From contig NZ_JAUHLN010000002.1 in the NCBI RefSeq assembly GCF_030412265.1, positions 310,001-374,000 of the forward strand: a DNA stretch of 64,000 bases. Direction: 5' to 3'. Origin of the DNA: Fictibacillus terranigra (lineage in GTDB: Bacteria > Bacillota > Bacilli > Bacillales > Fictibacillaceae). This document shows, piece by piece, positions 1-64,000 of this stretch (positions are counted from its first letter, which is position 1; each line of letters opens with the position of its first letter). A program made the translations under genes and the position numbers. The notes under the pieces are model-generated. The model was not told the DNA's origin and did no database searches. It saw only the letters and a program-made list of their open reading frames with translations.

Positions 1-518
1 AAACCTGCTGCTGCTTTAACAATGTCACCTGTAAAAGGATTTGTCACGGTTCTTCGATAGTCTAAGATCCCGTTCAGAATCGGAAGTGTCTCAGGCTTTG
101 ACACATTGATTTCGTCAATGTACAAGAAATGGCCGAATGTTGCGGCCTTTGTCACGGGGCCTGGAATAAACTCAATTTCAGAATGCCCTTTTTCATAGGA
201 GATTGTCTTGTGCCCCAATAACGCTTCCGCATCGAGATCGACGGAACAGTTGATGGAATGGAGAGGCTGCTGAAACAAAAATGACAAGTATTCAGCTAAC
301 TTCGTTTTCCCCGATCCTGTCGGCCCTTTCAGCAGTACGTTCTTTCCCATCAACAGAGCAATAACTGCATCTTTTACAATCTCAGGATCTCCTGCTGTAT
401 ACCCTTCAGCACCAATAAGACCTTTAAACTCAGGTATTGTCGTTTCCTTCCGCCTGTTTCTTTCGTCATTTAATTTTTCAGCAAGTGCGTTCGGTAATCG
501 CAATTGATCTATGGTCAT
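1..518 (-). CDS. MoxR-family AAA+ ATPase, 3' end cut off by window edge
   Basis: N-terminal 172 residues of an AAA+ ATPase read on the minus strand; the gene continues beyond base 1. Visible are a Walker A (GPTGSGKT, about residues 57-64) and a Walker B with the MoxR-like ending FLYIDEINVSKPE. MoxR ATPases act as chaperones that remodel or insert cofactors, usually with a von Willebrand factor A partner. The nearest family counterpart I recall is B. subtilis YojN (annotated NorQ-like). The ATG at 516-518 is preceded by AAAGGGA. The partner gene would lie outside the window, so the substrate is not inferable. Confidence 0.85.
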   Translation of the reverse strand, partial: MTIDQLRLPNALAEKLNDERNRRKETTIPEFKGLIGAEGYTAGDPEIVKDAVIALLMGKNVLLKGPTGSGKTKLAEYLSFLFQQPLHSINCSVDLDAEALLGHKTISYEKGHSEIEFIPGPVTKAATFGHFLYIDEINVSKPETLPILNGILDYRRTVTNPFTGDIVKAAAG

Positions 519-656
519 ATAAATATCCCTTTCATCATTAAAACTATAAAAATCTATTATATAGTATATCTCATCTTCTTTCCTTTCAACTGCCTGGTTT
601 AGGGTCCTGCATTGACATTCGGAAGGAACCGCCTTAATATTAGGACCAGGTACTAA

Positions 657-1439
<783 letters not shown>

Positions 1440-1445
1440 ATACAG

Positions 1446-1479
1446 TGAAAAAAACGCTCAAAAATATGAGCGTTTTTTT
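1446..1479 (+). terminator. Rho-independent terminator of fabL
   Basis: Stem AACGCTCA / TGAGCGTT around a short A/T loop, followed by seven T. Confidence 0.85.
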
Positions 1480-1491
1480 AAAATAAAAAGA

Positions 1492-1521
1492 TTGACTGAC
1501 TGGTCATATCAGTAATATAAT
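1492..1521 (+). promoter_or_regulatory. Promoter and probable autoregulatory operator of the TetR/efflux pair
   Basis: TTGACT (1492-1497), an 18-bp spacer and TATAAT (1516-1521). The -35 and spacer carry the imperfect dyads TGAC-N6-GTCA (1493-1506) and ACTG-N7-CAGT (1499-1513), a typical location for a TetR-family repressor to bind. Autoregulation by the next gene is inferred, not shown. Confidence 0.65.
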
Positions 1522-1588
1522 GATTGAGTGTTATTTAGTTAATAAAGTTAAATAAACAGAATTTTCACTGGGGGATCATGCTGGGAAG

Positions 1589-2476
1589 GTGATTAAAACG
1601 AATCGTAAAAAGATAAAAATCATTGAAAGCGGACTAACTTTATTTGCAAAAAAAGGATATGAATTCACCTCGATACAGGAAATCGCCACAGAAAGCAATA
1701 TTTCCAAAGGCGCCTTCTATCTTCATTTTAAATCCAAAGAAGAACTGCTCCTGTCGATCTTTAAATACAACCATGAAAACATGAAGGCTCAAATTACAGC
1801 AGTGGATAAATTGAACATGGACCCGAGGGAAAAATTCAAACAGCAGATTCTTGTACAACTGAAACAAATCGCAGAACATAAAGATTTTATAATTATGCAT
1901 TTTCGGGAACAAGCCGTCGCCATGAATGAAGATATTCACCGCTACATGAGAAAGATGCAGATGGAAATGAAGACGTGGTATGAAGGTACCCTCATGGAGA
2001 TTTACGGGTCTGAAGCTGCCCCTTACCTGTATGATCTCTCCCTATTGTTGGACGGAATACGAACGATCTTTGTGAAATTGATGATTGTCAGCCAAATACC
2101 ATTGGATATCGAGCGGCTCCCTGCCTATATTCTCAAGCGGATGGATCATTTGGTGGACGGAATTCTGCTTGAGGGTGGTCCTCCTTTAATGGAAGAAACA
2201 ATGGTGAAGGCTTACTTTTCCGACCATTCCAGCTGCGCTGATGATGTCTTGAGGGAAATCGTCGCTAACATGAAGGATCAGCTCGATATACTCGGAATGG
2301 ATGAAGAGGATTACGACTTACACCTCAAAGCCATTGATTATTTAAAAAGATGCCTTGAACAGAAGGCACCCGATCGATTTTCCATTCAAGGAGTACTCGC
2401 CAATCTAAAACAAGTTTCTGAGTTGAAACCGTATTGTAAAGAAATAGCACAGCACTTAAAGATTCAAATAGTATAA
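1589..2476 (+). CDS. TetR-family transcriptional regulator with long C-terminal extension
   Basis: Residues 5-55 form the TetR helix-turn-helix (SIQEIATESNISKGAFYLHF). The following all-helical region is the ligand-binding domain. At 295 residues it is about 100 longer than a standard TetR protein; the tail (about 205-295) is acidic and helical (LDILGMDEEDYDLHLKAIDYL). B. subtilis YcnC is of similar size and is also paired with a 14-TM efflux pump, so this is probably the same type of pair. The GTG start is uncertain: GGGGGA lies 13 nt upstream and GGGAAGG overlaps the codon. It most likely represses itself and the adjacent pump gene 24 bp downstream. Confidence 0.85.
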   Translation: MIKTNRKKIKIIESGLTLFAKKGYEFTSIQEIATESNISKGAFYLHFKSKEELLLSIFKYNHENMKAQITAVDKLNMDPREKFKQQILVQLKQIAEHKDFIIMHFREQAVAMNEDIHRYMRKMQMEMKTWYEGTLMEIYGSEAAPYLYDLSLLLDGIRTIFVKLMIVSQIPLDIERLPAYILKRMDHLVDGILLEGGPPLMEETMVKAYFSDHSSCADDVLREIVANMKDQLDILGMDEEDYDLHLKAIDYLKRCLEQKAPDRFSIQGVLANLKQVSELKPYCKEIAQHLKIQIV

Positions 2477-2500
2477 AAAAGAACGGAGAAGAACTATCCT

Positions 2501-4105
2501 ATGAAAATTGAACAACAGAAACCTATCAACCGTAATATGGTCTTATTAGGCCTAATTATCGGAATGTTTTTCAGTGCAATGGAACAGACGGTCGTCGGTA
2601 CTGCGATGCCTACCATTATCGGCGAACTAAATGGTTTTTCCATTTTTGCCTGGGTAACAACCGCCTATTTAATCACTTCGACTACGATTATCCCGATCGT
2701 CGGGAAGCTTTCAGATCTATACGGGCGCCGTTCACTTTATTTAATCGGTACCATCATTTTCGTCATTGGTTCCGGCTTATGTGCAACGGCTGCCTCCATG
2801 GAACAATTGATCTTCTACCGAGGGTTGCAGGGTCTAGGCGGCGGAATGATCATGCCCCTTTCCCAAACCATCATAGGTGATATTTTCACAGCGGAACAGC
2901 GTGCAAAATGGCAGGGTGTTTTTGGAGCAATCTTTGGGTTAAGCTCCGTCATCGGTCCGTTCATCGGTGGATTTTTAGTCGACACGATCAGCTGGCACTG
3001 GATTTTCTTAATTAATGTACCGTTTGGTATCCTGTCTGCCATCCTTATCTTCGTTGGGATGAAAAATGAATTGGTAAGACCAAAAGACGAAGTCCATATC
3101 GATTATCTTGGAATCATCACACTGATTCCAGCCATCGTCCTGTTGCTGCTTGGGTTAACGTTTGGCGGAGATAAATTTGAATGGGTTTCAATGGAAAGCG
3201 GATTGATCTTCGGCTCTTCCATCGTTCTCATGATCGTTTTTGGATTTGTAGAAAAGAGAGCAAAAGAGCCTGTACTGGATCTCTCCTTATTTAAAAACCG
3301 TGTGTTCGCAACAACCAACGCTTTAGGTTTCTTGCTTGGTTTGGGGATGTTTGGCGCGATCATGTTCGTGCCGATGTTTATGCAGGGGATCCTGGGTGTC
3401 ACACCAACACAAGCAGGCTCCACCATGACACCTATGATGATCTCTCTTATCCTCGCAAGCATCATCGGAGGAAGACTTCTATTGAAACTTCCTTACCGAA
3501 CCGTACTGACGGTCGGTATGATTATTACAGCTGTCGGGTTCTACTTGATGAGTACGATGGGTGTAGATTCTAAGGAATTAACAGCCTATGCTTACATGAT
3601 TGTTATGGGATTAGGAATGGGTCTCGTCATGCCGACCTTGATGATCGCTATTCAAAACGAATTTCCAAAATCAAAACTGGGAGCTGTAACGTCCGCTTCT
3701 ACGTTCTTCCGTTCGATCGGAGGTACGATTGGTATTACTGTCTTAAACGTAGTAATGAACCACTCCTTAGAGACAAAAATGAATGATGTCGTAAGTGAAC
3801 AATCGAACCCGATGCTTCAAGGGATCTTTCAAAAACTCGCAGGTAAAACGGATGCTCTGTTCAGCCTTTTAATCCATCCCGACCTTCTTAAACTGCCTGG
3901 CAGCATTAAAAATACGGTGATTCACTCCATACAGACTGCCTGGAGCAATTCATTCACCACCGTCTTTTTAACGGGCTTGATTTTTATTGGCGCGGGTATA
4001 TTGGTCGCTTTATCTGTCGGTGGCGGGAGAATCAGCCGCCAGCGGCCAGAACAATCTGCACCGGCTGATAAGTCGATGGTTGTTGAAAAACCAGCTGTTG
4101 AATAA
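2501..4105 (+). CDS. MFS multidrug efflux transporter, EmrB/QacA (DHA2) type
   Basis: 534 residues with about 14 hydrophobic segments, as in the proton-driven DHA2 drug exporters. Motif A is present after TM2 (GKLSDLYGRR, about residue 68) and the antiporter motif C in TM5 (SSVIGPFIGG). The N-terminal MEQTVVGTAMPTI is a family hallmark. It lies 24 bp after the TetR gene with AACGGAG just upstream, so the two form a regulator-pump operon. The pump substrate cannot be told from sequence; related pumps export lipophilic cations, antibiotics or bile-like compounds. Confidence 0.88.
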   Translation: MKIEQQKPINRNMVLLGLIIGMFFSAMEQTVVGTAMPTIIGELNGFSIFAWVTTAYLITSTTIIPIVGKLSDLYGRRSLYLIGTIIFVIGSGLCATAASMEQLIFYRGLQGLGGGMIMPLSQTIIGDIFTAEQRAKWQGVFGAIFGLSSVIGPFIGGFLVDTISWHWIFLINVPFGILSAILIFVGMKNELVRPKDEVHIDYLGIITLIPAIVLLLLGLTFGGDKFEWVSMESGLIFGSSIVLMIVFGFVEKRAKEPVLDLSLFKNRVFATTNALGFLLGLGMFGAIMFVPMFMQGILGVTPTQAGSTMTPMMISLILASIIGGRLLLKLPYRTVLTVGMIITAVGFYLMSTMGVDSKELTAYAYMIVMGLGMGLVMPTLMIAIQNEFPKSKLGAVTSASTFFRSIGGTIGITVLNVVMNHSLETKMNDVVSEQSNPMLQGIFQKLAGKTDALFSLLIHPDLLKLPGSIKNTVIHSIQTAWSNSFTTVFLTGLIFIGAGILVALSVGGGRISRQRPEQSAPADKSMVVEKPAVE

Positions 4106-4111
4106 ACCACT

Positions 4112-4149
4112 AAATAAAGACATGAGGAATTTACCTCATGTCTTTATTG
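4112..4149. terminator. Bidirectional terminator between the efflux gene and metX
   Basis: Perfect stem AATAAAGACATGAGG / CCTCATGTCTTTATT. It overlaps the last codons and stop of metX on the minus strand and follows the efflux gene by 7 bp. Confidence 0.8.
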
Positions 4150-5230
4150 TTTCTCTCATAAAATTCGCGAACAGGTTTCCCCACTTATCAAACTCGGTCA
4201 AAAACCCATCGTGGCCAAACATTGTATTTACCTCTTGAAAACGTGCTTCTTTATTTCCTGATTGGACCAAAAGAATAAACTCCTGCATCGAATCAACCGG
4301 GTAAAGCAGATCCCCGGAAAACCCAACACATAGCATAGGTACATTATAATTTTGTGAAGCGGCAGCTACTCCACCTCTTCCCCTGCCAATATCATGAGTA
4401 TCCATCGCTTTTAATAAAGTGAGATAACAGTTCGCATCAAATCGGTCGGCTAATTTATCCGCCTGATAATGAAGATAAGATTCCACCGAAAACACAGCTT
4501 TCTCCTGTATGGTTTCCCAATTTCCGGTTTGTTTCCTCTGAAAACGGTGGTCGAATAAACGTCCTGAACGGTAGGTGAGCATACCGATCATGCGGGCAAT
4601 GCCGAGCCCTTTTCTTGGCCCGCAATCAGGGCTGTATCTCCCGTTATTCCATAAAGGATCACTTATGATGGCCGATCTGCCGGCCGCGTTAAAGCCAATC
4701 GCATAATCACTTAGTGTCGGTGTCACGGCAATGGGAATTAAGCGCTCCATATAATCTGGATACAGCAAGCCCCACTCCAGTACCTGCATGCCTCCTAGCG
4801 ATCCGCCGATTACAGCCTCCAATCGTCTGATCCTGAGAACATCTAAAAGTTTTTTTTGCGCATGCACCATATCTCTAATCGTGATGACAGGGAAATCCGG
4901 TCCGTACGGCACACCTGTGTCGGGATTGATGGAAAGTGCTCCTGTTGAGCCATCGCAGCCACCGAGCACATTTGTAGTAATCACCTGGTATCGGTCCAAA
5001 TCAATATATTCCCCGCTTCCTAATAACCCTGTCCACCATCCTTCTCCTATCTCGCTGTCTAATGTATAGTGATTGCCTGTCAGTGCATGGCATACGAAGA
5101 TCGCAGGCGCGTCCTCTGCACCAATCCGCTGGTAGGCGATATGTACATCGTTCAGCACCTTACCCGATTCTAATGTTAGTTCTCCTATTGCTGCTGTATG
5201 ATTGACAGCAGGCAGCTTTGTATTTTCCAA
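4136..5230 (-). CDS. metX: Homoserine O-acetyltransferase MetX
   Basis: Alpha/beta-hydrolase-fold enzyme that acetylates homoserine for methionine synthesis. The nucleophile elbow GGSLGGMQ, the late Asp region (CVGFSGDLLYPVDSMQEF) and the catalytic His (FGHDGF) are all present. B. subtilis uses the unrelated MetA here, so this is the alternative enzyme. I place the start at TTG 5230, where a GGGGGG ribosome site lies 7 nt upstream; a longer reading from 5257 would begin inside the riboswitch terminator. Transcription is controlled by the SAM-I riboswitch upstream. The gene stands alone, with no metY or hom beside it. Confidence 0.92.
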   Translation of the reverse strand: MENTKLPAVNHTAAIGELTLESGKVLNDVHIAYQRIGAEDAPAIFVCHALTGNHYTLDSEIGEGWWTGLLGSGEYIDLDRYQVITTNVLGGCDGSTGALSINPDTGVPYGPDFPVITIRDMVHAQKKLLDVLRIRRLEAVIGGSLGGMQVLEWGLLYPDYMERLIPIAVTPTLSDYAIGFNAAGRSAIISDPLWNNGRYSPDCGPRKGLGIARMIGMLTYRSGRLFDHRFQRKQTGNWETIQEKAVFSVESYLHYQADKLADRFDANCYLTLLKAMDTHDIGRGRGGVAAASQNYNVPMLCVGFSGDLLYPVDSMQEFILLVQSGNKEARFQEVNTMFGHDGFLTEFDKWGNLFANFMRETIKT

Positions 5231-5255
5231 CAGATATCCCCCCAATTTATATAAC

Positions 5256-5428
5256 AAAAAAGCACCTCTCTAAAAGATTCAGAGAGGTGCAATCAACCGT
5301 TTGGGCGTGACCTTCTCTTATCTCTCAAAGCTTTTTGCCTTGCAGGATTTGGCACCTGTTCAGAATAAAAATCTGCAGGTTGCCGGGTATCATCGGGCCA
5401 GTCCCTCCACCACTCTTGATAAGAGTTA
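5256..5428 (-). promoter_or_regulatory. SAM-I (S-box) riboswitch with terminator upstream of metX
   Basis: Read on the minus strand, 5428-5313 carries the S-box aptamer: P1 strand CTTATCAAGAG, then GTGGTGGAGGGACTGGCCC, then GATGATACCCGGCAACC, and the closing GAGATAAGAG. It is followed by a strong hairpin (GCACCTCTCT / AGAGAGGTGC, 5261-5290) and a U run. Family knowledge: S-adenosylmethionine binding favours the terminator and shuts off the downstream gene, here metX. Confidence 0.95.
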
Positions 5429-5488
5429 ATTATGAAATTTTCAAATAATAAATACTTTAATATGTTCCAAATTACCGTACTCTCCCAC

Positions 5489-5514
5489 GTTTGTCAAATA
5501 AAATTTAAGGGAAA
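5489..5514 (+). promoter_or_regulatory. Possible SigB-type promoter of the universal stress gene
   Basis: GTTTGT (5489-5494), 14 bp, GGGAAA (5509-5514) resembles the SigB consensus GTTTAA-N12-14-GGGTAT. No good SigA promoter is seen in this 120-bp gap. Two to three mismatches make this tentative. Confidence 0.35.
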
Positions 5515-5549
5515 GAATTTATAAAGCATACGAAAAAGAGGGGGTTTTT

Positions 5550-6038
5550 ATGCCATATTATAAGAGAATTCTTGTAGGTGTAGATGGATCTGAATCTTCA
5601 GAAGTAGCTTTTTACAGAGCGATTGAAATAACAAAGGAATATCATGCCCAGCTTTTGATTGTCCATATCTCTGAGGAGCGGATTCCTGCGGCTCCCATGG
5701 ATTCAGGTACTGTGGATATTGAAAAGGGATCTGGCAAAAACCATGGTGGAACCCTACTCGAAGATTATGAACAAAAGGCCAGAAAACTTGGATTAAAACA
5801 TGTGAAGACATTATCCAATTACGGTTCTCCCAAAACCGAAATCCTGTCATTTGCTTCGATGCATGACGCTGATTTAATTGTCTGCGGTGCAACAGGCTTA
5901 AACGCGATGGAGCGCATTTTTATTGGAAGTGTGTCACAATACATTACGAGGCATGCGACTTGTGATGTACTGATCGCCCGGAACAGCCATAAGATTGAGG
6001 TGTCGGGTCTTAGCATTAAAAGTACGAGTAAATTGTAA
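5550..6038 (+). CDS. Universal stress protein (UspA family)
   Basis: 162 residues, single Usp domain. It begins YKRILVGVDGSESSEVA, where the Asp and the following loop contact ATP. The ATP-binding signature GATGLNAMERIFIGSVS (G-x2-G-x9-G-S) lies near residue 115, so it should be an ATP-binding Usp. It carries a non-conserved linker around residues 45-65. Single-gene unit with AGAGGGGG before the ATG and a strong terminator after. A SigB-like promoter upstream would fit a general-stress role, as for B. subtilis YxiE and NhaX. Confidence 0.88.
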   Translation: MPYYKRILVGVDGSESSEVAFYRAIEITKEYHAQLLIVHISEERIPAAPMDSGTVDIEKGSGKNHGGTLLEDYEQKARKLGLKHVKTLSNYGSPKTEILSFASMHDADLIVCGATGLNAMERIFIGSVSQYITRHATCDVLIARNSHKIEVSGLSIKSTSKL

Positions 6039-6082
6039 AACAGCCTCAATCCCTGCTGATGACAGGGATTGAGGCTGTTTTT
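6038..6082. terminator. Bidirectional terminator, usp / SleB-type hydrolase
   Basis: 15-bp perfect stem CAGCCTCAATCCCTG / CAGGGATTGAGGCTG flanked by an A run and a T run; serves the two convergent genes. Confidence 0.9.
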
Positions 6083-6084
6083 CA

Positions 6085-6678
6085 TTATTTGCTGAATGTG
6101 TGGTTTCCGATCACTTTATTCACTGGTTTACTGTCGAGCCAGCGGCTTACCGCTGTTGTTTTATTATAGAAGAAAAGCGAGCCATTTGTATTGTCATATC
6201 CCGCCAGTGCTTTTTCCACCGCTTTCTCAGATTGTGAAGAAGGCTTTTTCAGGTTGTTTTCCAATACCGGCTGAAACTGCCCTTTATCAAAAATGACGCC
6301 TTGAATCGAATCCGGAAAGCTGTCAGCCTCTACTCTGTTTAAAACAACAGCGGCGACTGCTGTTTTGCCTTCGAAACTTTCACCCATCGCTTCGGATTCA
6401 ACGAGGGAAGCCAGCAGTCTTTTATCTGCGGAAGACGCTTTTGCCCGCTCCTGGCTAACCCCTTTAACAGCCGGTATATTTAATTGCTGACCAGGGCGGA
6501 TGATATTTCCTTCCATGTTATTGTCCCTTTTAATATCCTCGTAGGAAACGTCATAAGACTGTCCAAGCTTCCATAACGTATCCCCTTCTTTAACCGTATG
6601 TGCGCTTGCAGATGTTCCTCCCGCGATCGAAAGCGCAATGGCTGTTATCCCTGTAATTAAACCGATCTTTTTATACAT
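6085..6678 (-). CDS. Secreted LysM / SleB-type cell-wall hydrolase
   Basis: 197 residues. Signal peptide at 1-26 (KKIGLITGITAIALSIAGG...SASA), one LysM peptidoglycan-binding repeat (HTVKEGDTLWKLGQSYDVS...LNIP, about 27-70), then a Hydrolase_2/SleB domain (about 85-197) with the conserved acidic start LLASLVESEAMGESFEGK and VVLNRVE. SleB/CwlJ-type enzymes cut spore cortex or vegetative peptidoglycan; this LysM-SleB layout resembles B. subtilis YkvT. Whether it acts in germination or in the mother cell cannot be decided. Ribosome site AAGGAGG precedes the ATG. Confidence 0.85.
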   Translation of the reverse strand: MYKKIGLITGITAIALSIAGGTSASAHTVKEGDTLWKLGQSYDVSYEDIKRDNNMEGNIIRPGQQLNIPAVKGVSQERAKASSADKRLLASLVESEAMGESFEGKTAVAAVVLNRVEADSFPDSIQGVIFDKGQFQPVLENNLKKPSSQSEKAVEKALAGYDNTNGSLFFYNKTTAVSRWLDSKPVNKVIGNHTFSK

Positions 6679-6853
6679 AAAATATTGTACCTCCTTGAAT
6701 CGTTTCGTTTCGTCAAAAGCCTATGGACGATTCCTGTACACCCATTTTTTGCGGACTTGCTCAGCCCCTAAGGGTTATGTTTCGGGTTATTCATTTATTT
6801 TGTGACCATCCAATATACTGGTTATAGATCAATGACACCAGGAGGATGATAAC

Positions 6854-7426
6854 GTGCCGTTCCTTAAAAGAATCGAGAAAATATTTTCTCCGCTCGTTTT
6901 TCCCTCTTCAGACGATTTGCTGGAGGCGATCCAAAAACTTCAGGCGGCTGAAACTGACGCCGCTCCTTTTGTGATGAATTCAGAAAATAAACCTTATGGC
7001 AGGAAATTAATTTTTAAGAGCGACTATGTAGAAATTCTGGTCATGGCCTGGTCTCAGACCTTGGATTGCTCACCGCATGACCACGGGCGGTCGTTTGGGT
7101 GGGTACAAGTGATATCTGGATCCTCAAACCACACGCTGTATAAATTGCAGCCAGGGGGATTGCCCGTGGCGGTAAAAAAGGAGATTGAAAAAAAGGGATC
7201 ACTTTTGCATGTGGGAAGAGGCATGATCCATAAGATGGGTACTTATGAAAAGAAACCATTGATCACCTTGCATGTCTACTCTCCCCCCATTTCGGGTATG
7301 AAAGTATTTGACCTTGAAAAATGTGCAGCTTGCATTGTCTCCGAAGATTGTGGCGCATGGTGGCCGGATGAACAACGACAGCTGCTGAAGACGATTCTTC
7401 TTCCGCCAAAGCATGCCAAGCCATAA
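6854..7426 (+). CDS. cdoA: Cysteine dioxygenase (type I, cupin)
   Basis: Oxidises cysteine to cysteine sulfinate. The cupin iron ligands are visible as SPHDHGRSFGW (two His) and MIHKMG (third His). The loop TLHVYSPPI holds the Tyr that in animal enzymes cross-links to a Cys. Length (190) fits bacterial cysteine dioxygenases. AGGAGG lies 8 nt before the start. It stands alone; the decayed region and sulfur genes elsewhere do not place it in a pathway. Confidence 0.85.
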   Translation: MPFLKRIEKIFSPLVFPSSDDLLEAIQKLQAAETDAAPFVMNSENKPYGRKLIFKSDYVEILVMAWSQTLDCSPHDHGRSFGWVQVISGSSNHTLYKLQPGGLPVAVKKEIEKKGSLLHVGRGMIHKMGTYEKKPLITLHVYSPPISGMKVFDLEKCAACIVSEDCGAWWPDEQRQLLKTILLPPKHAKP

Positions 7427-7557
7427 TTTTTATTTTCGCAAATCCAGTGATTTAATAGGTTATTCTATAATTTCTTACAGCCTGTCCTATTTATCATCAC
7501 TCATTCTCACTTTCTTAAGAGATTATTGCCTATAACGGACGATGTTCCATCAAAGGG

Positions 7558-7585
7558 TTGAAACCTCTTCTTAACATGTTAAGAT
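7558..7585 (+). promoter_or_regulatory. proI promoter overlapped by a perfect 14-bp palindrome
   Basis: TTGAAA (7558-7563), 16 bp, TAAGAT (7580-7585). The palindrome CTTAACATGTTAAG (7570-7583) covers the spacer and part of the -10, followed by further TTAA half-sites (7591-7605). The arrangement looks like a repressor operator. No Pro T-box, known for B. subtilis proline genes, is present. Confidence 0.45.
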
Positions 7586-7627
7586 AGGACCTTAAGTGAA
7601 CTTAACACAGCAATAAGGAGAGGTTGC

Positions 7628-8464
7628 ATGTTAAAAACAAAAAAAGTGCTTTTTATTGGAGCAGGTTCCATGGCCGAGGCGATTGCTGCCGGAATGGTCA
7701 ATCAGGAAAAATTACCGCCCAGCAACATTGTGATGACAAACAAACAAAATGATCAGCGACGAATTGAACTAATGAAAAATTATAAAGTGGTTGCTCTTCC
7801 TTACAGTGAAGTCCAAGTACAAGAAGCAGATCTCATCATCTTGGCCATGAAGCCGAAAGACGCCGAAACAGCGCTCATTGAACTGAAACCGAAGGTAAAG
7901 GCTGATCAAATTGTAATGTCTGTTCTCGCTGGAATTTCGACGGGTTTCATGGAAGAAATTCTTCCTGAGGGACAGCCGGTCATCAGGATTATGCCGAACA
8001 CCTCAAGTACCATTGGAGAATCCATCACAGCGATAACCGGCGGACAATCCGTTTCAATGGAACATATTGAACTGGCTAAAGAGTTATTTTCTGCGATCGG
8101 CCGTGTAAAAGTGATCGATGAAGAACAGATGGATGTGTTTACAGGAATAGCGGGCAGCGGTCCGGCTTACATTTACTATGTTTTGGAGCATATTGAAAAA
8201 ACAGCCCAGGCTGAAGGATTCGATGAGGACCTTGCGAGGGAGATAGCAGCCCAAACGGTTTTTGGTGCCAGTAAAATGGTGTTGGATACTCAGGCTTCCC
8301 CTGAATCACTGAGGAAAAAAGTAACGTCGCCAAATGGTACGACCGCAGCAGGATTAAAAGCACTAAAAGAAAACAAAGCAGGCCAGGCTTTTGCCGAAGC
8401 CATTTTAAGTGCGAAAGAAAGATCGGCTGCCATCCGAAAAGAGTATGAAAAAGTGTCTGTATGA
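7628..8464 (+). CDS. proI: Pyrroline-5-carboxylate reductase
   Basis: Last step of proline synthesis, NAD(P)H reduction of pyrroline-5-carboxylate. N-terminal Rossmann motif FIGAGSMAEAIAAGM, AMKP motif, and the C-terminal dimerisation domain with GSGPAYIYYVLE and the signature TSPNGTTAAGLKAL. Length 278 equals B. subtilis ProI. AAGGAGAGG precedes the ATG; monocistronic with its own terminator. No proB or proA is in the window. Confidence 0.93.
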   Translation: MLKTKKVLFIGAGSMAEAIAAGMVNQEKLPPSNIVMTNKQNDQRRIELMKNYKVVALPYSEVQVQEADLIILAMKPKDAETALIELKPKVKADQIVMSVLAGISTGFMEEILPEGQPVIRIMPNTSSTIGESITAITGGQSVSMEHIELAKELFSAIGRVKVIDEEQMDVFTGIAGSGPAYIYYVLEHIEKTAQAEGFDEDLAREIAAQTVFGASKMVLDTQASPESLRKKVTSPNGTTAAGLKALKENKAGQAFAEAILSAKERSAAIRKEYEKVSV

Positions 8465-8465
8465 T

Positions 8466-8500
8466 AAAAAAACATCGCCTTAAACGGGCGATGTTTTTTA
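8466..8500 (+). terminator. Terminator of proI
   Basis: AACATCGCC / GGGCGATGTT stem followed by six T. Confidence 0.85.
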
Positions 8501-8576
8501 AAATGCAACATAAGGTATAACAGCCATTTGTGTCTGTCATACTGATAAAAAGGCTGTTTGGGAGGAACATGGACGA

Positions 8577-8720
8577 ATGGTAAAGCAACGTGCAGGATAT
8601 CATGCATGTATATTAGCCATAACGGCTTCTGTATTGATTTGGTCGGCCGGCCGACCGCTCCGTATACTTGGATTCCTGAAGTGGCACCAGCGGTTCTACC
8701 GATTTTTAACCTCATATTTA
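8577..8720 (+). pseudogene. Possible remnant of an EamA/DMT transporter
   Basis: GGGAGG precedes an ATG at 8577. The first ~25 codons (MVKQRAGYHACILAITASV then LIWSAG) look like TM1 of an EamA transporter, after which family resemblance is lost at a GC palindrome (8641-8656). Two overlapping frames stay open to about 8822 and 8878, but neither looks like a coherent protein (many Cys, Phe, Tyr). The most likely reading is a 5' gene fragment left by a deletion. Weakly supported. Confidence 0.3.
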
Positions 8721-8738
8721 CTTATAAATATTTTCAGT

Positions 8739-9281
8739 TTACCACAGCTTTTGTTTTCGTGCCGTATGCATTTCTGTTTCTGCTCTTCCTCGTTCAACCT
8801 GCGGCAATATCCGTTTCTTTAAGAAATAAACGGTCCATGACGAAAAAACGCCATTTGGCTGGGGGAGGCTTCCGATGAAATTGTCTTGCTCTAAACCATA
8901 CTTTTTAGGTACAGGGAAGCCATGAAGTGCGGCTAGTTTTTCTCCTAACATCCTTTCAGTGTCTTTCGTTTTCTCACCTTGAATCCACTCTGCCAGTAAA
9001 TAGCCGGCTTCCCCTTCAGTCCTTCTGTCTTTATAAGCAAAAACTTCCGGAACATTGATGGTTTGAGTGTTCTTAATCTCATCCAGACCAGCAGCTTCAC
9101 ATTCGAAGAAACGTGCAGATGCTTGATGATTCACTTTTAAAAGATACGTCTGTTTCTTTGTTTGAACAGCATAAACCTTATTGATGCTGCCACCGGTTAT
9201 TCCTCTGATGTAAAAAGAATCTGCCGGACATAAAACTGGTTCAGATGTTCTTTCATTTTTTTCAACAACCCTGTCTCTTGA
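8739..9281 (-). pseudogene. Truncated fructosamine/ketosamine kinase-family remnant
   Basis: Minus-strand reading open from about 9281 matches the start of the fructosamine-3-kinase family: GITGGSINKVY (beta-hairpin), TYLLKVN (ATP Lys), RFFECEAAGLDEI, INVPEVFAY, GYLLAEWIQG, LGEKLAALHG, DNFIGSLPQPN and SSWTVYF. There is no credible start codon at the 5' end, and the protein stops about 20 residues after SSW, before the catalytic HGDLW-type loop. It is therefore broken at both ends and cannot be an active kinase. It faces the transporter remnant, suggesting a deletion removed the sequence between. Confidence 0.65.
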
Positions 9282-9376
9282 TCACTATTCATAATTTCCT
9301 TCACCTGCTTCATATAGTTTGGAGACGTGATGTATCGTTTCTTTCGCACTTTTCTATACGGGAGGGATAATTCCCC

Positions 9377-11230
9377 ATGCTTGATTTAGGTAAGATTAAA
9401 ATGGAGCTGGAACGCCGCAGTGATGAACTTTTGTCCTGCCAGCAGGCGGATGGATCGTTTCGATTTTGTTTTGAAAACCCAGTTACAACAGATGCGTACC
9501 TGCTTGTCCTTTTGATCATTTGGAAATGGAGGGATGAGCCTTTAAAGCGAAACCTGGTAAATCGCATTCTCTCAAAACAGGGAACGGATGGAACATGGAG
9601 AGTATACCCTGATGAGAAAGAAGGCAATCTTTCAGTTACTATTGAAGCTTATGTAGCGCTTTGTTATTCAAAGTCTGTTAATATGGAAGATCCGCTTATG
9701 ACAAAGGCAAGAGAATATATAAGCGCAGAAGGTGGATTCAAAAAGGCCAATCTTTTAACACGCGCCTTTTTGTCTGTTAACGGAATTGTTCCGTGGCCCC
9801 GTACTCCTTTTGATCCGGGGATTCTGTTGGATCCACCAATCCTTTCACCCATCAAATTCTACGATATGAGCAGCTATGCAAGAACACATTTTGTACCGAT
9901 CATTGCAGCCATGCGAAATGATTTTTACGTAAGCCATCCTTGTAACCAGTATCTCAGTCCTTTATCAGGTAACCGGGAATCCGGCCCATTTTGGCCAGAG
10001 TTCGAAAATGATACGGTTAGCCGGCTTTTCAGCGGTTTAGAGGCCGCCTCTTCTTCCCTTCCTGCAAAAATGGAAAGATACATGCTGGACAGAATTGAAA
10101 AAGACGGTACTCTTCTCAGTTATGCGAGCAGCACGTTTTTTATGGTTTATGGATTGCTTTCCTTAGGCTATTCTAAAAATTCTCCAGCGCTTATAAAAGC
10201 GATTGAAGGAATCATTTCGCTTCTATGTTCTAATGGAACTCATCTTTTCGTCCAAAATTCTCCTTCGGCCATATGGGACACCTCATTAATACTGTATTCT
10301 TTGTTAGAAGCTGGTGTTTCTCCTGAAAATCGCCAAATTCAACAGGGTATTCGATTTCTTCTCAATCATCAGCAGTCTAAAAAAGGCGATTGGACGGTTC
10401 ATTGCGGACATACCGCTCCTGGGGGCTGGGGATTCTCTGAAAGCAACACACTCCATCCCGATACGGACGATACTCAAGCTGCTTTGCGGTCTATTTCCAC
10501 ATATGTACGCGTCTCTCCTACTTCCCTTCAGTCCTGGAACAAAGGAATCACTTGGCTGCTGGCCATGCAAAATGATGACGGAGGCTGGCCTGCATTTGAA
10601 AAAAATACGAACAAGGAATGGTTAGGATTGATCCCTGTAAAAAATGCAGCTGATGCATTAATCGATCCTTCTAATGCAGATATCACGGGAAGAGTGCTTG
10701 AATTTCTCGGCAGTTACACCGATCTGACGATAAACGATCACCCCGTTAAACAGGCGGTCAACTGGCTGAAATCCCATCAGGGGCCTGATGGTTCATGGTA
10801 TGGAAGATGGGGTGTCTGCTATATTTATGGGACATGGGCTGCAGTAACCGGCCTGGCAACTGTTCGCGGATCGGTCATCCATGATCAAAGCCTTGAAACA
10901 GCAGGAAAGTGGCTTGAATCGATTCAAAACAAGGACGGAAGCTGGGGAGAATCATGTTTAAGTGATGATGCGAAGACGTATATACCGCTCGGGTATGGAA
11001 CGGTTGTCCAAACGGCATGGGCGATCGATGCCCTCGCCTCCATCCATTCTCGCCCCACAAAACCCATCGCCGATGGAGTGAATTATTTGCTGTCTCCAAA
11101 TCTCATGGCACCAGCCTTCGATTACCCTGCGGGATCTGGTTTACCTGGTGCATTTTATGTGTTGTACCATAGCTATACCCGCATTTGGCCCCTCACTGCA
11201 CTAAGCCATGTTTACCGAAAATATGTTTAG
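9377..11230 (+). CDS. shc: Squalene-hopene / sporulenol-type triterpene cyclase
   Basis: 617 residues with repeated QW motifs (GDWTVHCGHTAPGGWGF, QNDDGGWPAFE, GPDGSWYGRWGV, KDGSWGES) that build the alpha/alpha barrels. The acid motif HPDTDDTQAAL (about residue 360) is the DxDD that protonates the substrate. Class II cyclases of this length in Bacillaceae convert either squalene to hopene or tetraprenyl-curcumene to sporulenol in spores. I cannot tell which, since no squalene or curcumene synthase is nearby. GGGAGGG lies 10 nt before the ATG. Its stop overlaps that of the convergent GDSL gene by 3 bp. Confidence 0.9.
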   Translation: MLDLGKIKMELERRSDELLSCQQADGSFRFCFENPVTTDAYLLVLLIIWKWRDEPLKRNLVNRILSKQGTDGTWRVYPDEKEGNLSVTIEAYVALCYSKSVNMEDPLMTKAREYISAEGGFKKANLLTRAFLSVNGIVPWPRTPFDPGILLDPPILSPIKFYDMSSYARTHFVPIIAAMRNDFYVSHPCNQYLSPLSGNRESGPFWPEFENDTVSRLFSGLEAASSSLPAKMERYMLDRIEKDGTLLSYASSTFFMVYGLLSLGYSKNSPALIKAIEGIISLLCSNGTHLFVQNSPSAIWDTSLILYSLLEAGVSPENRQIQQGIRFLLNHQQSKKGDWTVHCGHTAPGGWGFSESNTLHPDTDDTQAALRSISTYVRVSPTSLQSWNKGITWLLAMQNDDGGWPAFEKNTNKEWLGLIPVKNAADALIDPSNADITGRVLEFLGSYTDLTINDHPVKQAVNWLKSHQGPDGSWYGRWGVCYIYGTWAAVTGLATVRGSVIHDQSLETAGKWLESIQNKDGSWGESCLSDDAKTYIPLGYGTVVQTAWAIDALASIHSRPTKPIADGVNYLLSPNLMAPAFDYPAGSGLPGAFYVLYHSYTRIWPLTALSHVYRKYV

Positions 11231-11248
11231 TCAAAATGCGGGTATAGC
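11172..11248. repeat. 15-bp perfect inverted repeat across the convergent 3' ends
   Basis: GCTATACCCGCATTT (11172-11186) and its exact reverse complement (11234-11248), separated by 47 bp. One arm is in the cyclase codons, the other encodes the end of the GDSL protein. No ordinary terminator is seen here, so the pair could serve both transcripts. Confidence 0.5.
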
Positions 11249-11892
11249 GGACCGAAACCAGTACCGTAAACCGCTTGAGCGATCATTTTATGGCCAATGT
11301 TATTAGGGTGGATGCTGTCCCAGGATAACAGTTCTTTTTCTCTCCCGACGAATAAAGAGTAAATATCTGCCACCTTGACGTTTGGGTAATTCTCGAACGT
11401 CTGCATATGAGCGTTGAATAAGTTGACCCATTTATAGGAAAGATCCCATTTGTGATACGGATTGTAAATATTGGTCAAGCGGATAATATAACTTTTCCTT
11501 CCTTTTTCTTTCATACGAATGATGTTCTTTAAGATCGCAGAAATGTTTCTTTGACACGTTTTTAGCGTTTGAAGGAGTTCCACCTCTTCCTTTTTTAATA
11601 AATATCTCTTTCCGGCTTTGATCAAATCATTTCCACCTGCTGTAATGGTAATGATTTCTGAGTTCATCAATGATTTTCTGACGCTGGGCAGTTCGATGGA
11701 GGCTAATACATCATGTGTAGTAAAACCCTTCTTCGAGAAATTCGAGAGATGATAGGTCTTGTAAAGCGTATGTTCGAGGAGAATGGAATACCGCTGGACG
11801 AAGCTCCCACATGGATCAGAGGATCCAATTCCCACCGAAATGGAATCCCCTAAGGCGGTATAGTGAGAATTAATTTTCCATGATAAACCCAT
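11227..11892 (-). CDS. SGNH/GDSL-family esterase or lipase
   Basis: 221 residues with all SGNH blocks: YTALGDSISVG (block I, nucleophile Ser), TAGGNDLIKAG (block III, oxyanion Gly/Asn) and the DSIHPNNIGH ending (block V, Asp-His). No signal peptide. The start is taken at ATG 11892, with GGTGGGGAG 5-8 nt upstream, rather than a GTG four codons earlier inside that ribosome site. The spore germination lipase LipC of B. subtilis is of the same family and size; equivalence is only a guess. Transcribed towards the cyclase gene with overlapping stop codons. Confidence 0.8.
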   Translation of the reverse strand: MGLSWKINSHYTALGDSISVGIGSSDPCGSFVQRYSILLEHTLYKTYHLSNFSKKGFTTHDVLASIELPSVRKSLMNSEIITITAGGNDLIKAGKRYLLKKEEVELLQTLKTCQRNISAILKNIIRMKEKGRKSYIIRLTNIYNPYHKWDLSYKWVNLFNAHMQTFENYPNVKVADIYSLFVGREKELLSWDSIHPNNIGHKMIAQAVYGTGFGPLYPHFD

Positions 11893-11978
11893 CGTACTCC
11901 CCACCTTTTACTCTCAGTTACAATATAAATATGAATACACTAAAAAAAGGGTACGAAAATGAGGAGAGATTAAATCCT

Positions 11979-12115
11979 TGCCAAATTTTTTTAGAGAGTG
12001 TTATATTCTATTTTATTGAGGGATGTACATGCCTTGAGCGCAGCGAGCCCGTTCGTCGTGAATCCTTTCATCCACTACATACGAATGAATGTGCAGCGAA
12101 ATGCTGCTTTTTTTA
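11979..12115 (+). ncRNA. Candidate small RNA (~100 nt) in the gap before the phosphate genes
   Basis: The 390-bp gap 11905-12296 has no convincing gene. It holds a SigA-like promoter TTGCCA (11979-11984)-17 bp-TATATT (12002-12007) and, about 80 bp on, a hairpin GCAGC-GAAAT-GCTGC (12093-12107) with seven T. A transcript of about 12013-12114 would result. Frames through it do not look like proteins. No match to a known RNA family was recognised. Confidence 0.4.
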
Positions 12116-12195
12116 TGTCTTAGGGGGTATACTCTATAAGGGAACCATCTTGATTGTAAAGCATTTGTAAATGTTTTATTTCAAATCAAAAAAGC

Positions 12196-12226
12196 TGTTT
12201 ATCTTTAGAATCATTAAAGTTATAAT
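12196..12226 (+). promoter_or_regulatory. Likely promoter of the DUF47-pit operon
   Basis: Perfect -10 TATAAT at 12221-12226 with a poor -35 region (TGTTTATC around 12196-12203), 70 bp before the DUF47 start. A weak -35 would fit an activator-dependent promoter. Confidence 0.4.
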
Positions 12227-12296
12227 ACGAATGGTTTGGGTTAGCAAAAAATTTAGGGGAAATTTACTTTTTCTTAACAAACGGAGGTTTTAGTAT

Positions 12297-12917
12297 ATGA
12301 TATTTTCATCAAAAAAGGATTTGTTTTTGGATTTACTAACAAGCATCGCAGACAACGTCCGCGACTCCGCTCAATACTTTGTGGATTTTAAAATCAAATC
12401 CGATGAAGATTTAAAGGAATTTGCAAGAAAAATGAAGGAATATGAGAACAAGGGCGATAAATTCATTCATGAGCTGATTATCGGTTTGAACAAAACCTTT
12501 ATTACTCCCCTAGAACGAGAAGACATTTTAGAGCTTGCCAATAAGATGGACGATATCCTGGATGGCATGGAACAATGTGCTTCCAGATTTGAAATGTATA
12601 ACATTACAAAACCTGACCAATACATGGTTCAATTCGCTGGCCATATCCTGGAAGCCACTTATGAAGTTGCCGCATCTGCTAAATTGCTGCACAAGAAAAA
12701 GCTGATGGACATTCGTCCGCATGCAATTAGGCTAAACGATCTTGAATCTGTCGTTGATGACTTGCTTCGTACAAGCATCAAAAACTTATTCAGCGTTGAA
12801 AAAGATCCTATTAAAATCATGCAATTTAAAGAGCTTTATGAGCTTCTTGAGGCTATTTCTGACAGCACAGAAGATGTTGCCGATACTCTAGAAACCATTA
12901 TCATGCGTAACGCATAA
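12297..12917 (+). CDS. DUF47 (PhoU-like) phosphate transport accessory protein
   Basis: 206 residues, all helical, soluble, with PhoU-like acidic metal-binding blocks (EYENKGDKFIHELI, NKMDDILDGME and DSTEDVADTLETII). DUF47 proteins almost always precede a Pit transporter and modulate it; B. subtilis ykaA-pit is the model. GGAGG is 8 nt before the ATG, and the transporter starts 13 bp after this gene's stop, so both come from one mRNA. Confidence 0.9.
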   Translation: MIFSSKKDLFLDLLTSIADNVRDSAQYFVDFKIKSDEDLKEFARKMKEYENKGDKFIHELIIGLNKTFITPLEREDILELANKMDDILDGMEQCASRFEMYNITKPDQYMVQFAGHILEATYEVAASAKLLHKKKLMDIRPHAIRLNDLESVVDDLLRTSIKNLFSVEKDPIKIMQFKELYELLEAISDSTEDVADTLETIIMRNA

Positions 12918-12930
12918 GGAGAGATTGGCA

Positions 12931-13938
12931 ATGGATATTTTGTTTTTTCTTATCGTTTTAGTTGTTATCTTTGCTCTGGCGTTTGACTTTATCAATGGAT
13001 TCCATGATACAGCCAACGCGATTGCGACTTCTGTGTCAACGAAAGCCCTTCCGCCAAAGGTTGCGATTGCGCTCGCGGCAACAATGAACTTTGTCGGAGC
13101 ACTAACTTTTACCGGCGTAGCCAAAAGTGTTAGTAAAGATATCGTTGACCCGTTCCAATTCAATGACGAAAAGATAGGTTTGCTCATTGTATTGTCGGCT
13201 TTAATTGCCGGAATTGCTTGGAACCTGATCACGTGGTATTTCGGGATCCCTTCAAGTTCATCCCATGCCATTATCGGTTCAATCGCCGGTGCGGCCATTT
13301 CCGCAGCTGGATTTGGTGTCTTGAACTATGACGGTTTTCTAAAAATTATTCAGGCTTTAATCATTTCACCATTTGTTGCCCTAGCTGTTGGTTTTATTAT
13401 CATGACACTTTTTGCAGCGATCTTTAAAAACTTCAACAAATCAAAAACAAATAAAGGTTTCCGTACGTTTCAAATTTTCACCGCTGCTCTGCAATCCTTC
13501 TCACACGGCACGAACGATGCACAAAAAGCGATGGGTATCATTACTCTCGCATTGATTGCAGGCGGATACCACGCCACAGAAGGCATCCCAATGTGGGTAC
13601 GAGCCGCAGCAGCAGTTTCAATGGGAGTCGGGACTTCAGTTGGAGGCTGGAAGATCATTAAAACGGTCGGCGGTAAGATTATGAAACTTCAACCGGTTAA
13701 CGGAGCAGCAGCGGATTTATCTTCTGCCCTGATTATCTTCACGTTTACTGCTTTAAAATTGCCAGTCAGTACCACTCATGTTATCTCTTCTGCGATCATG
13801 GGGGTAGGTTCTGCCAAGCGTGTGAAAGGTGTTAAATGGGGAGTTGCCCGGCGCATTGTTCTGACCTGGATCATTACACTGCCGATCTCCGCTATCATTG
13901 CAGCCATCATCTATCAAATTTTGCATCTGTTTGTATAA
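12931..13938 (+). CDS. pit: PiT-family inorganic phosphate transporter
   Basis: 335 residues, about 10 membrane spans, with the two inverted PiT signatures: GFHDTANAIATSVSTKAL near the N-terminus and SHGTNDAQKAMGII in the second half. These transporters move metal-phosphate or phosphate with protons or sodium. ATG 12931 is chosen because AAGGAGA (12916-12922) lies 8 nt upstream; a TTG two codons earlier is too close. Second gene of the DUF47-pit operon. Confidence 0.93.
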   Translation: MDILFFLIVLVVIFALAFDFINGFHDTANAIATSVSTKALPPKVAIALAATMNFVGALTFTGVAKSVSKDIVDPFQFNDEKIGLLIVLSALIAGIAWNLITWYFGIPSSSSHAIIGSIAGAAISAAGFGVLNYDGFLKIIQALIISPFVALAVGFIIMTLFAAIFKNFNKSKTNKGFRTFQIFTAALQSFSHGTNDAQKAMGIITLALIAGGYHATEGIPMWVRAAAAVSMGVGTSVGGWKIIKTVGGKIMKLQPVNGAAADLSSALIIFTFTALKLPVSTTHVISSAIMGVGSAKRVKGVKWGVARRIVLTWIITLPISAIIAAIIYQILHLFV

Positions 13939-13942
13939 AAAA

Positions 13943-13974
13943 CTCTCGGGAAGAAATTCCCGGGGGTTTTTTTG
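13943..13974 (+). terminator. Terminator of the pit operon
   Basis: CTCGGGAA-GAAA-TTCCCGGG stem with a run of seven T. Confidence 0.85.
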
Positions 13975-14060
13975 TGCGGTCTTTACTTTTCATGAAACAA
14001 AGACCCTTGTCTATACCTTTTTATAAAACAAGCATATACATATAGGGAAAAAAATTTGAG

Positions 14061-14600
14061 GTGAAAAATTTGTATAACACAAGGAAGAATAATGGTTCAT
14101 TGCGTTATTTTCCGTACGGAGGCTATGATCCGTTTCATAAAGAATCCGTTTCGCATCATCCGGAAATGATTGAACATTCTCCTCCGCGTCCCCCGCTTCC
14201 TTCTTCTCCCCCATCAGGGAACCAGCAAGCTGGAGCAGCAAACCCGAACCCTTATTTCGCAGCGTATCCTCCCCCGCCGGGTCCTTTTATGAACCACTCT
14301 ATGTTCCCTCCCCGCCCGCCGTATCCCTTTAATCCTTATTTAGGAGCTAAGGGAAACGGTAAATTTAATAAGCAAAAAAATAATCAGGCAGGCAATGGAA
14401 TGTTCCCGAATCTGCAAAACGGTTTTCCATTCGGCCCCGGCGGCTTTCCCGGCGGGCAGCAATTCCCCTTTAACCAGCAGCCTTTTCAAAATCCCGGCAA
14501 TCAGGGCAGTACGTTCAACTGGGGCAAAACAATAAGTGGGATCAACTCGGCTATGGGTATGATGCAGCAGTTAGGTTCTATCATATCTATCTTTAAATAA
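14061..14600 (+). CDS. Pro/Gly/Asn/Phe-rich protein, YppG-like
   Basis: 179 residues of low-complexity sequence (PPRPPLPSSPPSG, YPPPPGPF, GFPFGPGGFPGGQQFPF) and a conserved C-terminus ending MGMMQQLGSIISIFK. That ending, and the Pro/Phe composition, recall YppG-family spore proteins. No signal peptide or membrane span. The start may be GTG 14061 or, better spaced from GAGGTG, TTG 14070. Its convergent neighbour is a YppC-type DUF2515 gene, and yppC and yppG are also close neighbours in B. subtilis, which supports the call. A coat or spore-surface role is inference. Confidence 0.65.
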   Translation: MKNLYNTRKNNGSLRYFPYGGYDPFHKESVSHHPEMIEHSPPRPPLPSSPPSGNQQAGAANPNPYFAAYPPPPGPFMNHSMFPPRPPYPFNPYLGAKGNGKFNKQKNNQAGNGMFPNLQNGFPFGPGGFPGGQQFPFNQQPFQNPGNQGSTFNWGKTISGINSAMGMMQQLGSIISIFK

Positions 14601-14610
14601 CCATTGGTAC

Positions 14611-14647
14611 AAAGAGAGCTCTTGCTTTACTGAGCTCTCTTTTTTTC
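14611..14647 (+). terminator. Terminator after the YppG-like gene
   Basis: AGAGAGCTC / GAGCTCTCT stem followed by eight T. Confidence 0.85.
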
Positions 14648-14651
14648 ATTT

Positions 14652-15851
14652 TCAGAAAAAAAGTTGTTTGGCAAGCACTGCTCCTTCCAAATGATGAAGA
14701 TCGGTCCAATGTTCTCTTTCTATGAATAAAGGATTGCTGTTTAGTAAGAAACGAAAAGAATCAGGCAGCGTTATACCATCGTGCCAATCGCCCTGTTCCG
14801 GAACATCTGAATGGAATGCCCCCCAGCAGCCCATCAGTCTTGGACTGTAAAGCCGGACAGCCTTTTTTTTCATTCTAAACAAGCCGATCCTTTCCTTGTT
14901 ATAATGCGGGGAATAAGCGGAGGAATCAGGAGTAAATACCTCTCTCCAATAATCGGATCGCGACCCCGTATGTGGCTGCTGATCGGCAAATCTTAAAATA
15001 CCAGGATGCAGTCGCTCATGAAAGAGCTGCAAATAAAGGCTTTTGCCTGTTTCGATCCTGCTGGCTAAATCGTTGAAGCCTGAAACTGATATTCCAGCAA
15101 GTTTTGTTTGATTGAGGCGAACCGGAAAGAGAATTTTAGTGAGTTGAAGAAGATTTTGAAGTTGAAAGGGAATGCTGTATAAAGCCTTTGAGTAGTTGCT
15201 ATTATGGATAAGCCGGTCTTGGATAAAGTTCTGCTCATTAATAATGAGAGCCATGGTCAGAATGCGGCTCTCTCGTTTTTCCCAGAAATGCTCCCAAACG
15301 GGTTTCATGAAAACGGATGTCTCCAATCCTTTCAGCAAGTGAAATAAACTGCTTCTCCTCCTCTTGCTCTCCTCATATAAAAGAAGCTGAGGGTAGACAT
15401 CCTGAAAGATTAAACTGTTCGCTGTCTCCAATGTCCAATAAATTTGAAAAAGCTGCTCCTCATTGAGGAGTCTTGGTAAGAATTCTCCTTTTAGATCTGT
15501 CATATGATAGCCGGCATTCCTGGATACCATATGTGCAAGGAATGCCCAATGTACTTCACGGTGGTTTTTAAAGAAGTGATAGTACGCTTCTGTTCGAGTA
15601 ATATTATTTTTGTTATGTATTTGAGTCTTCTCTTTGATAAAGCGGATCAAACTTTTTTCGCTTCCATAATAAAAAGAGGGTCCGCTATGTGAACTCTCAT
15701 GATTCAATCGAGATCTGATCCATTTACGGTCTTGCTCCGGTATGGCCCATAATATGTTTTTCTTCGATGGAATGAGCTTGCGAAGGGTGCGGATAAAGAA
15801 GGCGGAGGGAATAATGACAGTCTTTGAAAAGGATCGATAACGTGTGTTCAT
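14652..15851 (-). CDS. yppC: DUF2515 family protein (YppC-like)
   Basis: 399 residues, soluble and helical, no known catalytic motif. Blocks such as NNITRTEAYYHFFKNHREVHWAFLAHMVSRNAGYHMTDLKG and FHERLHPGILRF are typical of DUF2515 (B. subtilis YppC). The function is unknown. The N-terminal 60 residues are basic and poorly conserved. AAGGAGG lies 11 nt before ATG. Stands as a single gene whose end faces the YppG-like gene. Confidence 0.75.
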   Translation of the reverse strand: MNTRYRSFSKTVIIPSAFFIRTLRKLIPSKKNILWAIPEQDRKWIRSRLNHESSHSGPSFYYGSEKSLIRFIKEKTQIHNKNNITRTEAYYHFFKNHREVHWAFLAHMVSRNAGYHMTDLKGEFLPRLLNEEQLFQIYWTLETANSLIFQDVYPQLLLYEESKRRRSSLFHLLKGLETSVFMKPVWEHFWEKRESRILTMALIINEQNFIQDRLIHNSNYSKALYSIPFQLQNLLQLTKILFPVRLNQTKLAGISVSGFNDLASRIETGKSLYLQLFHERLHPGILRFADQQPHTGSRSDYWREVFTPDSSAYSPHYNKERIGLFRMKKKAVRLYSPRLMGCWGAFHSDVPEQGDWHDGITLPDSFRFLLNSNPLFIEREHWTDLHHLEGAVLAKQLFF

Positions 15852-15903
15852 CCAAGCACAGCCTCCTTAATCTATATTATTAAGAAGGTATGAGGGAGTA
15901 TGA

Positions 15904-15950
15904 AAAAATAAACCTTTACCTGCGTCAAGTTGACCGGAGGTAAAGGTTAT
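15904..15950 (-). terminator. Terminator of the DUF502 gene
   Basis: Minus-strand stem AACCTTTACCT / AGGTAAAGGTT followed by a T-rich tail (TTTATTTTTTC). Confidence 0.75.
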
Positions 15951-15960
15951 TCATAAGTTC

Positions 15961-16533
15961 CTATTTCGATGCCACACCGCCAGAGAGGATGAATTTCATG
16001 GCATCCTCGGGCTTAATGTCCAATACGGTTATGCTGCTTCGAGGAACTAAGAAGGTAAAACCGGCGATCTGAAACGTTTGCGGAATATAGACCGCTACAT
16101 GATCCGTGAAATGATCCGAAAGGACTTCCGGATTCTCAGTCGTAATAAATCCGATGCTTTTTAAACCGGTCGCAGGCATTTCTACCAAGACTACTGTGGA
16201 AAACGATCGTTTCTCGCCCAGCAGTGACTGAAAGGTATCTTTAATGACAGAATAGAGAGTTTTAACGAGCGGAATTCTTTCCAAGGCAGAATCCAGCAAA
16301 GATATAAACCTGCCACTGATATATTGCGACGACAGCCAGCCTAAAATGGTTAAAAGAACAACAGTCGCTAATATGCCGATTCCCGGAATATAATCGTTTT
16401 TCATATAGTCCTTCAAGGTGTCGCCAAGAATGCTGTCTAAAAAATCAAACACCTTAATGAGGACATAAAAAACCAGAATGATGGGAAGCGCAGTTAAAAT
16501 TCCATTAATAAAATATTTTGCAATAGCTTTCAA
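15961..16533 (-). CDS. DUF502 family membrane protein
   Basis: About 190 residues. Two membrane spans (roughly 10-30 and 52-75), then a soluble domain with the family block RIPLVKTLYSVIKDTFQSLLGEKRSF and VFIPQT-like segment VAVYIPQTFQIAGFTFLVPRSSI. DUF502 proteins are widespread and uncharacterised. The start is taken as TTG 16533 because AAGGAG is 7 nt upstream; TTG 16539 lies too close to it. Follows dat by 11 bp, so probably cotranscribed with it. Confidence 0.8.
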   Translation of the reverse strand: MKAIAKYFINGILTALPIILVFYVLIKVFDFLDSILGDTLKDYMKNDYIPGIGILATVVLLTILGWLSSQYISGRFISLLDSALERIPLVKTLYSVIKDTFQSLLGEKRSFSTVVLVEMPATGLKSIGFITTENPEVLSDHFTDHVAVYIPQTFQIAGFTFLVPRSSITVLDIKPEDAMKFILSGGVASK

Positions 16534-16544
16534 ATCCAAACTCC

Positions 16545-17402
16545 TTATTTTAAAACGGTAGGCTTCTTTATTTTTTCTTTCAATTTTTTCTGAAGAAGAC
16601 GCGTGACAGGCCCGATTGGAAATTCTCCTTCCTCATCACCTGTCACCGCAATGACGGGTGCGATCTCCATTGTCGTGCTGGAGAGGAACACTTCATCTGC
16701 ATGGATGAGATCACGGGTTGAAAATGCTTCCTCGGCAATGTCAATCCCTTGTTCGTTTGCGATCTTCAAGATATGCTGTCGGGTAATGCCGTTTAAAATT
16801 AAATTCGTGGCCGGATGCGTGTACAATGTTCCTTTTTTAATGATAAACAAGTTGGAAGAGGAACCCTCTGTACATGTTCCTTCCCGATGCTGAAGCGCTT
16901 CGTGGCAGCCATGGTCTGCCGCTTTTCTCTTTGCCATTGTGTTGCCCAGCAGGTTAAGGGTCTTTATGTCACACCTGAGCCAGCGGATATCTTCTGTAAG
17001 ATAGGTTTTTATTCCGTTTTCCTGAGCCTGCACGGGAGGATCCATTTTTCTGGCAAAGCCGGTGATCAAGCAAGCTGAATCCCTGTCATATAGATGATTC
17101 CTTGGAGATGCCCCTCTTGTCATCTGTATGTATACTATGCCATTATGAATCTTGTTGGCTTCAATCAGCTTAACCGTCAGATCATTTACTGTTTCGAGTG
17201 TATATGGCAGTTTCATCTCGAGTTTAGCAGCACTGTCAGCAAAACGCTTGAAATGCTCCTCCATTGAAAAAGGCTTACCGCCATAAATGTAAACCACCTC
17301 ATAAATCCCGTCTCCGAAATTATAGCCTCTGTCTTCCAAGTCTATGGATGCATGTTCTCTTTCAACAATTTTGTCTCCATAGAGTACATATTGAATTTCC
17401 AT
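16545..17402 (-). CDS. dat: D-alanine (D-amino acid) aminotransferase
   Basis: Fold-type IV PLP enzyme interconverting D-alanine and D-glutamate, supplying both for peptidoglycan. Family features: YVLYGDKIVEREHASIDLEDRGYNFGDGIYEV at the start, LRCDIKTLNLLGN holding the PLP lysine, and EGSSSNLFI plus STTMEIAPV binding the cofactor phosphate. 285 residues, like the Bacillus enzymes. ATG 17402 is preceded by GAGGTGAT; an upstream in-frame extension to 17438 has no ribosome site. Confidence 0.92.
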   Translation of the reverse strand: MEIQYVLYGDKIVEREHASIDLEDRGYNFGDGIYEVVYIYGGKPFSMEEHFKRFADSAAKLEMKLPYTLETVNDLTVKLIEANKIHNGIVYIQMTRGASPRNHLYDRDSACLITGFARKMDPPVQAQENGIKTYLTEDIRWLRCDIKTLNLLGNTMAKRKAADHGCHEALQHREGTCTEGSSSNLFIIKKGTLYTHPATNLILNGITRQHILKIANEQGIDIAEEAFSTRDLIHADEVFLSSTTMEIAPVIAVTGDEEGEFPIGPVTRLLQKKLKEKIKKPTVLK

Positions 17403-17525
17403 TTTGATATCACCTCGTAATCGATTATATGACAGCACCGGACTATTTATCTACCCTCAAGAAGAGATTCCTGACAATGTCATAAAAAAACCGGGGGAAA
17501 ACGTCTGTCTTTCTCAGATTAACGA

Positions 17526-18782
17526 TTAGGCGGTTTGTTTTTGTTTCAAACGTTTTTCCTCAAGCGTTGGCAGGACTTTCAGAAAAAGGGTGATTCCGAT
17601 GCAAGCCATTACCATAAATATAAGGGTCATACCCATCCGGGGGATAAAATGTCCAAGGGTGATGCTTACGGCGGCTATGGCCATTGCTCCCCGATATACC
17701 ATTCCGCTAACGGCCATGTAAGAACTGCGGAGTTCTTCTGGAGGAATGTCGGCCAAGTAGGACTGTTCAATTGGAACAAACATTAATTCACCTACAGTTG
17801 CGATGACCATGACGGTTAGCAGAAGGATAGCATGGCTGCTGTAAGAAATGGTTAAGTAGCCAACCGCATATAAACCCAGACCTAGAAAGAACACTCGCTT
17901 ATCCTTAAACCTGGCGGCGAGTTTGCTGACCAGAACCGCAAGCAGCACCACAAGCAGTGTGTTTTCAGTCCTTAAGATCCCCAGCATGTTGAAGCCATCC
18001 ACTGAGAAGTGAAACAGCTTCTGGGCCGGCATATCCTGGCTCAGACGGACAGATACATAGTTTGATAAATGAAATTCAAGAGACAAGACCAAAAGATAGG
18101 CAACGATAAATAATATAAACGTCGTATCTTTAAACACCAATCGATAGCTGGATAGGATATCGGCCAGCACGTTTTTCTTAATTTCCTTTTTTACAGGGAC
18201 ATAGGTTTCCTGAATAAAAAATATAACAAGCATAGCGGAAATCAACGAAACAAACGATAGCCCCACAAGCAATTCGAAAAGATAGTCCTTAAATAAATAA
18301 CCCCCCGCCAATCCCCCAAGCGCAATGGAAAGATTGTTTGTCCAATATGTGATGCCGTACATAAATTTTCGGTTTTCAGGAGTGCTCACATCGATCAGCA
18401 TCGCACTGGCTGCAGGTCCGGCCAATCCCCAGCAGATGCTGTTGACCGTCATCATGGCTATGGTTATGTAGGCAGCAGCCAAATCAGAATGAATCCACGG
18501 TCCGTTTGCAAATGCCATAACGATTACACTTATAAACCTTAATGTTTCCGCGATCGCCATGATTTTCTTGCGTCCAATCGTATCTGAATAATATCCTCCG
18601 TAAAAACCAACGAGAAACCCAACGGCTATGTTGATGATCAGCAAAATACCAGTCAGTGATTCTCCCACTCTCTCTGCTAAATAAATGGCCATAAAAGGAT
18701 AAATCATTGCACCGATCGAGCCGGAAAGCAATGATTCAAAGATGCGGATTTTTATATTGGGGTGAAAATCTTTAAAACGCAT
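17526..18782 (-). CDS. MFS transporter, 12 TM
   Basis: 418 residues with 12 predicted spans. Motif A is present between TM2 and TM3 (GFYGGYYSDTIGRKKIM). The C-terminal half has VPIEQSYLADIPPEELRSSYM, common in drug/metabolite exporters of the MFS. A GTG two codons upstream is embedded in the ribosome site AGAGGAGGG, so ATG 18782 is preferred. Substrate not inferable. Expressed alone from a good SigA promoter with inverted TTAGTAA/TTTACTAA elements in its leader. Confidence 0.82.
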   Translation of the reverse strand: MRFKDFHPNIKIRIFESLLSGSIGAMIYPFMAIYLAERVGESLTGILLIINIAVGFLVGFYGGYYSDTIGRKKIMAIAETLRFISVIVMAFANGPWIHSDLAAAYITIAMMTVNSICWGLAGPAASAMLIDVSTPENRKFMYGITYWTNNLSIALGGLAGGYLFKDYLFELLVGLSFVSLISAMLVIFFIQETYVPVKKEIKKNVLADILSSYRLVFKDTTFILFIVAYLLVLSLEFHLSNYVSVRLSQDMPAQKLFHFSVDGFNMLGILRTENTLLVVLLAVLVSKLAARFKDKRVFFLGLGLYAVGYLTISYSSHAILLLTVMVIATVGELMFVPIEQSYLADIPPEELRSSYMAVSGMVYRGAMAIAAVSITLGHFIPRMGMTLIFMVMACIGITLFLKVLPTLEEKRLKQKQTA

Positions 18783-18799
18783 ATTCACCCTCCTCTCTT

Positions 18800-18871
18800 T
18801 TTATTGGTTTAGTAAATAAAGTGTTTGAATATCAGCTTACTAACTATATGTAAAATAACATTTACTGTCAA
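18800..18871 (-). promoter_or_regulatory. Promoter and possible operator of the MFS gene
   Basis: Minus strand: TTGACA (18871-18866), 17 bp, TATAGT (18848-18843). Downstream of the -10 lie TTAGTAA and, 22 bp later, TTTACTAA, an inverted pair that may bind a repressor. Confidence 0.6.
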
Positions 18872-18922
18872 TATTTTTGGCGGAAAACATTAAGTTTTCT
18901 AAACTTTCTAACTTGCATTGTC

Positions 18923-18956
18923 TTAAAAAAAGACTTCCTTTTTAAAGGAAGCCTCT
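18923..18956 (-). terminator. Terminator of the small membrane-protein gene
   Basis: Minus-strand CTTCCTTT / AAAGGAAG stem with seven T. Confidence 0.8.
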
Positions 18957-18959
18957 TTC

Positions 18960-19214
18960 TTAGGATTCTTTTTTAGATGATACCACTTTGTTGTTCTTCA
19001 CCGTGACGATATACCGCTCTTTACCGACTTTTACTTTAAATTCATTATCGTACTGATTTTTCAAGTCTTCATCCAGCTCAAACTTTTTGTTGAAATAGCT
19101 GTTCAGTGCCTCAAGGTTGTCTTTCCTCTCATTTTCCCTTTGGATCGAGGAAAAGAGTACAAAAACAAAAACGATGGTACTGATGACAAATACAATTTTT
19201 GCTTTTTTGCTCAC
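18960..19214 (-). CDS. Small single-span membrane protein, unknown function
   Basis: 84 residues. An N-terminal membrane anchor (KIVFVISTIVFVFVLFSSI, about 5-23) is followed by a charged domain (ENERKDNLEALNSYFNKKFELDEDLKNQY) that would face outside. GTG start with GAAAGGA 8 nt upstream and a clean terminator make it a real gene. I do not recognise the family. Confidence 0.6.
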   Translation of the reverse strand: MSKKAKIVFVISTIVFVFVLFSSIQRENERKDNLEALNSYFNKKFELDEDLKNQYDNEFKVKVGKERYIVTVKNNKVVSSKKES

Positions 19215-19268
19215 AGTTTGCTTCCTTTCTCAATTCATTCCAAAATAAGTATACATCATCTTTTCCAT

Positions 19269-19298
19269 GAAAAAAAGCAGACTTTTGTCTGCTTTCCT
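19269..19298 (-). terminator. Terminator of nadE
   Basis: Minus-strand AAAGCAGAC-AAAA-GTCTGCTTT with seven T. Confidence 0.85.
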
Positions 19299-19307
19299 TA
19301 GGATTCC

Positions 19308-20135
19308 TTATTTCCACCAAGTATCACCGGGAGCAGCAGGTAAATGGCGTTTATGCTCAGTGATTTGATACCTATGTTCGATTTTTTCCTTCACCTCGGA
19401 AGAAACTTCTTTTCCTTCCAAATAGTCGTCCAACTCTTCATAGGTGATTCCAAGAGCGGTCTCATCAGGCACCAGTGGTTTGTCATCTTCCAAATCAGCT
19501 GTAGGTACTTTCATGTACAATCTCTCTTCAGCGCCCAATTCTTTTAATAATTCTTTTCCTTGCCTTTTACTGAGGCCTGTAAGCGGAACTAGGTCACATG
19601 CCCCGTCGCCATACTTTGTAAAAAAGCCGGTGATGGCTTCAGCTGCGTGATCAGTACCGATAACAAGCGAACGATTGGAAGCTGCTATATCATATTGTAC
19701 TTTCATGCGTTCTCTCGCTTTTATGTTTCCTTTCAGAAAATCAGTGATTTTCTGTCCTGTTGCCTCTTGAAAAGCCTGAGCAGAAGCATCTACCGCTCCC
19801 TTGATATTAACGGTAATCGTTTTATCCGGCTGGATAAATTTTAATGCGTGCTGGGCATCTTCCTCATCCTTTTGTACTCCATACGGAAGCCGGACGGCAA
19901 TGAATTGATAGTTGTCATCGTTAGTTTCTTGTCTTAGTTCATTGATTGCAAGCTGTGCAAGCCTTCCGGCGAGTGATGAATCCTGGCCTCCGCTGATGCC
20001 AAGAACAAAACCTTGAAGACCGTTCCTTTTCAGGTATTCCTTCATAAAGCTTACACGGCTCTGAATTTCTTCCCGAGGATTAATTTCAGGTTTTACGTTC
20101 AGGTCTTGTATAATTTTTTGCTGTGTCTCATTCAT
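19308..20135 (-). CDS. nadE: NH3-dependent NAD+ synthetase
   Basis: Amidates nicotinic acid adenine dinucleotide to NAD+ using ATP and ammonia. The PP-loop [16 protein letters not shown] is at about residue 43, and the family blocks [16 protein letters not shown] and [20 protein letters not shown] bind ATP and deamido-NAD. There is no glutaminase domain, so it is the ammonia-dependent form, as in B. subtilis (272 residues). Two adjacent ATGs occur; AAGGTGG is 7 nt before the second, at 20135. Confidence 0.94.
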
Positions 20136-20231
20136 CATGCATCCACCTTTATCAGAGTGATAACTATATATTACCCTTTATAATAACTTCAAAACTATGT
20201 CAGGTTTTATCACATCATATTATAACACTTG

Positions 20232-20615
20232 TTATTTTATCATGTACTCTTTTTTTAGATTTTCTAATCGTTCCAATGATTTTAAAGCCCACTCGTTATC
20301 TGTTCCTTTTAACTCGAGGAGGAGGTCCTCGTAAGCTGCTTTCAAAGAACCAGAATAGTCAGGGATATCTCCTGCATACGGTTTAACCGTGTGCAGCGGT
20401 GCCCACGTCTTTTCATGAAATGCCAATGCTTTTCGCTGATGAAAAAATGGGACCTCCGATTGGTTCGGGTTATGGAGATCGCCTTGTTTCGGATGTTTAA
20501 GCACAGAAAGAATACTGACGAGCACTTTTCCGTTTTTTATTTGTTCAGCTTGACCTATGTACTTTCCTGTTTTATAAAGAGCCGTCACTTTCATTCCCGC
20601 TTCAATCTGTTCCAT
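20232..20615 (-). CDS. kapB: Kinase-associated protein B (KapB)
   Basis: 127 residues, SH3-like KapB family: ALYKTGKYIGQ, LKHPKQGDLHNPNQSEVPFFHQRKALAFHEKT and PYAGDIPDYSGSL match B. subtilis KapB closely. KapB is a membrane-associated factor needed for phosphorelay input from the KinB sporulation kinase. GGAGAGGAG lies 8 nt before ATG 20615, well inside a longer open frame that runs up to 20744. The upstream gene overlaps its start by 14 bp, so they are translationally coupled. No kinB or kapD is nearby. Confidence 0.9.
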   Translation of the reverse strand: MEQIEAGMKVTALYKTGKYIGQAEQIKNGKVLVSILSVLKHPKQGDLHNPNQSEVPFFHQRKALAFHEKTWAPLHTVKPYAGDIPDYSGSLKAAYEDLLLELKGTDNEWALKSLERLENLKKEYMIK

Positions 20616-20916
20616 GTTTTGCTCTCCTCTCCATTTCATTTGAAACCTCAAATGCCAGATCTTCATTACCGAACAGCGATAATACTCCAAGAACGGTGGA
20701 GTCTGGAATTTCTTCTGATTCCTGTTTAGGAACCGTTTGTTCAAGCATATGATTTAACAATTCATTTTCAGCCTGACCAGGGTATGCCCGGAAGTAGATC
20801 TCTTTCGGATCAATATCATGATTGATGCACCATTGGGCAAATACTAGAATCATCATTCCTTCATCTTGTTTATAATTTTGGATAATTTTATGCTCGATCT
20901 CTTTAGGATCCATCAT
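20602..20916 (-). CDS. Small conserved protein upstream of kapB, unknown function
   Basis: About 104 residues, soluble, helical and acidic. It contains DEGMMILVFAQWCINHDIDPKEIYFRAYPGQAENELL and LGVLSLFGNEDLAFEVSNEMERR, which look like a conserved family, but I do not recognise it. AAGGAG is 5 nt before ATG 20916 and 8 nt before a second ATG at 20913. It overlaps the kapB start by 14 bp, so it belongs to the same transcript and perhaps the same sporulation-signalling process. Confidence 0.7.
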   Translation of the reverse strand: MMDPKEIEHKIIQNYKQDEGMMILVFAQWCINHDIDPKEIYFRAYPGQAENELLNHMLEQTVPKQESEEIPDSTVLGVLSLFGNEDLAFEVSNEMERRAKHGTD

Positions 20917-20961
20917 AACCACTCCTTGTTACATCCTCTTCCCTATCATAGCATCACTTCG

Positions 20962-21002
20962 AAAAAAAGAAAAAAGCCATCCTTTTAAAGCTGGACGGCT
21001 TC
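20962..21002 (-). terminator. Terminator of the fru operon
   Basis: Minus-strand AGCCGTCC / GGATGGCT stem (one G-U) followed by TTTTTTC. Confidence 0.8.
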
Positions 21003-21008
21003 CTTCTC

Positions 21009-22895
21009 TTACTGCTGAACAGGTTTTTTCCAGAACCCAACAAGTAATGCTGTGACAATGGCTCCAATTACGATGGCTAATGCGTAAAGGAGAGGATTTC
21101 CCTGAACAAATGGAATAACGAATACTCCTCCATGGGGGGCCCTCAGACCGATGCCGAACAGCATGGTCAGTGCTCCGGCTGTTGCAGAACCGGCAACGAT
21201 GGATGGGATGACACGCCCCGGGTCAGCGGCAGCAAAAGGAATGGCACCTTCTGTTATGAAAGATAGACCCATTACATAACAGGTTTTTCCGGCTTCCCTT
21301 TCCTGCTTCGTAAACTTGGTTTTAAAGATGGTGGTTGCAATGGCTAGTCCGAGCGGAGGAACCATACCTCCTGCCATAATTGCGGCATGAGGAGCGAAGT
21401 TACCCGCATCAATCATCGCTATACCAAACGTAAAGGCTGCTTTATTGACCGGCCCGCCCATATCAATAGCCATCATTCCACCGAGCAATAAGCCCACTAA
21501 AATCGCATTTCCTTTCCCTAATCCTTGAAGCCAGTCAGAAAGCGCAACATTTAATGCGTGTACTGGGCCGTTAATGACAAAAATCATAATGAGCCCTGTA
21601 AATAGGATTCCGAAAACAGGATAAAGGAGCACAGGTTTAATGCCTTCAAGTGAGGAAGGCAGCCATGCCAGCAGTTTTTTCAATGCGAGGACGATGTACC
21701 CTGCCAGAAACCCTGCGATGAGACCTCCTAAAAATCCGCTTTGGCCGGTTGATGCCAAGAACCCTCCGACCATTCCCGGAGCAAATCCAGGGCTGTCAGC
21801 AATACTTCTTGCAATGAAACCCGCAAGTACTGCTACCATCAGTGCAAATGCCGTTTTCCCTCCAATGGTATCCAGAGCAGCAGCAAACTGGTTGTATGAA
21901 GGATCTTTAGGATCAGCAGAATGGATGCCGAACATAAATGAGATGGCGATGAGGATACCGCCGCCGACGACGAATGGAAGCATGTTGGAAACCCCATTCA
22001 TGAGATGGCGGTAAAACGCTGATTTCTGCTTTCCATTCTCCTTACTTTCAGAATTCGAAGGTTTGCTCCCATGGCTGTAAACGGTTCCTTTTTTAGCCGC
22101 GGCATCGGTAAGAAGTCTTTCGGGGTTTCTGATGGCTTGCGCAACTGGAACCTGAATCACTGTTTTTCCGCTGAACCGGTCCATTTCCACCTGTTTATCT
22201 GCAGCCACGATGATCGCTGTCGCCTTTTCAATTTCAGATGATGTTAACCTGTTTTTCACACCGCTGGAACCATTGGTTTCCACTTTGAGGTTCATGCCCA
22301 TTTCTGCAGCTTTTGCCTTTAAAGAATCTGCGGCCATATACGTATGGGCAATTCCTGTCGGGCAGGCGGTGACTGCCAGAATGAGAGGCTGGTCTTGTTC
22401 TGTTTTAACCGGGAATTTTTCCTCTTCTTCTTCTGCCTCAGCCTCTTCCTTCGCATTGATCATCGCAATGATTTCATCTTCATCCGCAGCACGAAGCAGG
22501 CCTTCACGGAACGCTGTATCCATTAAAAAAGTCGACAGCTTTGATAATGTTTCCAAATGCTCATTGTTAGCACCTTCACTCGCAGCAATCATAAAGAAGA
22601 GCTTGGAGGGCTGGCCATCCAGAGAGTCGTAATCAAGCCCATCCACACTTCTTCCAAACTCAATGGCAGGGGTTTTAACTGCAGCTGTCTTCGCATGGGG
22701 AATAGCGATGCCTTCTCCTATGCCTGTTGTGCTTTGTGATTCTCTGGCCATAATGGCTTCTTTATAATCTTCCTTGCTGTTCAATTTGCCCGCTTCATCC
22801 AGCTTCTGAACGAGTTCATCGATCACATCGGCTTTTTTCTTTGATTCGAGATGAAGTTTGATCGTTTCTTTTGTAATCAATTCTGTGATTTTCAT
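21009..22895 (-). CDS. fruA: PTS fructose transporter, EIIABC
   Basis: 628 residues in the order EIIA-EIIB-EIIC. EIIA (1-145) has the phosphorylated His in GIGEGIAIPHAKTA. EIIB (about 170-265) has the phosphorylated Cys in AVTACPTGIAHTYMAA. EIIC (about 290-628) is membrane-embedded with GGPVNKAAFTFG. It imports fructose as fructose 1-phosphate. It starts 2 bp after the fruK stop and is the last gene of fruRKA. Confidence 0.95.
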   Translation of the reverse strand: MKITELITKETIKLHLESKKKADVIDELVQKLDEAGKLNSKEDYKEAIMARESQSTTGIGEGIAIPHAKTAAVKTPAIEFGRSVDGLDYDSLDGQPSKLFFMIAASEGANNEHLETLSKLSTFLMDTAFREGLLRAADEDEIIAMINAKEEAEAEEEEEKFPVKTEQDQPLILAVTACPTGIAHTYMAADSLKAKAAEMGMNLKVETNGSSGVKNRLTSSEIEKATAIIVAADKQVEMDRFSGKTVIQVPVAQAIRNPERLLTDAAAKKGTVYSHGSKPSNSESKENGKQKSAFYRHLMNGVSNMLPFVVGGGILIAISFMFGIHSADPKDPSYNQFAAALDTIGGKTAFALMVAVLAGFIARSIADSPGFAPGMVGGFLASTGQSGFLGGLIAGFLAGYIVLALKKLLAWLPSSLEGIKPVLLYPVFGILFTGLIMIFVINGPVHALNVALSDWLQGLGKGNAILVGLLLGGMMAIDMGGPVNKAAFTFGIAMIDAGNFAPHAAIMAGGMVPPLGLAIATTIFKTKFTKQEREAGKTCYVMGLSFITEGAIPFAAADPGRVIPSIVAGSATAGALTMLFGIGLRAPHGGVFVIPFVQGNPLLYALAIVIGAIVTALLVGFWKKPVQQ

Positions 22896-22897
22896 CC

Positions 22898-23821
22898 TTA
22901 CTCCCCCTTTATTGCTTGTACATGCACTTCAGGCAAGTATTTCTCTATTTCTGTTATGGTACAAAATCCAGTTGAAAACGCGGACGTGCTGCCTGCTGTG
23001 ACCCCAAATTTAAAGGCTTCCAACAGGTTTCGGCTGCGTGTGTAATGGGCCAAAAATCCGGCAACCACGGAATCTCCTGCTCCGACAGAATTTTTAACAG
23101 TACCGGCGGGAACGTTAGCGTAAGCAGCTATGGTCTTTGAAATAAATACAGCGCCCTGCCCTGCCATGGAGACTATTACGTTTTCAGCTCCCTCATGGAT
23201 CAGCTTCCGGCCATAAATGACCGCTTCTTCCGGTGTTTCAATTGCCGCGCCAACAAGTTCTCCGAGTTCATGATGATTCGGTTTGATCAAAAAAGGCTGA
23301 TGCCTTAACGCTTTCTGTAGCGGTGTACCCTTTGTATCCAAAATGACATGTGCACCTTTAGCACGTAATCTTGATATGAGTTGACCATAAAACCCATCAG
23401 GTAAACTGGCTGGCAGACTTCCCGCTAGGACAACATAATCTGACGGATTTAATTGAGAAAGCAAGTTCTCTTCCAGTTGGCATAGGTCGGATTTCTTAAG
23501 GCCAGGAGAAATACCGTTAATCTCTGTTTCTTTTCCTGTATTCAATTTAACATTGATTCTGGTGTTATCCTCCACCCTGACAAAACGGGTCGCTATGTTC
23601 AAAGCATGAAGAGATCGCTCGATGAAATCACCGGTAAAGCCTCCGATAAAACCTGTGGCAATACTCTCAACACCGAGGTTTTTTAATACTTTTGACACAT
23701 TGATTCCTTTTCCGCCTGCAACAATATTCTGTTCGGCTGCCAGGTTGATGGAGCCCTCTACTAATTGATTGACTGTAACAAAATAATCAATGGATGGATT
23801 TAAAGTAACTGTATAAATCAC
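22898..23821 (-). CDS. fruK: 1-phosphofructokinase
   Basis: PfkB-family kinase, 307 residues, turning fructose 1-phosphate into fructose 1,6-bisphosphate. N-terminal substrate motif VAGGKGINVSKVLKNLG and C-terminal catalytic motif GAGDSVVAGFLA (Asp base) are clear. Its ATG overlaps the fruR stop (ATGA, 4 bp), indicating translational coupling. Middle gene of the fruRKA operon. Confidence 0.95.
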   Translation of the reverse strand: MIYTVTLNPSIDYFVTVNQLVEGSINLAAEQNIVAGGKGINVSKVLKNLGVESIATGFIGGFTGDFIERSLHALNIATRFVRVEDNTRINVKLNTGKETEINGISPGLKKSDLCQLEENLLSQLNPSDYVVLAGSLPASLPDGFYGQLISRLRAKGAHVILDTKGTPLQKALRHQPFLIKPNHHELGELVGAAIETPEEAVIYGRKLIHEGAENVIVSMAGQGAVFISKTIAAYANVPAGTVKNSVGAGDSVVAGFLAHYTRSRNLLEAFKFGVTAGSTSAFSTGFCTITEIEKYLPEVHVQAIKGE

Positions 23822-24567
23822 AATTCCACCGCCTTTACGATCGTCTTCTTTTCATAAGATGTCAGTTGAATATTGCTTTTCACTGTGATGATGGACGCTT
23901 CCTGCAGTGATGCCACTTTGGCAAACGTGCTCTTCCCAAATTTCGAAGGATCTGCCACCACAAATCTTTCCTGAGATAATTCGAGCACCTTCTGCTTTAA
24001 TATCGATTCCTCGGGATCCGGGGTCGTATAACCCCACTCTTCGTGGATTCCGTTTATGCCGATAAAGCATTTATCAAACCTGTAATGTTCAAGGCTTTTT
24101 ATGGCTCCGTTTCCGATCATGGCACCGGTTTTAGATTTGATGAGCCCTCCCAGGAGGTACGTCTGTATCCCTTTTTCAACAAGCGGACCAACGAGTTGAA
24201 TGCCATTCGTCACCACAATTAGTTGAGATTGCTTTAAATGCGGGATCATCTGCAGTGTCGTTGTCCCTGCGTCTAAATAAATACATTCATGTTCATCGAT
24301 AATGGAAGCTGCATATTGGGCAATGGCTTGCTTTTCTTCCATGTTCCTGAGCGTTTTCTCTTCGATTGAGGGCTCTTCGGATTTTTCTTCTATTCTCGAC
24401 GCCCCACCATGTATGCGTTTAAGTTTCTTTGCTTTTTCAAGTCTGTCCAAATCCCTGCGAATGGTTGACTCAGAGGAACCGGTTTCCTGAACAAGTTCTT
24501 CTAATGAAACCACTTTTTGTTTTTCAATAAGTGAAAGAATGATTTCCTGACGCAATGTAAATAACAT
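23818..24567 (-). CDS. fruR: DeoR-family repressor of the fructose operon
   Basis: 249 residues. N-terminal DeoR winged helix (EIILSLIEKQKVVSLEELVQETGSSESTIRRDLDRLEK, about 8-45) and a C-terminal sugar-phosphate sensor of the isomerase-like fold (YLDAGTTTLQMIPHL, GGLIKSKTGAMIG). DeoR-type FruR proteins release DNA when fructose 1-phosphate binds. First gene of fruRKA, and the operator candidate is the phased repeat just upstream. GGAGGG precedes ATG 24567. Confidence 0.93.
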   Translation of the reverse strand: MLFTLRQEIILSLIEKQKVVSLEELVQETGSSESTIRRDLDRLEKAKKLKRIHGGASRIEEKSEEPSIEEKTLRNMEEKQAIAQYAASIIDEHECIYLDAGTTTLQMIPHLKQSQLIVVTNGIQLVGPLVEKGIQTYLLGGLIKSKTGAMIGNGAIKSLEHYRFDKCFIGINGIHEEWGYTTPDPEESILKQKVLELSQERFVVADPSKFGKSTFAKVASLQEASIITVKSNIQLTSYEKKTIVKAVEL

Positions 24568-24590
24568 ACCAGCCCTCCTTCATAAGACCG

Positions 24591-24672
24591 ATTATAAAGT
24601 AAGCCCTTTCAAAAATCAATCAAAATCTTTCATAAACCTTCAAAAACATTTAAAAACATTTAAAAACCTTCA
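24591..24672 (-). promoter_or_regulatory. fruRKA promoter with 10-bp phased direct repeats
   Basis: Minus strand: TTGATT (24619-24614), 17 bp, TATAAT (24596-24591). Running into the -35 from upstream (24672-24604) are about six direct repeats at a 10-bp period of the form AAATGTTTTT / GAAGGTTTAT / GAAAGATTTT / GATTGATTTT. They place identical faces on the same side of the helix. This suits cooperative binding of the DeoR-type FruR and also gives A-tract curvature. Confidence 0.65.
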
Positions 24673-24726
24673 TTATCCGTAATTTTCTGTCATTATCGTT
24701 CAAAACCAGGATGAAAGATTTTGAAT

Positions 24727-24760
24727 GAAAAAGGCAGCCAGCGATAGCTGACTGCCTTTG
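24727..24760 (-). terminator. Terminator of trhO
   Basis: Minus-strand AAAGGCAGTCAGCT / AGCTGGCTGCCTTT stem (one mismatch), T-rich tail. Confidence 0.85.
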
Positions 24761-24766
24761 GTTTCT

Positions 24767-25705
24767 TTATTGAACTTTTGATTCTTGCATTTGATTTTCG
24801 ATCTCATAACGGTTTTTTGGATGCTCACGGCATTCATCCGAACAAGATCGTTTATATTTGGTCTCACATTCTTCACAGCAAACATGCTGTCTATTGCAAT
24901 CCGGATTGGCACAGTTCACATAACGGTCTTCTGTTTTACCGCAATAGTAGCATTTAGCGATAACGACATCTTCTTCTGTACGGTTGACAGGTACGGAAAT
25001 TCGTTCATCGAAGACATACATTTTACCGTCCCAGAAACGGCCTTTTGTTTCTTCGTCCTTTCCGTATGTCGTTATTCCCCCGTGAAGCTGATATACATCT
25101 TCAAATCCTTCCTTCAAAAGGAATCCTGAGAACTTCTCACAGCGGATACCGCCTGTGCAGTATGTGAGTACTTTTTTATCTTTAAACTGGTGGAGATTTT
25201 CTCGAACCCACTTCGGAAAATCACGGGACGCTTTAACATCGGGGCGGATGGCGTTTTTGAAATGACCGATCTCATATTCATAATCATTTCTGCCGTCTAC
25301 GATGACAACATCATCTCTTTGGATCATTTCCATCCATTCTTTAGGGCTTAACCTCTTGCCTGTCAGTTCATTCGGGTTTACATCTTCTTCAAATCGCCAG
25401 GTTACCAGCTCTTTTTTAGGACGGACAAACATTTTCTTAAAAGCATGTCCATCCGCTTCGTCAATTTTAAATACCATGTCTGCAAAACGGGGATCGCTTT
25501 TAATATCCCTCATATATTGCTCCGTCTGTTCAACTGTTCCTGAAATGGTTCCATTGATGCCTTCTGGAGCAACGATAATTCTGCCGAGCACGCCTAATTC
25601 TTTACAATACTTTAGGTGTTTACGGGCAAAATATTCATGTTCCTCTACAGGGACATACTTGTAATACAATAAGATACGATAAGGCTTTTGCATTTCGTTT
25701 GACAT
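24767..25705 (-). CDS. trhO: tRNA uridine-34 hydroxylase TrhO (rhodanese-like)
   Basis: 312 residues. An N-terminal acylphosphatase-like domain ([30 protein letters not shown]) is followed by a rhodanese domain with catalytic Cys in [16 protein letters not shown], then a Cys-rich C-terminus ([20 protein letters not shown]...CCEECETKY...CSDEC) that probably binds zinc. TrhO makes 5-hydroxyuridine at the tRNA wobble base; B. subtilis YbfQ is the homologue. ATG 25705 is preferred over TTG 25717, given GGTGAT just upstream. Confidence 0.92.
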
Positions 25706-25752
25706 TATGATCACCAACCTGCAACGTTGAATTTTTTTGTTTGAAATGCATA

Positions 25753-25783
25753 TAAAAAACCACCGGAATGACCCCGTGGTATT
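25753..25783 (-). terminator. Terminator after tRNA-Arg
   Basis: Minus-strand ACCAC-GG / CC-GTGGT stem with TTTTTTAT tail, 14 bp past the tRNA. Confidence 0.75.
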
Positions 25784-25796
25784 TATAACGTTTAAA

Positions 25797-25871
25797 TGGC
25801 GCGCCCACCAGGATTCGAACCCAGAATACGAGAGCCGAAATCTCGTGTGATATCCATTTCACTATAGGCGC
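25797..25871 (-). tRNA. tRNA-Arg (anticodon TCG)
   Basis: Minus strand: acceptor GCGCCTA / TGGGCGC pairs fully, with discriminator G and an encoded CCA. The anticodon arm is CGAGA-TTTCGGC-TCTCG, giving anticodon TCG, which reads CGA. The T arm CTGGGTTCGAATCCTGG contains the TTCGAAT loop. Has its own terminator. Confidence 0.95.
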
Positions 25872-25960
25872 TTGGTTACCGTCACGAGATATATCATAAA
25901 CAATTTTCGAGAATAATACAAGCGTTTTTTGAAAAATAAATTTCAAAAGTTTTTTACCGT

Positions 25961-26344
25961 TTAATTTTTCAGTGATCTCCGATCATCATAACTCTCTTCT
26001 CTCCCATGGTAATGAGTAATCGCCGGTTCCCCCTGTCGCCAGCACAGCAGTACTTCCTCCTCACCGATAATCGCCGGGAAATCGACAAGACCGGTATGGA
26101 TGTCTTTAAGTTCAGCTCCAAAAGAATGAATATTATGGATATACGATTGAGCTTCAATCTCCATAAAGTCCAGCTTGCTTTCGATGGTGAAAAACTCGTC
26201 ATCAGGAGGGTTCTCTGACAGCCGCAATCTTTCTAATTCATCATAAAATTGAACAAACGAATGCTGTAGCTGCTGAAGGGCCTCTAACTCACGTGTAATG
26301 ACCGGCAAAAGCTGATTCGCTTCTTCAACCGTAAAATATTTCAT
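25961..26344 (-). CDS. DUF2203 family protein
   Basis: 127 residues, begins MKYFTVEEANQLLPVITREL, the defining start of DUF2203, and contains IHTGLVDFPAIIGEEEVLLCWRQGEPAITHYH near the end, its conserved C-terminal block. Soluble and function unknown. CAGAGGAG lies 8 nt before ATG 26344; the frame is open further upstream but without a ribosome site. Confidence 0.82.
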   Translation of the reverse strand: MKYFTVEEANQLLPVITRELEALQQLQHSFVQFYDELERLRLSENPPDDEFFTIESKLDFMEIEAQSYIHNIHSFGAELKDIHTGLVDFPAIIGEEEVLLCWRQGEPAITHYHGREESYDDRRSLKN

Positions 26345-26453
26345 GCTTAAAACTCCTCTGGTGTAAATGTTCACTTTCATTATAGCAACACTTTGGAGGC
26401 TTGGCATTAATAATGTTCTCCAGCAAGGAAACAATTGGAATTGATCCGGCAGA

Positions 26454-26735
26454 TTACGCCCGCACCACTTGTTTTCGAGGCCGTTTTAAATCCAAATAAA
26501 AATCTCTGATGATTTCATCTTCAAGCAGCTCTGAAAAATCTTTTCGATATTCCGAACTGATCAAAATGTGCGCGACAAGAGGACTTGCCTTCTTCATCAG
26601 CAGCCTTCTGAGCGTCATCCATTTTTCCCTCTTCGTTTTTAAATGGAATTTCGTGATAAAAAGCATGATTCTATCATCTGCACTAAAGTCTTTTGCATTT
26701 CTGCTATATAAAGTAAGACTAGTAAATCCTTTCAT
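26454..26735 (-). CDS. Small basic protein, unknown function
   Basis: 93 residues, rich in Lys/Arg and Leu (FHLKTKREKWMTLRRLLMKKASPLVAHILISSEYRKDFSELLEDEI). GGGGAAGGTGA lies 9 nt before ATG, so it is probably expressed. No motif, signal peptide or membrane span, and I do not recognise it. It ends about 110 bp before the DUF2203 gene on the same strand. Confidence 0.5.
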   Translation of the reverse strand: MKGFTSLTLYSRNAKDFSADDRIMLFITKFHLKTKREKWMTLRRLLMKKASPLVAHILISSEYRKDFSELLEDEIIRDFYLDLKRPRKQVVRA

Positions 26736-26958
26736 CGTCGCTCACCTTCCCCTTCGCGTTCTTTTTACCATTATTATTCAATATTTTCAGAAATATACTT
26801 GTCATGCAAAATAAAACTAGTTTACCTACCAAACTCAGTTAATAGAATGAAGATTGCTAACCTCACCCTTTTTTGTTTTAATTGAATTATCAAAAAATGG
26901 CAGCCCGGCAAAGGATAGGGTCTACTATCATCATCAAAATTAGAAAGCAGGAGTTTTT

Positions 26959-28425
26959 ATGACTGAAGCGAAAGACGTTTCATTCGTTCTTGAAGAAACG
27001 ACGATTGCAGATATTCAAAATGCATTTGATCGGGAACAATTGACATCCGAACAGCTTGTACGCCTTTATCTTCAACAAATTTCTCGTCACAACCTCCGGG
27101 GTTCGAAAATTAATGCAGTGATCGAAATGAATCCTGATGCTCTTCACATCGCAGAATCACTGGATGCTGAACGGTTATCAAAAGGCAAAAGAGGACCTCT
27201 CCACGGCATTCCTGTCCTGCTAAAGGACAATATCAATACAGGGGACGCGATGCATACGAGCGCCGGATCACTTGCCCTGGCCGATTCCTATGCCCTTGAG
27301 GATGCTGGAATAGCAGCAAAACTTCGGGTAGCCGGGGCTGTTATACTAGGTAAAACGAATATGACCGAGTGGGCAAACTTCATGACTGAAAACATGCCGA
27401 ATGGGTTCAGTTCCCGTGGCGGACAAGTATTGAATCCGTATGGCCCAGGATCATTCGATGTCAGCGGTTCAAGCTCGGGTTCCGGAGCTGCTGTCGCTGC
27501 CAATTTTGCAGTGGCTGCCATCGGAACAGAAACGTCAGGGTCCATCCTGTGCCCTGCTTCCGCAAACGGCATCGTAGGCATAAAGCCGACTACAGGATTA
27601 CTCTCCCGTTTTGGAATCATTCCTATTTCCACAAGCCAGGACACAGCCGGTCCTATGGCAAGAACAGTAACGGATGCGGCTATCTTGCTTGGGGCTATGA
27701 CGGGAGTGGATGAACGTGATTCAGCGACAAACAAATCAGTCGGCTCCTTTGAAACGGACTATACCAAATATCTTCAAAACAAAGCGCTGGAAGGAGCGAG
27801 GATCGGTATTTGTTACGATTATTGTACGAAAGATCTCACTCCATCTGAAAAAGAGCGTTTTGATCATGCCATCGAAACCATTAAACAGCAGGGAGGACAG
27901 GTTATCCTCCTGGACTCCGTAACTCCTCTGGAAACTGAGGTTTGGGATTATAACGTACTTATATACGAGTTCAAATCAGGGATTAACCACTATTTAAAGC
28001 AGCATACGAGTCTGGCTTCCATTACTTCCTTACAAGATATCATTGCCTTTAATAAAGATCACTCGGCCGATTGCCTTCAGCATGGGCAGGTTCTTTTGGA
28101 GCAAAGCGAAAAAACATCGGGTACATTAACGGAACCGCAATACTTGGACAGCAGGCTGAACGACCTTCAAAAATCAAAAGCGCTGGGAATCGACAGGGCA
28201 ATGAAAGAATCTCAGCTGGACGCCCTCCTTTACCCTGGGGAAACTGGCTATGGGTTTTCAGCGAAAGCAGGTTACCCATCGATCAGTGTACCGGCAGGCT
28301 ATGACAGCGATGGCAGGCCGTTTGGCATCGTATTTACATCTTCCGCCTTTAAAGAACCGGACTTAATCAGGTTCGCCTATTCCTTTGAACAGGCCACCCT
28401 TCACAGAGTACCTCCAAAACTATAA
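26959..28425 (+). CDS. Amidase-signature family hydrolase
   Basis: 488 residues with the Ser-cisSer-Lys triad: Lys in GIPVLLKDNINT, cis-Ser in DVSGSSSGSGAAVAANFAV, and the nucleophile Ser in GTETSGSILCPA. These enzymes hydrolyse amides or esters. It is most like the stand-alone amidases of Bacillus, not GatA, because GatB/GatC are absent and the C-terminus differs. No signal peptide, so cytoplasmic. CAGGAG precedes ATG. Substrate unknown. Confidence 0.85.
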   Translation: MTEAKDVSFVLEETTIADIQNAFDREQLTSEQLVRLYLQQISRHNLRGSKINAVIEMNPDALHIAESLDAERLSKGKRGPLHGIPVLLKDNINTGDAMHTSAGSLALADSYALEDAGIAAKLRVAGAVILGKTNMTEWANFMTENMPNGFSSRGGQVLNPYGPGSFDVSGSSSGSGAAVAANFAVAAIGTETSGSILCPASANGIVGIKPTTGLLSRFGIIPISTSQDTAGPMARTVTDAAILLGAMTGVDERDSATNKSVGSFETDYTKYLQNKALEGARIGICYDYCTKDLTPSEKERFDHAIETIKQQGGQVILLDSVTPLETEVWDYNVLIYEFKSGINHYLKQHTSLASITSLQDIIAFNKDHSADCLQHGQVLLEQSEKTSGTLTEPQYLDSRLNDLQKSKALGIDRAMKESQLDALLYPGETGYGFSAKAGYPSISVPAGYDSDGRPFGIVFTSSAFKEPDLIRFAYSFEQATLHRVPPKL

Positions 28426-28428
28426 GGA

Positions 28429-28468
28429 AAAAACCAATCCTGCTGGCCATGCAGGATTGGTTTTTTTT
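28429..28468. terminator. Terminator between amidase and threonine aldolase
   Basis: CCAATCCTGC / GCAGGATTGG stem flanked by A and T runs, usable in both directions. Confidence 0.88.
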
Positions 28469-28481
28469 CGAGATTACAGGA

Positions 28482-29521
28482 TTAGTGAAAAATTACCCTA
28501 GCGGATACAACTTTTGAAATCTTATCAATGGCCTGGCCAATCTCTTTAAGGGATACATCATAATGAGTAGTAAAACGGATCGTTTGCGGACCGAACGCAA
28601 CAGCAAGCACCCCTTCTTCTTTCAGCAGCTGGAGAAAATGACTGGCCGAAAATCCAGTTTGCCCTATATTCACAAGGACAATGTTCGTCTCTACCCTGTT
28701 TTCAATAAAAAGGGAGGGCTGTTCCCCCAGGTGCTGCGCCAGCCTTTTTGCTTTTTCGTGGTCCTCAGGAAGACGGTCAGCCATCTTCTTCAAAGCAATC
28801 ATTCCGGGAGCAGCCAGTACACCGCCTTGTCGAAGCCCTCCGCCAAGACGTTTTCTCCACTTCCTGGCATGCTGAATAAACGAAGCAGGACCTGCCAATA
28901 TCGACCCGGCCGGGGCACCCAGGCCTTTCGATAAACAGATTTGTACGGTATCACTATAGATTGAGAGATTCTTAACCGGTACACCGATGGATGCAGCCGC
29001 ATTAAAAAGTCTGGCCCCGTCAAGGTGGACAGGTATTTCATGGTGACGGCATATTCTATAAAGAGCGGCCATATCTTTTGGGGACGTAACCGCTCCTCCA
29101 GCCCGATTATGGGTGTTCTCAAGGCAAACAAGGCTTGTCTCAGGATGATGGATGTCTTCACCTCTGATCGCGTGCAATAAATCTTCGGTTTGTATGGTTC
29201 CCCTGACGCCTTTAACTGCCCTTGGCTGTACTCCGGCAAAGGCAGAAGCTGCAGCCGCTTCATACATAAAAATGTGTGAGTCGGCTTCCATAATGACTTC
29301 ACTTCCTGAAACCGAATGGGTAAGAATGGCCCTTGATTTCCTTGGGTGCCGCTCGTAACAAACAAGGCATTTTCCTTTCCAAGAATTTCAGCGGCCGTCT
29401 CTTCTAATTCATTAATCGAAGGGTCTTCACCATACACATCGTCCCCTACCTCTGCTTCATACATCGCCCTGCGCATCTCTTCCGTCGGTTTTGTTACCGT
29501 ATCGCTTCTCAGATCAATCAT
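28482..29521 (-). pseudogene. ltaA: L-threonine aldolase interrupted by a 1-bp frameshift
   Basis: PLP enzyme splitting threonine into glycine and acetaldehyde. The N-terminal part ([20 protein letters not shown]...VTSGTQGNQ) reads from 29521. The rest ([33 protein letters not shown] Lys in [13 protein letters not shown]) continues in another frame to 28482. The two join at 29328-29332, where the run CCC (GGG in the coding strand) is one base short: expected NQ-x-AILTHS. Apart from this, the 346-codon gene is intact and well conserved, so either a very recent inactivation or a sequencing error. Confidence 0.85.
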
Positions 29522-29587
29522 GGACAGCCCTCACATCTTTTTGTTTTTTTATCTATAGTAACACAATTATCTGACAATTAATAAGAA

Positions 29588-29630
29588 AAGCTCAAGCGCT
29601 CTGTTAAAGTCCGACAAGCGCTGGAGCTAG
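29588..29630. repeat. Inverted repeat resembling a dispersed Bacillus repeat
   Basis: AGCTCAAGCGC (29590-29600) and GCGCTGGAGCT (29617-29627) pair in 10 of 11 positions around an 16-bp loop. Similar GACAAGCGCTGGAGCTAGACA units recur in many Bacillaceae genomes as I recall. Only this copy is seen in the window. Confidence 0.45.
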
Positions 29631-29664
29631 ACAATTTCTCCAGGATCTTAGGTTTCGGTTAATG

Positions 29665-30474
29665 TTAGCGGCGGTCTGCGACCAATGCTCGGGGCTTTAC
29701 ATCATCCATAGGTATTGCATAATCGGCGGAGAGGTCCGCGTGTCTGTTCGTCTTTTGCACCTCAAGCATGATTTTCTGATAATTCAAGGAAAAGACTGCA
29801 AGGCTTCCAATTTGCGTACCTATCCTGATCCCTTCAACAGTGTCTATGCGGAAATGAACACCAGCCCATAATCGGGAAGCCGCCTCCTCTTCGGCTATTT
29901 GCTGCAATTTCTCTTTTTCATGAGGAAAGAAGTGAGAAAGTATTGTTTTTGCACAACCCGCAACTGCTGCATGACCAGAAACATATGCAGGATAGCTTGG
30001 AGTGTTGATCATGGTTTGTAATGCCGGATCCAACTGTACGGGTCTTGCCACATCCCAGACATATTTAAAATGCCACACAGCACAAAGGGTATCGGAAATG
30101 CCCTGCTGCAACACAGACAGCAATCTTGCAGCGAGCGGAGGCGACAGGTGATACGCTTCGATCAGTTTTCCGGCGATGAGAGACCAATTGGTTGTTGGAA
30201 GCCCCGCATAATATTTTGCTATTTTCTCTTGCTTGGCTGTCAGGTTATTCAATGCTGATCTGACGATGGCTAACTCTTTTCCGGAAAAATCAATTTCTGA
30301 TGGGTCTTTGACCTTCCATTCAATTACTTCTCCCTTAAAATTGGTAAACTCTCCCCTTCTATTTCTTTTTAAGAAATGGGTCGGCCAATTCCCAGCCGTC
30401 GCTTCAACGCCTGCAGTTACTGATTTCGTTTGAACATGTGATGTCCAGGATGGATACAATCTGTGTTTAGCCAT
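29665..30474 (-). CDS. Vanadium haloperoxidase-like / PAP2 superfamily protein
   Basis: 269 residues, soluble. It has the three PAP2/haloperoxidase vanadate-phosphate motifs: KYVWDVARP (K-x6-RP), PSYPAYVSGHAAVAG (SGH) and SRLWAGVHFRID (SR-x5-H-x3-D). The long N-terminal helical region and lack of membrane spans favour the haloperoxidase-like group over lipid phosphatases. It may act as a phosphatase or a vanadium enzyme; sequence cannot decide. ATG 30474 has GGAGGA 4-5 nt upstream. Single gene. Confidence 0.8.
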   Translation of the reverse strand: MAKHRLYPSWTSHVQTKSVTAGVEATAGNWPTHFLKRNRRGEFTNFKGEVIEWKVKDPSEIDFSGKELAIVRSALNNLTAKQEKIAKYYAGLPTTNWSLIAGKLIEAYHLSPPLAARLLSVLQQGISDTLCAVWHFKYVWDVARPVQLDPALQTMINTPSYPAYVSGHAAVAGCAKTILSHFFPHEKEKLQQIAEEEAASRLWAGVHFRIDTVEGIRIGTQIGSLAVFSLNYQKIMLEVQKTNRHADLSADYAIPMDDVKPRALVADRR

Positions 30475-30625
30475 ACATTCCTCCATAGGTGTTAAAATTA
30501 GTTCTATACGTTAACCATATGGAAGAAATGAAAAATATTTCTCGGAATTTTCAGAAACAATGACTTTTCTTTTTTAGGGTTTCCTTACATAATAAGAGAG
30601 AGTAAGAATACTAGGAGGTTGGAAA

Positions 30626-30901
30626 ATGAATTATTATGCAGTACGTCTTCCGATTCTGGATGAAGAGAAAAGCCAAGTTTATCGCGAGGAACATCTGAAT
30701 TACTTGGCTGCATTAGCAGATCAAGGGAACATCTTTACATATGGGCGATTCACAGACGGATCGGGCGGACTGGTTATATATAAAGCGAAGGACCTGGATG
30801 AAGCGACTTCTCTAGCCAAGAAGGACCCCTACGTAACGTCAGGGGCAAGAGATTTTGTTATTAATGAATGGGCGATGAATACAGACGTCCTTTCCCGATG
30901 A
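30626..30901 (+). CDS. YciI-family protein
   Basis: 91 residues, ferredoxin-like YciI fold. YREEHLNYLAALADQGNIFTYGRFTDGSGGLVIYKAKD has the conserved His and the Gly-rich turn, and DPYVTSGARDFVINEW closes the domain. YciI proteins are small putative enzymes related to muconolactone isomerases, mostly of unknown role. TAGGAGG lies 8 nt before ATG; monocistronic. Confidence 0.82.
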   Translation: MNYYAVRLPILDEEKSQVYREEHLNYLAALADQGNIFTYGRFTDGSGGLVIYKAKDLDEATSLAKKDPYVTSGARDFVINEWAMNTDVLSR

Positions 30902-30911
30902 TGGATACGAG

Positions 30912-30945
30912 AAACCCAGTAAACGGCTGTTTACTGGGTTTTTTC
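30912..30945. terminator. Terminator between the YciI gene and a convergent small gene
   Basis: AACCCAGTAAAC-GGCT-GTTTACTGGGTT, a perfect 12-bp stem, then TTTTTC; overlaps the 3' end of the minus-strand gene. Confidence 0.88.
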
Positions 30946-31215
30946 ACGTATATAGCGGATGAAGCCCTCCTTGGAACCGTCATTTTCCAGCAGCTGCTTT
31001 ACATAATAAACATCCTTTAGAGGACCTTTCTCTTCAAAAGAAGCCAATAACCAGGAAGACCTGGGATCTTCGGCCAATTCCTGATACCATCCCTGCTCTT
31101 TTAATTGTTTCAAATTGGCCTGCAGATCAGGATCTTTTATTCTAAAAATATGTTTTTTAATGAACCCTGCAATCCCAGCACCTGCTAAGAGAAGCAAAAG
31201 TAGTCCAGTTAACAT
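30931..31215 (-). CDS. Small membrane-anchored protein, unknown function
   Basis: 94 residues with one N-terminal span (LTGLLLLLLAGAGIAGFI, 2-19) and a charged cytoplasmic-type domain (DPDLQANLKQLKEQGWYQELAEDPRSSWLLASFEEKG). AAGGAG is 6 nt before ATG. It begins 9 bp after the methyltransferase gene on the same strand, so the two are cotranscribed. Family not recognised. Confidence 0.6.
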   Translation of the reverse strand: MLTGLLLLLLAGAGIAGFIKKHIFRIKDPDLQANLKQLKEQGWYQELAEDPRSSWLLASFEEKGPLKDVYYVKQLLENDGSKEGFIRYIREKTQ

Positions 31216-31224
31216 AGAATCTCC

Positions 31225-32001
31225 TTATTCAGCCAGTTCAATAACTGCATAATGAAATTTGGATGACGGGCGCTTTATTACTGTAAATCCAAACTCCTCA
31301 AACCTGGAGCTCCTAAAATGGTCCTTTAATACAATTCTTTTCGTTGCCACACGTTTGGCTTCCTTTATCGTTTCTTCAGTCATTGGCACATAGGAAGCCA
31401 TACCTTTTATGCCTTTCAGGCCCGGTGAGTCGATGGATTCCTCGAACATCGGATCAAAATACACGACATCAAAAGAATTGTCAGGCAGCCTTTTCAAATA
31501 GGAAAAATGATCTTCATTCAGAATGGTAATCCGGCGCATCGCGGCATCCATTTCCGGCAAGCCGCTTTCCCATGTGCAAAGGCCGCTTTCGACCAAAAAA
31601 GCGATATAGCGGTTCTTCTCGATACCAACGATCTTTCCCTCGCTGCCAACAGCCAAACTGCAAACAATGGCATCCGAAGCCAGTCCTGCTGTACAGTCCA
31701 GCAACGTCATTCCTTTATCAAGTGCAGCTGCTGAAAGTAAAGGATCCGCTTCACCCCGCAGGATTTGTTTTACCCGAAACATAGAAGAATTGGGATGAAA
31801 AAAAAGCGGCTCTGATTGACCCAATGGATGCAGCGTTAATTTTTCTTTTCCTACCATTAATATATGATCATTAAATTGGGTATGTAAGGAAGATATAGAT
31901 TGGTTTTTTCTTGAAACCAGCCGTCCGTTCACCATTCGGCTGATCTTTTCGGCCTTTTCAATCAGTTGCTCATTAAATTTTCCAGCTGTAGTTACGATCA
32001 T
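31225..32001 (-). CDS. RsmJ-like class I SAM-dependent methyltransferase
   Basis: 258 residues. Motif I is LLDCTAGLASDAIVCSLAVGSEGKIVGIEKN and motif IV is VVYFDPMF, which with the N-terminal domain resembles the RsmJ (16S rRNA m2G1516) family. Enzymes of this group in Firmicutes are not well characterised. The start is ATG 32001, with AGGTGA 8 nt upstream; the open frame extends to 32040 without a better site. It heads a two-gene unit with the small membrane protein. Confidence 0.75.
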   Translation of the reverse strand: MIVTTAGKFNEQLIEKAEKISRMVNGRLVSRKNQSISSLHTQFNDHILMVGKEKLTLHPLGQSEPLFFHPNSSMFRVKQILRGEADPLLSAAALDKGMTLLDCTAGLASDAIVCSLAVGSEGKIVGIEKNRYIAFLVESGLCTWESGLPEMDAAMRRITILNEDHFSYLKRLPDNSFDVVYFDPMFEESIDSPGLKGIKGMASYVPMTEETIKEAKRVATKRIVLKDHFRSSRFEEFGFTVIKRPSSKFHYAVIELAE

Positions 32002-32107
32002 ATCCGTTTCACCTGTTACTTTTTTATTTAATCTTATCATCTATATCACATTTATCAGCATAGGGCAATATTCTACTGGTCTGGCATCATCGAAAAGGAG
32101 GAATGAA

Positions 32108-34282
32108 ATGAGAGACAAAGGCATCTTTCATAGAACTGGTAAGGGCGCTTTCAAATTCCGGAAGCTCATAATAGTTGTATGGGTAATAGCGGCCGCTGCT
32201 TTAAGTGTCCTTGCGTTCAGACTTCCAGATTCATTAAGCGGAAGCGGCTTTGAGATGGAAGGCACCTTCAAAAAAGTAGAAAATATCATGCAGGATGAGT
32301 TTCATCAACCAAAGTCTTCTGTCATGATATTGTTTCAATCCAGCCGTCATTCACCCAATAATCCCGAATACAGAAAGATTGTAGAAGAGACATTAATAAA
32401 ATTAAAATCTGTGGATCATGCGGTAAGTGTAACATCACCCTATACCGCAGAGAAGATGATTAAAGGCAAAACAGCCTATGCCACCGTGAATTTTGACAGA
32501 AGCTTCGGAGAGTTGAAGGAATCCATAAAGCAGATCAGAAACAAGACGAAAAGCACAAAGGATATTAAGATCGGGATCACAGGAGGCCCTGTCATTGCAG
32601 AGGATATGAACACGGCCAGCCAAAAGGACCTGGCCCGCGCAGAAGCAATCGGACTCCCTGCGGCATTAATCATTTTGCTCTTGGCGTTTGGCGGTCTAAT
32701 CGCAGCGGGTCTGCCCATTATTGTCGGCTTGGTCAGCGTGGTCTGCTCAATGGGAATTCTTTTTATTGTCGGGCAGGAATTTAGCTTAACCATTTTTATT
32801 CTCAATGTCGTGCCGATGATCGGGCTTGCTCTTGGAATTGATTTTGCACTTTTGCTCGTCAACCGGTTCAGAGAAGAGCTTGAGCACCAGAGCATCGAGG
32901 AAGCTGTCGTTATCTCTGTTCAGACTGCTGGAAGATCGATTGCCTTCTCTGGGTTTTGTGTGTTCTTGGGACTTTCAGGGATGCTGCTGATAGAGATTGA
33001 TATCTTCAGGTCTGTTGCACTCGGCGGAATGGTCGTTGTCATTATTTCTGTTATTAATGCTCTGACTTTTCTTCCTGCCGTTTTGGGAGTGCTCGGTAAA
33101 CGAATCAACTCACTCATGCTGTTGAAGAAAAGAAACGGCCGTTCCGGGTGGAGAAGCTTCGCCTCTTTCATCATGAAAAGGCCTTTGATCATGCTCATTT
33201 GCTCTGTAGCCATCCTAATCCTGGCTATCATGCCTGTCCATCATTTAAAGCTTTCCATTCCTGAGGCAGAATCACTTCCCCCTCATTATGAATCGAGGAT
33301 CATGTTTGAGCGCTTTGAAGGTACTTTTGGCAAAAAGGAATTGTATCCAGTAACGATTGTAGCTGCCGCCCGCGGTAAGCTTCTGACCGAAAAGCAATTA
33401 TCGAACGCCAGTCAACTCGTTGAACGGCTGGAAAAGGAAAAAATAATCGATCATGTGGACTCCCTTTTCTCGTACACTGGTCATCTTACACCTTCAGAAA
33501 TTATTGCAGCCACTCGAACCGAACAAGGTAACGAAAAGTTAAAACCCGTGATTTACCGCTATGTAAATGATAACAAAACAGTAATCCGAGCTTACCTTTC
33601 GATTGGAGTCACATCAGAAGCAGCTAAAGAGTGGGTGGAAAAATGGCAAGGCGAAGAAAACGGATTAATACTTAGTCTCGGAGGGTCGACCAAGTTTAAT
33701 CAGGAAATCTTTCATGAGATCGTGGACAAAACACCAGCCGGCCTTGCCATTGTACTTCTGTCGACGTTCGTTGTTCTCCTTATCGCCTTTCAATCCTTGT
33801 TTATCCCTTTAAAAGCGATTGTCATGAATGTGCTTAGCCTCTCAGCCACATTCGGCATTTTAGTATGGATCTTTCAAAGCGGATACTTAATGGATCCGGT
33901 CGGTATCGGTTTGATGATTCCCGTCTTTACGTTCGGCATTGTGTTTGGACTCAGTATGGATTATGAAGTTTTTCTCATATCAAGAATTCAGGAAGTCTAT
34001 CAGGAAACCGGAAATAATGATCAGGCAACACTTGAAGGTTTAACTTCCACTTCTAAGATCATAACCTCTGCCGCTGCCATCATGATCGTGATTACCGGTT
34101 CGTTCGTTTTTACCGATGTAATGCCAGTAAAGCAAATCGGAATCGCTATTGCTCTCGCCATCTTCATTGACGCCACACTAGTCAGGATGATTCTCGTACC
34201 TTCTCTCATGAGATTGATGGGAAGCTGGAACTGGTGGCTGCCTTTCAAGAAGCAGAATAAGCAAAAGAACCATGCTCATTAG
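32108..34282 (+). CDS. MMPL/RND-family membrane exporter (YdfJ-like)
   Basis: 724 residues with the 12-TM double layout: TM1, a large outer loop (about 45-180), five spans, then TM7, a second loop (about 380-545) and five spans. The GxxxDY-type proton-relay region is visible as LGIDFALLLVNRFREEL and GLSMDYEVFLISRIQE. MMPL proteins export lipids or amphiphiles; B. subtilis YdfJ is about this length. AAAAGGAGG precedes ATG. Substrate unknown. Confidence 0.87.
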   Translation: MRDKGIFHRTGKGAFKFRKLIIVVWVIAAAALSVLAFRLPDSLSGSGFEMEGTFKKVENIMQDEFHQPKSSVMILFQSSRHSPNNPEYRKIVEETLIKLKSVDHAVSVTSPYTAEKMIKGKTAYATVNFDRSFGELKESIKQIRNKTKSTKDIKIGITGGPVIAEDMNTASQKDLARAEAIGLPAALIILLLAFGGLIAAGLPIIVGLVSVVCSMGILFIVGQEFSLTIFILNVVPMIGLALGIDFALLLVNRFREELEHQSIEEAVVISVQTAGRSIAFSGFCVFLGLSGMLLIEIDIFRSVALGGMVVVIISVINALTFLPAVLGVLGKRINSLMLLKKRNGRSGWRSFASFIMKRPLIMLICSVAILILAIMPVHHLKLSIPEAESLPPHYESRIMFERFEGTFGKKELYPVTIVAAARGKLLTEKQLSNASQLVERLEKEKIIDHVDSLFSYTGHLTPSEIIAATRTEQGNEKLKPVIYRYVNDNKTVIRAYLSIGVTSEAAKEWVEKWQGEENGLILSLGGSTKFNQEIFHEIVDKTPAGLAIVLLSTFVVLLIAFQSLFIPLKAIVMNVLSLSATFGILVWIFQSGYLMDPVGIGLMIPVFTFGIVFGLSMDYEVFLISRIQEVYQETGNNDQATLEGLTSTSKIITSAAAIMIVITGSFVFTDVMPVKQIGIAIALAIFIDATLVRMILVPSLMRLMGSWNWWLPFKKQNKQKNHAH

Positions 34283-34287
34283 GGTGT

Positions 34288-34352
34288 CTTTGTCGTGCGT
34301 GATGATGCTTTTAGATGACAAATTTTGCAGAAAGACACCTGCAAAAAAAACA
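34288..34352 (+). terminator. Long-loop hairpin after the MMPL gene
   Basis: GGTGTCTTT (34284-34293 region) pairs with AAAGACACC (34333-34342 region) around a ~40-nt loop, followed by an A-rich tract. No T run follows on the plus strand, so a terminator role is uncertain. Confidence 0.3.
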
Positions 34353-34414
34353 TCTGTTGCCTGGAAACGATTGAATATATAATAAAAAGAAAACACAGGC
34401 AGAAGGTGAATCAT

Positions 34415-34993
34415 TTGATACTGTTAATTTTGGTCTTATCCTATCTCATCGGTTCTGTTCCATTTGCTCTTATCATAGGAAAATGGAAATATGGAATTGA
34501 TATCCGTGAGCACGGCAGCGGGAATTTGGGCGGCACAAACACCTTTCGGATTCTTGGAAAAAAAGCAGGGTTTATTGTAACGATCTCCGACATTCTTAAA
34601 GGAACACTTGCAGCATCTCTTCCGTGGCTGCTGAATACGGATCTGCATATTCTATTGGCTGGAATACCCGCAGTCATCGGACATTGTTATCCGATCTTTG
34701 CAAAGTTTAAGGGCGGAAAAGCAGTAGCAACCTCAGCAGGAATCCTGCTGTTCTATGCTCCGGTCATGTTTTTGCTGCTTGTTGCAGTTTTCTTCATCGT
34801 CCTATACCTCACGAAATATGTTTCTTTATCTTCCCTAGTCGCATGTACGGCGGCTGTGATCTATGGAGTCATCATCCGTGACATTCTGTTGATCATTGTT
34901 ATGGCGGCTTTCCTTATATTTCTGCTCTATCGGCACAGGTCCAACATCGGAAGAATTATCGCTAAAACCGAACCGAAAATTAAATGGCTATAA
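34415..34993 (+). CDS. plsY: Acyl-phosphate:glycerol-3-phosphate acyltransferase, PlsY family
   Basis: 192 residues, about five spans, with the three PlsY motifs: [19 protein letters not shown] (motif 1), the [21 protein letters not shown] block (motif 2) and KYVSLSSL (motif 3). PlsY acylates glycerol 3-phosphate using acyl-phosphate, the first step of phospholipid synthesis. I chose TTG 34415, where AAGGTGA is 6 nt upstream and the length equals PlsY; a frame extending to 34325 is probably not translated. It may be a second plsY copy; the partner parCE or plsX genes are not here. Confidence 0.87.
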
Positions 34994-34995
34994 TA

Positions 34996-35024
34996 AGCGT
35001 TCCGGCAGGAATGCTTTTTTTATT
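34996..35024 (+). terminator. Terminator of plsY
   Basis: AGCGTTCC-GGCA-GGAATGCT stem followed by seven T. Confidence 0.8.
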
Positions 35025-35122
35025 TTCAAAAAATCCGCATTTGTCCGTTACCGAGCAGGGCGAACGTACATAGGCTGTATGGTGATATATACCTAATATT
35101 ATTCAATGACGGAGGGACAATA

Positions 35123-35452
35123 ATGGAAAATAAGAAAATAAATGCACCTATGGCACCGATGAATAAACCAGTAAACGCCCCGGTTAACGCACCTGTCAAC
35201 ATACCCATCAATAAATCACTGAACATGCCGGTTGCTCCAAGCAAGCCTGCGTTCGCGCATCATCATCACGGCGGTTATGATGGTTATGGTTATGGAACTG
35301 GCTACGGCTATGGAGCCGGATTGGGCTTTGGCGGAAGACACGGCTATACATTAATTATTGTTTTGTTTATCTTATTGATCATTATCGGCTGCTCCTGTTG
35401 GTCTGGTTTCTCAGGAGAAGAATGCTGCGAAAGCAGCAGTAGCAGCAGTTAA
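35123..35452 (+). CDS. YjcZ-like small hydrophobic protein with Asn/Pro repeats
   Basis: 109 residues in four zones: repeats of the type PVNAPVNAPVNIPINK (about 8-40), a His/Gly/Tyr stretch (HHHHGGYDGYGYGTGYGYG), a single span with the YjcZ-family block GYTLIIVLFILLIIIGCSC, and a Cys/Ser tail (ECCESSSSSS). YjcZ/YrzI-type mini-proteins are made in sporulation, and the C-terminal part is typical. The repeat-rich N-terminus is not part of the usual 30-50 residue family members. CGGAGGG is 7 nt before ATG. Single gene with strong terminator. Confidence 0.7.
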   Translation: MENKKINAPMAPMNKPVNAPVNAPVNIPINKSLNMPVAPSKPAFAHHHHGGYDGYGYGTGYGYGAGLGFGGRHGYTLIIVLFILLIIIGCSCWSGFSGEECCESSSSSS

Positions 35453-35466
35453 AAGGGGCATTAAAA

Positions 35467-35503
35467 AAAGAAAGCGGAGAACGATCCCCCCGCTTTCTTT
35501 TTC
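35467..35503. terminator. Terminator between the YjcZ-like gene and the amt operon end
   Basis: AAGAAAGCGG / CCGCTTTCTT stem flanked by A and T runs; serves both convergent units. Confidence 0.85.
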
Positions 35504-36241
35504 TTATTTCATTGTGACATAAAGATCCTCAAGCGTTTCAATCCCTTTTTCTTTACACAGCCGCAATAAGCTTCTCCATAGTTCAGCCATGATTAAGACA
35601 TCTCCTTCAGCGGTATGCCTGTTCCTGCACTCGATGTTGAAATAAGAGGCTGCACTGTCCAATGTTTCAAAGGTTTCAGAACCTACTAACCTTTCTGTAA
35701 TCAATGCCAGTTCAAGAGCCGGCTGTTTTAGAGAAGAACGGTATCTTTTCCACAAAAAGTGATTAATGAAAGCCAAATCATGCGAGATATGATACCCAAT
35801 GATCATTCCTCCCGAGAGAAAGCGAAGGAATGCCTCTGATTTCTCATCCAATGTTGGTGCGTTCTTTACATCTTCTTCAAAAATTCCAGTAAGAATGCTA
35901 ATTTCCTCTGGAATTTTGACACAAGGATTGATTAGCTGACTAAACTGGTCAACGACCTTGAAATTCTTTATTTTAGCTGCTGCTATCGAGAAAATCTGGT
36001 CGCCGTGTTCCGGTCGGAAACCTGTTGTCTCTGTATCCAAAATGATAAATAAAATATCCTCGAGCCTTGTTTTTAGATCCGCTCGTTTTGAAGCTTTCTC
36101 TTTCAGAATTTTTCTGATCCAGGCTTCATGCTGAAAGGAACCGGGGCTGCCGGCAGGAACTTCCTCCCTTTTCAACCCAAGGCTGAATAAACGGTTCATG
36201 ATATACTTGAGATTTCTTTCAGATCCCGGTTGATTGTTCAA
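35504..36241 (-). CDS. DnaQ-like 3'-5' exonuclease (DEDDh), third gene of the amt operon
   Basis: 245 residues. Exo I FIILDTETTGFRPEHGD (about residue 70), Exo II around IGYHISHDLAFINHF and Exo III RHTAEGDVLIMAEL (His and Asp) are intact, so it should be an active DEDDh nuclease. The N-terminal 65 residues are outside the nuclease fold. TTG 36241 is used because AGAGAGG is 8 nt upstream. It overlaps the preceding nucleotidyltransferase gene by 23 bp. Such exonucleases recur next to DUF294 nucleotidyltransferases, so it may act with that enzyme (removing nucleotides or degrading a nucleotide signal) rather than in replication. Confidence 0.88.
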   Translation of the reverse strand: MNNQPGSERNLKYIMNRLFSLGLKREEVPAGSPGSFQHEAWIRKILKEKASKRADLKTRLEDILFIILDTETTGFRPEHGDQIFSIAAAKIKNFKVVDQFSQLINPCVKIPEEISILTGIFEEDVKNAPTLDEKSEAFLRFLSGGMIIGYHISHDLAFINHFLWKRYRSSLKQPALELALITERLVGSETFETLDSAASYFNIECRNRHTAEGDVLIMAELWRSLLRLCKEKGIETLEDLYVTMK

Positions 36242-37331
36242 AACTAGGACCTCTCTTTTTTGTTTGTTTTTGGATGGCTTTAATCTGTTTCATGATACGT
36301 TTCAGCTCCTGGACATTTTTAGGCTCCATTTCAGATAGCCGTAAATGGTAATCGAGCCTGTCGTCCGTTTCCGCCAATCCAATCGAGTGCTTTAAACGCA
36401 ATTCCAATAGGAAATCGTATACAGCCAAGTATTGCTCCGTTTCAGTAAGCGTTATAAATCCTTTCTCGTTCAATTCTAATATACGTTCCCTAGTCGACTG
36501 CGCCTCGTTCCCATACAAAACCGACAATATTTTTATGCTGTTGATGTAGGGAGCAAACACGCCCTGTTTCAAGTCGAACCGGCCTGAATATTTCCCCCAC
36601 CTCTCCGTAAAGATCATCCCGAACATATTCATCGGAATTTCATGTGAGGTAACAAGCTCTCGCATTTTTTTTAGAATCATCGGCCGCTGGTGTAATTCAT
36701 GGACAAACCATTTCCGCAAACGAAACAGAAGGGCAGGCACACCATAAACTTGCTTAGTATCGAGCATGATCATCATATACTTCAAATTTTCCTCTGATCC
36801 ATTATTCAAATAGAATAATAGCTGTTCCCTCCAGTCTTCTTCATGATGTCTCCATCGACAGTTGGATGCCATCACATTACCCTGGCATAAGGGATAGCCT
36901 ACTTCCGCTAAATATTGGACAGCGGTTCTGGAAAATTCTTCAGCAAATGCCCGGTATTCCACTTCATCTGCTCGAACCGTCTGATAGATGAGCCCATTAT
37001 CTTGATCGGTCCAGACAGTTTGTTCATGGCGTGCACTGGATCCCATACTGAAAAAACAAAGTTTTCCACCAGGTGGTTCTCCAAACGTTTTTTTTGCCGC
37101 ATCATAAGCAAGAGAAACGGCTCTGCGCGTCAGTACATCATGCATATTATTGAGCATATTGTACCGGTATTCAATCGAGTGGCCAGAAGCCGAAAGCCCT
37201 TGAATCATGGGGATGATCCGCATATGAATTTCTCTAAGTTCCTCAAGAGAACCAGCTTTTGCCAGACGTTCTTGCAAATCAGGCTCTTTTTTCGAGGTCT
37301 GTACATTCGGTTCATCAAAAGGATATTGCAT
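36219..37331 (-). CDS. DUF294 / GlnD-like nucleotidyltransferase, second gene of the amt operon
   Basis: 370 residues. The nucleotidyltransferase core reads FFSMGSSARHEQTVWTDQDNGLIYQ (about 97-121), with the G-S and DxD metal site of the Pol-beta/GlnD fold. The C-terminal half (FDLKQGVFAPYINSIKILSVLYG...LRLKHSIGL) is the DUF294 substrate-binding domain. The CBS domains that often precede this fold are absent. GlnD enzymes add UMP to PII; here no PII is encoded, but the gene starts 5 bp after the ammonium transporter stop. It may modify a transporter, a distant PII or another target. Ribosome site is weak, suggesting coupling. Confidence 0.85.
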   Translation of the reverse strand: MQYPFDEPNVQTSKKEPDLQERLAKAGSLEELREIHMRIIPMIQGLSASGHSIEYRYNMLNNMHDVLTRRAVSLAYDAAKKTFGEPPGGKLCFFSMGSSARHEQTVWTDQDNGLIYQTVRADEVEYRAFAEEFSRTAVQYLAEVGYPLCQGNVMASNCRWRHHEEDWREQLLFYLNNGSEENLKYMMIMLDTKQVYGVPALLFRLRKWFVHELHQRPMILKKMRELVTSHEIPMNMFGMIFTERWGKYSGRFDLKQGVFAPYINSIKILSVLYGNEAQSTRERILELNEKGFITLTETEQYLAVYDFLLELRLKHSIGLAETDDRLDYHLRLSEMEPKNVQELKRIMKQIKAIQKQTKKRGPSFEQSTGI

Positions 37332-37336
37332 AAGAA

Positions 37337-38629
37337 TCAGTTAGCTTTCTGAGTGATGGCTGGGTCTAAATGTTCTGGATACCCGTATGAGCCGTGTTCA
37401 CTGATATCCAATCCAGAAATTTCTTGCTCAGGTGTTACTCTTAAGCCGATCAGTTTTTTCAATGCGAAAAGGAGAATGAATGAAACGATGGCAACGTACC
37501 CTGCGGCTCCTATGACACCGATGGTTTGAACAAAAAGCTGTTGGAACCCACCTCCATACAAAAGCCCAGCCTTTCCAACGCCTGTTTGTTCCACAAGGCG
37601 AGGTGATGCGAAAATTCCAGTTGAGATGGTTCCTAAAATTCCAGCTATACCATGTACGGAAAAGGCATAAATCGGATCATCGATGCCTTTTCTCTCAAAA
37701 TAAACAGAAGTCCAGAACGTAAATGCCCCAGCAAACGCTCCGATTACGATAGCCGCCCAGGCTTCCACAAAAGCACACGCTGCTGTAATGGCCACTAATG
37801 CAGCAAGTACGCCATTTACCATTGCCGGAATGTCCGCTTTTCCAGTCAGAAGCTTAGAAGTGAGTATGGCACCGATCGCCCCTGCAGCTGCAGCTAGATT
37901 GGTTGTCAAAGCAATGTAGCCAAAGAATCCATCTGCAGTTCCCATCGTGCTTCCAGCGTTGAATCCAAACCATCCGATCCATAGGATGATGCCGCCGAGA
38001 ACCGTATATACTTGGTTATGTCCTGGAATGAGATTCGGTGTGCGGTCTTTATTGAACTTTCCAATACGGGGACCAAGAAGCAAAGTAGCGACAAGGGCAG
38101 CGATCGCTCCTTGAAGGTGAACGACAGTCGATCCTGCAAAATCCTGCATCCCCATTTTTCCAAGCCAGCCTCCGCCCCAGACCCAATGGCCGATAATCGG
38201 ATAGATCAGCACAGTAAATACCGTTCCGAAGATGAAGTAGACTGATAGTTTTGCCCGCTCAGCAAACCCTCCCCACGCTATCGCCAAAGAGACCCCTACA
38301 AACGCCAGTTGGAATAAAAATTTTAGAGATAACGGAACGTTCGCCCAGGATAAGGAATCAAATGTTTTGCTGTCCCCATGCATGAGCCAGCCTGATGCGC
38401 CAAAAAAACTGTTGCCTTCACCGAATGTGATGCCGAACCCCGCTGCCCAAAAAGCGATGGTTGCAATGGCAAAGCTTAGAATTTGTTTACCTGCCACATG
38501 ACCCGAGTTTTTCATACGGGTGGAACCTGCTTCCAAAAGTGCAAAACCAGCCTGCATGCCAATAACCAAGATCGCAGCCACCATTACCCATAGAGAATCC
38601 ATAAACATCATTACCGTACTTTCCTTCAT
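37337..38629 (-). CDS. amt: Ammonium transporter (Amt/NrgA family)
   Basis: 430 residues, about 11 spans. Family blocks: GSTRMKNSGHVAGKQI, VGVSLAIAWGGFAERAKL, QDFAGSTVVHLQGAIAALV (pore His), GWFGFNAGS and AFSVHGIAGILGTI (second pore His). It conducts ammonia/ammonium at low external nitrogen. It opens an operon with a DUF294 nucleotidyltransferase and a DnaQ-like exonuclease, not with glnK/nrgB as in B. subtilis. The promoter carries two GlnR/TnrA-type boxes. Confidence 0.94.
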   Translation of the reverse strand: MKESTVMMFMDSLWVMVAAILVIGMQAGFALLEAGSTRMKNSGHVAGKQILSFAIATIAFWAAGFGITFGEGNSFFGASGWLMHGDSKTFDSLSWANVPLSLKFLFQLAFVGVSLAIAWGGFAERAKLSVYFIFGTVFTVLIYPIIGHWVWGGGWLGKMGMQDFAGSTVVHLQGAIAALVATLLLGPRIGKFNKDRTPNLIPGHNQVYTVLGGIILWIGWFGFNAGSTMGTADGFFGYIALTTNLAAAAGAIGAILTSKLLTGKADIPAMVNGVLAALVAITAACAFVEAWAAIVIGAFAGAFTFWTSVYFERKGIDDPIYAFSVHGIAGILGTISTGIFASPRLVEQTGVGKAGLLYGGGFQQLFVQTIGVIGAAGYVAIVSFILLFALKKLIGLRVTPEQEISGLDISEHGSYGYPEHLDPAITQKAN

Positions 38630-38650
38630 GTAATATCTCCACCCTTCTTA

Positions 38651-38707
38651 TGTCATGTTTTCTAACATCATTAGTTATACTATATGACATAAGTGCTAAA
38701 ATGGCAA
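38651..38707 (-). promoter_or_regulatory. amt promoter with two GlnR/TnrA-type boxes
   Basis: Minus strand: TTGCCA (38707-38702), 17 bp, TATAGT (38684-38679). Box 1, TGTTAGAAAACATGACA (38667-38651), matches the TGTNA-N7-TNACA consensus fully and lies just downstream of the expected start site. Box 2, TGTCATATAGTATAACT (38689-38673), has one mismatch and covers the -10. Centres are 22 bp apart, two helical turns. Position implies repression, unlike the upstream activating site of B. subtilis nrgAB. Confidence 0.8.
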
Positions 38708-38756
38708 TTGTTTTCTGAATATTTTCTTAACAGGTGGGACCCGATAACTTTTTACA

Positions 38757-38787
38757 CAAAAAAAAGAACTCTTATCGAGTTCTTCTT
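38757..38787 (-). terminator. Terminator of the bacilliredoxin gene
   Basis: Minus-strand AGAACTC-GATAA-GAGTTCT followed by a long T run. Confidence 0.85.
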
Positions 38788-39217
38788 ATCTGTTGTTTTT
38801 TTCGTAAGCGGTAATCAAATTCTCTACGATTTCTTCTGCGCTGTGGTTCTCAATATCATGACGATGGATGAAATGAACCACTTCTTTACCTTTTAATAAG
38901 GCCATTGAAGGTGAAGATGGCGGATAGCCATCAAAGTATTCTCTCATTCTTGCCGTCGCTTCTTTGTCCTGGCCAGCAAATACAGTAACAATGTTATCCG
39001 GCTTCGCTTCATGGTTTAACGAGTAAATTGCGGAAGGTCGTGCCAATCCAGCAGCACATCCGCATACAGAGTTTATAAAGACAAGAGAAGTACCTTCTGT
39101 ACTTTCCATAAAACGATCCACTTCTTCTGATGTGGTCAATTCAGTGAACCCTGCATTTGTCAGCTCATTCCTCATTGGCTGAGCCATTTGTCTCATGTAT
39201 TCTTCGTAAGCGTTCAT
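38786..39217 (-). CDS. brxA: Bacilliredoxin (BrxA/BrxB family, DUF1094)
   Basis: 143 residues, thioredoxin-like fold with the CGC active site in FINSVCGCAAGLARPSA. These proteins remove bacillithiol from S-bacillithiolated proteins after oxidative stress. The blocks FAGQDKEATARMREYF and PSSPSMALLKGKEVVHFIHRHDIE fit B. subtilis YphP (BrxA) more closely than YqiW in my reading. Start ATG 39217, with GGAGGG 5 nt upstream. Confidence 0.9.
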   Translation of the reverse strand: MNAYEEYMRQMAQPMRNELTNAGFTELTTSEEVDRFMESTEGTSLVFINSVCGCAAGLARPSAIYSLNHEAKPDNIVTVFAGQDKEATARMREYFDGYPPSSPSMALLKGKEVVHFIHRHDIENHSAEEIVENLITAYEKNNR

Positions 39218-39288
39218 TGTATCCCTCCATATAGGTATGTACAACCAATTATAGCGGATTCCTTTAAAGGAATAAACTCATTTATCTT

Positions 39289-39867
39289 TTATGATATGAG
39301 TGTCGAATAACCGTCCTTCACAACCTTTGCTCCAAGAACGTCTGTAAAATGCTTCAGCGCCCATTGGTGTCCTGCCGAGTTAAAACTCTGCACAGCATCC
39401 TCGTGAATTACAAGGTCATAACCTTTATTATAAGCCTCGATTGCCGTATGAAGGACACAGATGTCAGAGCACACTCCAACAAGATGAAGCTCTGTAATGC
39501 CTCGCTCCCTCAGTTTCATGTCCAGGTTGGTACCTGCAAACGCACTGTAGCGTGTCTTATCCATCCAAAAAATACTGTTTTTTTGTTGAACGGTAAGTGA
39601 TTGAACAAGCTCACCAAGTTTTCCGTATTGCTCCCGGCCCTGTGATCCTCTGATGTTATGGGGCGGAAACAGACGAGCTTCAGGATGATGCGGGTCATCT
39701 TCTTCATGCAGGTCAACAGCGAAAACCACAAAATCATTTTGTTCGATAAAATGTTTGGTTATGGATGTCAACCTTCTTTCTATGGACTGGCCAGGAACTC
39801 CACAAGTCAGCTTTCCATCGTCTGCCACAAAATCATAAGTATAATCGATAATGATTAGTGCTTTCAT
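39289..39867 (-). CDS. pncA: Isochorismatase-family hydrolase, probable nicotinamidase
   Basis: 192 residues with the catalytic Asp (IIDYTYDF, D8), Lys (WMDKTRYSAF) and Cys (GVCSDICVLHTAIEAYNKGY). A metal-site-like motif (VDLHEEDDPHHPEARLFPPHN) favours nicotinamidase, the NAD-salvage enzyme that deaminates nicotinamide, as in B. subtilis PncA (YueJ). nadE, the last NAD step, is about 19 kb away, so no operon link. GGAG precedes the ATG. Confidence 0.85.
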   Translation of the reverse strand: MKALIIIDYTYDFVADDGKLTCGVPGQSIERRLTSITKHFIEQNDFVVFAVDLHEEDDPHHPEARLFPPHNIRGSQGREQYGKLGELVQSLTVQQKNSIFWMDKTRYSAFAGTNLDMKLRERGITELHLVGVCSDICVLHTAIEAYNKGYDLVIHEDAVQSFNSAGHQWALKHFTDVLGAKVVKDGYSTLIS

Positions 39868-39889
39868 TCACATGGCTCCTTTTACGAAG

Positions 39890-40564
39890 TTAGCTTAACG
39901 TCTCGATCTCTACGTTTTGAACTCCTTTTATCTCTTTAATATCATAATAAATGTCAGTTGTATATCTTTTTTCATAAATACTAAGAGTCAGCTCCATCTT
40001 GCTTGTTCCATTGTCCAGATCTTTCACCCGGACATTAAGGATCTTAAGCCCCTTCTTCCTAATCTCTTTCACCATTTCGGTCATGTTCCATCCATCAGGA
40101 ACAATAATGCGCACACGGGCTTCTTTTTCTCTCAGTGTTTTGGGACCCATCCATTTCATAACCAGTGGAATTAATTCAACACTGATCAGAATCATGAGGG
40201 CTCCTGCTGCTGCCTCCATATAGAACCCAGCGCCAGAGGCAATCCCAAGACCAGATGCACCCCATATCATAGCGGCCGTCGTCAAACCGGAAATGACATC
40301 GTTGCTTCGGCGTAATATTACCCCCGCTCCCAGAAAACCGATTCCGCTTACAACCTGTGCCGCGAGACGCATAGGGTCCATCATCGTTCGTCCGGTTAAA
40401 TCGGAGAAGCTTTTAGCAGATTCGATGGAAACAATCGTTAATAGACAGCTGCTTATTGAAATCACCAAACAGGTTTTTAAGCCGACCGGTTTACGCTTAA
40501 GTTCACGTTCGAGACCGATCACTAAACCGAGAAATGCAGAAATACCCAGCTTAACAAGAATCAT
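39890..40564 (-). CDS. MgtC/SapB family membrane protein
   Basis: 224 residues: four or five spans with the MgtC block LGLVIGLERELKRKPVGLKT and DPMRLAAQVVSGIGFLGAGVILRR, then a C-terminal cytoplasmic ACT-like domain (ARVRIIVPDGWNMTEMVKEIRKKGLKILNVRVKDL). MgtC proteins are linked to magnesium limitation and, in pathogens, inhibition of the F-ATPase. ATG 40564 has GAGGAG 8 nt upstream and is preferred over the ATG two codons earlier. Confidence 0.85.
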   Translation of the reverse strand: MILVKLGISAFLGLVIGLERELKRKPVGLKTCLVISISSCLLTIVSIESAKSFSDLTGRTMMDPMRLAAQVVSGIGFLGAGVILRRSNDVISGLTTAAMIWGASGLGIASGAGFYMEAAAGALMILISVELIPLVMKWMGPKTLREKEARVRIIVPDGWNMTEMVKEIRKKGLKILNVRVKDLDNGTSKMELTLSIYEKRYTTDIYYDIKEIKGVQNVEIETLS

Positions 40565-40719
40565 GCTCATTGCTCCTCACCACCCTTCTTTCTTAGTAAA
40601 TATCCTTAAAATACTATATCCGTAAGTGAACATCAACTAAATCTCCAAAAAGCTAGATATAAAACTACAATTTTTATATAATGAAAATGATAAAATTTTC
40701 AGAAAAAGGAGTGTTGCGC

Positions 40720-40761
40720 GTGTTCATCCATTTTATTGCTCAGGAGGGGATCAAGTGCTAG
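40720..40761 (+). CDS. Possible 13-codon leader peptide ahead of the symporter operon
   Basis: AAAAGGAG (40704-40711) stands 8 nt before GTG 40720, which opens 13 codons (VFIHFIAQEGIKC) ending in TAG 40759-40761. The stop overlaps the GTG start (40755) of the DUF485 gene, and the DUF485 ribosome site CAGGAGGGG lies inside the leader. This favours translational coupling or attenuation. A real product is unproven. Confidence 0.4.
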   Translation: MFIHFIAQEGIKC

Positions 40762-41093
40762 CAGAGAAAAGGTCTGATGAGAAGGATATTGACTATTCAA
40801 AGATTGCTTCTTCTGCGTCCTTTAAACAATTACTTCAGGAAAAAAAGAAATTTCTGCTTCCTATGTCCATTTTCTTCTTTGTTTTTTATTTTACTCTCCC
40901 CATCATGACCTCATACTCTACAATTCTTAATACATCTGCAATCGGTGATATTAGCTGGGCCTGGGTTTTTGCATTCTCACAATTTATTATGACATGGGTA
41001 TTATGCAGCCTTTATTCTAAAAAAGCGGAGTCTTTTGATAAACAAGCTGATGAGATTGTACATCAGTCTTTAAAGGAGGCTGATAAAAAATGA
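40755..41093 (+). CDS. DUF485 membrane protein (symporter partner)
   Basis: 112 residues, two spans (about 35-55 and 70-92) with the DUF485 blocks KKFLLPMSIFFFVFYFTLPIM and ISWAWVFAFSQFIMTWVLCSLYSKKA. Members sit directly before acetate-type SSS symporters (B. subtilis ywcB-ywcA, E. coli yjcH-actP). GTG start with GGAGGGG 4-8 nt upstream. Its stop overlaps the start of the symporter by 4 bp. Confidence 0.9.
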   Translation: MLAEKRSDEKDIDYSKIASSASFKQLLQEKKKFLLPMSIFFFVFYFTLPIMTSYSTILNTSAIGDISWAWVFAFSQFIMTWVLCSLYSKKAESFDKQADEIVHQSLKEADKK

Positions 41094-42631
41094 ATACAGC
41101 TTTTATTCTTTTTCTTGCGATTGTTGCCATTACCTTGGTCATTACTTATTTTGCAGCGAAACGAACGAATAATGCCAATGATTTCTATACAGCCAGCAGT
41201 GGGCTGACCGGCTGGCAGAACGGCTTTGCGATCGCCGGGGATTATATGTCAGCCGCTTCGTTCCTCGGCATTGCTGGATCGATAGCACTTTCTGGCTTTG
41301 ATGGCTTTTTTTATTCCATTGGCTTTCTCGTAGCGTACCTTGTCGTCCTCTATCTTGTGGCTGAGCCATTGAGAAACCTGGGAAAATATACGATGGCCGA
41401 TATGATTGCGGCAAGGTTTGATGATAAGAAAGTGCGTGGAGTTGCTGCGTTAAACACGATTACGATTTCTATTTTCTACATGATTGCCCAATTGGTCGGA
41501 GCTGGCGCACTGATTACCTTGCTGCTCGGTTTAAAGTATACCACTTCTGTTCTGATCGTTGGCGTGCTTATGACAGTCTATGTGGTGTTTGGCGGAATGA
41601 TGGCGACAAGCTGGGTCCAAATCGTAAAAGCGGTACTGCTCATGGCCGGTACTTTCATTATCTCTCTGATGGTATTCGCCAAATTCGGCTACAGCATCAC
41701 GGGAATGTTTGAACATATTAAAACAGCCACACCATTAGGCGAGAGTTTCCTGCATCCAGGAAACAAATACAAGGATCCGCTCGATACGATCTCTCTTAAT
41801 CTGGCACTGGTTCTCGGTACTGCCGGGCTTCCCCACATCCTTATCCGTTTCTTTACAGTAAAGGATGCTCCTACTGCAAGGAAATCAGTTGTTTATGCGA
41901 CCTGGATGATTGGAATCTTTTATATTATGACGATCTTTCTTGGTTTTGGAGCTGCTGCATTCGTAGGAACAGATTCGATCGTAAAAGCGAATGCCGCTGG
42001 AAATATGGCTGCTCCACTGCTGGCAAAAGCACTGGGAGGAGATTTTTTATTCGCTTTCGTATCTGCTGTCGCCTTCGCTACCATTCTTGCAGTAGTCGCC
42101 GGTCTTGTTCTTTCAGCGGCTTCCGCGTTCGCCCATGATTTTTACAGTCAAATCATACGAAAAGGCGAAGCCACTGAAAAAGAACAAATGAAAGCTGCCA
42201 GATGGTCCTCCATTGGTGTGGCCGTATTATCTATCATTCTCGCTTTATTCGCACAAAAATTAAATGTGGCCTTTCTCGTATCACTTGCTTTTGCTGTAGC
42301 CGCAAGCGCAAACCTTCCCATCTTATTATTCACCGTATTTTGGAAACGGTTTAATACAGCGGGTGCCGTGTCCGGAATGCTGGTTGGGCTTATAAGTTCT
42401 CTCGTTTTAGTAGCTATAAGCCCGAGCGTCTGGTCCCCAGAAGCCGGTGCGGCGATCTTGGTCGGCGAACCTCTCTTCCCATTGGCAAATCCGGGCATTG
42501 TTTCAATCCCGCTTGGATTTATTGGTGCAATAGCAGGTACGCTTCTTTCCTCCAAAAAATCTGATGCTCGCAAGTATGATGAAATCGTAGTCAAAGTAAA
42601 TACCGGGATCGGCCTTCGAGACAATGCTTAA
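41090..42631 (+). CDS. Sodium:solute symporter, ActP/YwcA (acetate) type
   Basis: 513 residues, about 13 spans, SSS family. The sodium-site region GFAIAGDYMSAASFLGIAGSIALSG and the block AGLPHILIRFFTVKDAPTARKSV are characteristic of acetate/cation symporters. It is coupled (ATGA overlap) to DUF485. Acetate or a similar short monocarboxylate is the likely substrate; pyruvate is also possible. AAAGGAGG precedes the ATG. Confidence 0.9.
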   Translation: MNTAFILFLAIVAITLVITYFAAKRTNNANDFYTASSGLTGWQNGFAIAGDYMSAASFLGIAGSIALSGFDGFFYSIGFLVAYLVVLYLVAEPLRNLGKYTMADMIAARFDDKKVRGVAALNTITISIFYMIAQLVGAGALITLLLGLKYTTSVLIVGVLMTVYVVFGGMMATSWVQIVKAVLLMAGTFIISLMVFAKFGYSITGMFEHIKTATPLGESFLHPGNKYKDPLDTISLNLALVLGTAGLPHILIRFFTVKDAPTARKSVVYATWMIGIFYIMTIFLGFGAAAFVGTDSIVKANAAGNMAAPLLAKALGGDFLFAFVSAVAFATILAVVAGLVLSAASAFAHDFYSQIIRKGEATEKEQMKAARWSSIGVAVLSIILALFAQKLNVAFLVSLAFAVAASANLPILLFTVFWKRFNTAGAVSGMLVGLISSLVLVAISPSVWSPEAGAAILVGEPLFPLANPGIVSIPLGFIGAIAGTLLSSKKSDARKYDEIVVKVNTGIGLRDNA

Positions 42632-42644
42632 GATGAATTCCATA

Positions 42645-42683
42645 AAAAAGGACAGCTGCTATTCTAAAGCTGTCCTTTTTCTT
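42645..42683 (+). terminator. Terminator of the symporter operon
   Basis: AAGGACAGCT / AGCTGTCCTT perfect stem followed by TTTTTC. Confidence 0.88.
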
Positions 42684-42884
42684 TCTTCCAAAATTGCTTT
42701 CTTACCACCGGATAAAAAAAAGATTCCTGAAGCTAGAAGTGTCATGCAAAAATGAAAGGTTTTTATATCCGCGGTTCCTGATTTTATGACCATAAGGAGT
42801 ACACCGCTGCAAATCGAGCGATGATGCCATCCTTTTCTGATGGTTCTCTCAGGTCTCGCCTAAAACGACCAATTTGATTTGATA

Positions 42885-43020
42885 TTATGAAGCCATTACA
42901 TATGGAACAAGAAAAGCCAGCGCAGCAACAAATATAACAAAGTCAAACGCTTCAGCCATAGATTCAGAAACCACTTCCCGAACCAGCCATATTTCCGACT
43001 ACAAGGGCTGTTAAAACCCA
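42885..43020 (-). pseudogene. Remnant of an APC-type amino acid permease
   Basis: The 410-bp gap between the symporter and cvfB contains two minus-strand fragments of a permease. WVLTALVVGNMAGSG (43020-42976) matches the TM1 start of APC permeases. Directly after, in a shifted frame, ESMAEAFDFVIFVAALAFLVPYVMAS (42970-42885) matches a late span of the same family. The middle of the gene is missing and neither frame has a start. The 200 bp to its left (42690-42884) shows no gene or motif I can name. Confidence 0.6.
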
Positions 43021-43055
43021 AAGCCAAGATCTGCTAACCACCGTCAGACCAAAGG

Positions 43056-43090
43056 AAAAGCATGCAGACGAACGGATCTGCATGCTTTTG
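43056..43090 (-). terminator. Terminator of cvfB
   Basis: AAAAGCATGCAGA / TCTGCATGCTTTT perfect 13-bp stem overlapping the end of the gene. Confidence 0.8.
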
Positions 43091-43091
43091 T

Positions 43092-43952
43092 TTAAATCTT
43101 AAGGAACGTCTTTCCGTCCTCTTGTTTGATTTTGTTTTCCTTCATCAATTTGCCAAGCGCGCGTTTAAATGCTGCTTTGCTTATATCAAATTCATTTTTT
43201 ATGTCTTCCGGACTGGATTTATCCGTATAAGGCATCTGGCCTTTGTTTGCCTTGAGATAGCTGTAGATTTTTTCAGCATCCTCACTATACGCGTGTTCCT
43301 TCCTGGGTTTCATGGAAAGATTTACTCTGCCATCTTCCCTTACGAACGTCACGCGGCATTCTATCTTCTCACCGAGTCGGACCTGCTGGTTCATTTCATC
43401 CTGGTGTATAAACCCGATCAGGCTGTTCTCCGTAAAGATCAATGCGCCTGAATCATTCAGCTTGTACACATGTCCGGTAACCACCTGATTAAAATGGCTT
43501 TCATCCGCAGCTTCTGCCTGTTCAACGATCTCTTGTTCGCTCGCAAGATCTGCAAACAAGCGGCCTTTTTTATCAAGACGAAGCCCGCAATACAATTGGT
43601 CGCCGGCCTCTGGCCACAGCTCCAATGGGCCTGGCAGGTCATCGTTTGAAAGCAAAACATCCTTATGTATGCCAATATCCAGAAATACCCCCAACCTTTT
43701 TTGAGATCCCACGACTGTAAGCCATGCCAGTGAATCCAAACGGACCTTCGGCTGGGTCATGGTCGCTGCCAGACGACCCTCATGGTCCTGGTATAAAAAC
43801 ACTTCAACCGTTTCCCCTTCTTTAAGCTCTCTAGACGCCTCTCTTTTATGCAGCATTACTTCTTCAGTGCCAAGACTTAAAAAAAATCCGAAGTCGCTCA
43901 ACCTCTCAACTTTTAATGTGAAGACCTCTCCGGCTCGTAACTTATTTTCCAT
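43092..43952 (-). CDS. cvfB: S1-domain RNA-binding protein CvfB (YitL-like)
   Basis: 286 residues. Three S1-like domains (about 1-60, 62-130, 140-210) such as GEVFTLKVERLSDFGFFLSLGTEEVMLHKREA and GHVYKLNDSGALIFTENSLIGFIHQDEM, then a winged helix (about 220-286, MPYTDKSSPEDIKNEFDISKAAFKRALGKLMKE). CvfB binds RNA and affects virulence and gene expression in staphylococci; B. subtilis YitL is the counterpart. Single gene. Confidence 0.92.
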   Translation of the reverse strand: MENKLRAGEVFTLKVERLSDFGFFLSLGTEEVMLHKREASRELKEGETVEVFLYQDHEGRLAATMTQPKVRLDSLAWLTVVGSQKRLGVFLDIGIHKDVLLSNDDLPGPLELWPEAGDQLYCGLRLDKKGRLFADLASEQEIVEQAEAADESHFNQVVTGHVYKLNDSGALIFTENSLIGFIHQDEMNQQVRLGEKIECRVTFVREDGRVNLSMKPRKEHAYSEDAEKIYSYLKANKGQMPYTDKSSPEDIKNEFDISKAAFKRALGKLMKENKIKQEDGKTFLKI

Positions 43953-44009
43953 AGCAGCTCAAATCCTTTGTTCTTTTTTATACTAGTATTGACTTTAACA
44001 TTGAAAAAT

Positions 44010-44044
44010 AGAAACCTACTTTCAACTTGTCAAAGTAGGTTTCT
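44010..44044 (-). terminator. Terminator after yycC
   Basis: GAAACCTACTTT / AAAGTAGGTTTC stem followed by a T-rich tail. Confidence 0.8.
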
Positions 44045-44050
44045 GTCGAA

Positions 44051-44203
44051 TTATTCTTCCTTTTTGCTCTCTTCTTCCTCAGAAATTTCCATCAGTTTCT
44101 TTATTAAAATATGCTGAGGCATATGCATGATCTGTTCAAGTGGAACATTCAGCTTCTTGGACAGCATAAGAGCTGTTTCTGCTGAAATTTGTAAAGGTTT
44201 CAT
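44051..44203 (-). CDS. yycC: YycC family small protein
   Basis: 50 codons: begins MKPLQISAETALMLSKKLNV and continues PLEQIMHMPQHILIKKLMEI with an acidic/Lys tail ending KKEE. The core matches B. subtilis YycC (about 50 residues). It is too short for many gene finders. GGAGGGGAGG lies 9 nt before ATG and a terminator follows. Function unknown. Confidence 0.85.
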   Translation of the reverse strand: MKPLQISAETALMLSKKLNVPLEQIMHMPQHILIKKLMEISEEEESKKEE

Positions 44204-44248
44204 AATATCAGCCTCCCCTCCGCTAAGTATACCAAACCTGTTCAGCTT

Positions 44249-45937
44249 TTAAAACAGCCCTACTGCTTTCCCGTCAGGGGTTACATCCATGTTTAATGCA
44301 GCCGGAGATTTCGGAAGCCCAGGCATTGTCATTACATCGCCAGTTAATGCCACAATAAAGCCTGCTCCGATCGAAGCCTTCAGCTCACGGATCGTAATGA
44401 TAAATTCTTCTGGGCGGCCCAGCAATTTCGGATCGTCAGAAAGAGAATACTGGGTTTTGGCCATACAAACAGGCAGGGTAGACCATCCTTGCATGTCAAA
44501 CTCTTTCAACTGGCCCAGGGCTTTTTGTGAAAACTGAACACCGCTTGCGCCATAAACCTTTTCAGCGATCGTTATTATTTTTTCTTCCAGCGGCTGATCG
44601 AGCGTATATAAGGGCTGATATTTATTGGTCCCATTTTCAATAATATCGAGCACCGTCTTTGCCAAGTCCTCTCCGCCTTCTCCGCCTTTGAGCCAAACAT
44701 CGGAAATCTCTACAGGAATGTTCCTTTCGCTGCACCACTTTAAGATGTACTGAATTTCCGAATCATGATCGGACACAAAACGGTTCACAGCGACAACAAA
44801 CGGCACCCCAAATTCCTGGATGGTTTCAATATGTTTTTGAAGATTGGACATCCCATCTGCCAATGCCTGAAGGCCTTCTATCGATAACTCGCTTTTGCCC
44901 TGGCCGCCATGCATTTTTAAAGCACGTGCGGTAGCAACGATCACAACAGCACTCGGATTCAGATCAGCATAACGAGCCTTAATATTCAAGAATTTCTCCG
45001 CCCCTAGATCGGCACCAAATCCGGCCTCTGTTACTATATAATCTCCGAGTTTGCATGCTAATTTTGTTGCGATGATGGAGTTGCATCCATGGGCGATATT
45101 TGCGAACGGACCCCCATGTATAATAGCTGGCGTATTCTCCAAGGTTTGCACAAGGTTTGGTCTGATCGCATCTTTTAAAAGCAGGGTCAATGCACCTTCG
45201 ACCTTTAAGTCAGCCACGGTTACCGGTTTATTTTCATACGTATACCCAACAACCATCCTCGCAAGCTTTTTCTTTAGGTCATCAAGATTCTTCGCCAGGC
45301 AAAAGATAGCCATCACTTCAGAAGCTACGGTAATATCGAAACCTTCCTCCCGAGGAACCCCCTGTACCGGACCGCCAAGACCAATCACAATTCGGCGGAG
45401 GGCTCTGTCGTTCATGTCAAGAACGCGCTTCCAGACGATTTTCCTGGGATCGATATTCAGTTCATTGCCTCTATGGATATGGTTATCAATGAAGGCTGCC
45501 AAAGCATTATTGGCAGTGGTTATCGCATGAATGTCTCCGGTAAAGTGAAGGTTAATATCTTCCATCGGTACGACTTGGGAGTACCCGCCTCCGGCTGCAC
45601 CGCCTTTAAGACCCATACTTGGTCCAAGGGATGGTTCCCTCAATGCAATAATGGCTTTTTCACCGATCCGGTTCAGCGCCTGCCCGAGACCGACTGTTAC
45701 CGTGGATTTCCCTTCGCCCGCAGGAGTTGGATTGATGGATGTTACGAGGACAACCTTCCCATCCTGTTTTGTTTTCAGTTTTTCGAACAGCCCGAGAGAA
45801 AGCTTAGCTTTATATCGGCCATACGGCTCCCAGTCCTCTTCTTCAATGTTCAATTGTGCTGCAATTTCTTCAATTCGAAGCATGTTCGCATCTTGTGCGA
45901 TCTCAATGTCCGATTTATGCTTGACTTCCTTTGCCAT
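44249..45937 (-). CDS. fhs: Formate-tetrahydrofolate ligase
   Basis: 562 residues. ATP-dependent formation of 10-formyl-THF. The P-loop [23 protein letters not shown] (about 65), the [23 protein letters not shown] block, and the folate-binding region [15 protein letters not shown] are all intact, and the length is typical. It feeds one-carbon units to purines and formyl-Met. Single gene; B. subtilis lacks fhs, while many other Bacillaceae have it. Confidence 0.95.
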
Positions 45938-46121
45938 GTATTAGATACCCCCTGTTATATATGTACCTGTTCTCATTCTACATAAAAACAATTATAAAAT
46001 GTAAACATTCTTGTCGATTCACATGAATTTAGTTTATCCATAATTTTGTTTTTACCAAGATGCGTTTATCGTATAATAGAATAGATGATCTTGTAATCCT
46101 ATAAAGGAGGAATCGAGTTTC

Positions 46122-46442
46122 ATGGCAAAAATTACGGTACAGGGCTTTGGAGAGTATGAAATTGAAAATGGAAAGAAACTGGTAATCGGACTTGAAGACA
46201 ATGGTGTGGACATCCTTCACCGCTGCGGGGGAAAAGCAAAATGTACGACCTGCCGGGTAGAGGTTGTTGCTGGAGATCTTGGCGAGATGAACGAGTTTGA
46301 ACGGAACATCATTGAAACCAAAGGTTTAGGCGAAGGTATTCGTTTATCCTGTCAGGTAAGAGTGGGACACGATGCTGAGATCCGCCCTGCCATGACCGTT
46401 TCAAAAGACGGTCTTGATGCAGGCCCCCGTCCTGCTGAATAA
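46122..46442 (+). CDS. 2Fe-2S ferredoxin
   Basis: 106 residues with the plant/adrenodoxin-type cluster ligands HRCGGKAKCTTC (C-x5-C-x2-C) and the fourth Cys in GIRLSCQVRVG. The Glu-Phe-Glu stretch between (GEMNEFERNIIETKGLGEG) is usual for the bacterial group. Electron carrier; partner unknown. AAAGGAGG is 9-10 nt before ATG. Confidence 0.9.
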   Translation: MAKITVQGFGEYEIENGKKLVIGLEDNGVDILHRCGGKAKCTTCRVEVVAGDLGEMNEFERNIIETKGLGEGIRLSCQVRVGHDAEIRPAMTVSKDGLDAGPRPAE

Positions 46443-46452
46443 AGATAGGAAG

Positions 46453-46490
46453 AAAGGCTCTCTTCTTTTTGGAAAGAGCCTTTTTCTTTT
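46453..46490. terminator. Terminator between ferredoxin and HD-hydrolase genes
   Basis: AAGGCTCT / AGAGCCTT stem with T run on the plus strand and A-rich tract on the other side. Confidence 0.75.
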
Positions 46491-46495
46491 ATTTT

Positions 46496-47140
46496 TTATT
46501 TGATCCCTTCCCATTCATGAAAGAATTCATCAAGGTACGTCTCCATCAGCTGATGCCTGGCTTCCGCTAATTTTTTTCCATGCTCTGTGTTCATGCGCCC
46601 TTTCAGGGTCAACAATTTCTCATAAAAATGATTGATGGCCGTCGATGGTCCATTTCGGTACTCGTCTTTTGTCATTTGGGACCGAACATGAATTTCCGGG
46701 TCATAAATCAATTGCCCGATATGTCCTGAATATGTGAATGCCCTTGCGATGCCGATCGCGCCTATGGCATCTAATCGGTCCGCATCCTGTACAACTTTTC
46801 CCTCTATCGTCTGCATCCCTTGGGAATTTCCGCCTTTAAATGACATGGATGAAATGATCTCAAGTATATGAATTTTATCAGTGGCTGTGATTTTATGGTC
46901 TGAAAGCCATGACGAAACCTTTTGCATTCCTGCTTCTTCAGAAGAATTAAGCTTTTCATCGGCGATATCATGGAGCAATGCTGCCATGCTGCAGATAAAG
47001 CGGTCCGCGCCTTCTTTTTCTGCGATGGTGATAGCCAGTTTATACACTCTGTAAATGTGCCACCAGTCATGGCCGCTGCCCTCCCCGCTTAACGTTTCTT
47101 TAACATATTGCTGGGCCTCTTCGATTATTTTACTTTCCAT
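46496..47140 (-). CDS. HD-domain phosphohydrolase
   Basis: 214 residues. Metal ligands H (GHDWWHIYRV), HD (ALLHDIADEKL) and the later D (DADRLDAIGAIG) form the HD site. Resembles E. coli YedJ and related cytosolic HD hydrolases, whose substrates are probably nucleotides. GAAAGGG precedes the ATG. No nucleotide cyclase or toxin partner nearby. Confidence 0.87.
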   Translation of the reverse strand: MESKIIEEAQQYVKETLSGEGSGHDWWHIYRVYKLAITIAEKEGADRFICSMAALLHDIADEKLNSSEEAGMQKVSSWLSDHKITATDKIHILEIISSMSFKGGNSQGMQTIEGKVVQDADRLDAIGAIGIARAFTYSGHIGQLIYDPEIHVRSQMTKDEYRNGPSTAINHFYEKLLTLKGRMNTEHGKKLAEARHQLMETYLDEFFHEWEGIK

Positions 47141-47212
47141 GGAATTTACCCTTTCTCATGATAATTGTTGGTTTCAATAGGCATACTAAAATAAAACAGG
47201 TAGGTGAATTGT

Positions 47213-47464
47213 ATGTCAGAACCGTATAACGATCTGAAGCAAGTCGACATGTCCATTCAAAGTGCACAACGAATTATCGGCCATGCCACCATGAGTATGG
47301 ACCCTGGTCAGCTTCATGCTGCGAAAGAGGCTTTGAATACTGCCAAACAGCAATACAATGAAATATTGAACCAGCAGACAGGGATGGATGGCATGTTCCT
47401 GGAGAATGCACGAGAAACCCTGGAGCAATGCGAGCAGCAGATCAACCAAGCCTTAAAACAATAA
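47213..47464 (+). CDS. DUF2564 family small protein
   Basis: 83 residues, helical: YNDLKQVDMSIQSAQRIIGHATMSMDPGQLHAAKEALNTAKQQ. This pattern fits DUF2564, a small Bacillaceae family of unknown function. ATG 47213 has AGGTGAA 6 nt upstream; monocistronic with terminator at 47464-47488. Confidence 0.7.
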   Translation: MSEPYNDLKQVDMSIQSAQRIIGHATMSMDPGQLHAAKEALNTAKQQYNEILNQQTGMDGMFLENARETLEQCEQQINQALKQ

Positions 47465-47488
47465 AAGCCGGTTATCCGGCTTTTTTTT
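47464..47488 (+). terminator. Terminator after the DUF2564 gene
   Basis: AAAGCCGG-TTAT-CCGGCTTT followed by T run; overlaps the stop codon region. Confidence 0.85.
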
Positions 47489-47490
47489 AA

Positions 47491-47781
47491 TCAATATGAA
47501 ACAGTAATCTCTTCTTCAATAGCATTCACATATGTATACGCGTTGCGTTTTGTCTTTATCTCATTCTGTTTAAATTCCTCTAGAAGAGCAATATAGTAGC
47601 TCCCATCAAACTCTCTTTGGACCTTCAGCGTAATTTCTATGGCGACGCTGACCATATAATCACTCATTCCAGTGAAGTGCTTACCAAATTCAATGAATGC
47701 CGTATCACTTTCTTTTAATTTAATCCCCTTTGAAGCCAGGTACTGGAAGTATTCCTCGATTGAAAACTGAGACAATTGCAA
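47491..47781 (-). CDS. Small conserved protein, possibly DUF6123
   Basis: 96 residues, soluble, alpha/beta-like: FSIEEYFQYLASKGIKLKESDTAFIEFGKHFTGMSDYMVSVAIEITLKVQREFDG. I suspect the DUF6123 family but cannot confirm. TTG start with AGGATGGG upstream. Follows YpeP on the same strand after 51 bp. Function unknown. Confidence 0.65.
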   Translation of the reverse strand: MQLSQFSIEEYFQYLASKGIKLKESDTAFIEFGKHFTGMSDYMVSVAIEITLKVQREFDGSYYIALLEEFKQNEIKTKRNAYTYVNAIEEEITVSY

Positions 47782-47832
47782 CCCATCCTATTCTTTGAAG
47801 ATTCAAGTAAATTGTATCAGTCAAAAATGCCT

Positions 47833-48495
47833 TTAATCAATGATTTCTTTTTTCCCATGGATCGTGTTTCCGTGAAGTGCCTGCGTTGCTAGGGAATCTG
47901 CCTCTTTATTTTCTTTTCTGTCGATGAGCTCATAGGAAGGTTTAATTCCAAGTCTCTTTAGTTTCTCTTCAATTTTGTCCATCCATTTTTGCAGTACTTC
48001 TTCATAGCAAGGCCATTCTCCGCTCATTTGATGGATCACCACCATGGAATCCCCTCTTACCGTGACGGGGGTCCTCTGTACACCCAGCCGTTCGAGTTCA
48101 TTGACAAGCAGCCAAAGAGCAGCATACTCTGATTCATTATTCGATTCAATCATATGGTAGGAGGCATTGGAGCGTACTCTGTATTTCTTGTCCGATTGTT
48201 TATAATACACCGCTGTTCCCTGCCCTGATAACCGCTCGTCTTTTTGGAACCCCCCATCGAAAAACGCGATGATCTCAGATGGTTCCGTTTCAATGACAGC
48301 CACCATCTTCTGAAGTTCTTTTTTTGACCAATAAACACCCGTTTCATCAAGAAAAGTAAGATTTCCCAGGCGGCCGGTTCTTTCAATATCAGCAGCGAGC
48401 TGCACCGCTTCAGCCACCGTCACGGGATCTGAAACAAACCGTATCATACTTTTTGATCTTGAGGGCTTATATTCCCATTCCAACGTAACCTTCAT
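47833..48495 (-). CDS. ypeP: RNase H-fold protein, YpeP-like
   Basis: 220 residues. N-terminal 80 residues are a small Bacillus-specific domain, followed by an RNase HI fold (about 83-205) with all four acidic residues: FFDGG (D), NESEYAAL (E), RGDSMVV (D) and EADSLA (D). Hence catalysis is possible although such proteins are often annotated as reverse-transcriptase-like. GGGAGGA lies 8 nt before ATG 48495. Transcribed divergently from the second RNase H gene, 82 bp away. Confidence 0.85.
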   Translation of the reverse strand: MKVTLEWEYKPSRSKSMIRFVSDPVTVAEAVQLAADIERTGRLGNLTFLDETGVYWSKKELQKMVAVIETEPSEIIAFFDGGFQKDERLSGQGTAVYYKQSDKKYRVRSNASYHMIESNNESEYAALWLLVNELERLGVQRTPVTVRGDSMVVIHQMSGEWPCYEEVLQKWMDKIEEKLKRLGIKPSYELIDRKENKEADSLATQALHGNTIHGKKEIID

Positions 48496-48577
48496 CACAG
48501 GTCCTCCCTGAATTTGTATTTCACATTTCTTATTGTATCCCAATTCGCTATAATAGAAAAAACAGGAGGGGATCGGA

Positions 48578-48976
48578 TTGATCGAAGTGTATATTGACGG
48601 AGCTAGCGCAGGTGATCCGGGGCCTTCGGGAGCAGGTATATTTATAAAACTTGGAAATGGAACGGTTGAAAAACACAGCGTTCCACTCGGAAGCATATCG
48701 AATCATGAGGCAGAATTCCGCAGCCTGCTGCTAGCTTTATCGATCTGTATAGAAAAGAACTATGACCCGGTTTCATTCAGAACCGATTCTCAAGCCGTGG
48801 AAAGAGCGGTAGAAAAGCGGTTTGCTAAAGATAAACGCTTTGACAGCATACTCCAGGAAGCATTACTGATGATCGATCAGCTTCAGCTGTTCTTCCTCAA
48901 ATGGATACCGAGTAAACAGAATAAGGTGGCGGACGACTTAGCCCGAAAAGCTGTCCATCTCAATAACGCACGATGA
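48578..48976 (+). CDS. ypdQ: RNase HI family protein, YpdQ-like
   Basis: 132 residues. Acidic sites: VYIDGAS (D), NHEAEFRSL (E), FRTDSQAV (D) and KVADDLARKA (D), matching a stand-alone RNase HI of B. subtilis YpdQ type. It lacks the basic protrusion of E. coli RNase HI. Its stop overlaps the start of the EamA gene by 4 bp (ATGA), so they share an mRNA. AGGAGGGG precedes the start. Confidence 0.85.
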   Translation: MIEVYIDGASAGDPGPSGAGIFIKLGNGTVEKHSVPLGSISNHEAEFRSLLLALSICIEKNYDPVSFRTDSQAVERAVEKRFAKDKRFDSILQEALLMIDQLQLFFLKWIPSKQNKVADDLARKAVHLNNAR

Positions 48977-49896
48977 AAAGAAAAGCAGCTGATTCTGGCC
49001 TTCTTCTCGTTGCATTGGTGTGGGGAACCACATTTGTCATTGTTCAAAACGCGGTTGCCTTCCTCCCTCCGTTCGCATTTAACAGCATCCGTTTTTTTCT
49101 GGCTGCCCTCATCTTGGGGGTCTGGACCGTTTTTTCACGTCATCAAAAAAAGGGACAAAAAAGAAATGAACGGATCTGGCACAAAGGAATCTCTCTCGGC
49201 TTCTGGCTTTACCTGGGATATGGTTTTCAAACTGTCGGTTTAGTTTATACGACATCCTCTAAGACTGCGTTTATCACCGGATTGAGTGTGGTGGTTGTTC
49301 CTGTAATGGCTGCGTTTTTATTAAAACAGAGGCTGACTGTTTCCTCGGCAGCGAGTGTTATCATGGCAGCAGCAGGTTTGTATCTGTTAACCGGCGGCAG
49401 CAGCTTGGCCATGAACAAAGGGGACTTTTTCGTCCTTCTCTGCGCATTTTCATTCGGGATGCACATTGTAATGACTGCAAAATTCGCTTCCGGTGCTCCC
49501 GTTTTATGGTTGACGCTCATACAACTGGCAGCCGTCTCCGTTTTAAGCATGATCACATCTCTTTTCCTTGAAAACTTCAGAGCTGTTTTCATATGGGAAG
49601 TCGTGCTTCAGAAGGAAGTTGTTATAGCTCTAATCGTTACCGCTATTTTTGCCACTGCTCTCGCCTTTTTGGCACAAACTTATTTTCAAGCCTACACAAC
49701 GCCTGCGCGAGTGGCTCTCATTTTTGCTCTCGAACCCGTTTTCGGTGCTCTGACCGCGTATTTATGGGCAAATGAAACCCTTGGTGCGAAAGGGATCACA
49801 GGGTGCATCCTTATTCTCGCCGGAATGGTCGCTGCCGAATTTCCGTTCGCAAAAATAGTAAAGAAAAGAAAAACAAAAGAGTGGGTTAATTCTTAA
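48973..49896 (+). CDS. EamA (DMT) family transporter
   Basis: 307 residues, about ten spans in two five-helix repeats: SGLLLVALVWGTTFVIVQNAV opens repeat 1 and GDFFVLLCAFSFGMHIVMTAKF repeat 2. EEP-type blocks (FALEPVFGALTAYLWANE) are typical. Exports amino acids or metabolites; substrate unknown. Coupled to the RNase H gene. Its last codons run into the 21-bp tandem repeats. Confidence 0.88.
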   Translation: MKRKAADSGLLLVALVWGTTFVIVQNAVAFLPPFAFNSIRFFLAALILGVWTVFSRHQKKGQKRNERIWHKGISLGFWLYLGYGFQTVGLVYTTSSKTAFITGLSVVVVPVMAAFLLKQRLTVSSAASVIMAAAGLYLLTGGSSLAMNKGDFFVLLCAFSFGMHIVMTAKFASGAPVLWLTLIQLAAVSVLSMITSLFLENFRAVFIWEVVLQKEVVIALIVTAIFATALAFLAQTYFQAYTTPARVALIFALEPVFGALTAYLWANETLGAKGITGCILILAGMVAAEFPFAKIVKKRKTKEWVNS

Positions 49897-49945
49897 CCCA
49901 CTCCGGTTAATTCTTAACCCACTCCGGTTAATGCCTAACCCACTC
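49877..49945. repeat. Three tandem 21-bp repeats at convergent gene ends
   Basis: Unit (C)GGTTAATTCTTAACCCACT(C), two identical copies and a third with GCC for TCT. Each has the inner palindrome GGTTAA / TTAACC, and the first forms GAGTGGGTTA / TAACCCACTC (49879-49904). The repeats carry the stop codon of the EamA gene on one strand and that of ypcP on the other, and probably act as a terminator. Confidence 0.8.
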
Positions 49946-50846
49946 TTACGTGTATCTCAAGCTCAGAAAGCTCGTCCAGCAGTTTAGATCGATCTACTTT
50001 AATCTGTATGTCATCAAAATTCAAATCTAGAATATCCGGAACATCGGTATATATCTTGCAAAGATCCTTGCTCAAAAACGCCATTTCTCTTCCTAACTGG
50101 AGTTTTTTAAAATACCTTTTATATTTCTCGTCCAGTTCATCTACCTTGTTATAGATTCCTTCAACATTTCCATATTGCTGGATAAGAGGAAGTGCCGCTT
50201 TTTCACCTACACCGGCCACACCGGGAATATTATCACTCTTATCTCCCAAAAGTGCTTTTACATCCACCCATTGCGATGGTTCTATGCCATAATCAGCCTG
50301 AAAATGAGTGAGTGTGTACTTTATTTCCCCTTTTTTTGCAGCGATCAGCTGAGAAGTTTTGCCGCAGAGTAATTGAAGCAAGTCTCTGTCATTGCTGTAA
50401 ATCATGCATTCTCCGCCTTTTTCTTCCCTCCATTTTTGTACGAATGTGCCAATAATATCATCCGCTTCATATTTTGGAATAGTAAACTGAGGAATGCCTA
50501 AGTTATTAAAGAAAGAAACGGCTGTTTCATATTGCTGGATCAAAGGCTCCGGCAATTCATTTCTCGTTCCCTTGTAATCCTGGAATTTTTCTTTGCGAAG
50601 CGTTTCGTTTCTCTTCACATCCCAAGCGATGGCCAAGTGAGTCGGCGTGTGGATTCTCACCAGCTGAAGCAGTTTTTGAATCTTGGCCCGAAGACCATTG
50701 ATGAATAAGCCTTTGGAGTTGCGTTGCAGCTGATGCAGCTCCTTTCCGTATGCCGTAGCGAAGTAACATCGGCTCAATAAATTAAACCCGTCAATAAGCA
50801 ATAGTTTTTCTTGTTTTTCTTCCAACTTTTTCCCACCATTCCCCAT
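49935..50846 (-). CDS. ypcP: 5'-3' exonuclease (PolA-type nuclease domain), YpcP-like
   Basis: 303 residues. Metal-binding acids are in LLLIDGFNLLSRCYF, PKYEADDIIGTFVQ and YSNDRDLLQLL. The helix-hairpin-helix DNA clamp is ALLGDKSDNIPGVAGVGEKAALPL. This is the stand-alone flap/5' exonuclease of Bacillus that can remove RNA primers. ATG 50846 has a weak ribosome site; TTG 50825 with GGTGGG 6 nt upstream is equally likely. A structured RNA with terminator lies upstream. Confidence 0.92.
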   Translation of the reverse strand: MGNGGKKLEEKQEKLLLIDGFNLLSRCYFATAYGKELHQLQRNSKGLFINGLRAKIQKLLQLVRIHTPTHLAIAWDVKRNETLRKEKFQDYKGTRNELPEPLIQQYETAVSFFNNLGIPQFTIPKYEADDIIGTFVQKWREEKGGECMIYSNDRDLLQLLCGKTSQLIAAKKGEIKYTLTHFQADYGIEPSQWVDVKALLGDKSDNIPGVAGVGEKAALPLIQQYGNVEGIYNKVDELDEKYKRYFKKLQLGREMAFLSKDLCKIYTDVPDILDLNFDDIQIKVDRSKLLDELSELEIHVRVG

Positions 50847-50922
50847 GCCTTATTAAAAAACCCAAGTTTTTTTATTTATTCAAGATTAATGATTTTTTTG
50901 TTTTTTCAAAATAACAAAACTA

Positions 50923-51178
50923 CAAAAAAACTTATTTTACGTGTAGTAAAATAAGCTGTTTATGTATGTCCGCTTTGCCGTAACTCATCCTGTCTTAAAA
51001 ACCCGTTCTCACAGGTGGGTATCCGCAGCTGTATTTTCATCTTCCTCTTACGAATGGAGAGGCACGATGTAATCAACAGACATGTAGGATTCCCTTAATA
51101 CACATATCGGTTTAAGACAAAATAAGAGCTACTAACATCGCAGACTGTTATTATAACGCGATATTATTCATTTGTAAA
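50923..51178 (-). ncRNA. Structured RNA with own promoter and terminator, upstream of ypcP
   Basis: Minus strand. Promoter TTTACA (51178-51173)-17 bp-TATAAT (51155-51150); RNA from about 51145 to the terminator (CTTATTTTAC / GTAAAATAAG, 50955-50931, then seven T). Nested pairings I can see: GTCTGC with GCGGAC (closing), GTAGCTC with GAGTTAC, TGTCTTAAA with TTTAAGACA, then a multiloop with TGTATT/AATACA and the hairpin CCTCT-N9-AGAGG. No open frame explains it. It could be a stand-alone RNA (6S RNA is one to test) or a cis leader of ypcP. Confidence 0.65.
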
Positions 51179-51183
51179 TACAT

Positions 51184-51324
51184 TTACTTCGTTTTTTTCC
51201 CGTGGCGATGGCCCTTGCTTTTGGATTCTTCCATTGAAGCAAACTCAGTATCACTTCGCTGTTCCATCTGTTTGGCATTGTTATTGCGCTGGGCATTGGC
51301 ATTCCCTTTTTTCTGTTTTCCCAA
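51184..51324 (-). CDS. Small gamma-SASP-like spore protein
   Basis: 46 codons from TTG 51324: GKQKKGNANAQRNNNAKQ, then MEQRSDTEFASMEESKSK and a basic tail ending HGKKTK. The DTEFAS block resembles the GPR protease cleavage site (TEFAS) in gamma-type small acid-soluble spore proteins, and the Asn/Gln-rich composition agrees. AGGAG is 8 nt before the TTG. Too short for standard gene calls. Gamma-SASPs are spore amino-acid stores; this one has only one cleavage motif. Confidence 0.6.
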   Translation of the reverse strand: MGKQKKGNANAQRNNNAKQMEQRSDTEFASMEESKSKGHRHGKKTK

Positions 51325-51440
51325 TGTATCTCAGCTCCTATTATCTAGAGTAAACCTATTGTTTCCTATCGTCAAAAAATAAATGTGTTACATAATTTTC
51401 CTGACCGCGGAAACCATAAAGAACAGGAGGTTGATGCAGA

Positions 51441-51692
51441 ATGTCAAATGCTTATTTATGCCCAAACTGTAAAACTAACCGTACCAGGTTTAATCTGATT
51501 GCACAAGTTCCGCAGTCTGTGAAATTAGATCCGGCTACAGGCTCAGTCGTTAATCAGTACGAAAATGCTGAAGACTTGGACCCTTTTCATATGCCTTATA
51601 ACGGTGCTAATCGGCTGGTTCAATGTGCAACATGCGGTGTGATCGGAGAAGAAACAACTTTTATAAAACGAGCGCAGAACAACCCTCTTTAA
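51441..51692 (+). CDS. Small zinc-ribbon-like protein, unknown function
   Basis: 83 residues with two CxxC pairs, LCPNCKTNRTRF at the start and VQCATCGVIGEE near the end, which likely bind zinc. The middle is polar (LDPATGSVVNQYENAEDLDPFHMPYN). ACAGGAGG lies 8-9 nt before ATG and a terminator follows. I do not recognise a named family. Confidence 0.75.
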   Translation: MSNAYLCPNCKTNRTRFNLIAQVPQSVKLDPATGSVVNQYENAEDLDPFHMPYNGANRLVQCATCGVIGEETTFIKRAQNNPL

Positions 51693-51722
51693 AAGATGAA
51701 CATCATCGTTCATCTTTTTTTT
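51693..51722 (+). terminator. Terminator after the zinc-ribbon gene
   Basis: AGATGAAC-ATCATC-GTTCATCT stem followed by seven T. Confidence 0.85.
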
Positions 51723-51789
51723 GCCTGAAAAAGGAATTCAGCCCCACGCGGCGAAATGTACCATGAAAACCAAAGGAGGAATGAAACGA

Positions 51790-52179
51790 TTGCAGGTAAA
51801 AAATAGTAAATCCCATCTTTTTAAAATCCCGAGGTGCAATATTCATAATGATGAATTTCAAATTGTTTCCCAGTATTATGAAAGTGAATATCTGGCGTAT
51901 CGAACGTTTATCGTGTCCAAAGCAGGTACACCCTATCTCCTCTATGAACTCGGCATTACCTACGGTGCGGCATACGAGCTGAATCAACATTATCCACTTC
52001 ATGTCCCCGCTTTTCTTCTTCCTCTTGGCTTGAATTTTGTTTATGAAATGCTGAAAGTCCCCTGTCCACCTCATTTTTCGTCCTTAATCATGAAACAGCA
52101 CATCCATTCTTTATCCATCCATTGGAGCAAGCTCCCTCCGATCACAGATCATTTCACGACTCATTCATTCCACAGTTAA
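51790..52179 (+). CDS. Hypothetical protein, unknown function
   Basis: About 129 residues from TTG 51790, which sits 10 nt after AAAGGAGG; the ATG at 51781 abuts that site. Soluble, with ESEYLAYRTFIVSKAGTPYLLYELGITYGAAYELNQHYPLHVPAF. It is rich in His, Tyr and Pro, with a His-rich end (HFTTHSFHS). No known family. It ends 11 bp before the convergent yodQ-type gene. Confidence 0.5.
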   Translation: MQVKNSKSHLFKIPRCNIHNDEFQIVSQYYESEYLAYRTFIVSKAGTPYLLYELGITYGAAYELNQHYPLHVPAFLLPLGLNFVYEMLKVPCPPHFSSLIMKQHIHSLSIHWSKLPPITDHFTTHSFHS

Positions 52180-52189
52180 AGAAAACTTT

Positions 52190-53482
52190 TCATGGATCTT
52201 TCTTGACGAGAAGCTCAGTTTGGGTTCCGGATCCAACTTCGCCGCACCAGTCCATTATCGTCAAAGTGATGATTACAGCCGCCTGAAAGATTTTATCCAA
52301 TTCAATATGTTCGTTCGGATAATGAGCCACAGAAGTAACACCAGGACCGAATACAATGCTCGGTGTGCTGCCGACAGCGGTTAACAATCCTCCGTCTGTT
52401 CCCCATGGCGAAGCTTCGATCACGGGCTCATTCTGACATATTTCAGTAAACCGGCGGGTCAGCAGCTTCATGAGATCATGGTCTTGATCAATGCTGCCCG
52501 GAAGCCACTGAGCTCCAAACCATTCTACTGTCGGGGGATGCTCCTGAAGCCATTCATCGTTCAGGCTTGCGAGACGATCTTCAAGCTCGTGCTTCACATC
52601 CTCAAGCGTTTCACTTGGAGCTACTCCTATTCTCCCTTCAATCACAATATGGTCAGGAACAGATGACGGCCACTCACCGCCTGATATTTTCCCTAAGTTA
52701 ATCGGTACAGGAATAGGTACACTTTCATAGAGCGGATCTGTAATCCTCTCATTTCTCGCTCTTTCAAGCTCCTGCAGTTCCTTAACAACAATCATCGTCT
52801 TTTCAAGTGCACTGACCCCTTCGTATCTTGTACCGCCATGAGCTGAGCGGCCGTACACGTTGACCCTGAACCACATGGATCCTTGCTGGCTCGGAAAAAT
52901 CTTCATGTTCGTCGGTTCCGGAATGATGGCTGCATCGGCAGTATAACCCCTGAGGATGGCAGCCAAAGTTCCCGCACCACCGCTCTCCTCCTCCATTACA
53001 CTGTGAAAAATAACATCTCCCTTCAACGGAACATTTAATTCCTTTAAACACTGAAGGGCGAGCAGGAGACATAGGTTTCCGCCTTTCATATCCGTTGCAC
53101 CCCTGCCGTACAGCTTGCCATCCTTGATTTCACCGCTGTAAGGATCGTTTTCCCATTGAGTGAGATCACCCGGAGGCACAACATCGACATGTCCGTTTAA
53201 AACGACGGAGCGTCCCCCGCCGCTTCCTTTTAGGACAGCAGCTACATTTGGGCTGGCGGAAAAATCTGTTCTCGTCGCACAAAAATAAGGATGCTGTAAA
53301 AATTCAGCTTCATCGGGATGCCAAACATCTACTTCCAGACCTATGCTTTCAAGTTTTTTTGCAATCAGCATCTGCACTTCTTTTTCTTTTCCCTGCTCGC
53401 TCTTTGACCGAACCATTTCCTGTAAAAATGCAATCGCCTCTGGTTTCTGTCTGTCCATCCAGTCTTGAACTTTCTTCTTCAT
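52190..53482 (-). CDS. yodQ: M20-family deacylase of the lysine/beta-lysine cluster (YodQ-like)
   Basis: 430 residues of the ArgE/DapE M20 type. Zinc ligands: NGHVDVVPPGD (His, Asp), GRGATDMKGG (bridging Asp), HSVMEEESGG (catalytic Glu-Glu) and the late His in VAHYPNEHIE. Deacylates an N-acyl amine; in this cluster the substrate may be an N-acetylated lysine catabolite. Order kamA-yokU-yodT-yodS-yodR-yodQ is that known from the Bacillus yod genes. Last gene of the run. Confidence 0.87.
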   Translation of the reverse strand: MKKKVQDWMDRQKPEAIAFLQEMVRSKSEQGKEKEVQMLIAKKLESIGLEVDVWHPDEAEFLQHPYFCATRTDFSASPNVAAVLKGSGGGRSVVLNGHVDVVPPGDLTQWENDPYSGEIKDGKLYGRGATDMKGGNLCLLLALQCLKELNVPLKGDVIFHSVMEEESGGAGTLAAILRGYTADAAIIPEPTNMKIFPSQQGSMWFRVNVYGRSAHGGTRYEGVSALEKTMIVVKELQELERARNERITDPLYESVPIPVPINLGKISGGEWPSSVPDHIVIEGRIGVAPSETLEDVKHELEDRLASLNDEWLQEHPPTVEWFGAQWLPGSIDQDHDLMKLLTRRFTEICQNEPVIEASPWGTDGGLLTAVGSTPSIVFGPGVTSVAHYPNEHIELDKIFQAAVIITLTIMDWCGEVGSGTQTELLVKKDP

Positions 53483-53502
53483 GTTCTCCCTCCTGACACT
53501 AT

Positions 53503-54165
53503 TTATTGAAAGGTTTCAATCTGATCGAGAATTTCCAATGGAGCGCCTGTTGATTTCTCCACTTCCTCAATTGTATAAGGATGCATTACTTCTCTTAAGA
53601 CAAGCTTCTCATCCTTCACATCTATGACGGCTTTTTCAGTGATAATCATATTCGCTCCCTTTTGCACGGTCAGCGGTAATTTGCATTGCTTTACAATCTT
53701 TGGATTGCCTTCTTTGTCTGTATGGTTCATAAGTACGATGACTTTTTTTGATTTTTGAGCGAGATCAATCGCTCCTCCCATGCCCGGCACCCGCTTTCCA
53801 GGTACGATCCAATTGGCGATGTCCCCTTTTTCACTGACTTCCAAAGCTCCAAGAACGGTAATGTCCAAAAGCCCGCGCCGGATGATGCCAAACGCTGTCG
53901 CACTGTCGAAATAGGAGGCTCCTGAGATCAAGGTGACCGGATATCCCCCTGCGTTGGAGAGGTTGCCGTCTTCTTTTCCCTTTTCCGGAGATCCTCCCAT
54001 GCCAAGAATTCCGTTCTCAGTATGAAGCATCACTCCATGGTCATTGGGAATGTAATCAGCAACCAGCGTCGGAATGCCGATGCCTAAGTTGACGATCATT
54101 CCTTTACCGATCTCAAGTGCAGCTCTGCGTGCTATTTGTTGTCTTGTTTCAATTCCCAAACCCAT
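53503..54165 (-). CDS. yodR: CoA transferase, beta subunit (YodR-like)
   Basis: 220 residues of the SCOT/AtoA type. The catalytic Glu is in LHTENGILGMGGSPE, and GMIVNLGIGIPTLVADY opens the domain. With the alpha subunit it moves CoA between acids, probably activating a beta-amino or keto acid made from beta-lysine. ATG 54165 is used, with GGGGGTGG 7 nt upstream, inside the end of the alpha gene (34-bp overlap). Confidence 0.9.
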   Translation of the reverse strand: MGLGIETRQQIARRAALEIGKGMIVNLGIGIPTLVADYIPNDHGVMLHTENGILGMGGSPEKGKEDGNLSNAGGYPVTLISGASYFDSATAFGIIRRGLLDITVLGALEVSEKGDIANWIVPGKRVPGMGGAIDLAQKSKKVIVLMNHTDKEGNPKIVKQCKLPLTVQKGANMIITEKAVIDVKDEKLVLREVMHPYTIEEVEKSTGAPLEILDQIETFQ

Positions 54166-54857
54166 TTCCAGTCCACCCCCTTGCTTTGAACGATATGATC
54201 TACGAATACTCCGGGAGTTATGACACATTCCGGGTCCAGTTCACCTGCGGGTACGATTTCATCGACTTCTGCAATCGTAATGTTGCCGGCCATTGCGATG
54301 AGAGGATTCGTATTCCGCGCGCTTTTATCGTAGACTAAATTTCCATACGTATCGGCTTTTTGTGCATAAACGATGGAAACATCTGCTGTCAGCGCGGGCT
54401 CAACCATATAAGTGGCTGAGTTAATTTCTACTTTTTGCTTACCGGATTCAACGACCGTACCCAGGCCTACATCCACTAAAATACCTCCAATCCCCATACC
54501 TCCGGCCCTGATCTTTTCAGCTAAAGTGCCCTGTGGAATAAACTCCACAGTCAGCTCCCCGTCGTGCATCTGTTTGCCTGCTTCAGGATTTGAGCCAATG
54601 TGTGAGGCGATAAGGCGGCTGATCCGCTTTTCGGTAATGAGCTTTCCCGGGCCGATCCAAGGGAATCCGGTATCGTTGCTGATCATGAAAATGTTTTTAA
54701 TATTGCGGTCTAGAATCGCATTAATTAAGCCAGGAGGCGCTCCGACTCCTCCAAACCCTCCAACCATCAGGGACATGCCATCAAAAAAAAGAGCAGCGGC
54801 TTCTTCCATCGTTATGAGTTTTGTTTTTGATGAAGTTTCATTGGTGCTGTACAGCAT
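54132..54857 (-). CDS. yodS: CoA transferase, alpha subunit (YodS-like)
   Basis: 241 residues. Family start SLMVGGFGGVGAPPGLINAILD and GSNPEAGKQMHDGELTVEFIPQGTLAEKIRAGGMGIGG match AtoD/ScoA-type alpha subunits. GGAGAGG precedes ATG. Forms the heterodimer with the following beta subunit and overlaps it. Starts 17 bp after the aminotransferase. Confidence 0.9.
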   Translation of the reverse strand: MLYSTNETSSKTKLITMEEAAALFFDGMSLMVGGFGGVGAPPGLINAILDRNIKNIFMISNDTGFPWIGPGKLITEKRISRLIASHIGSNPEAGKQMHDGELTVEFIPQGTLAEKIRAGGMGIGGILVDVGLGTVVESGKQKVEINSATYMVEPALTADVSIVYAQKADTYGNLVYDKSARNTNPLIAMAGNITIAEVDEIVPAGELDPECVITPGVFVDHIVQSKGVDWKWVWELKQDNK

Positions 54858-54874
54858 GGATTACCTCTCCTTCC

Positions 54875-56242
54875 CTAGCTCGTTGCTTTATGAATCAGAA
54901 TTCCCGATGATACAAGATGGTTCATTAGTTCCTTCAAACTCTCATCCAATATTCTTATTAACTCATAGACTTGAAACGACGTGATGACTAAAGGAGGCGA
55001 GATTAAGACTGAATCGCCTTCGTAGCCTGTAACCCCTCCGAATGCTGGATAAATGATCAGACCTTTGTCGAAGCAAATGGAAATCAGCTTCTCCCCCACA
55101 CGATGGATGAAAGAAAATGGCGTATGATTCACGGCATCATTGACAAGTTCCAGTCCGCATAACAGGCCTTTGCCGCGCACATTGCCGACAAAAGGATATT
55201 TTTGTTCCAGTTCTTTCAACCCATTTAATAAACGTTCTCCCTGTTCCCCGGCATTCTGAACAAGATTTTGCTGATCCATATATTCCATGACTGAACAGCA
55301 TGCGGCTGCAGATAGAGGGTTGGCGCTGAAGGTGTGGCCGCTCATTACCACTTTGGATCCTTTTCGTATCACATTGATGATCCGGTCGGACACCACAGTA
55401 GCCGCCATTGGGGTATATCCAGCACTGAGCCCTTTGCCGAGGGTCATGATGTCGGGTTCAATTCCCCAGTGGTCAATCGCAAACATTTTTCCTGTCCGGC
55501 CCATTCCTGTCATGACTTCATCGGCGATGGTTAAAATTTGATATTTGTCACAGATCTCTTTCACCTTTTCATAGTAGCCTGGAGGTGGTACAATCGCGCC
55601 GCCTGCCGCGCCGATGATCGGCTCAAAAATAAACGCAGCGATGTTCTCAGGCCCCTCCTGCTCGATCGCACGCTCCAGTTCGCCAGCACATTCCAATCCG
55701 CACCCGGGGTATGTATTTTTTAATGGACATTGGTAGCAATATGGAGCCGGAGCGGCAGGGAAATCTTCAAGCAATGCCGAGAATCGTTCTCTTCTCTTAT
55801 GGTGGCCGGACATTGACAGTGCCCCGAGCGTTATCCCATGGTAGCTGGTCCAGCGGGAAAGTATTTTCGTTTTCGTGTGAATTCCTTGTTCCTGAAAGTA
55901 CTGAATGGCAACTTTTAAAGCTGTTTCTGTTGCCTCGGACCCGCTGTTTACAAAAAATGTCCAGTTTAAATCGCCAGGAGTGATACGGGCAAGCTTCTTT
56001 GCCAGCTTCTCTGCCGGCAGACTTGTAAAGTGTGAACGGTAAACAAAGGCAACCTGCATCGCCTGTTCATGCATCGCATCTGCAATTTCATCTACCCCGT
56101 GGCCTATATTCGCGGTTACGGCACCGGAGGAACCATCGATGTACCGCTTGCCGTTTTCATCATATAAATAGATTCCTTTTCCATGGCTGATCATGGGATA
56201 ATTGGCATCCAGCACCGGTTTAATAATTCCTGTTTTATCCAT
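54875..56242 (-). CDS. yodT: Class III aminotransferase of the cluster (YodT-like)
   Basis: 455 residues, PLP-dependent omega-aminotransferase. The Asp-x-x motif ILTIADEVMTGMGRTGKMFA and PLP Lys in MTLGKGLSAGYTPMAA are clear, with GSEATETAL binding phosphate. Likely transaminates the omega- or beta-amino group of lysine, beta-lysine or a derived acyl-CoA. ATG 56242 has GGAAGGAG 6 nt upstream. A hairpin (56268-56297) separates it from yokU. Confidence 0.9.
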   Translation of the reverse strand: MDKTGIIKPVLDANYPMISHGKGIYLYDENGKRYIDGSSGAVTANIGHGVDEIADAMHEQAMQVAFVYRSHFTSLPAEKLAKKLARITPGDLNWTFFVNSGSEATETALKVAIQYFQEQGIHTKTKILSRWTSYHGITLGALSMSGHHKRRERFSALLEDFPAAPAPYCYQCPLKNTYPGCGLECAGELERAIEQEGPENIAAFIFEPIIGAAGGAIVPPPGYYEKVKEICDKYQILTIADEVMTGMGRTGKMFAIDHWGIEPDIMTLGKGLSAGYTPMAATVVSDRIINVIRKGSKVVMSGHTFSANPLSAAACCSVMEYMDQQNLVQNAGEQGERLLNGLKELEQKYPFVGNVRGKGLLCGLELVNDAVNHTPFSFIHRVGEKLISICFDKGLIIYPAFGGVTGYEGDSVLISPPLVITSFQVYELIRILDESLKELMNHLVSSGILIHKATS

Positions 56243-56267
56243 GATGGGCACTCCTTCCATTCATGAT

Positions 56268-56298
56268 GGAAAAGCAACGGAAATCCGCTGCTTTTCAA
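56268..56298 (-). terminator. Hairpin between yokU and yodT (terminator or attenuator)
   Basis: AAAAGCAGCGGA / TCCGTTGCTTTT stem (G-U pairs) ending in TTTTCC. It may separate the kamA-yokU message from yodTSRQ or partially attenuate it. Confidence 0.55.
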
Positions 56299-56308
56299 TG
56301 TTGTGTAT

Positions 56309-56587
56309 TTAAAAGGATTTAAAGTAATTTTTCTTTAAGAACCTTTCTTGTGCCATCAATTCTTTGAACGTCAAAACCTGGTTCAGCTTTTTTGTATCAA
56401 TCAACATCAGCTGATCTTCGATTTCTTCTACGATCTCATCCTCATGATATTCCATACCGCAGGACTCACAATACACCGCCGGGATTTCTTTAATTTGAAG
56501 TGCCCGGGTGCCGTCGTGCAGTTCCCAGTATCCTGTTTTGGTAATGTCCTTCGCTGAGTGATCATTGCACCACTTGCATTCCTTCAT
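56309..56587 (-). CDS. yokU: YokU-family zinc-finger protein
   Basis: 92 residues. Two CxxC pairs (CKWCNDH, CESCGMEYHEDEI) form an MqsA-like zinc-binding N-terminus; the tail is helical. YokU genes are coupled to kamA in other Bacillus as well. Starts 12 bp past the kamA stop. Likely a regulator or accessory factor, unproven. No MqsR-type toxin is adjacent. Confidence 0.8.
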   Translation of the reverse strand: MKECKWCNDHSAKDITKTGYWELHDGTRALQIKEIPAVYCESCGMEYHEDEIVEEIEDQLMLIDTKKLNQVLTFKELMAQERFLKKNYFKSF

Positions 56588-56598
56588 GAGCGGGCCTC

Positions 56599-58023
56599 CT
56601 ATGCTTCTTTTACTGTGCCATCTTCTTGATTGGCTGTTTCTTTTTTCTGTTCATGTTTATATTTCTTTTCCTTCATTTCATCCCGTTTTTCCCGTTTGTC
56701 TTTCAATGTGGTATGCTGAGGGTTCGTTTCGTATGTTTTTCTTCGGTCTAACCGGTTTAAGCCTTCAGGAACGATATTGAATTTCTCATCTTTCATAAGC
56801 GCAGTAATCCCAATTGCTGCCGGCTGTTCTTTGATGCCCATGGTCTCGTTGAAATACTCATCCGCCAGCCCTGCTTTATAGTTTTGAGGTTCGGGATAGG
56901 ATGTAATAACTCCTTCAAAGTTTCGTAAAATTACTTTGTCAGGACTCTGTGAAATCAAATAATTAGGCTGAAGAGAGATTTTTCCTCCTCCACCCGGTGC
57001 ATCAACAACAAAAGTCGGGACAGCATATCCTGACGTGTGCCCGCGCAATGCTTCAATGATCTCCAGCCCTTTTGAGACAGGAGCGCGGAAATGCCCGATA
57101 CCTTCCGATAAGTCACATTGATAAATATAATAAGGGCGCACCCGAATTTTTACGAGATCGTGCATCAGTTTTTTCATTATATGCGTGCTGTCGTTGATTC
57201 CTGCAAGGATAACAGACTGATTGCCTACCGGTACACCGGCATTCGCCAGCATTTCACACGCCTTTTTGGATTCCTCTGTTATTTCAATGGATGTATTAAA
57301 ATGGGTGTTGAGCCAAACCGGATGATATTTCTTTAAGATATCGCAAAGGTTTTCAGTTATCCTCTGAGGGAATACGACAGGCGCCCGAGTCCCGATCCGA
57401 ATGATCTCCAAATGAGGGATTTCTCTTAGCCTCTTTAAGATATATTCAAGGATGTTGTCATTGATTAATAAACCGTCACCTCCAGAAATCAGGCAATCTC
57501 TGACCTGTGGAGTCGCAGCAATGTAATCAATGGCTGCGTCAAGCTGCTTTTTAGGTACACCCATGCCGATCTGTCCTGAAAAACGTCTTCGTGTACAATA
57601 TCGGCAATACATCGAGCATTGGTTGGTCACAAGGAAAAGCACCCTGTCCGGATAACGGTGTGTCAGTCCAGGAACCGGAGAATCTTCATCCTCATGCAGA
57701 GGATCTTCAAGATCATATTTGGTTTTCAGGATTTCCTTTCCGATCGGTACGGACTGCATCCGGATCGGACAGCGCGGATCATCCTGGTCCATCAGCCATG
57801 CATAATAAGGTGTAATATTTAAAGGAATCGTCATGGTGGATATCCGAACGCCTTCTTCTTCTTCAGGCGTTAAGTTCACGACCTTCTTTAAGTCTTGCAG
57901 ATTTCTTACCGTATGCGTCAGCTGCCAGAGCCAGTCATTCCATTGCTCATCTGTCACGTCTTTCCATAACTCAATTTCTTTCCAATGTCTTTTTGGCTGG
58001 TACAATCCATTCACGATAGGCAT
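56599..58023 (-). CDS. kamA: L-lysine 2,3-aminomutase (radical SAM)
   Basis: 474 residues. Converts lysine to L-beta-lysine by a radical reaction using SAM, a 4Fe-4S cluster and PLP. The cluster motif CSMYCRYCTRR (C-x3-C-x2-C) is near residue 137; GGDGLL and the PLP Lys region VDAPGGGGKISL are intact. A charged tail (DKREKRDEMKEKKYKHEQKK) of about 50 residues extends the C-terminus. ATG 58023 with AAGGAGGG 6 nt upstream. Driven by a consensus sigma-54 promoter. Confidence 0.95.
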   Translation of the reverse strand: MPIVNGLYQPKRHWKEIELWKDVTDEQWNDWLWQLTHTVRNLQDLKKVVNLTPEEEEGVRISTMTIPLNITPYYAWLMDQDDPRCPIRMQSVPIGKEILKTKYDLEDPLHEDEDSPVPGLTHRYPDRVLFLVTNQCSMYCRYCTRRRFSGQIGMGVPKKQLDAAIDYIAATPQVRDCLISGGDGLLINDNILEYILKRLREIPHLEIIRIGTRAPVVFPQRITENLCDILKKYHPVWLNTHFNTSIEITEESKKACEMLANAGVPVGNQSVILAGINDSTHIMKKLMHDLVKIRVRPYYIYQCDLSEGIGHFRAPVSKGLEIIEALRGHTSGYAVPTFVVDAPGGGGKISLQPNYLISQSPDKVILRNFEGVITSYPEPQNYKAGLADEYFNETMGIKEQPAAIGITALMKDEKFNIVPEGLNRLDRRKTYETNPQHTTLKDKREKRDEMKEKKYKHEQKKETANQEDGTVKEA

Positions 58024-58063
58024 TTTGTTCCCTCCTTGTATACTTACCTCGCTCATTAACAGA

Positions 58064-58080
58064 TGCAAGTTCCGTGCCAA
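58064..58080 (-). promoter_or_regulatory. Sigma-54 (SigL) -24/-12 promoter of kamA
   Basis: Minus strand TTGGCACGGAACTTGCA (58080-58064), an exact fit to TTGGCAC-N5-TTGCA, 40 nt before the kamA ATG. A start site near 58053 is expected. The gene just upstream is a sigma-54 activator. An inverted repeat TTGC-N8-GCAA (58147-58162) about 75 bp further upstream may be its enhancer. Confidence 0.9.
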
Positions 58081-58146
58081 AAACAAAGAAACTGATAAAA
58101 GCACTTAGATCCGTGGATTTTCTGATATTGGTAATGTATGCGCCCA

Positions 58147-58162
58147 TTGCTTAATTTGGCAA
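58147..58162. promoter_or_regulatory. Possible upstream activating sequence for the sigma-54 activator
   Basis: TTGC-N8-GCAA inverted repeat, 75 bp upstream of the -24 element. A plausible enhancer distance; only position and symmetry support it. Confidence 0.35.
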
Positions 58163-58168
58163 AATAAA

Positions 58169-58196
58169 CAAACCGCCGAAAATCCGGCGGTTTAGT
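58169..58196 (-). terminator. Terminator of the sigma-54 activator gene
   Basis: AACCGCCG-GATTTT-CGGCGGTT with TGTTTATTTT tail; separates the activator from kamA, so kamA needs its own promoter. Confidence 0.85.
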
Positions 58197-59592
58197 TCCC
58201 TTTTATTTTTAGTTTGTATTGGAGAGTCTGTCTAGGTATTTTCAGGAGCTGTGCTGCTTTTTGAATATTTCCATCCGCAGCAGTTAGTGCCTTGGATATC
58301 AGTTCACGTTCCCGGTGAGCAAGAGCCTCCCGAAGAGGAGGAATAGCGGGGTTCTCAATAGAACCGGCAAGAGCAGGAGTTGCCTGGAGATGATGAGGCA
58401 AATCTTCAACTTTTATCTCCTCATGATCATCCGCCATATTCATGGCATATTCAATGACATGTTTCAGCTCCCGGACATTCCCTGGCCATTGATATTGCTG
58501 AAAAAGATGGAACGCTTCTTCTGAAAGTCCCTTGATTTGTCTTTTGAATTGAGCATTATATTGTGAAATAAAGTGCTGGCCAAGCAGGTGGATATCTGAA
58601 ATCCTCTGCCTTAAAGGAGGGATTTCAAAGAAAATGACGTTCAGCCTGTAGTATAAATCTTCTCTAAGCTTATTGCATTTCACACATTCTGAAGGATGTT
58701 CATTTAATGCTGCCATAATCCTTACATTGACCAATTTGCCTTGAACAGCCCCTATTCTGCGGACAACCCCATCTTGAAGAACCCTAAGTAGTTTAGCCTG
58801 TATGTCTAACGGCATCGAATTGATCTCATCCAGAAAAAGGGTTCCTCCATCTGCCAGTTCAAAAAGGCCTGGCCTGTCGACCGCACCCGTAAAGCTTCCC
58901 TTGACGGTCCCGAAGAGAATACTCTCCAGGAGCTGTGAAGGAATAGCCGCACAATTCTGGGCGATAAATGGTTTATTCTTTCGCGATGAATGATTATGTA
59001 TTCCTTGAATAAGAACCTCTTTGCCGGTCCCTGTCTCCCCGAATATAAGAACGGGTGAAGAAGTTTCAGATACCTTCCTCGACAGTGACTTTAACTGGCC
59101 GATCTGAGGATCATCTGATATAAAATCTTCTAACTGATAAGATGCATAATGGCCATTTTTGATGGTAACGGAACGGTTCTTATGAAATTGCGCCTGCATA
59201 TCAAGAAGCTTCTCAGACAACTGTTTTATTTTTGTGAGGTCCTTTGATATTTCAATCGCTCCGATCAGTTCGCCGTCAACGATGAGCGGCAGCGTCGTGT
59301 TGACCGTATCGACCCGCTTGCCGTTTACGTTTGTATAGGATTGATGCTGATTAATGATCGGCTTTCCTGTTTTGATAACGTTTAGCAATGTACTGGTTTG
59401 CTGATTTAATGAAGGAAAAGAATCTAATACATGCCGGTTTAGTACTTGAGAAACGTTTAAACCATCAAGGCTTGCGGCGACTTCATTATAAAAAATGGTC
59501 ATCCCCCTTGCATCCACCGCATGAATTCCTTCATCAATCGTTTTTAAAATCGCTTTAAGCATCTCAATCGTTTCAACCGAGTCTTTAAACAT
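58192..59592 (-). CDS. Sigma-54-dependent transcriptional activator (PAS-AAA-Fis)
   Basis: 466 residues. PAS domain (about 13-115, TIDEGIHAVDARGMTIFYNEVAASLDGL), central AAA+ with Walker A GETGTGKE, the sigma-54-contact loop GSFTGA (usual GAFTGA) and Walker B GGTLFLDEIN, and a C-terminal Fis helix-turn-helix (GNIQKAAQLLKIPRQTLQYKLKI). No receiver domain, so it senses a small molecule through PAS, like RocR or BkdR. GGAGGT precedes ATG 59592. Located between ablB and kamA, it very likely drives kamA. Confidence 0.92.
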   Translation of the reverse strand: MFKDSVETIEMLKAILKTIDEGIHAVDARGMTIFYNEVAASLDGLNVSQVLNRHVLDSFPSLNQQTSTLLNVIKTGKPIINQHQSYTNVNGKRVDTVNTTLPLIVDGELIGAIEISKDLTKIKQLSEKLLDMQAQFHKNRSVTIKNGHYASYQLEDFISDDPQIGQLKSLSRKVSETSSPVLIFGETGTGKEVLIQGIHNHSSRKNKPFIAQNCAAIPSQLLESILFGTVKGSFTGAVDRPGLFELADGGTLFLDEINSMPLDIQAKLLRVLQDGVVRRIGAVQGKLVNVRIMAALNEHPSECVKCNKLREDLYYRLNVIFFEIPPLRQRISDIHLLGQHFISQYNAQFKRQIKGLSEEAFHLFQQYQWPGNVRELKHVIEYAMNMADDHEEIKVEDLPHHLQATPALAGSIENPAIPPLREALAHRERELISKALTAADGNIQKAAQLLKIPRQTLQYKLKIKGN

Positions 59593-59625
59593 AGGCACCT
59601 CCAGTCTGGATCAAAAACAAGCTGC

Positions 59626-60522
59626 TCAATTTTCATCCGTAGTGCCGAAAATCCGGCAATAGTTTTCTGATAGATCTCTCATCCAGAGGTTCATGTCCTC
59701 GTATTTATCAAAAATCAGGCAATTTTTCGTAAATCTCCCATGATATTTATAGCCTCTTTGAAAAAAGACGGCATTCATTCCAAAGGACAAAGATCGTGCA
59801 ATTGAATAGGCACAAAATATTTTACGATTCTTCAATTCCATTTCGAGTTTTTCAATCAAGATTTTCATCAGACCAAATTTTCGGTGTTGAGGCAATGTGG
59901 CACAGTCCGTAAGTTCTGCATTATGATATTGCAGGTTAATATCCGCTGATGCAGCACTTACAACTTCTTTGCAATGTTCGATTACATAATAGATGGTTCC
60001 GTGCTCCATCGTCTTTTTAATATACTCAGGATCGTTCATTGGAGTAGGGTAAACTTGGAACACCTCCCCATATAAGGCGGCCAGCCCTTCTGCATCGTTT
60101 AGATCAGCTAATCGGATCAGGTAATTCTCCGGCAGAGAATATCCGCCGGATTTTATATGGGGCAGTTCAAGAATCTGATCGATAATTTTATCTTCCTCTA
60201 CCCAAAAGTCACTTCGCTTCCTCTCGTTCGTGTAAAAACGGCACATCGCAACAGCATCACTCCCATTGAAATACTGGCTGAATACCGCTTCCGGCAAATA
60301 TCCCAATGCCAGAAAGGCTCCGACATGTTCTGATCTCGCCTTAATGATCACTTTTGAGAAGTCATGCTGAACTGCCAGTTCATGAACCTCAGCTGCAAGG
60401 GCAGCAATATTCCCTCTATAGTCATCCACTCTCAATCGCTCACTAAAGTAATCCAGAAATATTTTTGCTGTTACGTCTCCCTTATTAATTTCTGTTTGTT
60501 TATAAAACGTATCAGTTTGCAT
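59626..60522 (-). CDS. ablB: Beta-lysine N6-acetyltransferase AblB (YodP-like)
   Basis: 298 residues, GNAT fold in the C-terminal half (LRLADLNDAEGLAALYGEVFQVYPTPMNDPEYI, DCATLPQHRKFGLMKILIEKLEMELKNR). AblB acetylates beta-lysine from KamA/AblA, giving N6-acetyl-beta-lysine, a compatible solute in some microbes. Here the deacylase and CoA transferase suggest breakdown instead or in addition. Ends 33 bp before the activator, so it is upstream of the sigma-54 promoter and expressed separately from kamA. Confidence 0.9.
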   Translation of the reverse strand: MQTDTFYKQTEINKGDVTAKIFLDYFSERLRVDDYRGNIAALAAEVHELAVQHDFSKVIIKARSEHVGAFLALGYLPEAVFSQYFNGSDAVAMCRFYTNERKRSDFWVEEDKIIDQILELPHIKSGGYSLPENYLIRLADLNDAEGLAALYGEVFQVYPTPMNDPEYIKKTMEHGTIYYVIEHCKEVVSAASADINLQYHNAELTDCATLPQHRKFGLMKILIEKLEMELKNRKIFCAYSIARSLSFGMNAVFFQRGYKYHGRFTKNCLIFDKYEDMNLWMRDLSENYCRIFGTTDEN

Positions 60523-60601
60523 TAGTTGAATACCCCCATTTCTACTTTGTTTATTCCATAGCGATCTGTTTATTCCTTTAAAAATTTCAAATGGAAGGCA
60601 A

Positions 60602-60630
60602 AAGAAAAAGAACTGCCAGCTGGCAGTTTA
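60602..60630 (-). terminator. Terminator of the PHP gene
   Basis: AACTGCCAGCTGGCAGTT palindrome followed by CTTTTTCTTTT on the minus strand; overlaps the stop codon. Confidence 0.7.
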
Positions 60631-61473
60631 ACGGTATTTTTTTGAAAAGCTTTTTAACCTTTCTACTGTTTTTAGGTCAGAGTACCGATTACCAAGCTCC
60701 CCGTGAAAAACTGTTCCGTTGCGAATTCCATGATAATCACTTCCTCCCGTTGGAATTAACTGATAGCGCTCGGCAAGGTGTCGATAATGAGCTTCCTGCT
60801 CAGCTGAATGATCCGAATGGTAGACCTCGAGCCCTGCCAAACCTTGTTCCTTCAGCATAGGTATCAGTTCGTCCTGGTCATATAAACCCGGGTGAGCCAG
60901 AACGGGAACACCCCCGGCATCAAAAATAATCTTAATGGCCTCAGCCGGTGAAATTCTCTCAGTGACGGCGTAAGCAGCCTTTCCTTTCCCTAAATACTTT
61001 TCAAATGCTTCCCTCAAAGAGCTGATAATTCCTTTCTCCATCAGTACTTCTGCGATGTGGGGACGGCCAATATTGCCGCTGGACGACTTCTTTTTTGCTG
61101 CAACTTCTTCCATGGTGATCGAGAACCCAAGTTTCTGAAGGTTTTTTACGATCTTTTCATTTCTCTTATTTCTGACAGTTCGCAGCTGCTCCAGCTTCGA
61201 AAGGAACTCTGCATTCTCATGGTCAATGAAATAACCAAGAACATGGATATCCTGTCCGTTGGCGAGCGTACTGATTTCAATTCCCGGGATACATATAAAG
61301 TTCGAATAATTGTCCGCCTCGCACAGTGCCTCAGAAACGCCTGAAACCGTGTCATGATCAGTTACAGCCAGCCCGCCCATCCCTTTTTCTGCCGCAAGCC
61401 TGATGTTCAGAGCGGGCGAGTTCACTCCGTCTGACGCCGTAGAATGAGTATGCATATCGATGTTTGCTGCCAT
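60628..61473 (-). CDS. PHP-domain phosphoesterase (TrpH/YciV-like)
   Basis: 281 residues. Metal sites DMHTHSTASDG, VTDHDTVSG, PGIEIST and GSDYHG are those of PHP nucleases/phosphatases such as E. coli YciV (RNase AM, 3',5'-bisphosphonucleoside phosphatase). Expected to hydrolyse pAp-like nucleotides or trim RNA 5' ends. AAAGGAAC precedes ATG. Stand-alone. Confidence 0.88.
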   Translation of the reverse strand: MAANIDMHTHSTASDGVNSPALNIRLAAEKGMGGLAVTDHDTVSGVSEALCEADNYSNFICIPGIEISTLANGQDIHVLGYFIDHENAEFLSKLEQLRTVRNKRNEKIVKNLQKLGFSITMEEVAAKKKSSSGNIGRPHIAEVLMEKGIISSLREAFEKYLGKGKAAYAVTERISPAEAIKIIFDAGGVPVLAHPGLYDQDELIPMLKEQGLAGLEVYHSDHSAEQEAHYRHLAERYQLIPTGGSDYHGIRNGTVFHGELGNRYSDLKTVERLKSFSKKYR

Positions 61474-61526
61474 AGTTTGTTCCTTTCAAAATTATTATTA
61501 ATACGGTACGTGAAATTATCTTTTGG

Positions 61527-62357
61527 CTAATCAATCTTATTTTCCGGATAAGAAATCCAGTCGCTCCAGCTTCCCGGATATAACTTTATATTCTCGATGC
61601 CTGCTTCGTCCATACCAAGCACATTGGCGCAGGCCGTCACTCCCGATCCGCAATATACGATGACTTCTTGTTTTTCTTTTAAGGGTTGATGAAGCTTCTT
61701 CAGCTCATCTTGATCCAGCCACTTGCTTCCTTCTGTGAGATTCTTCAGCCATGGAGCATTCACCGCTCCCGGAATATGTCCCGCTTTCTTGTCGATGGGC
61801 TCATGCTTGCCTTTATAACGGTCAGGATCCCTTGAATCAACAATGATGGTTCCCTTATCACCTTTTAAAGATGCTTTTCTGACTTCTTCCATTCCGGCTG
61901 TTGTCCATTTACTTTTCTGAGGAGTAAAAACCGCCGGCGGCAGAACAGTATTCTCAGAAGTTACTGGGTACCCTTTTCTTTCCCAGGCAGAAAACCCTTC
62001 TTGCAGGATAAAAACTTTCTCTGCGCCCAAACGTTTCAGCATCCACCATAATCGGGCAGCATACGAGCCTCCCTGATCATCATAAGCAATTACCGTTTTG
62101 TTTTCATTCATTCCTAAGCGTCCAAACACTAACGACATTTCTTTTATTGACGGGAGGGGATGGCGTCCTCCGTGCGCTGTCACAGGGTTTGACAGGTCTT
62201 TTTCAAGATCAACATAAATCGCACCTTGAATGTGCCCCGAATCATACTGTTTTCTTCCGGCTTCCGGGTCGGAGAGGCTGAACCTGCAGTCACATATCAC
62301 GAGCTCTGAGCGCGATAAATGAGACTCCAGCCATTCTTGTGTTACAATATTTTTCAT
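61527..62357 (-). CDS. sseA: Tandem-rhodanese sulfurtransferase (SseA-like)
   Basis: 276 residues, two rhodanese domains; the second holds the catalytic Cys in VIVYCGSGVTACANVLG (CGSGVTA is of mercaptopyruvate-sulfurtransferase type). The first (VIAYDDQGGSYAARLWWML) is inactive but structural, with Asp-Asp replacing Cys. Moves sulfur from 3-mercaptopyruvate or thiosulfate. Ribosome site AAAGGAGTC precedes ATG. Confidence 0.9.
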   Translation of the reverse strand: MKNIVTQEWLESHLSRSELVICDCRFSLSDPEAGRKQYDSGHIQGAIYVDLEKDLSNPVTAHGGRHPLPSIKEMSLVFGRLGMNENKTVIAYDDQGGSYAARLWWMLKRLGAEKVFILQEGFSAWERKGYPVTSENTVLPPAVFTPQKSKWTTAGMEEVRKASLKGDKGTIIVDSRDPDRYKGKHEPIDKKAGHIPGAVNAPWLKNLTEGSKWLDQDELKKLHQPLKEKQEVIVYCGSGVTACANVLGMDEAGIENIKLYPGSWSDWISYPENKID

Positions 62358-62453
62358 GAGGCGACTCCTTTCGATAAATAATTAACGTTATTTTCATGAA
62401 ACATAGGGGAAACTGATGTCATACGCAATATTAGCAAAGTGAGGATTGATATT

Positions 62454-63956
62454 ATGAACAACCATATTCCAGAGGCCTGTATCGTACTTTTTGGTGCGAC
62501 AGGGGATCTGGCTCACCGTAAACTGTACCCTGCACTCTTTCAATTGTACCAAAAGCAAAAGCTGAACGAAAAGTTTGCTGTCATCGGTGTCGGAAGAAAA
62601 GCATTTTCTCATGAAAAATTTCAGGAAGATGTGAAGCTTTCGATTTCCAAGAAGAAAAACATCCAAAATGACAAAGTGGATGAGTTCATCTCCCATTTTT
62701 ATTTCCTGCCAATGGATGTAACAAACGAAAAAAGCTATCAGGATTTAAAGGTCCTTGCCGATGAACTTGACGGCAAATACAGCCTTGGTGGAAACCGCAT
62801 GTATTATCTTGCGATGGCGCCGCAATTTTTCGGTACCATTCCTTCCTTCTTAAAATCAGAAGGGCTGACAGAGACGGAAGGCTGGCAGCGCCTGGTCATT
62901 GAAAAACCTTTTGGCCACGATCTTCAATCAGCGACTGAACTGAATGAGCAGCTGCAGAAGAGTTTCCCTGAGGAAAGCATCTACCGCATCGACCACTATT
63001 TAGGCAAAGAGATGGTCCAGAACATTCAAGTCATCCGCTTCGGAAATGCGATCTTCGAATCGATATGGAACAATAAGTACATATCCTCTGTTCAGATCAC
63101 CTCCAGCGAAACTCTTGGCGTTGAGGACCGTGCATCGTATTACGAAAAATCCGGTGCGATATTGGATATGCTTCAAAATCATATGCTTCAAATGGCAATG
63201 ATGGTCGCCATGGAGCCTCCCGGCGGACTGGATCCTAAATTGATCCGCGATGAAAAAGTTAAAGTTCTTCGAGCCCTTCGTTTCTACAATGAAGATGAGG
63301 TGGCTAAGAACGTCATCCGCGCTCAGTATAAAGAAGGCACAATGAACGGAAAAACTGTTCCTGCCTATGTGGATGAAGAGAATGTCGATCCCGCTTCAAA
63401 AACAGACACATTTGTCGCAGCCCGCGTATTTATTGATAATTTCCGCTGGGCCGGTGTCCCGTTCTACCTCCGTACCGGTAAACGGATGGCGACCAAGGCA
63501 ACCGAAATCGTCGTGCAGTTTAAGAACGGGCCGATGGCGCTTTATCATGAGCATGATGACCACTATCAGCCAAACCTTTTAAGGATTCATATTCAGCCGG
63601 ATGAAGGGTTAAGCCTCTCGCTGAACGCGAAGCCTCAAGGGGACTTCCCTGCTCTGCTTCCGATCAATATGAGCTACTGCAACAACTGCCAAAATGAATT
63701 GAACAGTCCGGAGGCCTATGAAAAGCTGATGCACGATTGCCTTCTAGGTAATTCGACTTATTTTACCCGCTGGGACGAAGTGGCTCTTTCTTGGGAATTC
63801 ATCGATGGAATCACGAACACATGGAAAAATGGAGATGTACCTCTCTACAAATACTCTTCAGGTACCATGGGGCCGCTTGAAGCGGAACAACTGTTGAACG
63901 AAGACGGTTATACGTGGTGGCCGCCCACCAACGTTAGAACAGATCGCGATAACTAG
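62454..63956 (+). CDS. zwf: Glucose-6-phosphate 1-dehydrogenase
   Basis: 500 residues. Entry to the pentose phosphate pathway; makes NADPH. Coenzyme motif LFGATGDLAHRKLYPALF, active-site RIDHYLGKEMVQN, and substrate/structural block LRTGKRMATKATEIVVQFK are intact. ATG 62454 has GTGAGG 8 nt upstream; a GTG five codons before lies inside that ribosome site. Ends before a strong terminator at the window edge. Confidence 0.96.
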   Translation: MNNHIPEACIVLFGATGDLAHRKLYPALFQLYQKQKLNEKFAVIGVGRKAFSHEKFQEDVKLSISKKKNIQNDKVDEFISHFYFLPMDVTNEKSYQDLKVLADELDGKYSLGGNRMYYLAMAPQFFGTIPSFLKSEGLTETEGWQRLVIEKPFGHDLQSATELNEQLQKSFPEESIYRIDHYLGKEMVQNIQVIRFGNAIFESIWNNKYISSVQITSSETLGVEDRASYYEKSGAILDMLQNHMLQMAMMVAMEPPGGLDPKLIRDEKVKVLRALRFYNEDEVAKNVIRAQYKEGTMNGKTVPAYVDEENVDPASKTDTFVAARVFIDNFRWAGVPFYLRTGKRMATKATEIVVQFKNGPMALYHEHDDHYQPNLLRIHIQPDEGLSLSLNAKPQGDFPALLPINMSYCNNCQNELNSPEAYEKLMHDCLLGNSTYFTRWDEVALSWEFIDGITNTWKNGDVPLYKYSSGTMGPLEAEQLLNEDGYTWWPPTNVRTDRDN

Positions 63957-63963
63957 TAGGAAC

Positions 63964-63998
63964 AAAAAAAGCTCACGGTTTCTGCCGTGAGCTTTTTA
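63964..63998 (+). terminator. Terminator of zwf
   Basis: AGCTCACGG / CCGTGAGCT stem followed by TTTTTAAT. Confidence 0.88.
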
Positions 63999-64000
63999 AT

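Follow-up and report, generated by a model that had tools for sequence, protein, structure and literature searches.

Expression of kamA, the gene for lysine 2,3-aminomutase, is assigned to the sigma-E regulon in Bacillus subtilis in the accessible text of PMC6957869, in line with the sequence-only reading of the present locus. A different mode of control has been described for B. thuringiensis, in which KamR and sigma-54 act on kamA (Zhang 2014, J Bacteriol 196:2934, as cited in PMC4428206). According to the accessible part of the latter report, the kamA promoter of strain HD73 is a typical -12/-24 sequence, TTGGCATAACTATTGCT. In a sigL mutant its activity is lost between T0 and T4 and lowered between T4 and T7; KamR activates it before T7, and after T10 the promoter is under the control of sigma-K and GerE. 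The link between sigma-54, KamR and kamA is already published. Two observations count against the model developed below. HD73 does not use lysine as a nitrogen source, with or without sigL (PMC4428206), so that a role of kamA in lysine-dependent growth cannot be taken for granted, and in B. cereus deletion of rpoN left kamA expression unchanged (PMC4524646, accessible part). The terms upstream activator, UAS, inverted repeat and terminator are absent from PMC4428206; a dyad may be described in other papers, and the candidate KamR enhancer dyad presented here is probably new.

The locus lies in a 64-kb window (the whole stretch of Fictibacillus terranigra DNA that was analysed) and resembles that of HD73 in having kamA behind a -24/-12 site, with the gene for a PAS-type activator upstream in the same direction. 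The gene order differs: in the published excerpt, kamA of HD73 and six upstream genes, the nearest of them kamR, fall into two operons, whereas here ablB and kamR are upstream and yod-like genes are downstream. The HD73 arrangement of six upstream genes ending with kamR, which is peculiar to that strain's locus and does not define this type of control, is not seen in this genome, and a search of 319 genomes of the class with the HD73 site sequence returned 0 matches. We take the gene following kamA in HD73 to be of yokU type. With B. subtilis the locus shares the enzyme; in place of the sigma-E control reported there, it has KamR and a sigma-54 site, and any sporulation-like element is weak at best. 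The Bacillus PAS-type bEBPs RocR, GabR, PrdR and BkdR have the same domain order as KamR, which is distinguished from them by a dyad with inner bases CCGA/TCGG; the PrdR model scores 396.3 bits on KamR, far under its cut-off of 795. RocR sites are TGC..GCA dyads, and when the surroundings of eight further activators in this genome were searched for TGC-N10-GCA dyads, two weak matches appeared, both at one locus (L005).

Genes and sigma-54 promoter of the kamA locus

All genes of the locus are on the minus strand, in the order ablB, kamR, kamA, yokU, followed by yodT-, yodS-, yodR- and yodQ-like genes; the last four names are ones that we assume from B. subtilis synteny and usage. The kamA (ablA) product (56599..58023) matches the lysine 2,3-aminomutase model TIGR03820 with 633.6 bits, against a cut-off of 525.4. 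The remaining assignments likewise rest on models matched above their cut-offs: ablB, yodP-like, for a putative beta-lysine N-acetyltransferase (59626..60522; TIGR03827), yokU (56309..56587; TIGR03829), the yodT-like gene for a class III aminotransferase (54875..56260; NF005375), the yodS- and yodR-like genes for CoA-transferase subunits A (54132..54857; TIGR02429) and B (53503..54228; TIGR02428), and the yodQ-like gene for an M20 deacylase (52190..53482; NF005373 and TIGR01910). Upstream of kamR lie ablB and a PHP-domain gene. In the intergenic region between yokU and the yodT-like gene, an imperfect inverted repeat, AAAAGCAGCGGATTTCCGTTGCTTTT (window 56270-56295, minus strand), was noticed by eye; it was not listed by the terminator scan, and it might reduce read-through from yokU into the yodT-like gene.

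The kamR gene (58192..59592, minus strand) encodes an activator composed of a PAS domain, a sigma-54 AAA+ domain (PF00158, 204.5 bits) and a Fis-type HTH (PF02954, 45.1 bits), so that the activator of PAS-AAA-Fis type originally read beside kamA is borne out by domain matches. Its Walker A motif reads GETGTGKE, its GSFTGA loop is a one-residue variant of GAFTGA, and its recognition helix is PRQTLQY. The nearest named relative, from Fictibacillus sp. FJAT-27399, is 93% identical.

The sigma-54 promoter of kamA is an exact TTGGCACGGAACTTGCA at 58080..58064 on the minus strand, 40 nt from the kamA ATG at 58023, as had been claimed from the letters of the stretch; the spacing of the -24 GG to the -12 GC is that of sigma-54 promoters. 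If the C of the GC is set at -12 by convention, transcription would start at about 58053 and leave a leader of about 30 nt. TTGGCACN5TTGCA has this single exact match within the 64-kb window. Matches with up to two mismatches number 6 there, against a mean of 6.66 in shuffled sequence; because such loose matches are at chance level, the argument for the promoter rests on exactness, position and conservation. In the 4.97-Mb genome the pattern TTGGCAYN5TTGCW occurs at 15 sites (3 for the reversed pattern), of which 9 have a sigma-54 activator domain no more than about 1.1 kb away. Absence of the motif from close relatives had been named as a result that would speak against the promoter; the element or a close variant is present at kamA in the 7 distinct Fictibacillus sequences compared. 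In view of conservation within Fictibacillus and across the order, a chance -24/-12 match was rejected. A second exact TTGGCACGGAACTTGCA is found elsewhere in the genome, on the minus strand and 646 nt from another consensus site (G000:C8:926499-926515 / C8:927145-927161); the activator search gave no activator-domain match within 30 kb of this copy.

Further upstream, at 58132..58140 on the minus strand, CATACATTA resembles a -10 element of the sigma-E/sigma-K type when compared with the sigma-E/K consensus. It is conserved in Fictibacillus and is accompanied by no convincing -35 element. It could belong to a mother-cell sporulation promoter that drives kamA late, in addition to sigma-54 and in the manner of sigma-K in B. 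thuringiensis (PMC4428206, accessible part). Such dual control is a real possibility to which we give slightly less than an even chance. It is favoured by that precedent, by the invariance of GCATA (5 columns, within CATAYAKT), which is the longest invariant run between the hairpin described below and the -24 element in the 7 distinct Fictibacillus sequences, and by the stable position of the element, 115-117 nt before kamA in the 6 Fictibacillus scanned, despite a gap that is about 90 nt longer in L013. The poor -35 speaks against it, as does a scan of the order in which sigma-E scores of 11 or more were barely above controls (10 of 96 loci, five of them Fictibacillus, versus 2 of 96 and 3 of 96 in two controls). 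These findings also bear on the suggestion that the genes form a vegetative catabolic operon: the gene set is indeed catabolic, but purely vegetative use is called into question by the conserved CATACATTA and by sigma-K control in B. thuringiensis.

A hairpin and a dyad at the end of kamR

A hairpin resembling an intrinsic terminator is located at 58169..58194 (minus strand) and includes the kamR stop codon. It folds with -16.5 kcal/mol (z -3.55) through 11 pairs and is followed by a T-rich tail. Alignment of the kamR-kamA gap indicates that the hairpin is kept in sequence, beyond mere pairing. Contained within it is a dyad of the form (G/C)TGCCGAAAATTCGGCA(C/G), seen here as CCGCCGGATTTTCGGCGG (58173..58190, minus strand), whose centre is about 128 nt before the inferred kamA start and which we propose as an enhancer bound by KamR. 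A second dyad, TTGCCGGATTTTCGGCAC (59642..59659, minus strand), falls within the 3' end of ablB, 49 nt upstream of the kamR start codon, and is a candidate site for self-regulation. It has a possible weak partner 20 nt away (59622..59639), the score of which, 6.5, is also reached by chance sites in the window.

The strict 16-bp core of the dyad, YGCCGRWWWTYCGGCR, is found at two places in the 4.97-Mb genome, namely window 58174-58189 and 59643-59658, and at none when read backwards. A looser pattern matched 8 places in the genome versus 6 in the control, which is near chance and counts against the model; the specificity of the dyad is therefore carried by the strict core. When the family was left out of matrix training, the two dyads of the window still ranked first and second in the 64 kb (scores 23.5 and 21.4, the next being 12.5).

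In the mechanism that we propose, KamR would bind the 18-bp dyad some 128 nt upstream of the start site and, by looping, contact the closed sigma-54 polymerase complex. Its AAA+ ATPase would then open the kamA promoter once the PAS domain perceives lysine or a signal derived from it. We infer that transcription from this promoter covers kamA and probably also yokU, yodT, yodS, yodR and yodQ. Through the second dyad, KamR probably limits or tunes its own synthesis. Activation of the kamA sigma-54 promoter by KamR through the dyad, together with self-regulation, is very probable judging from sequence. The activator had also been credited with a terminator of its own. Here the hairpin does fold well and has a T-rich tail, but it coincides with the probable enhancer, and terminator-like sites in the region are at chance level (5 versus a mean of 4.4). 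One sequence may accordingly serve twice, as a terminator in RNA and as an enhancer in DNA, which would make the locus a testable example of a terminator that harbours an enhancer.

The dyad in relatives and its relation to the recognition helix

For a dyad matrix, a single locus was taken from each genus; the 43 loci, among them that of the window, supplied 37 sites. Scores above 9 were reached in 77.5% of 102 regions, some of them near-copies, compared with 1% of the regions when reversed and 0.4% when shuffled (510 shuffles). At a threshold of 14, the 96 sigma-54 loci of the order contain 208 dyad sites (0 reversed), while 33 kamA loci lacking the promoter contain 0 (1 reversed). Six loci that are mostly copies of named Fictibacillus loci (L074-L079) stand outside the 96- and 33-locus counts of dyads and geometry, and inside the 102 regions and the 135 promoter controls given below. 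Of 48 class-level loci that have KamR or a promoter and did not contribute to the matrix, 43 carry the dyad, with 91 sites against 1 reversed; counting against the model, so do 3 of the 12 class loci in which no KamR and no promoter is in view.

An 18-bp form of the dyad, which the dyads of this genome do not fit (a point against the model), matched 22 of 298 genomes, in 11 cases within about 2 kb of kamA, with 6 genomes matched by the reversed control. A pattern one base shorter, used as a spacing control, matched 7 of 150 genomes, none beside a listed kamA place. The variant with outer bases K and M was found in 5 of 120 genomes, and in this genome and G031 the matches are in kam loci.

In 72 of the 96 loci the dyad lies within 360 nt before the promoter, with a median distance of 112 nt from its centre to the -12 element. 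No above-threshold dyad is seen within this distance at the other 24, some of which have one only before kamR; this counts against the model, and the enhancer there may sit farther off or differ. Of 90 loci, 70 have dyads before kamR. Where two of these are neighbours, they are spaced 20-22 nt apart in 32 of 35 pairs, equivalent to two helical turns.

A set of 56 more distant loci, mostly of Clostridia, contains 38 dyad sites at a threshold of 12 versus 2 in reversed sequence. Recognition helices were compared for 48 of these loci, L049 and L066-L072 being left out, and in 7 of the 48 no helix was read. All 12 loci with the helix PRQTLQY, as found in KamR of the window, have a KamR dyad near the gene at the same threshold. 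The helix KRQTLQH is accompanied by a KamR dyad in 2 of 13 loci and by a dyad of the TGCAAA..TTTGCA type in 12 of 13; 5 of the 12 PRQTLQY loci match the TGCAAA-type dyad as well, which counts against the model. No KamR-type dyad was found for the helices PRQTLHN, PRQTLHY and PRQTLQR (8 loci). The KRQTLQH activators with TGCAAA-type dyads represent a sister specificity of KamR-like proteins, and the covariation of helix and site provides a starting point for a DNA-binding code of KamR-type activators. Several of the TGCAAA-type dyads near KRQTLQH genes are at the gene start (the dyads are at L023, L031, L033, L036, L037, L039, L041, L046, L047, L048, L058 and L062).

With these comparisons it can be asked whether the dyad is merely the kamR terminator, its sequence kept through chance or through the commonness of such stems. 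The fold and T-rich tail agree with this, and a T run (at least 6 T in 8) comes after 39 of the 62 dyads that sit immediately behind kamR. However, the dyad is retained at the other 23 loci, which have no such run, and T runs follow just 3 of the 105 dyads located before kamR. The strict core is confined to this locus in the genome. The dyad is furthermore present where ablB is upstream of kamA (all 8 sigma-54 loci with ablB directly before kamA: L086, L093, L094, L095, L151, L152, L172 and L186), was found in none of the 33 kamA loci that lack the promoter, and varies together with the recognition helix. We regard a terminator alone as highly unlikely and reject it on the unique core, the promoter-linked distribution, the copies before kamR and the helix covariation. 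Overlap with a terminator is common among the dyads without being necessary, which would fit a constraint that acts on the DNA site. The reading in which the hairpin is both the kamR terminator and the KamR enhancer for kamA, the dyads before kamR close a self-regulating loop, and the dyad-helix code is common to Bacilli and to clostridial lysine-fermentation operons appears reasonably likely as a whole.

In both clostridial KamR-type loci that were annotated, L016 and L022, KamR is followed by kdd, kamA, kamB and kamC; L022 additionally has both lysine 5,6-aminomutase subunits. Lysine and beta-lysine are substrates common to both pathways and hence the best candidates for the signal. Our guess is that KamR senses lysine or a lysine-derived compound such as beta-lysine, and the same proposal in the sequence-only reading gains plausibility from the dyad-bearing KamR relatives that precede these genes at both loci. 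With the dyad, KamR regulons can be predicted from sequence, and a tie is made between Bacilli and clostridial lysine fermentation.

Distribution of sigma-54 control of kamA

A survey of the order found kamA in 152 of 299 genomes, from which 120 loci were sampled, each genus being represented by one or several. In 87 of the 120, an element with a score of 11 or 12 of 12 lies within 200 nt of kamA, with 68 at 12 of 12; none of 135 reversed and none of 135 reverse-complement controls reached 11. It had been suggested that -24/-12 conservation be scored together with the activator gene, and the two go together: KamR is in the stretch taken at 82 of the 87 loci with the element and at 0 of the 33 without. 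The 5 sigma-54 loci with no KamR in that stretch count against the model. By genus, 39 have the element and 13 lack it, 3 being counted in both. Among 398 genomes of the class, kamA is present in 143, a KamR match (E 1e-130 or better) in 121 and both in 117; this last is a lower bound, since a relative of KamR is encoded next to kamA in five genomes below the threshold (G351, G377, G389, G409 and G478).

The pathway had been thought to be rewired here, from an ancestral sigma-E pathway to sigma-54 in this lineage. The membership of B. subtilis kamA in the sigma-E regulon (PMC6957869, accessible part) is the observation from which such a change would be argued. Against it, the sigma-54 element or KamR is seen in 87 of 120 loci of the order and in many loci of other orders, and at least 117 of the 143 kamA-bearing genomes of the class have KamR. 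In a KamA tree with 185 rows (FastTree, midpoint-drawn, with many open forks), the state with no promoter, KamR or dyad in view occupies 42 rows and is scattered, with 19 changes. The tree argues against a single recent gain and gives no exact numbers of losses. Rewiring in this lineage is thus hardly credible and was rejected on the commoner sigma-54 state and its scattered absence. Control by sigma-54 and KamR is the commoner state of kamA in the order sample, with the sigma-E state of B. subtilis seemingly in the minority. In place of a lineage-specific event, a more general pattern emerges in which sigma-54/KamR control of kamA recurs in other Bacilli.

The promoterless, KamR-less kamA loci have a different operon order: in 23 of the 33, ablB is upstream of kamA and co-directional with it, often preceded by yodR- and yodQ-like genes (e.g. 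L084, L113-L116 and L147). Two kamA copies within a single genome, one with the element and one without, were observed at L100/L101, L102/L103, L104/L105 and L196/L197 (g25) and at L134/L135 and L136/L137 (g47).
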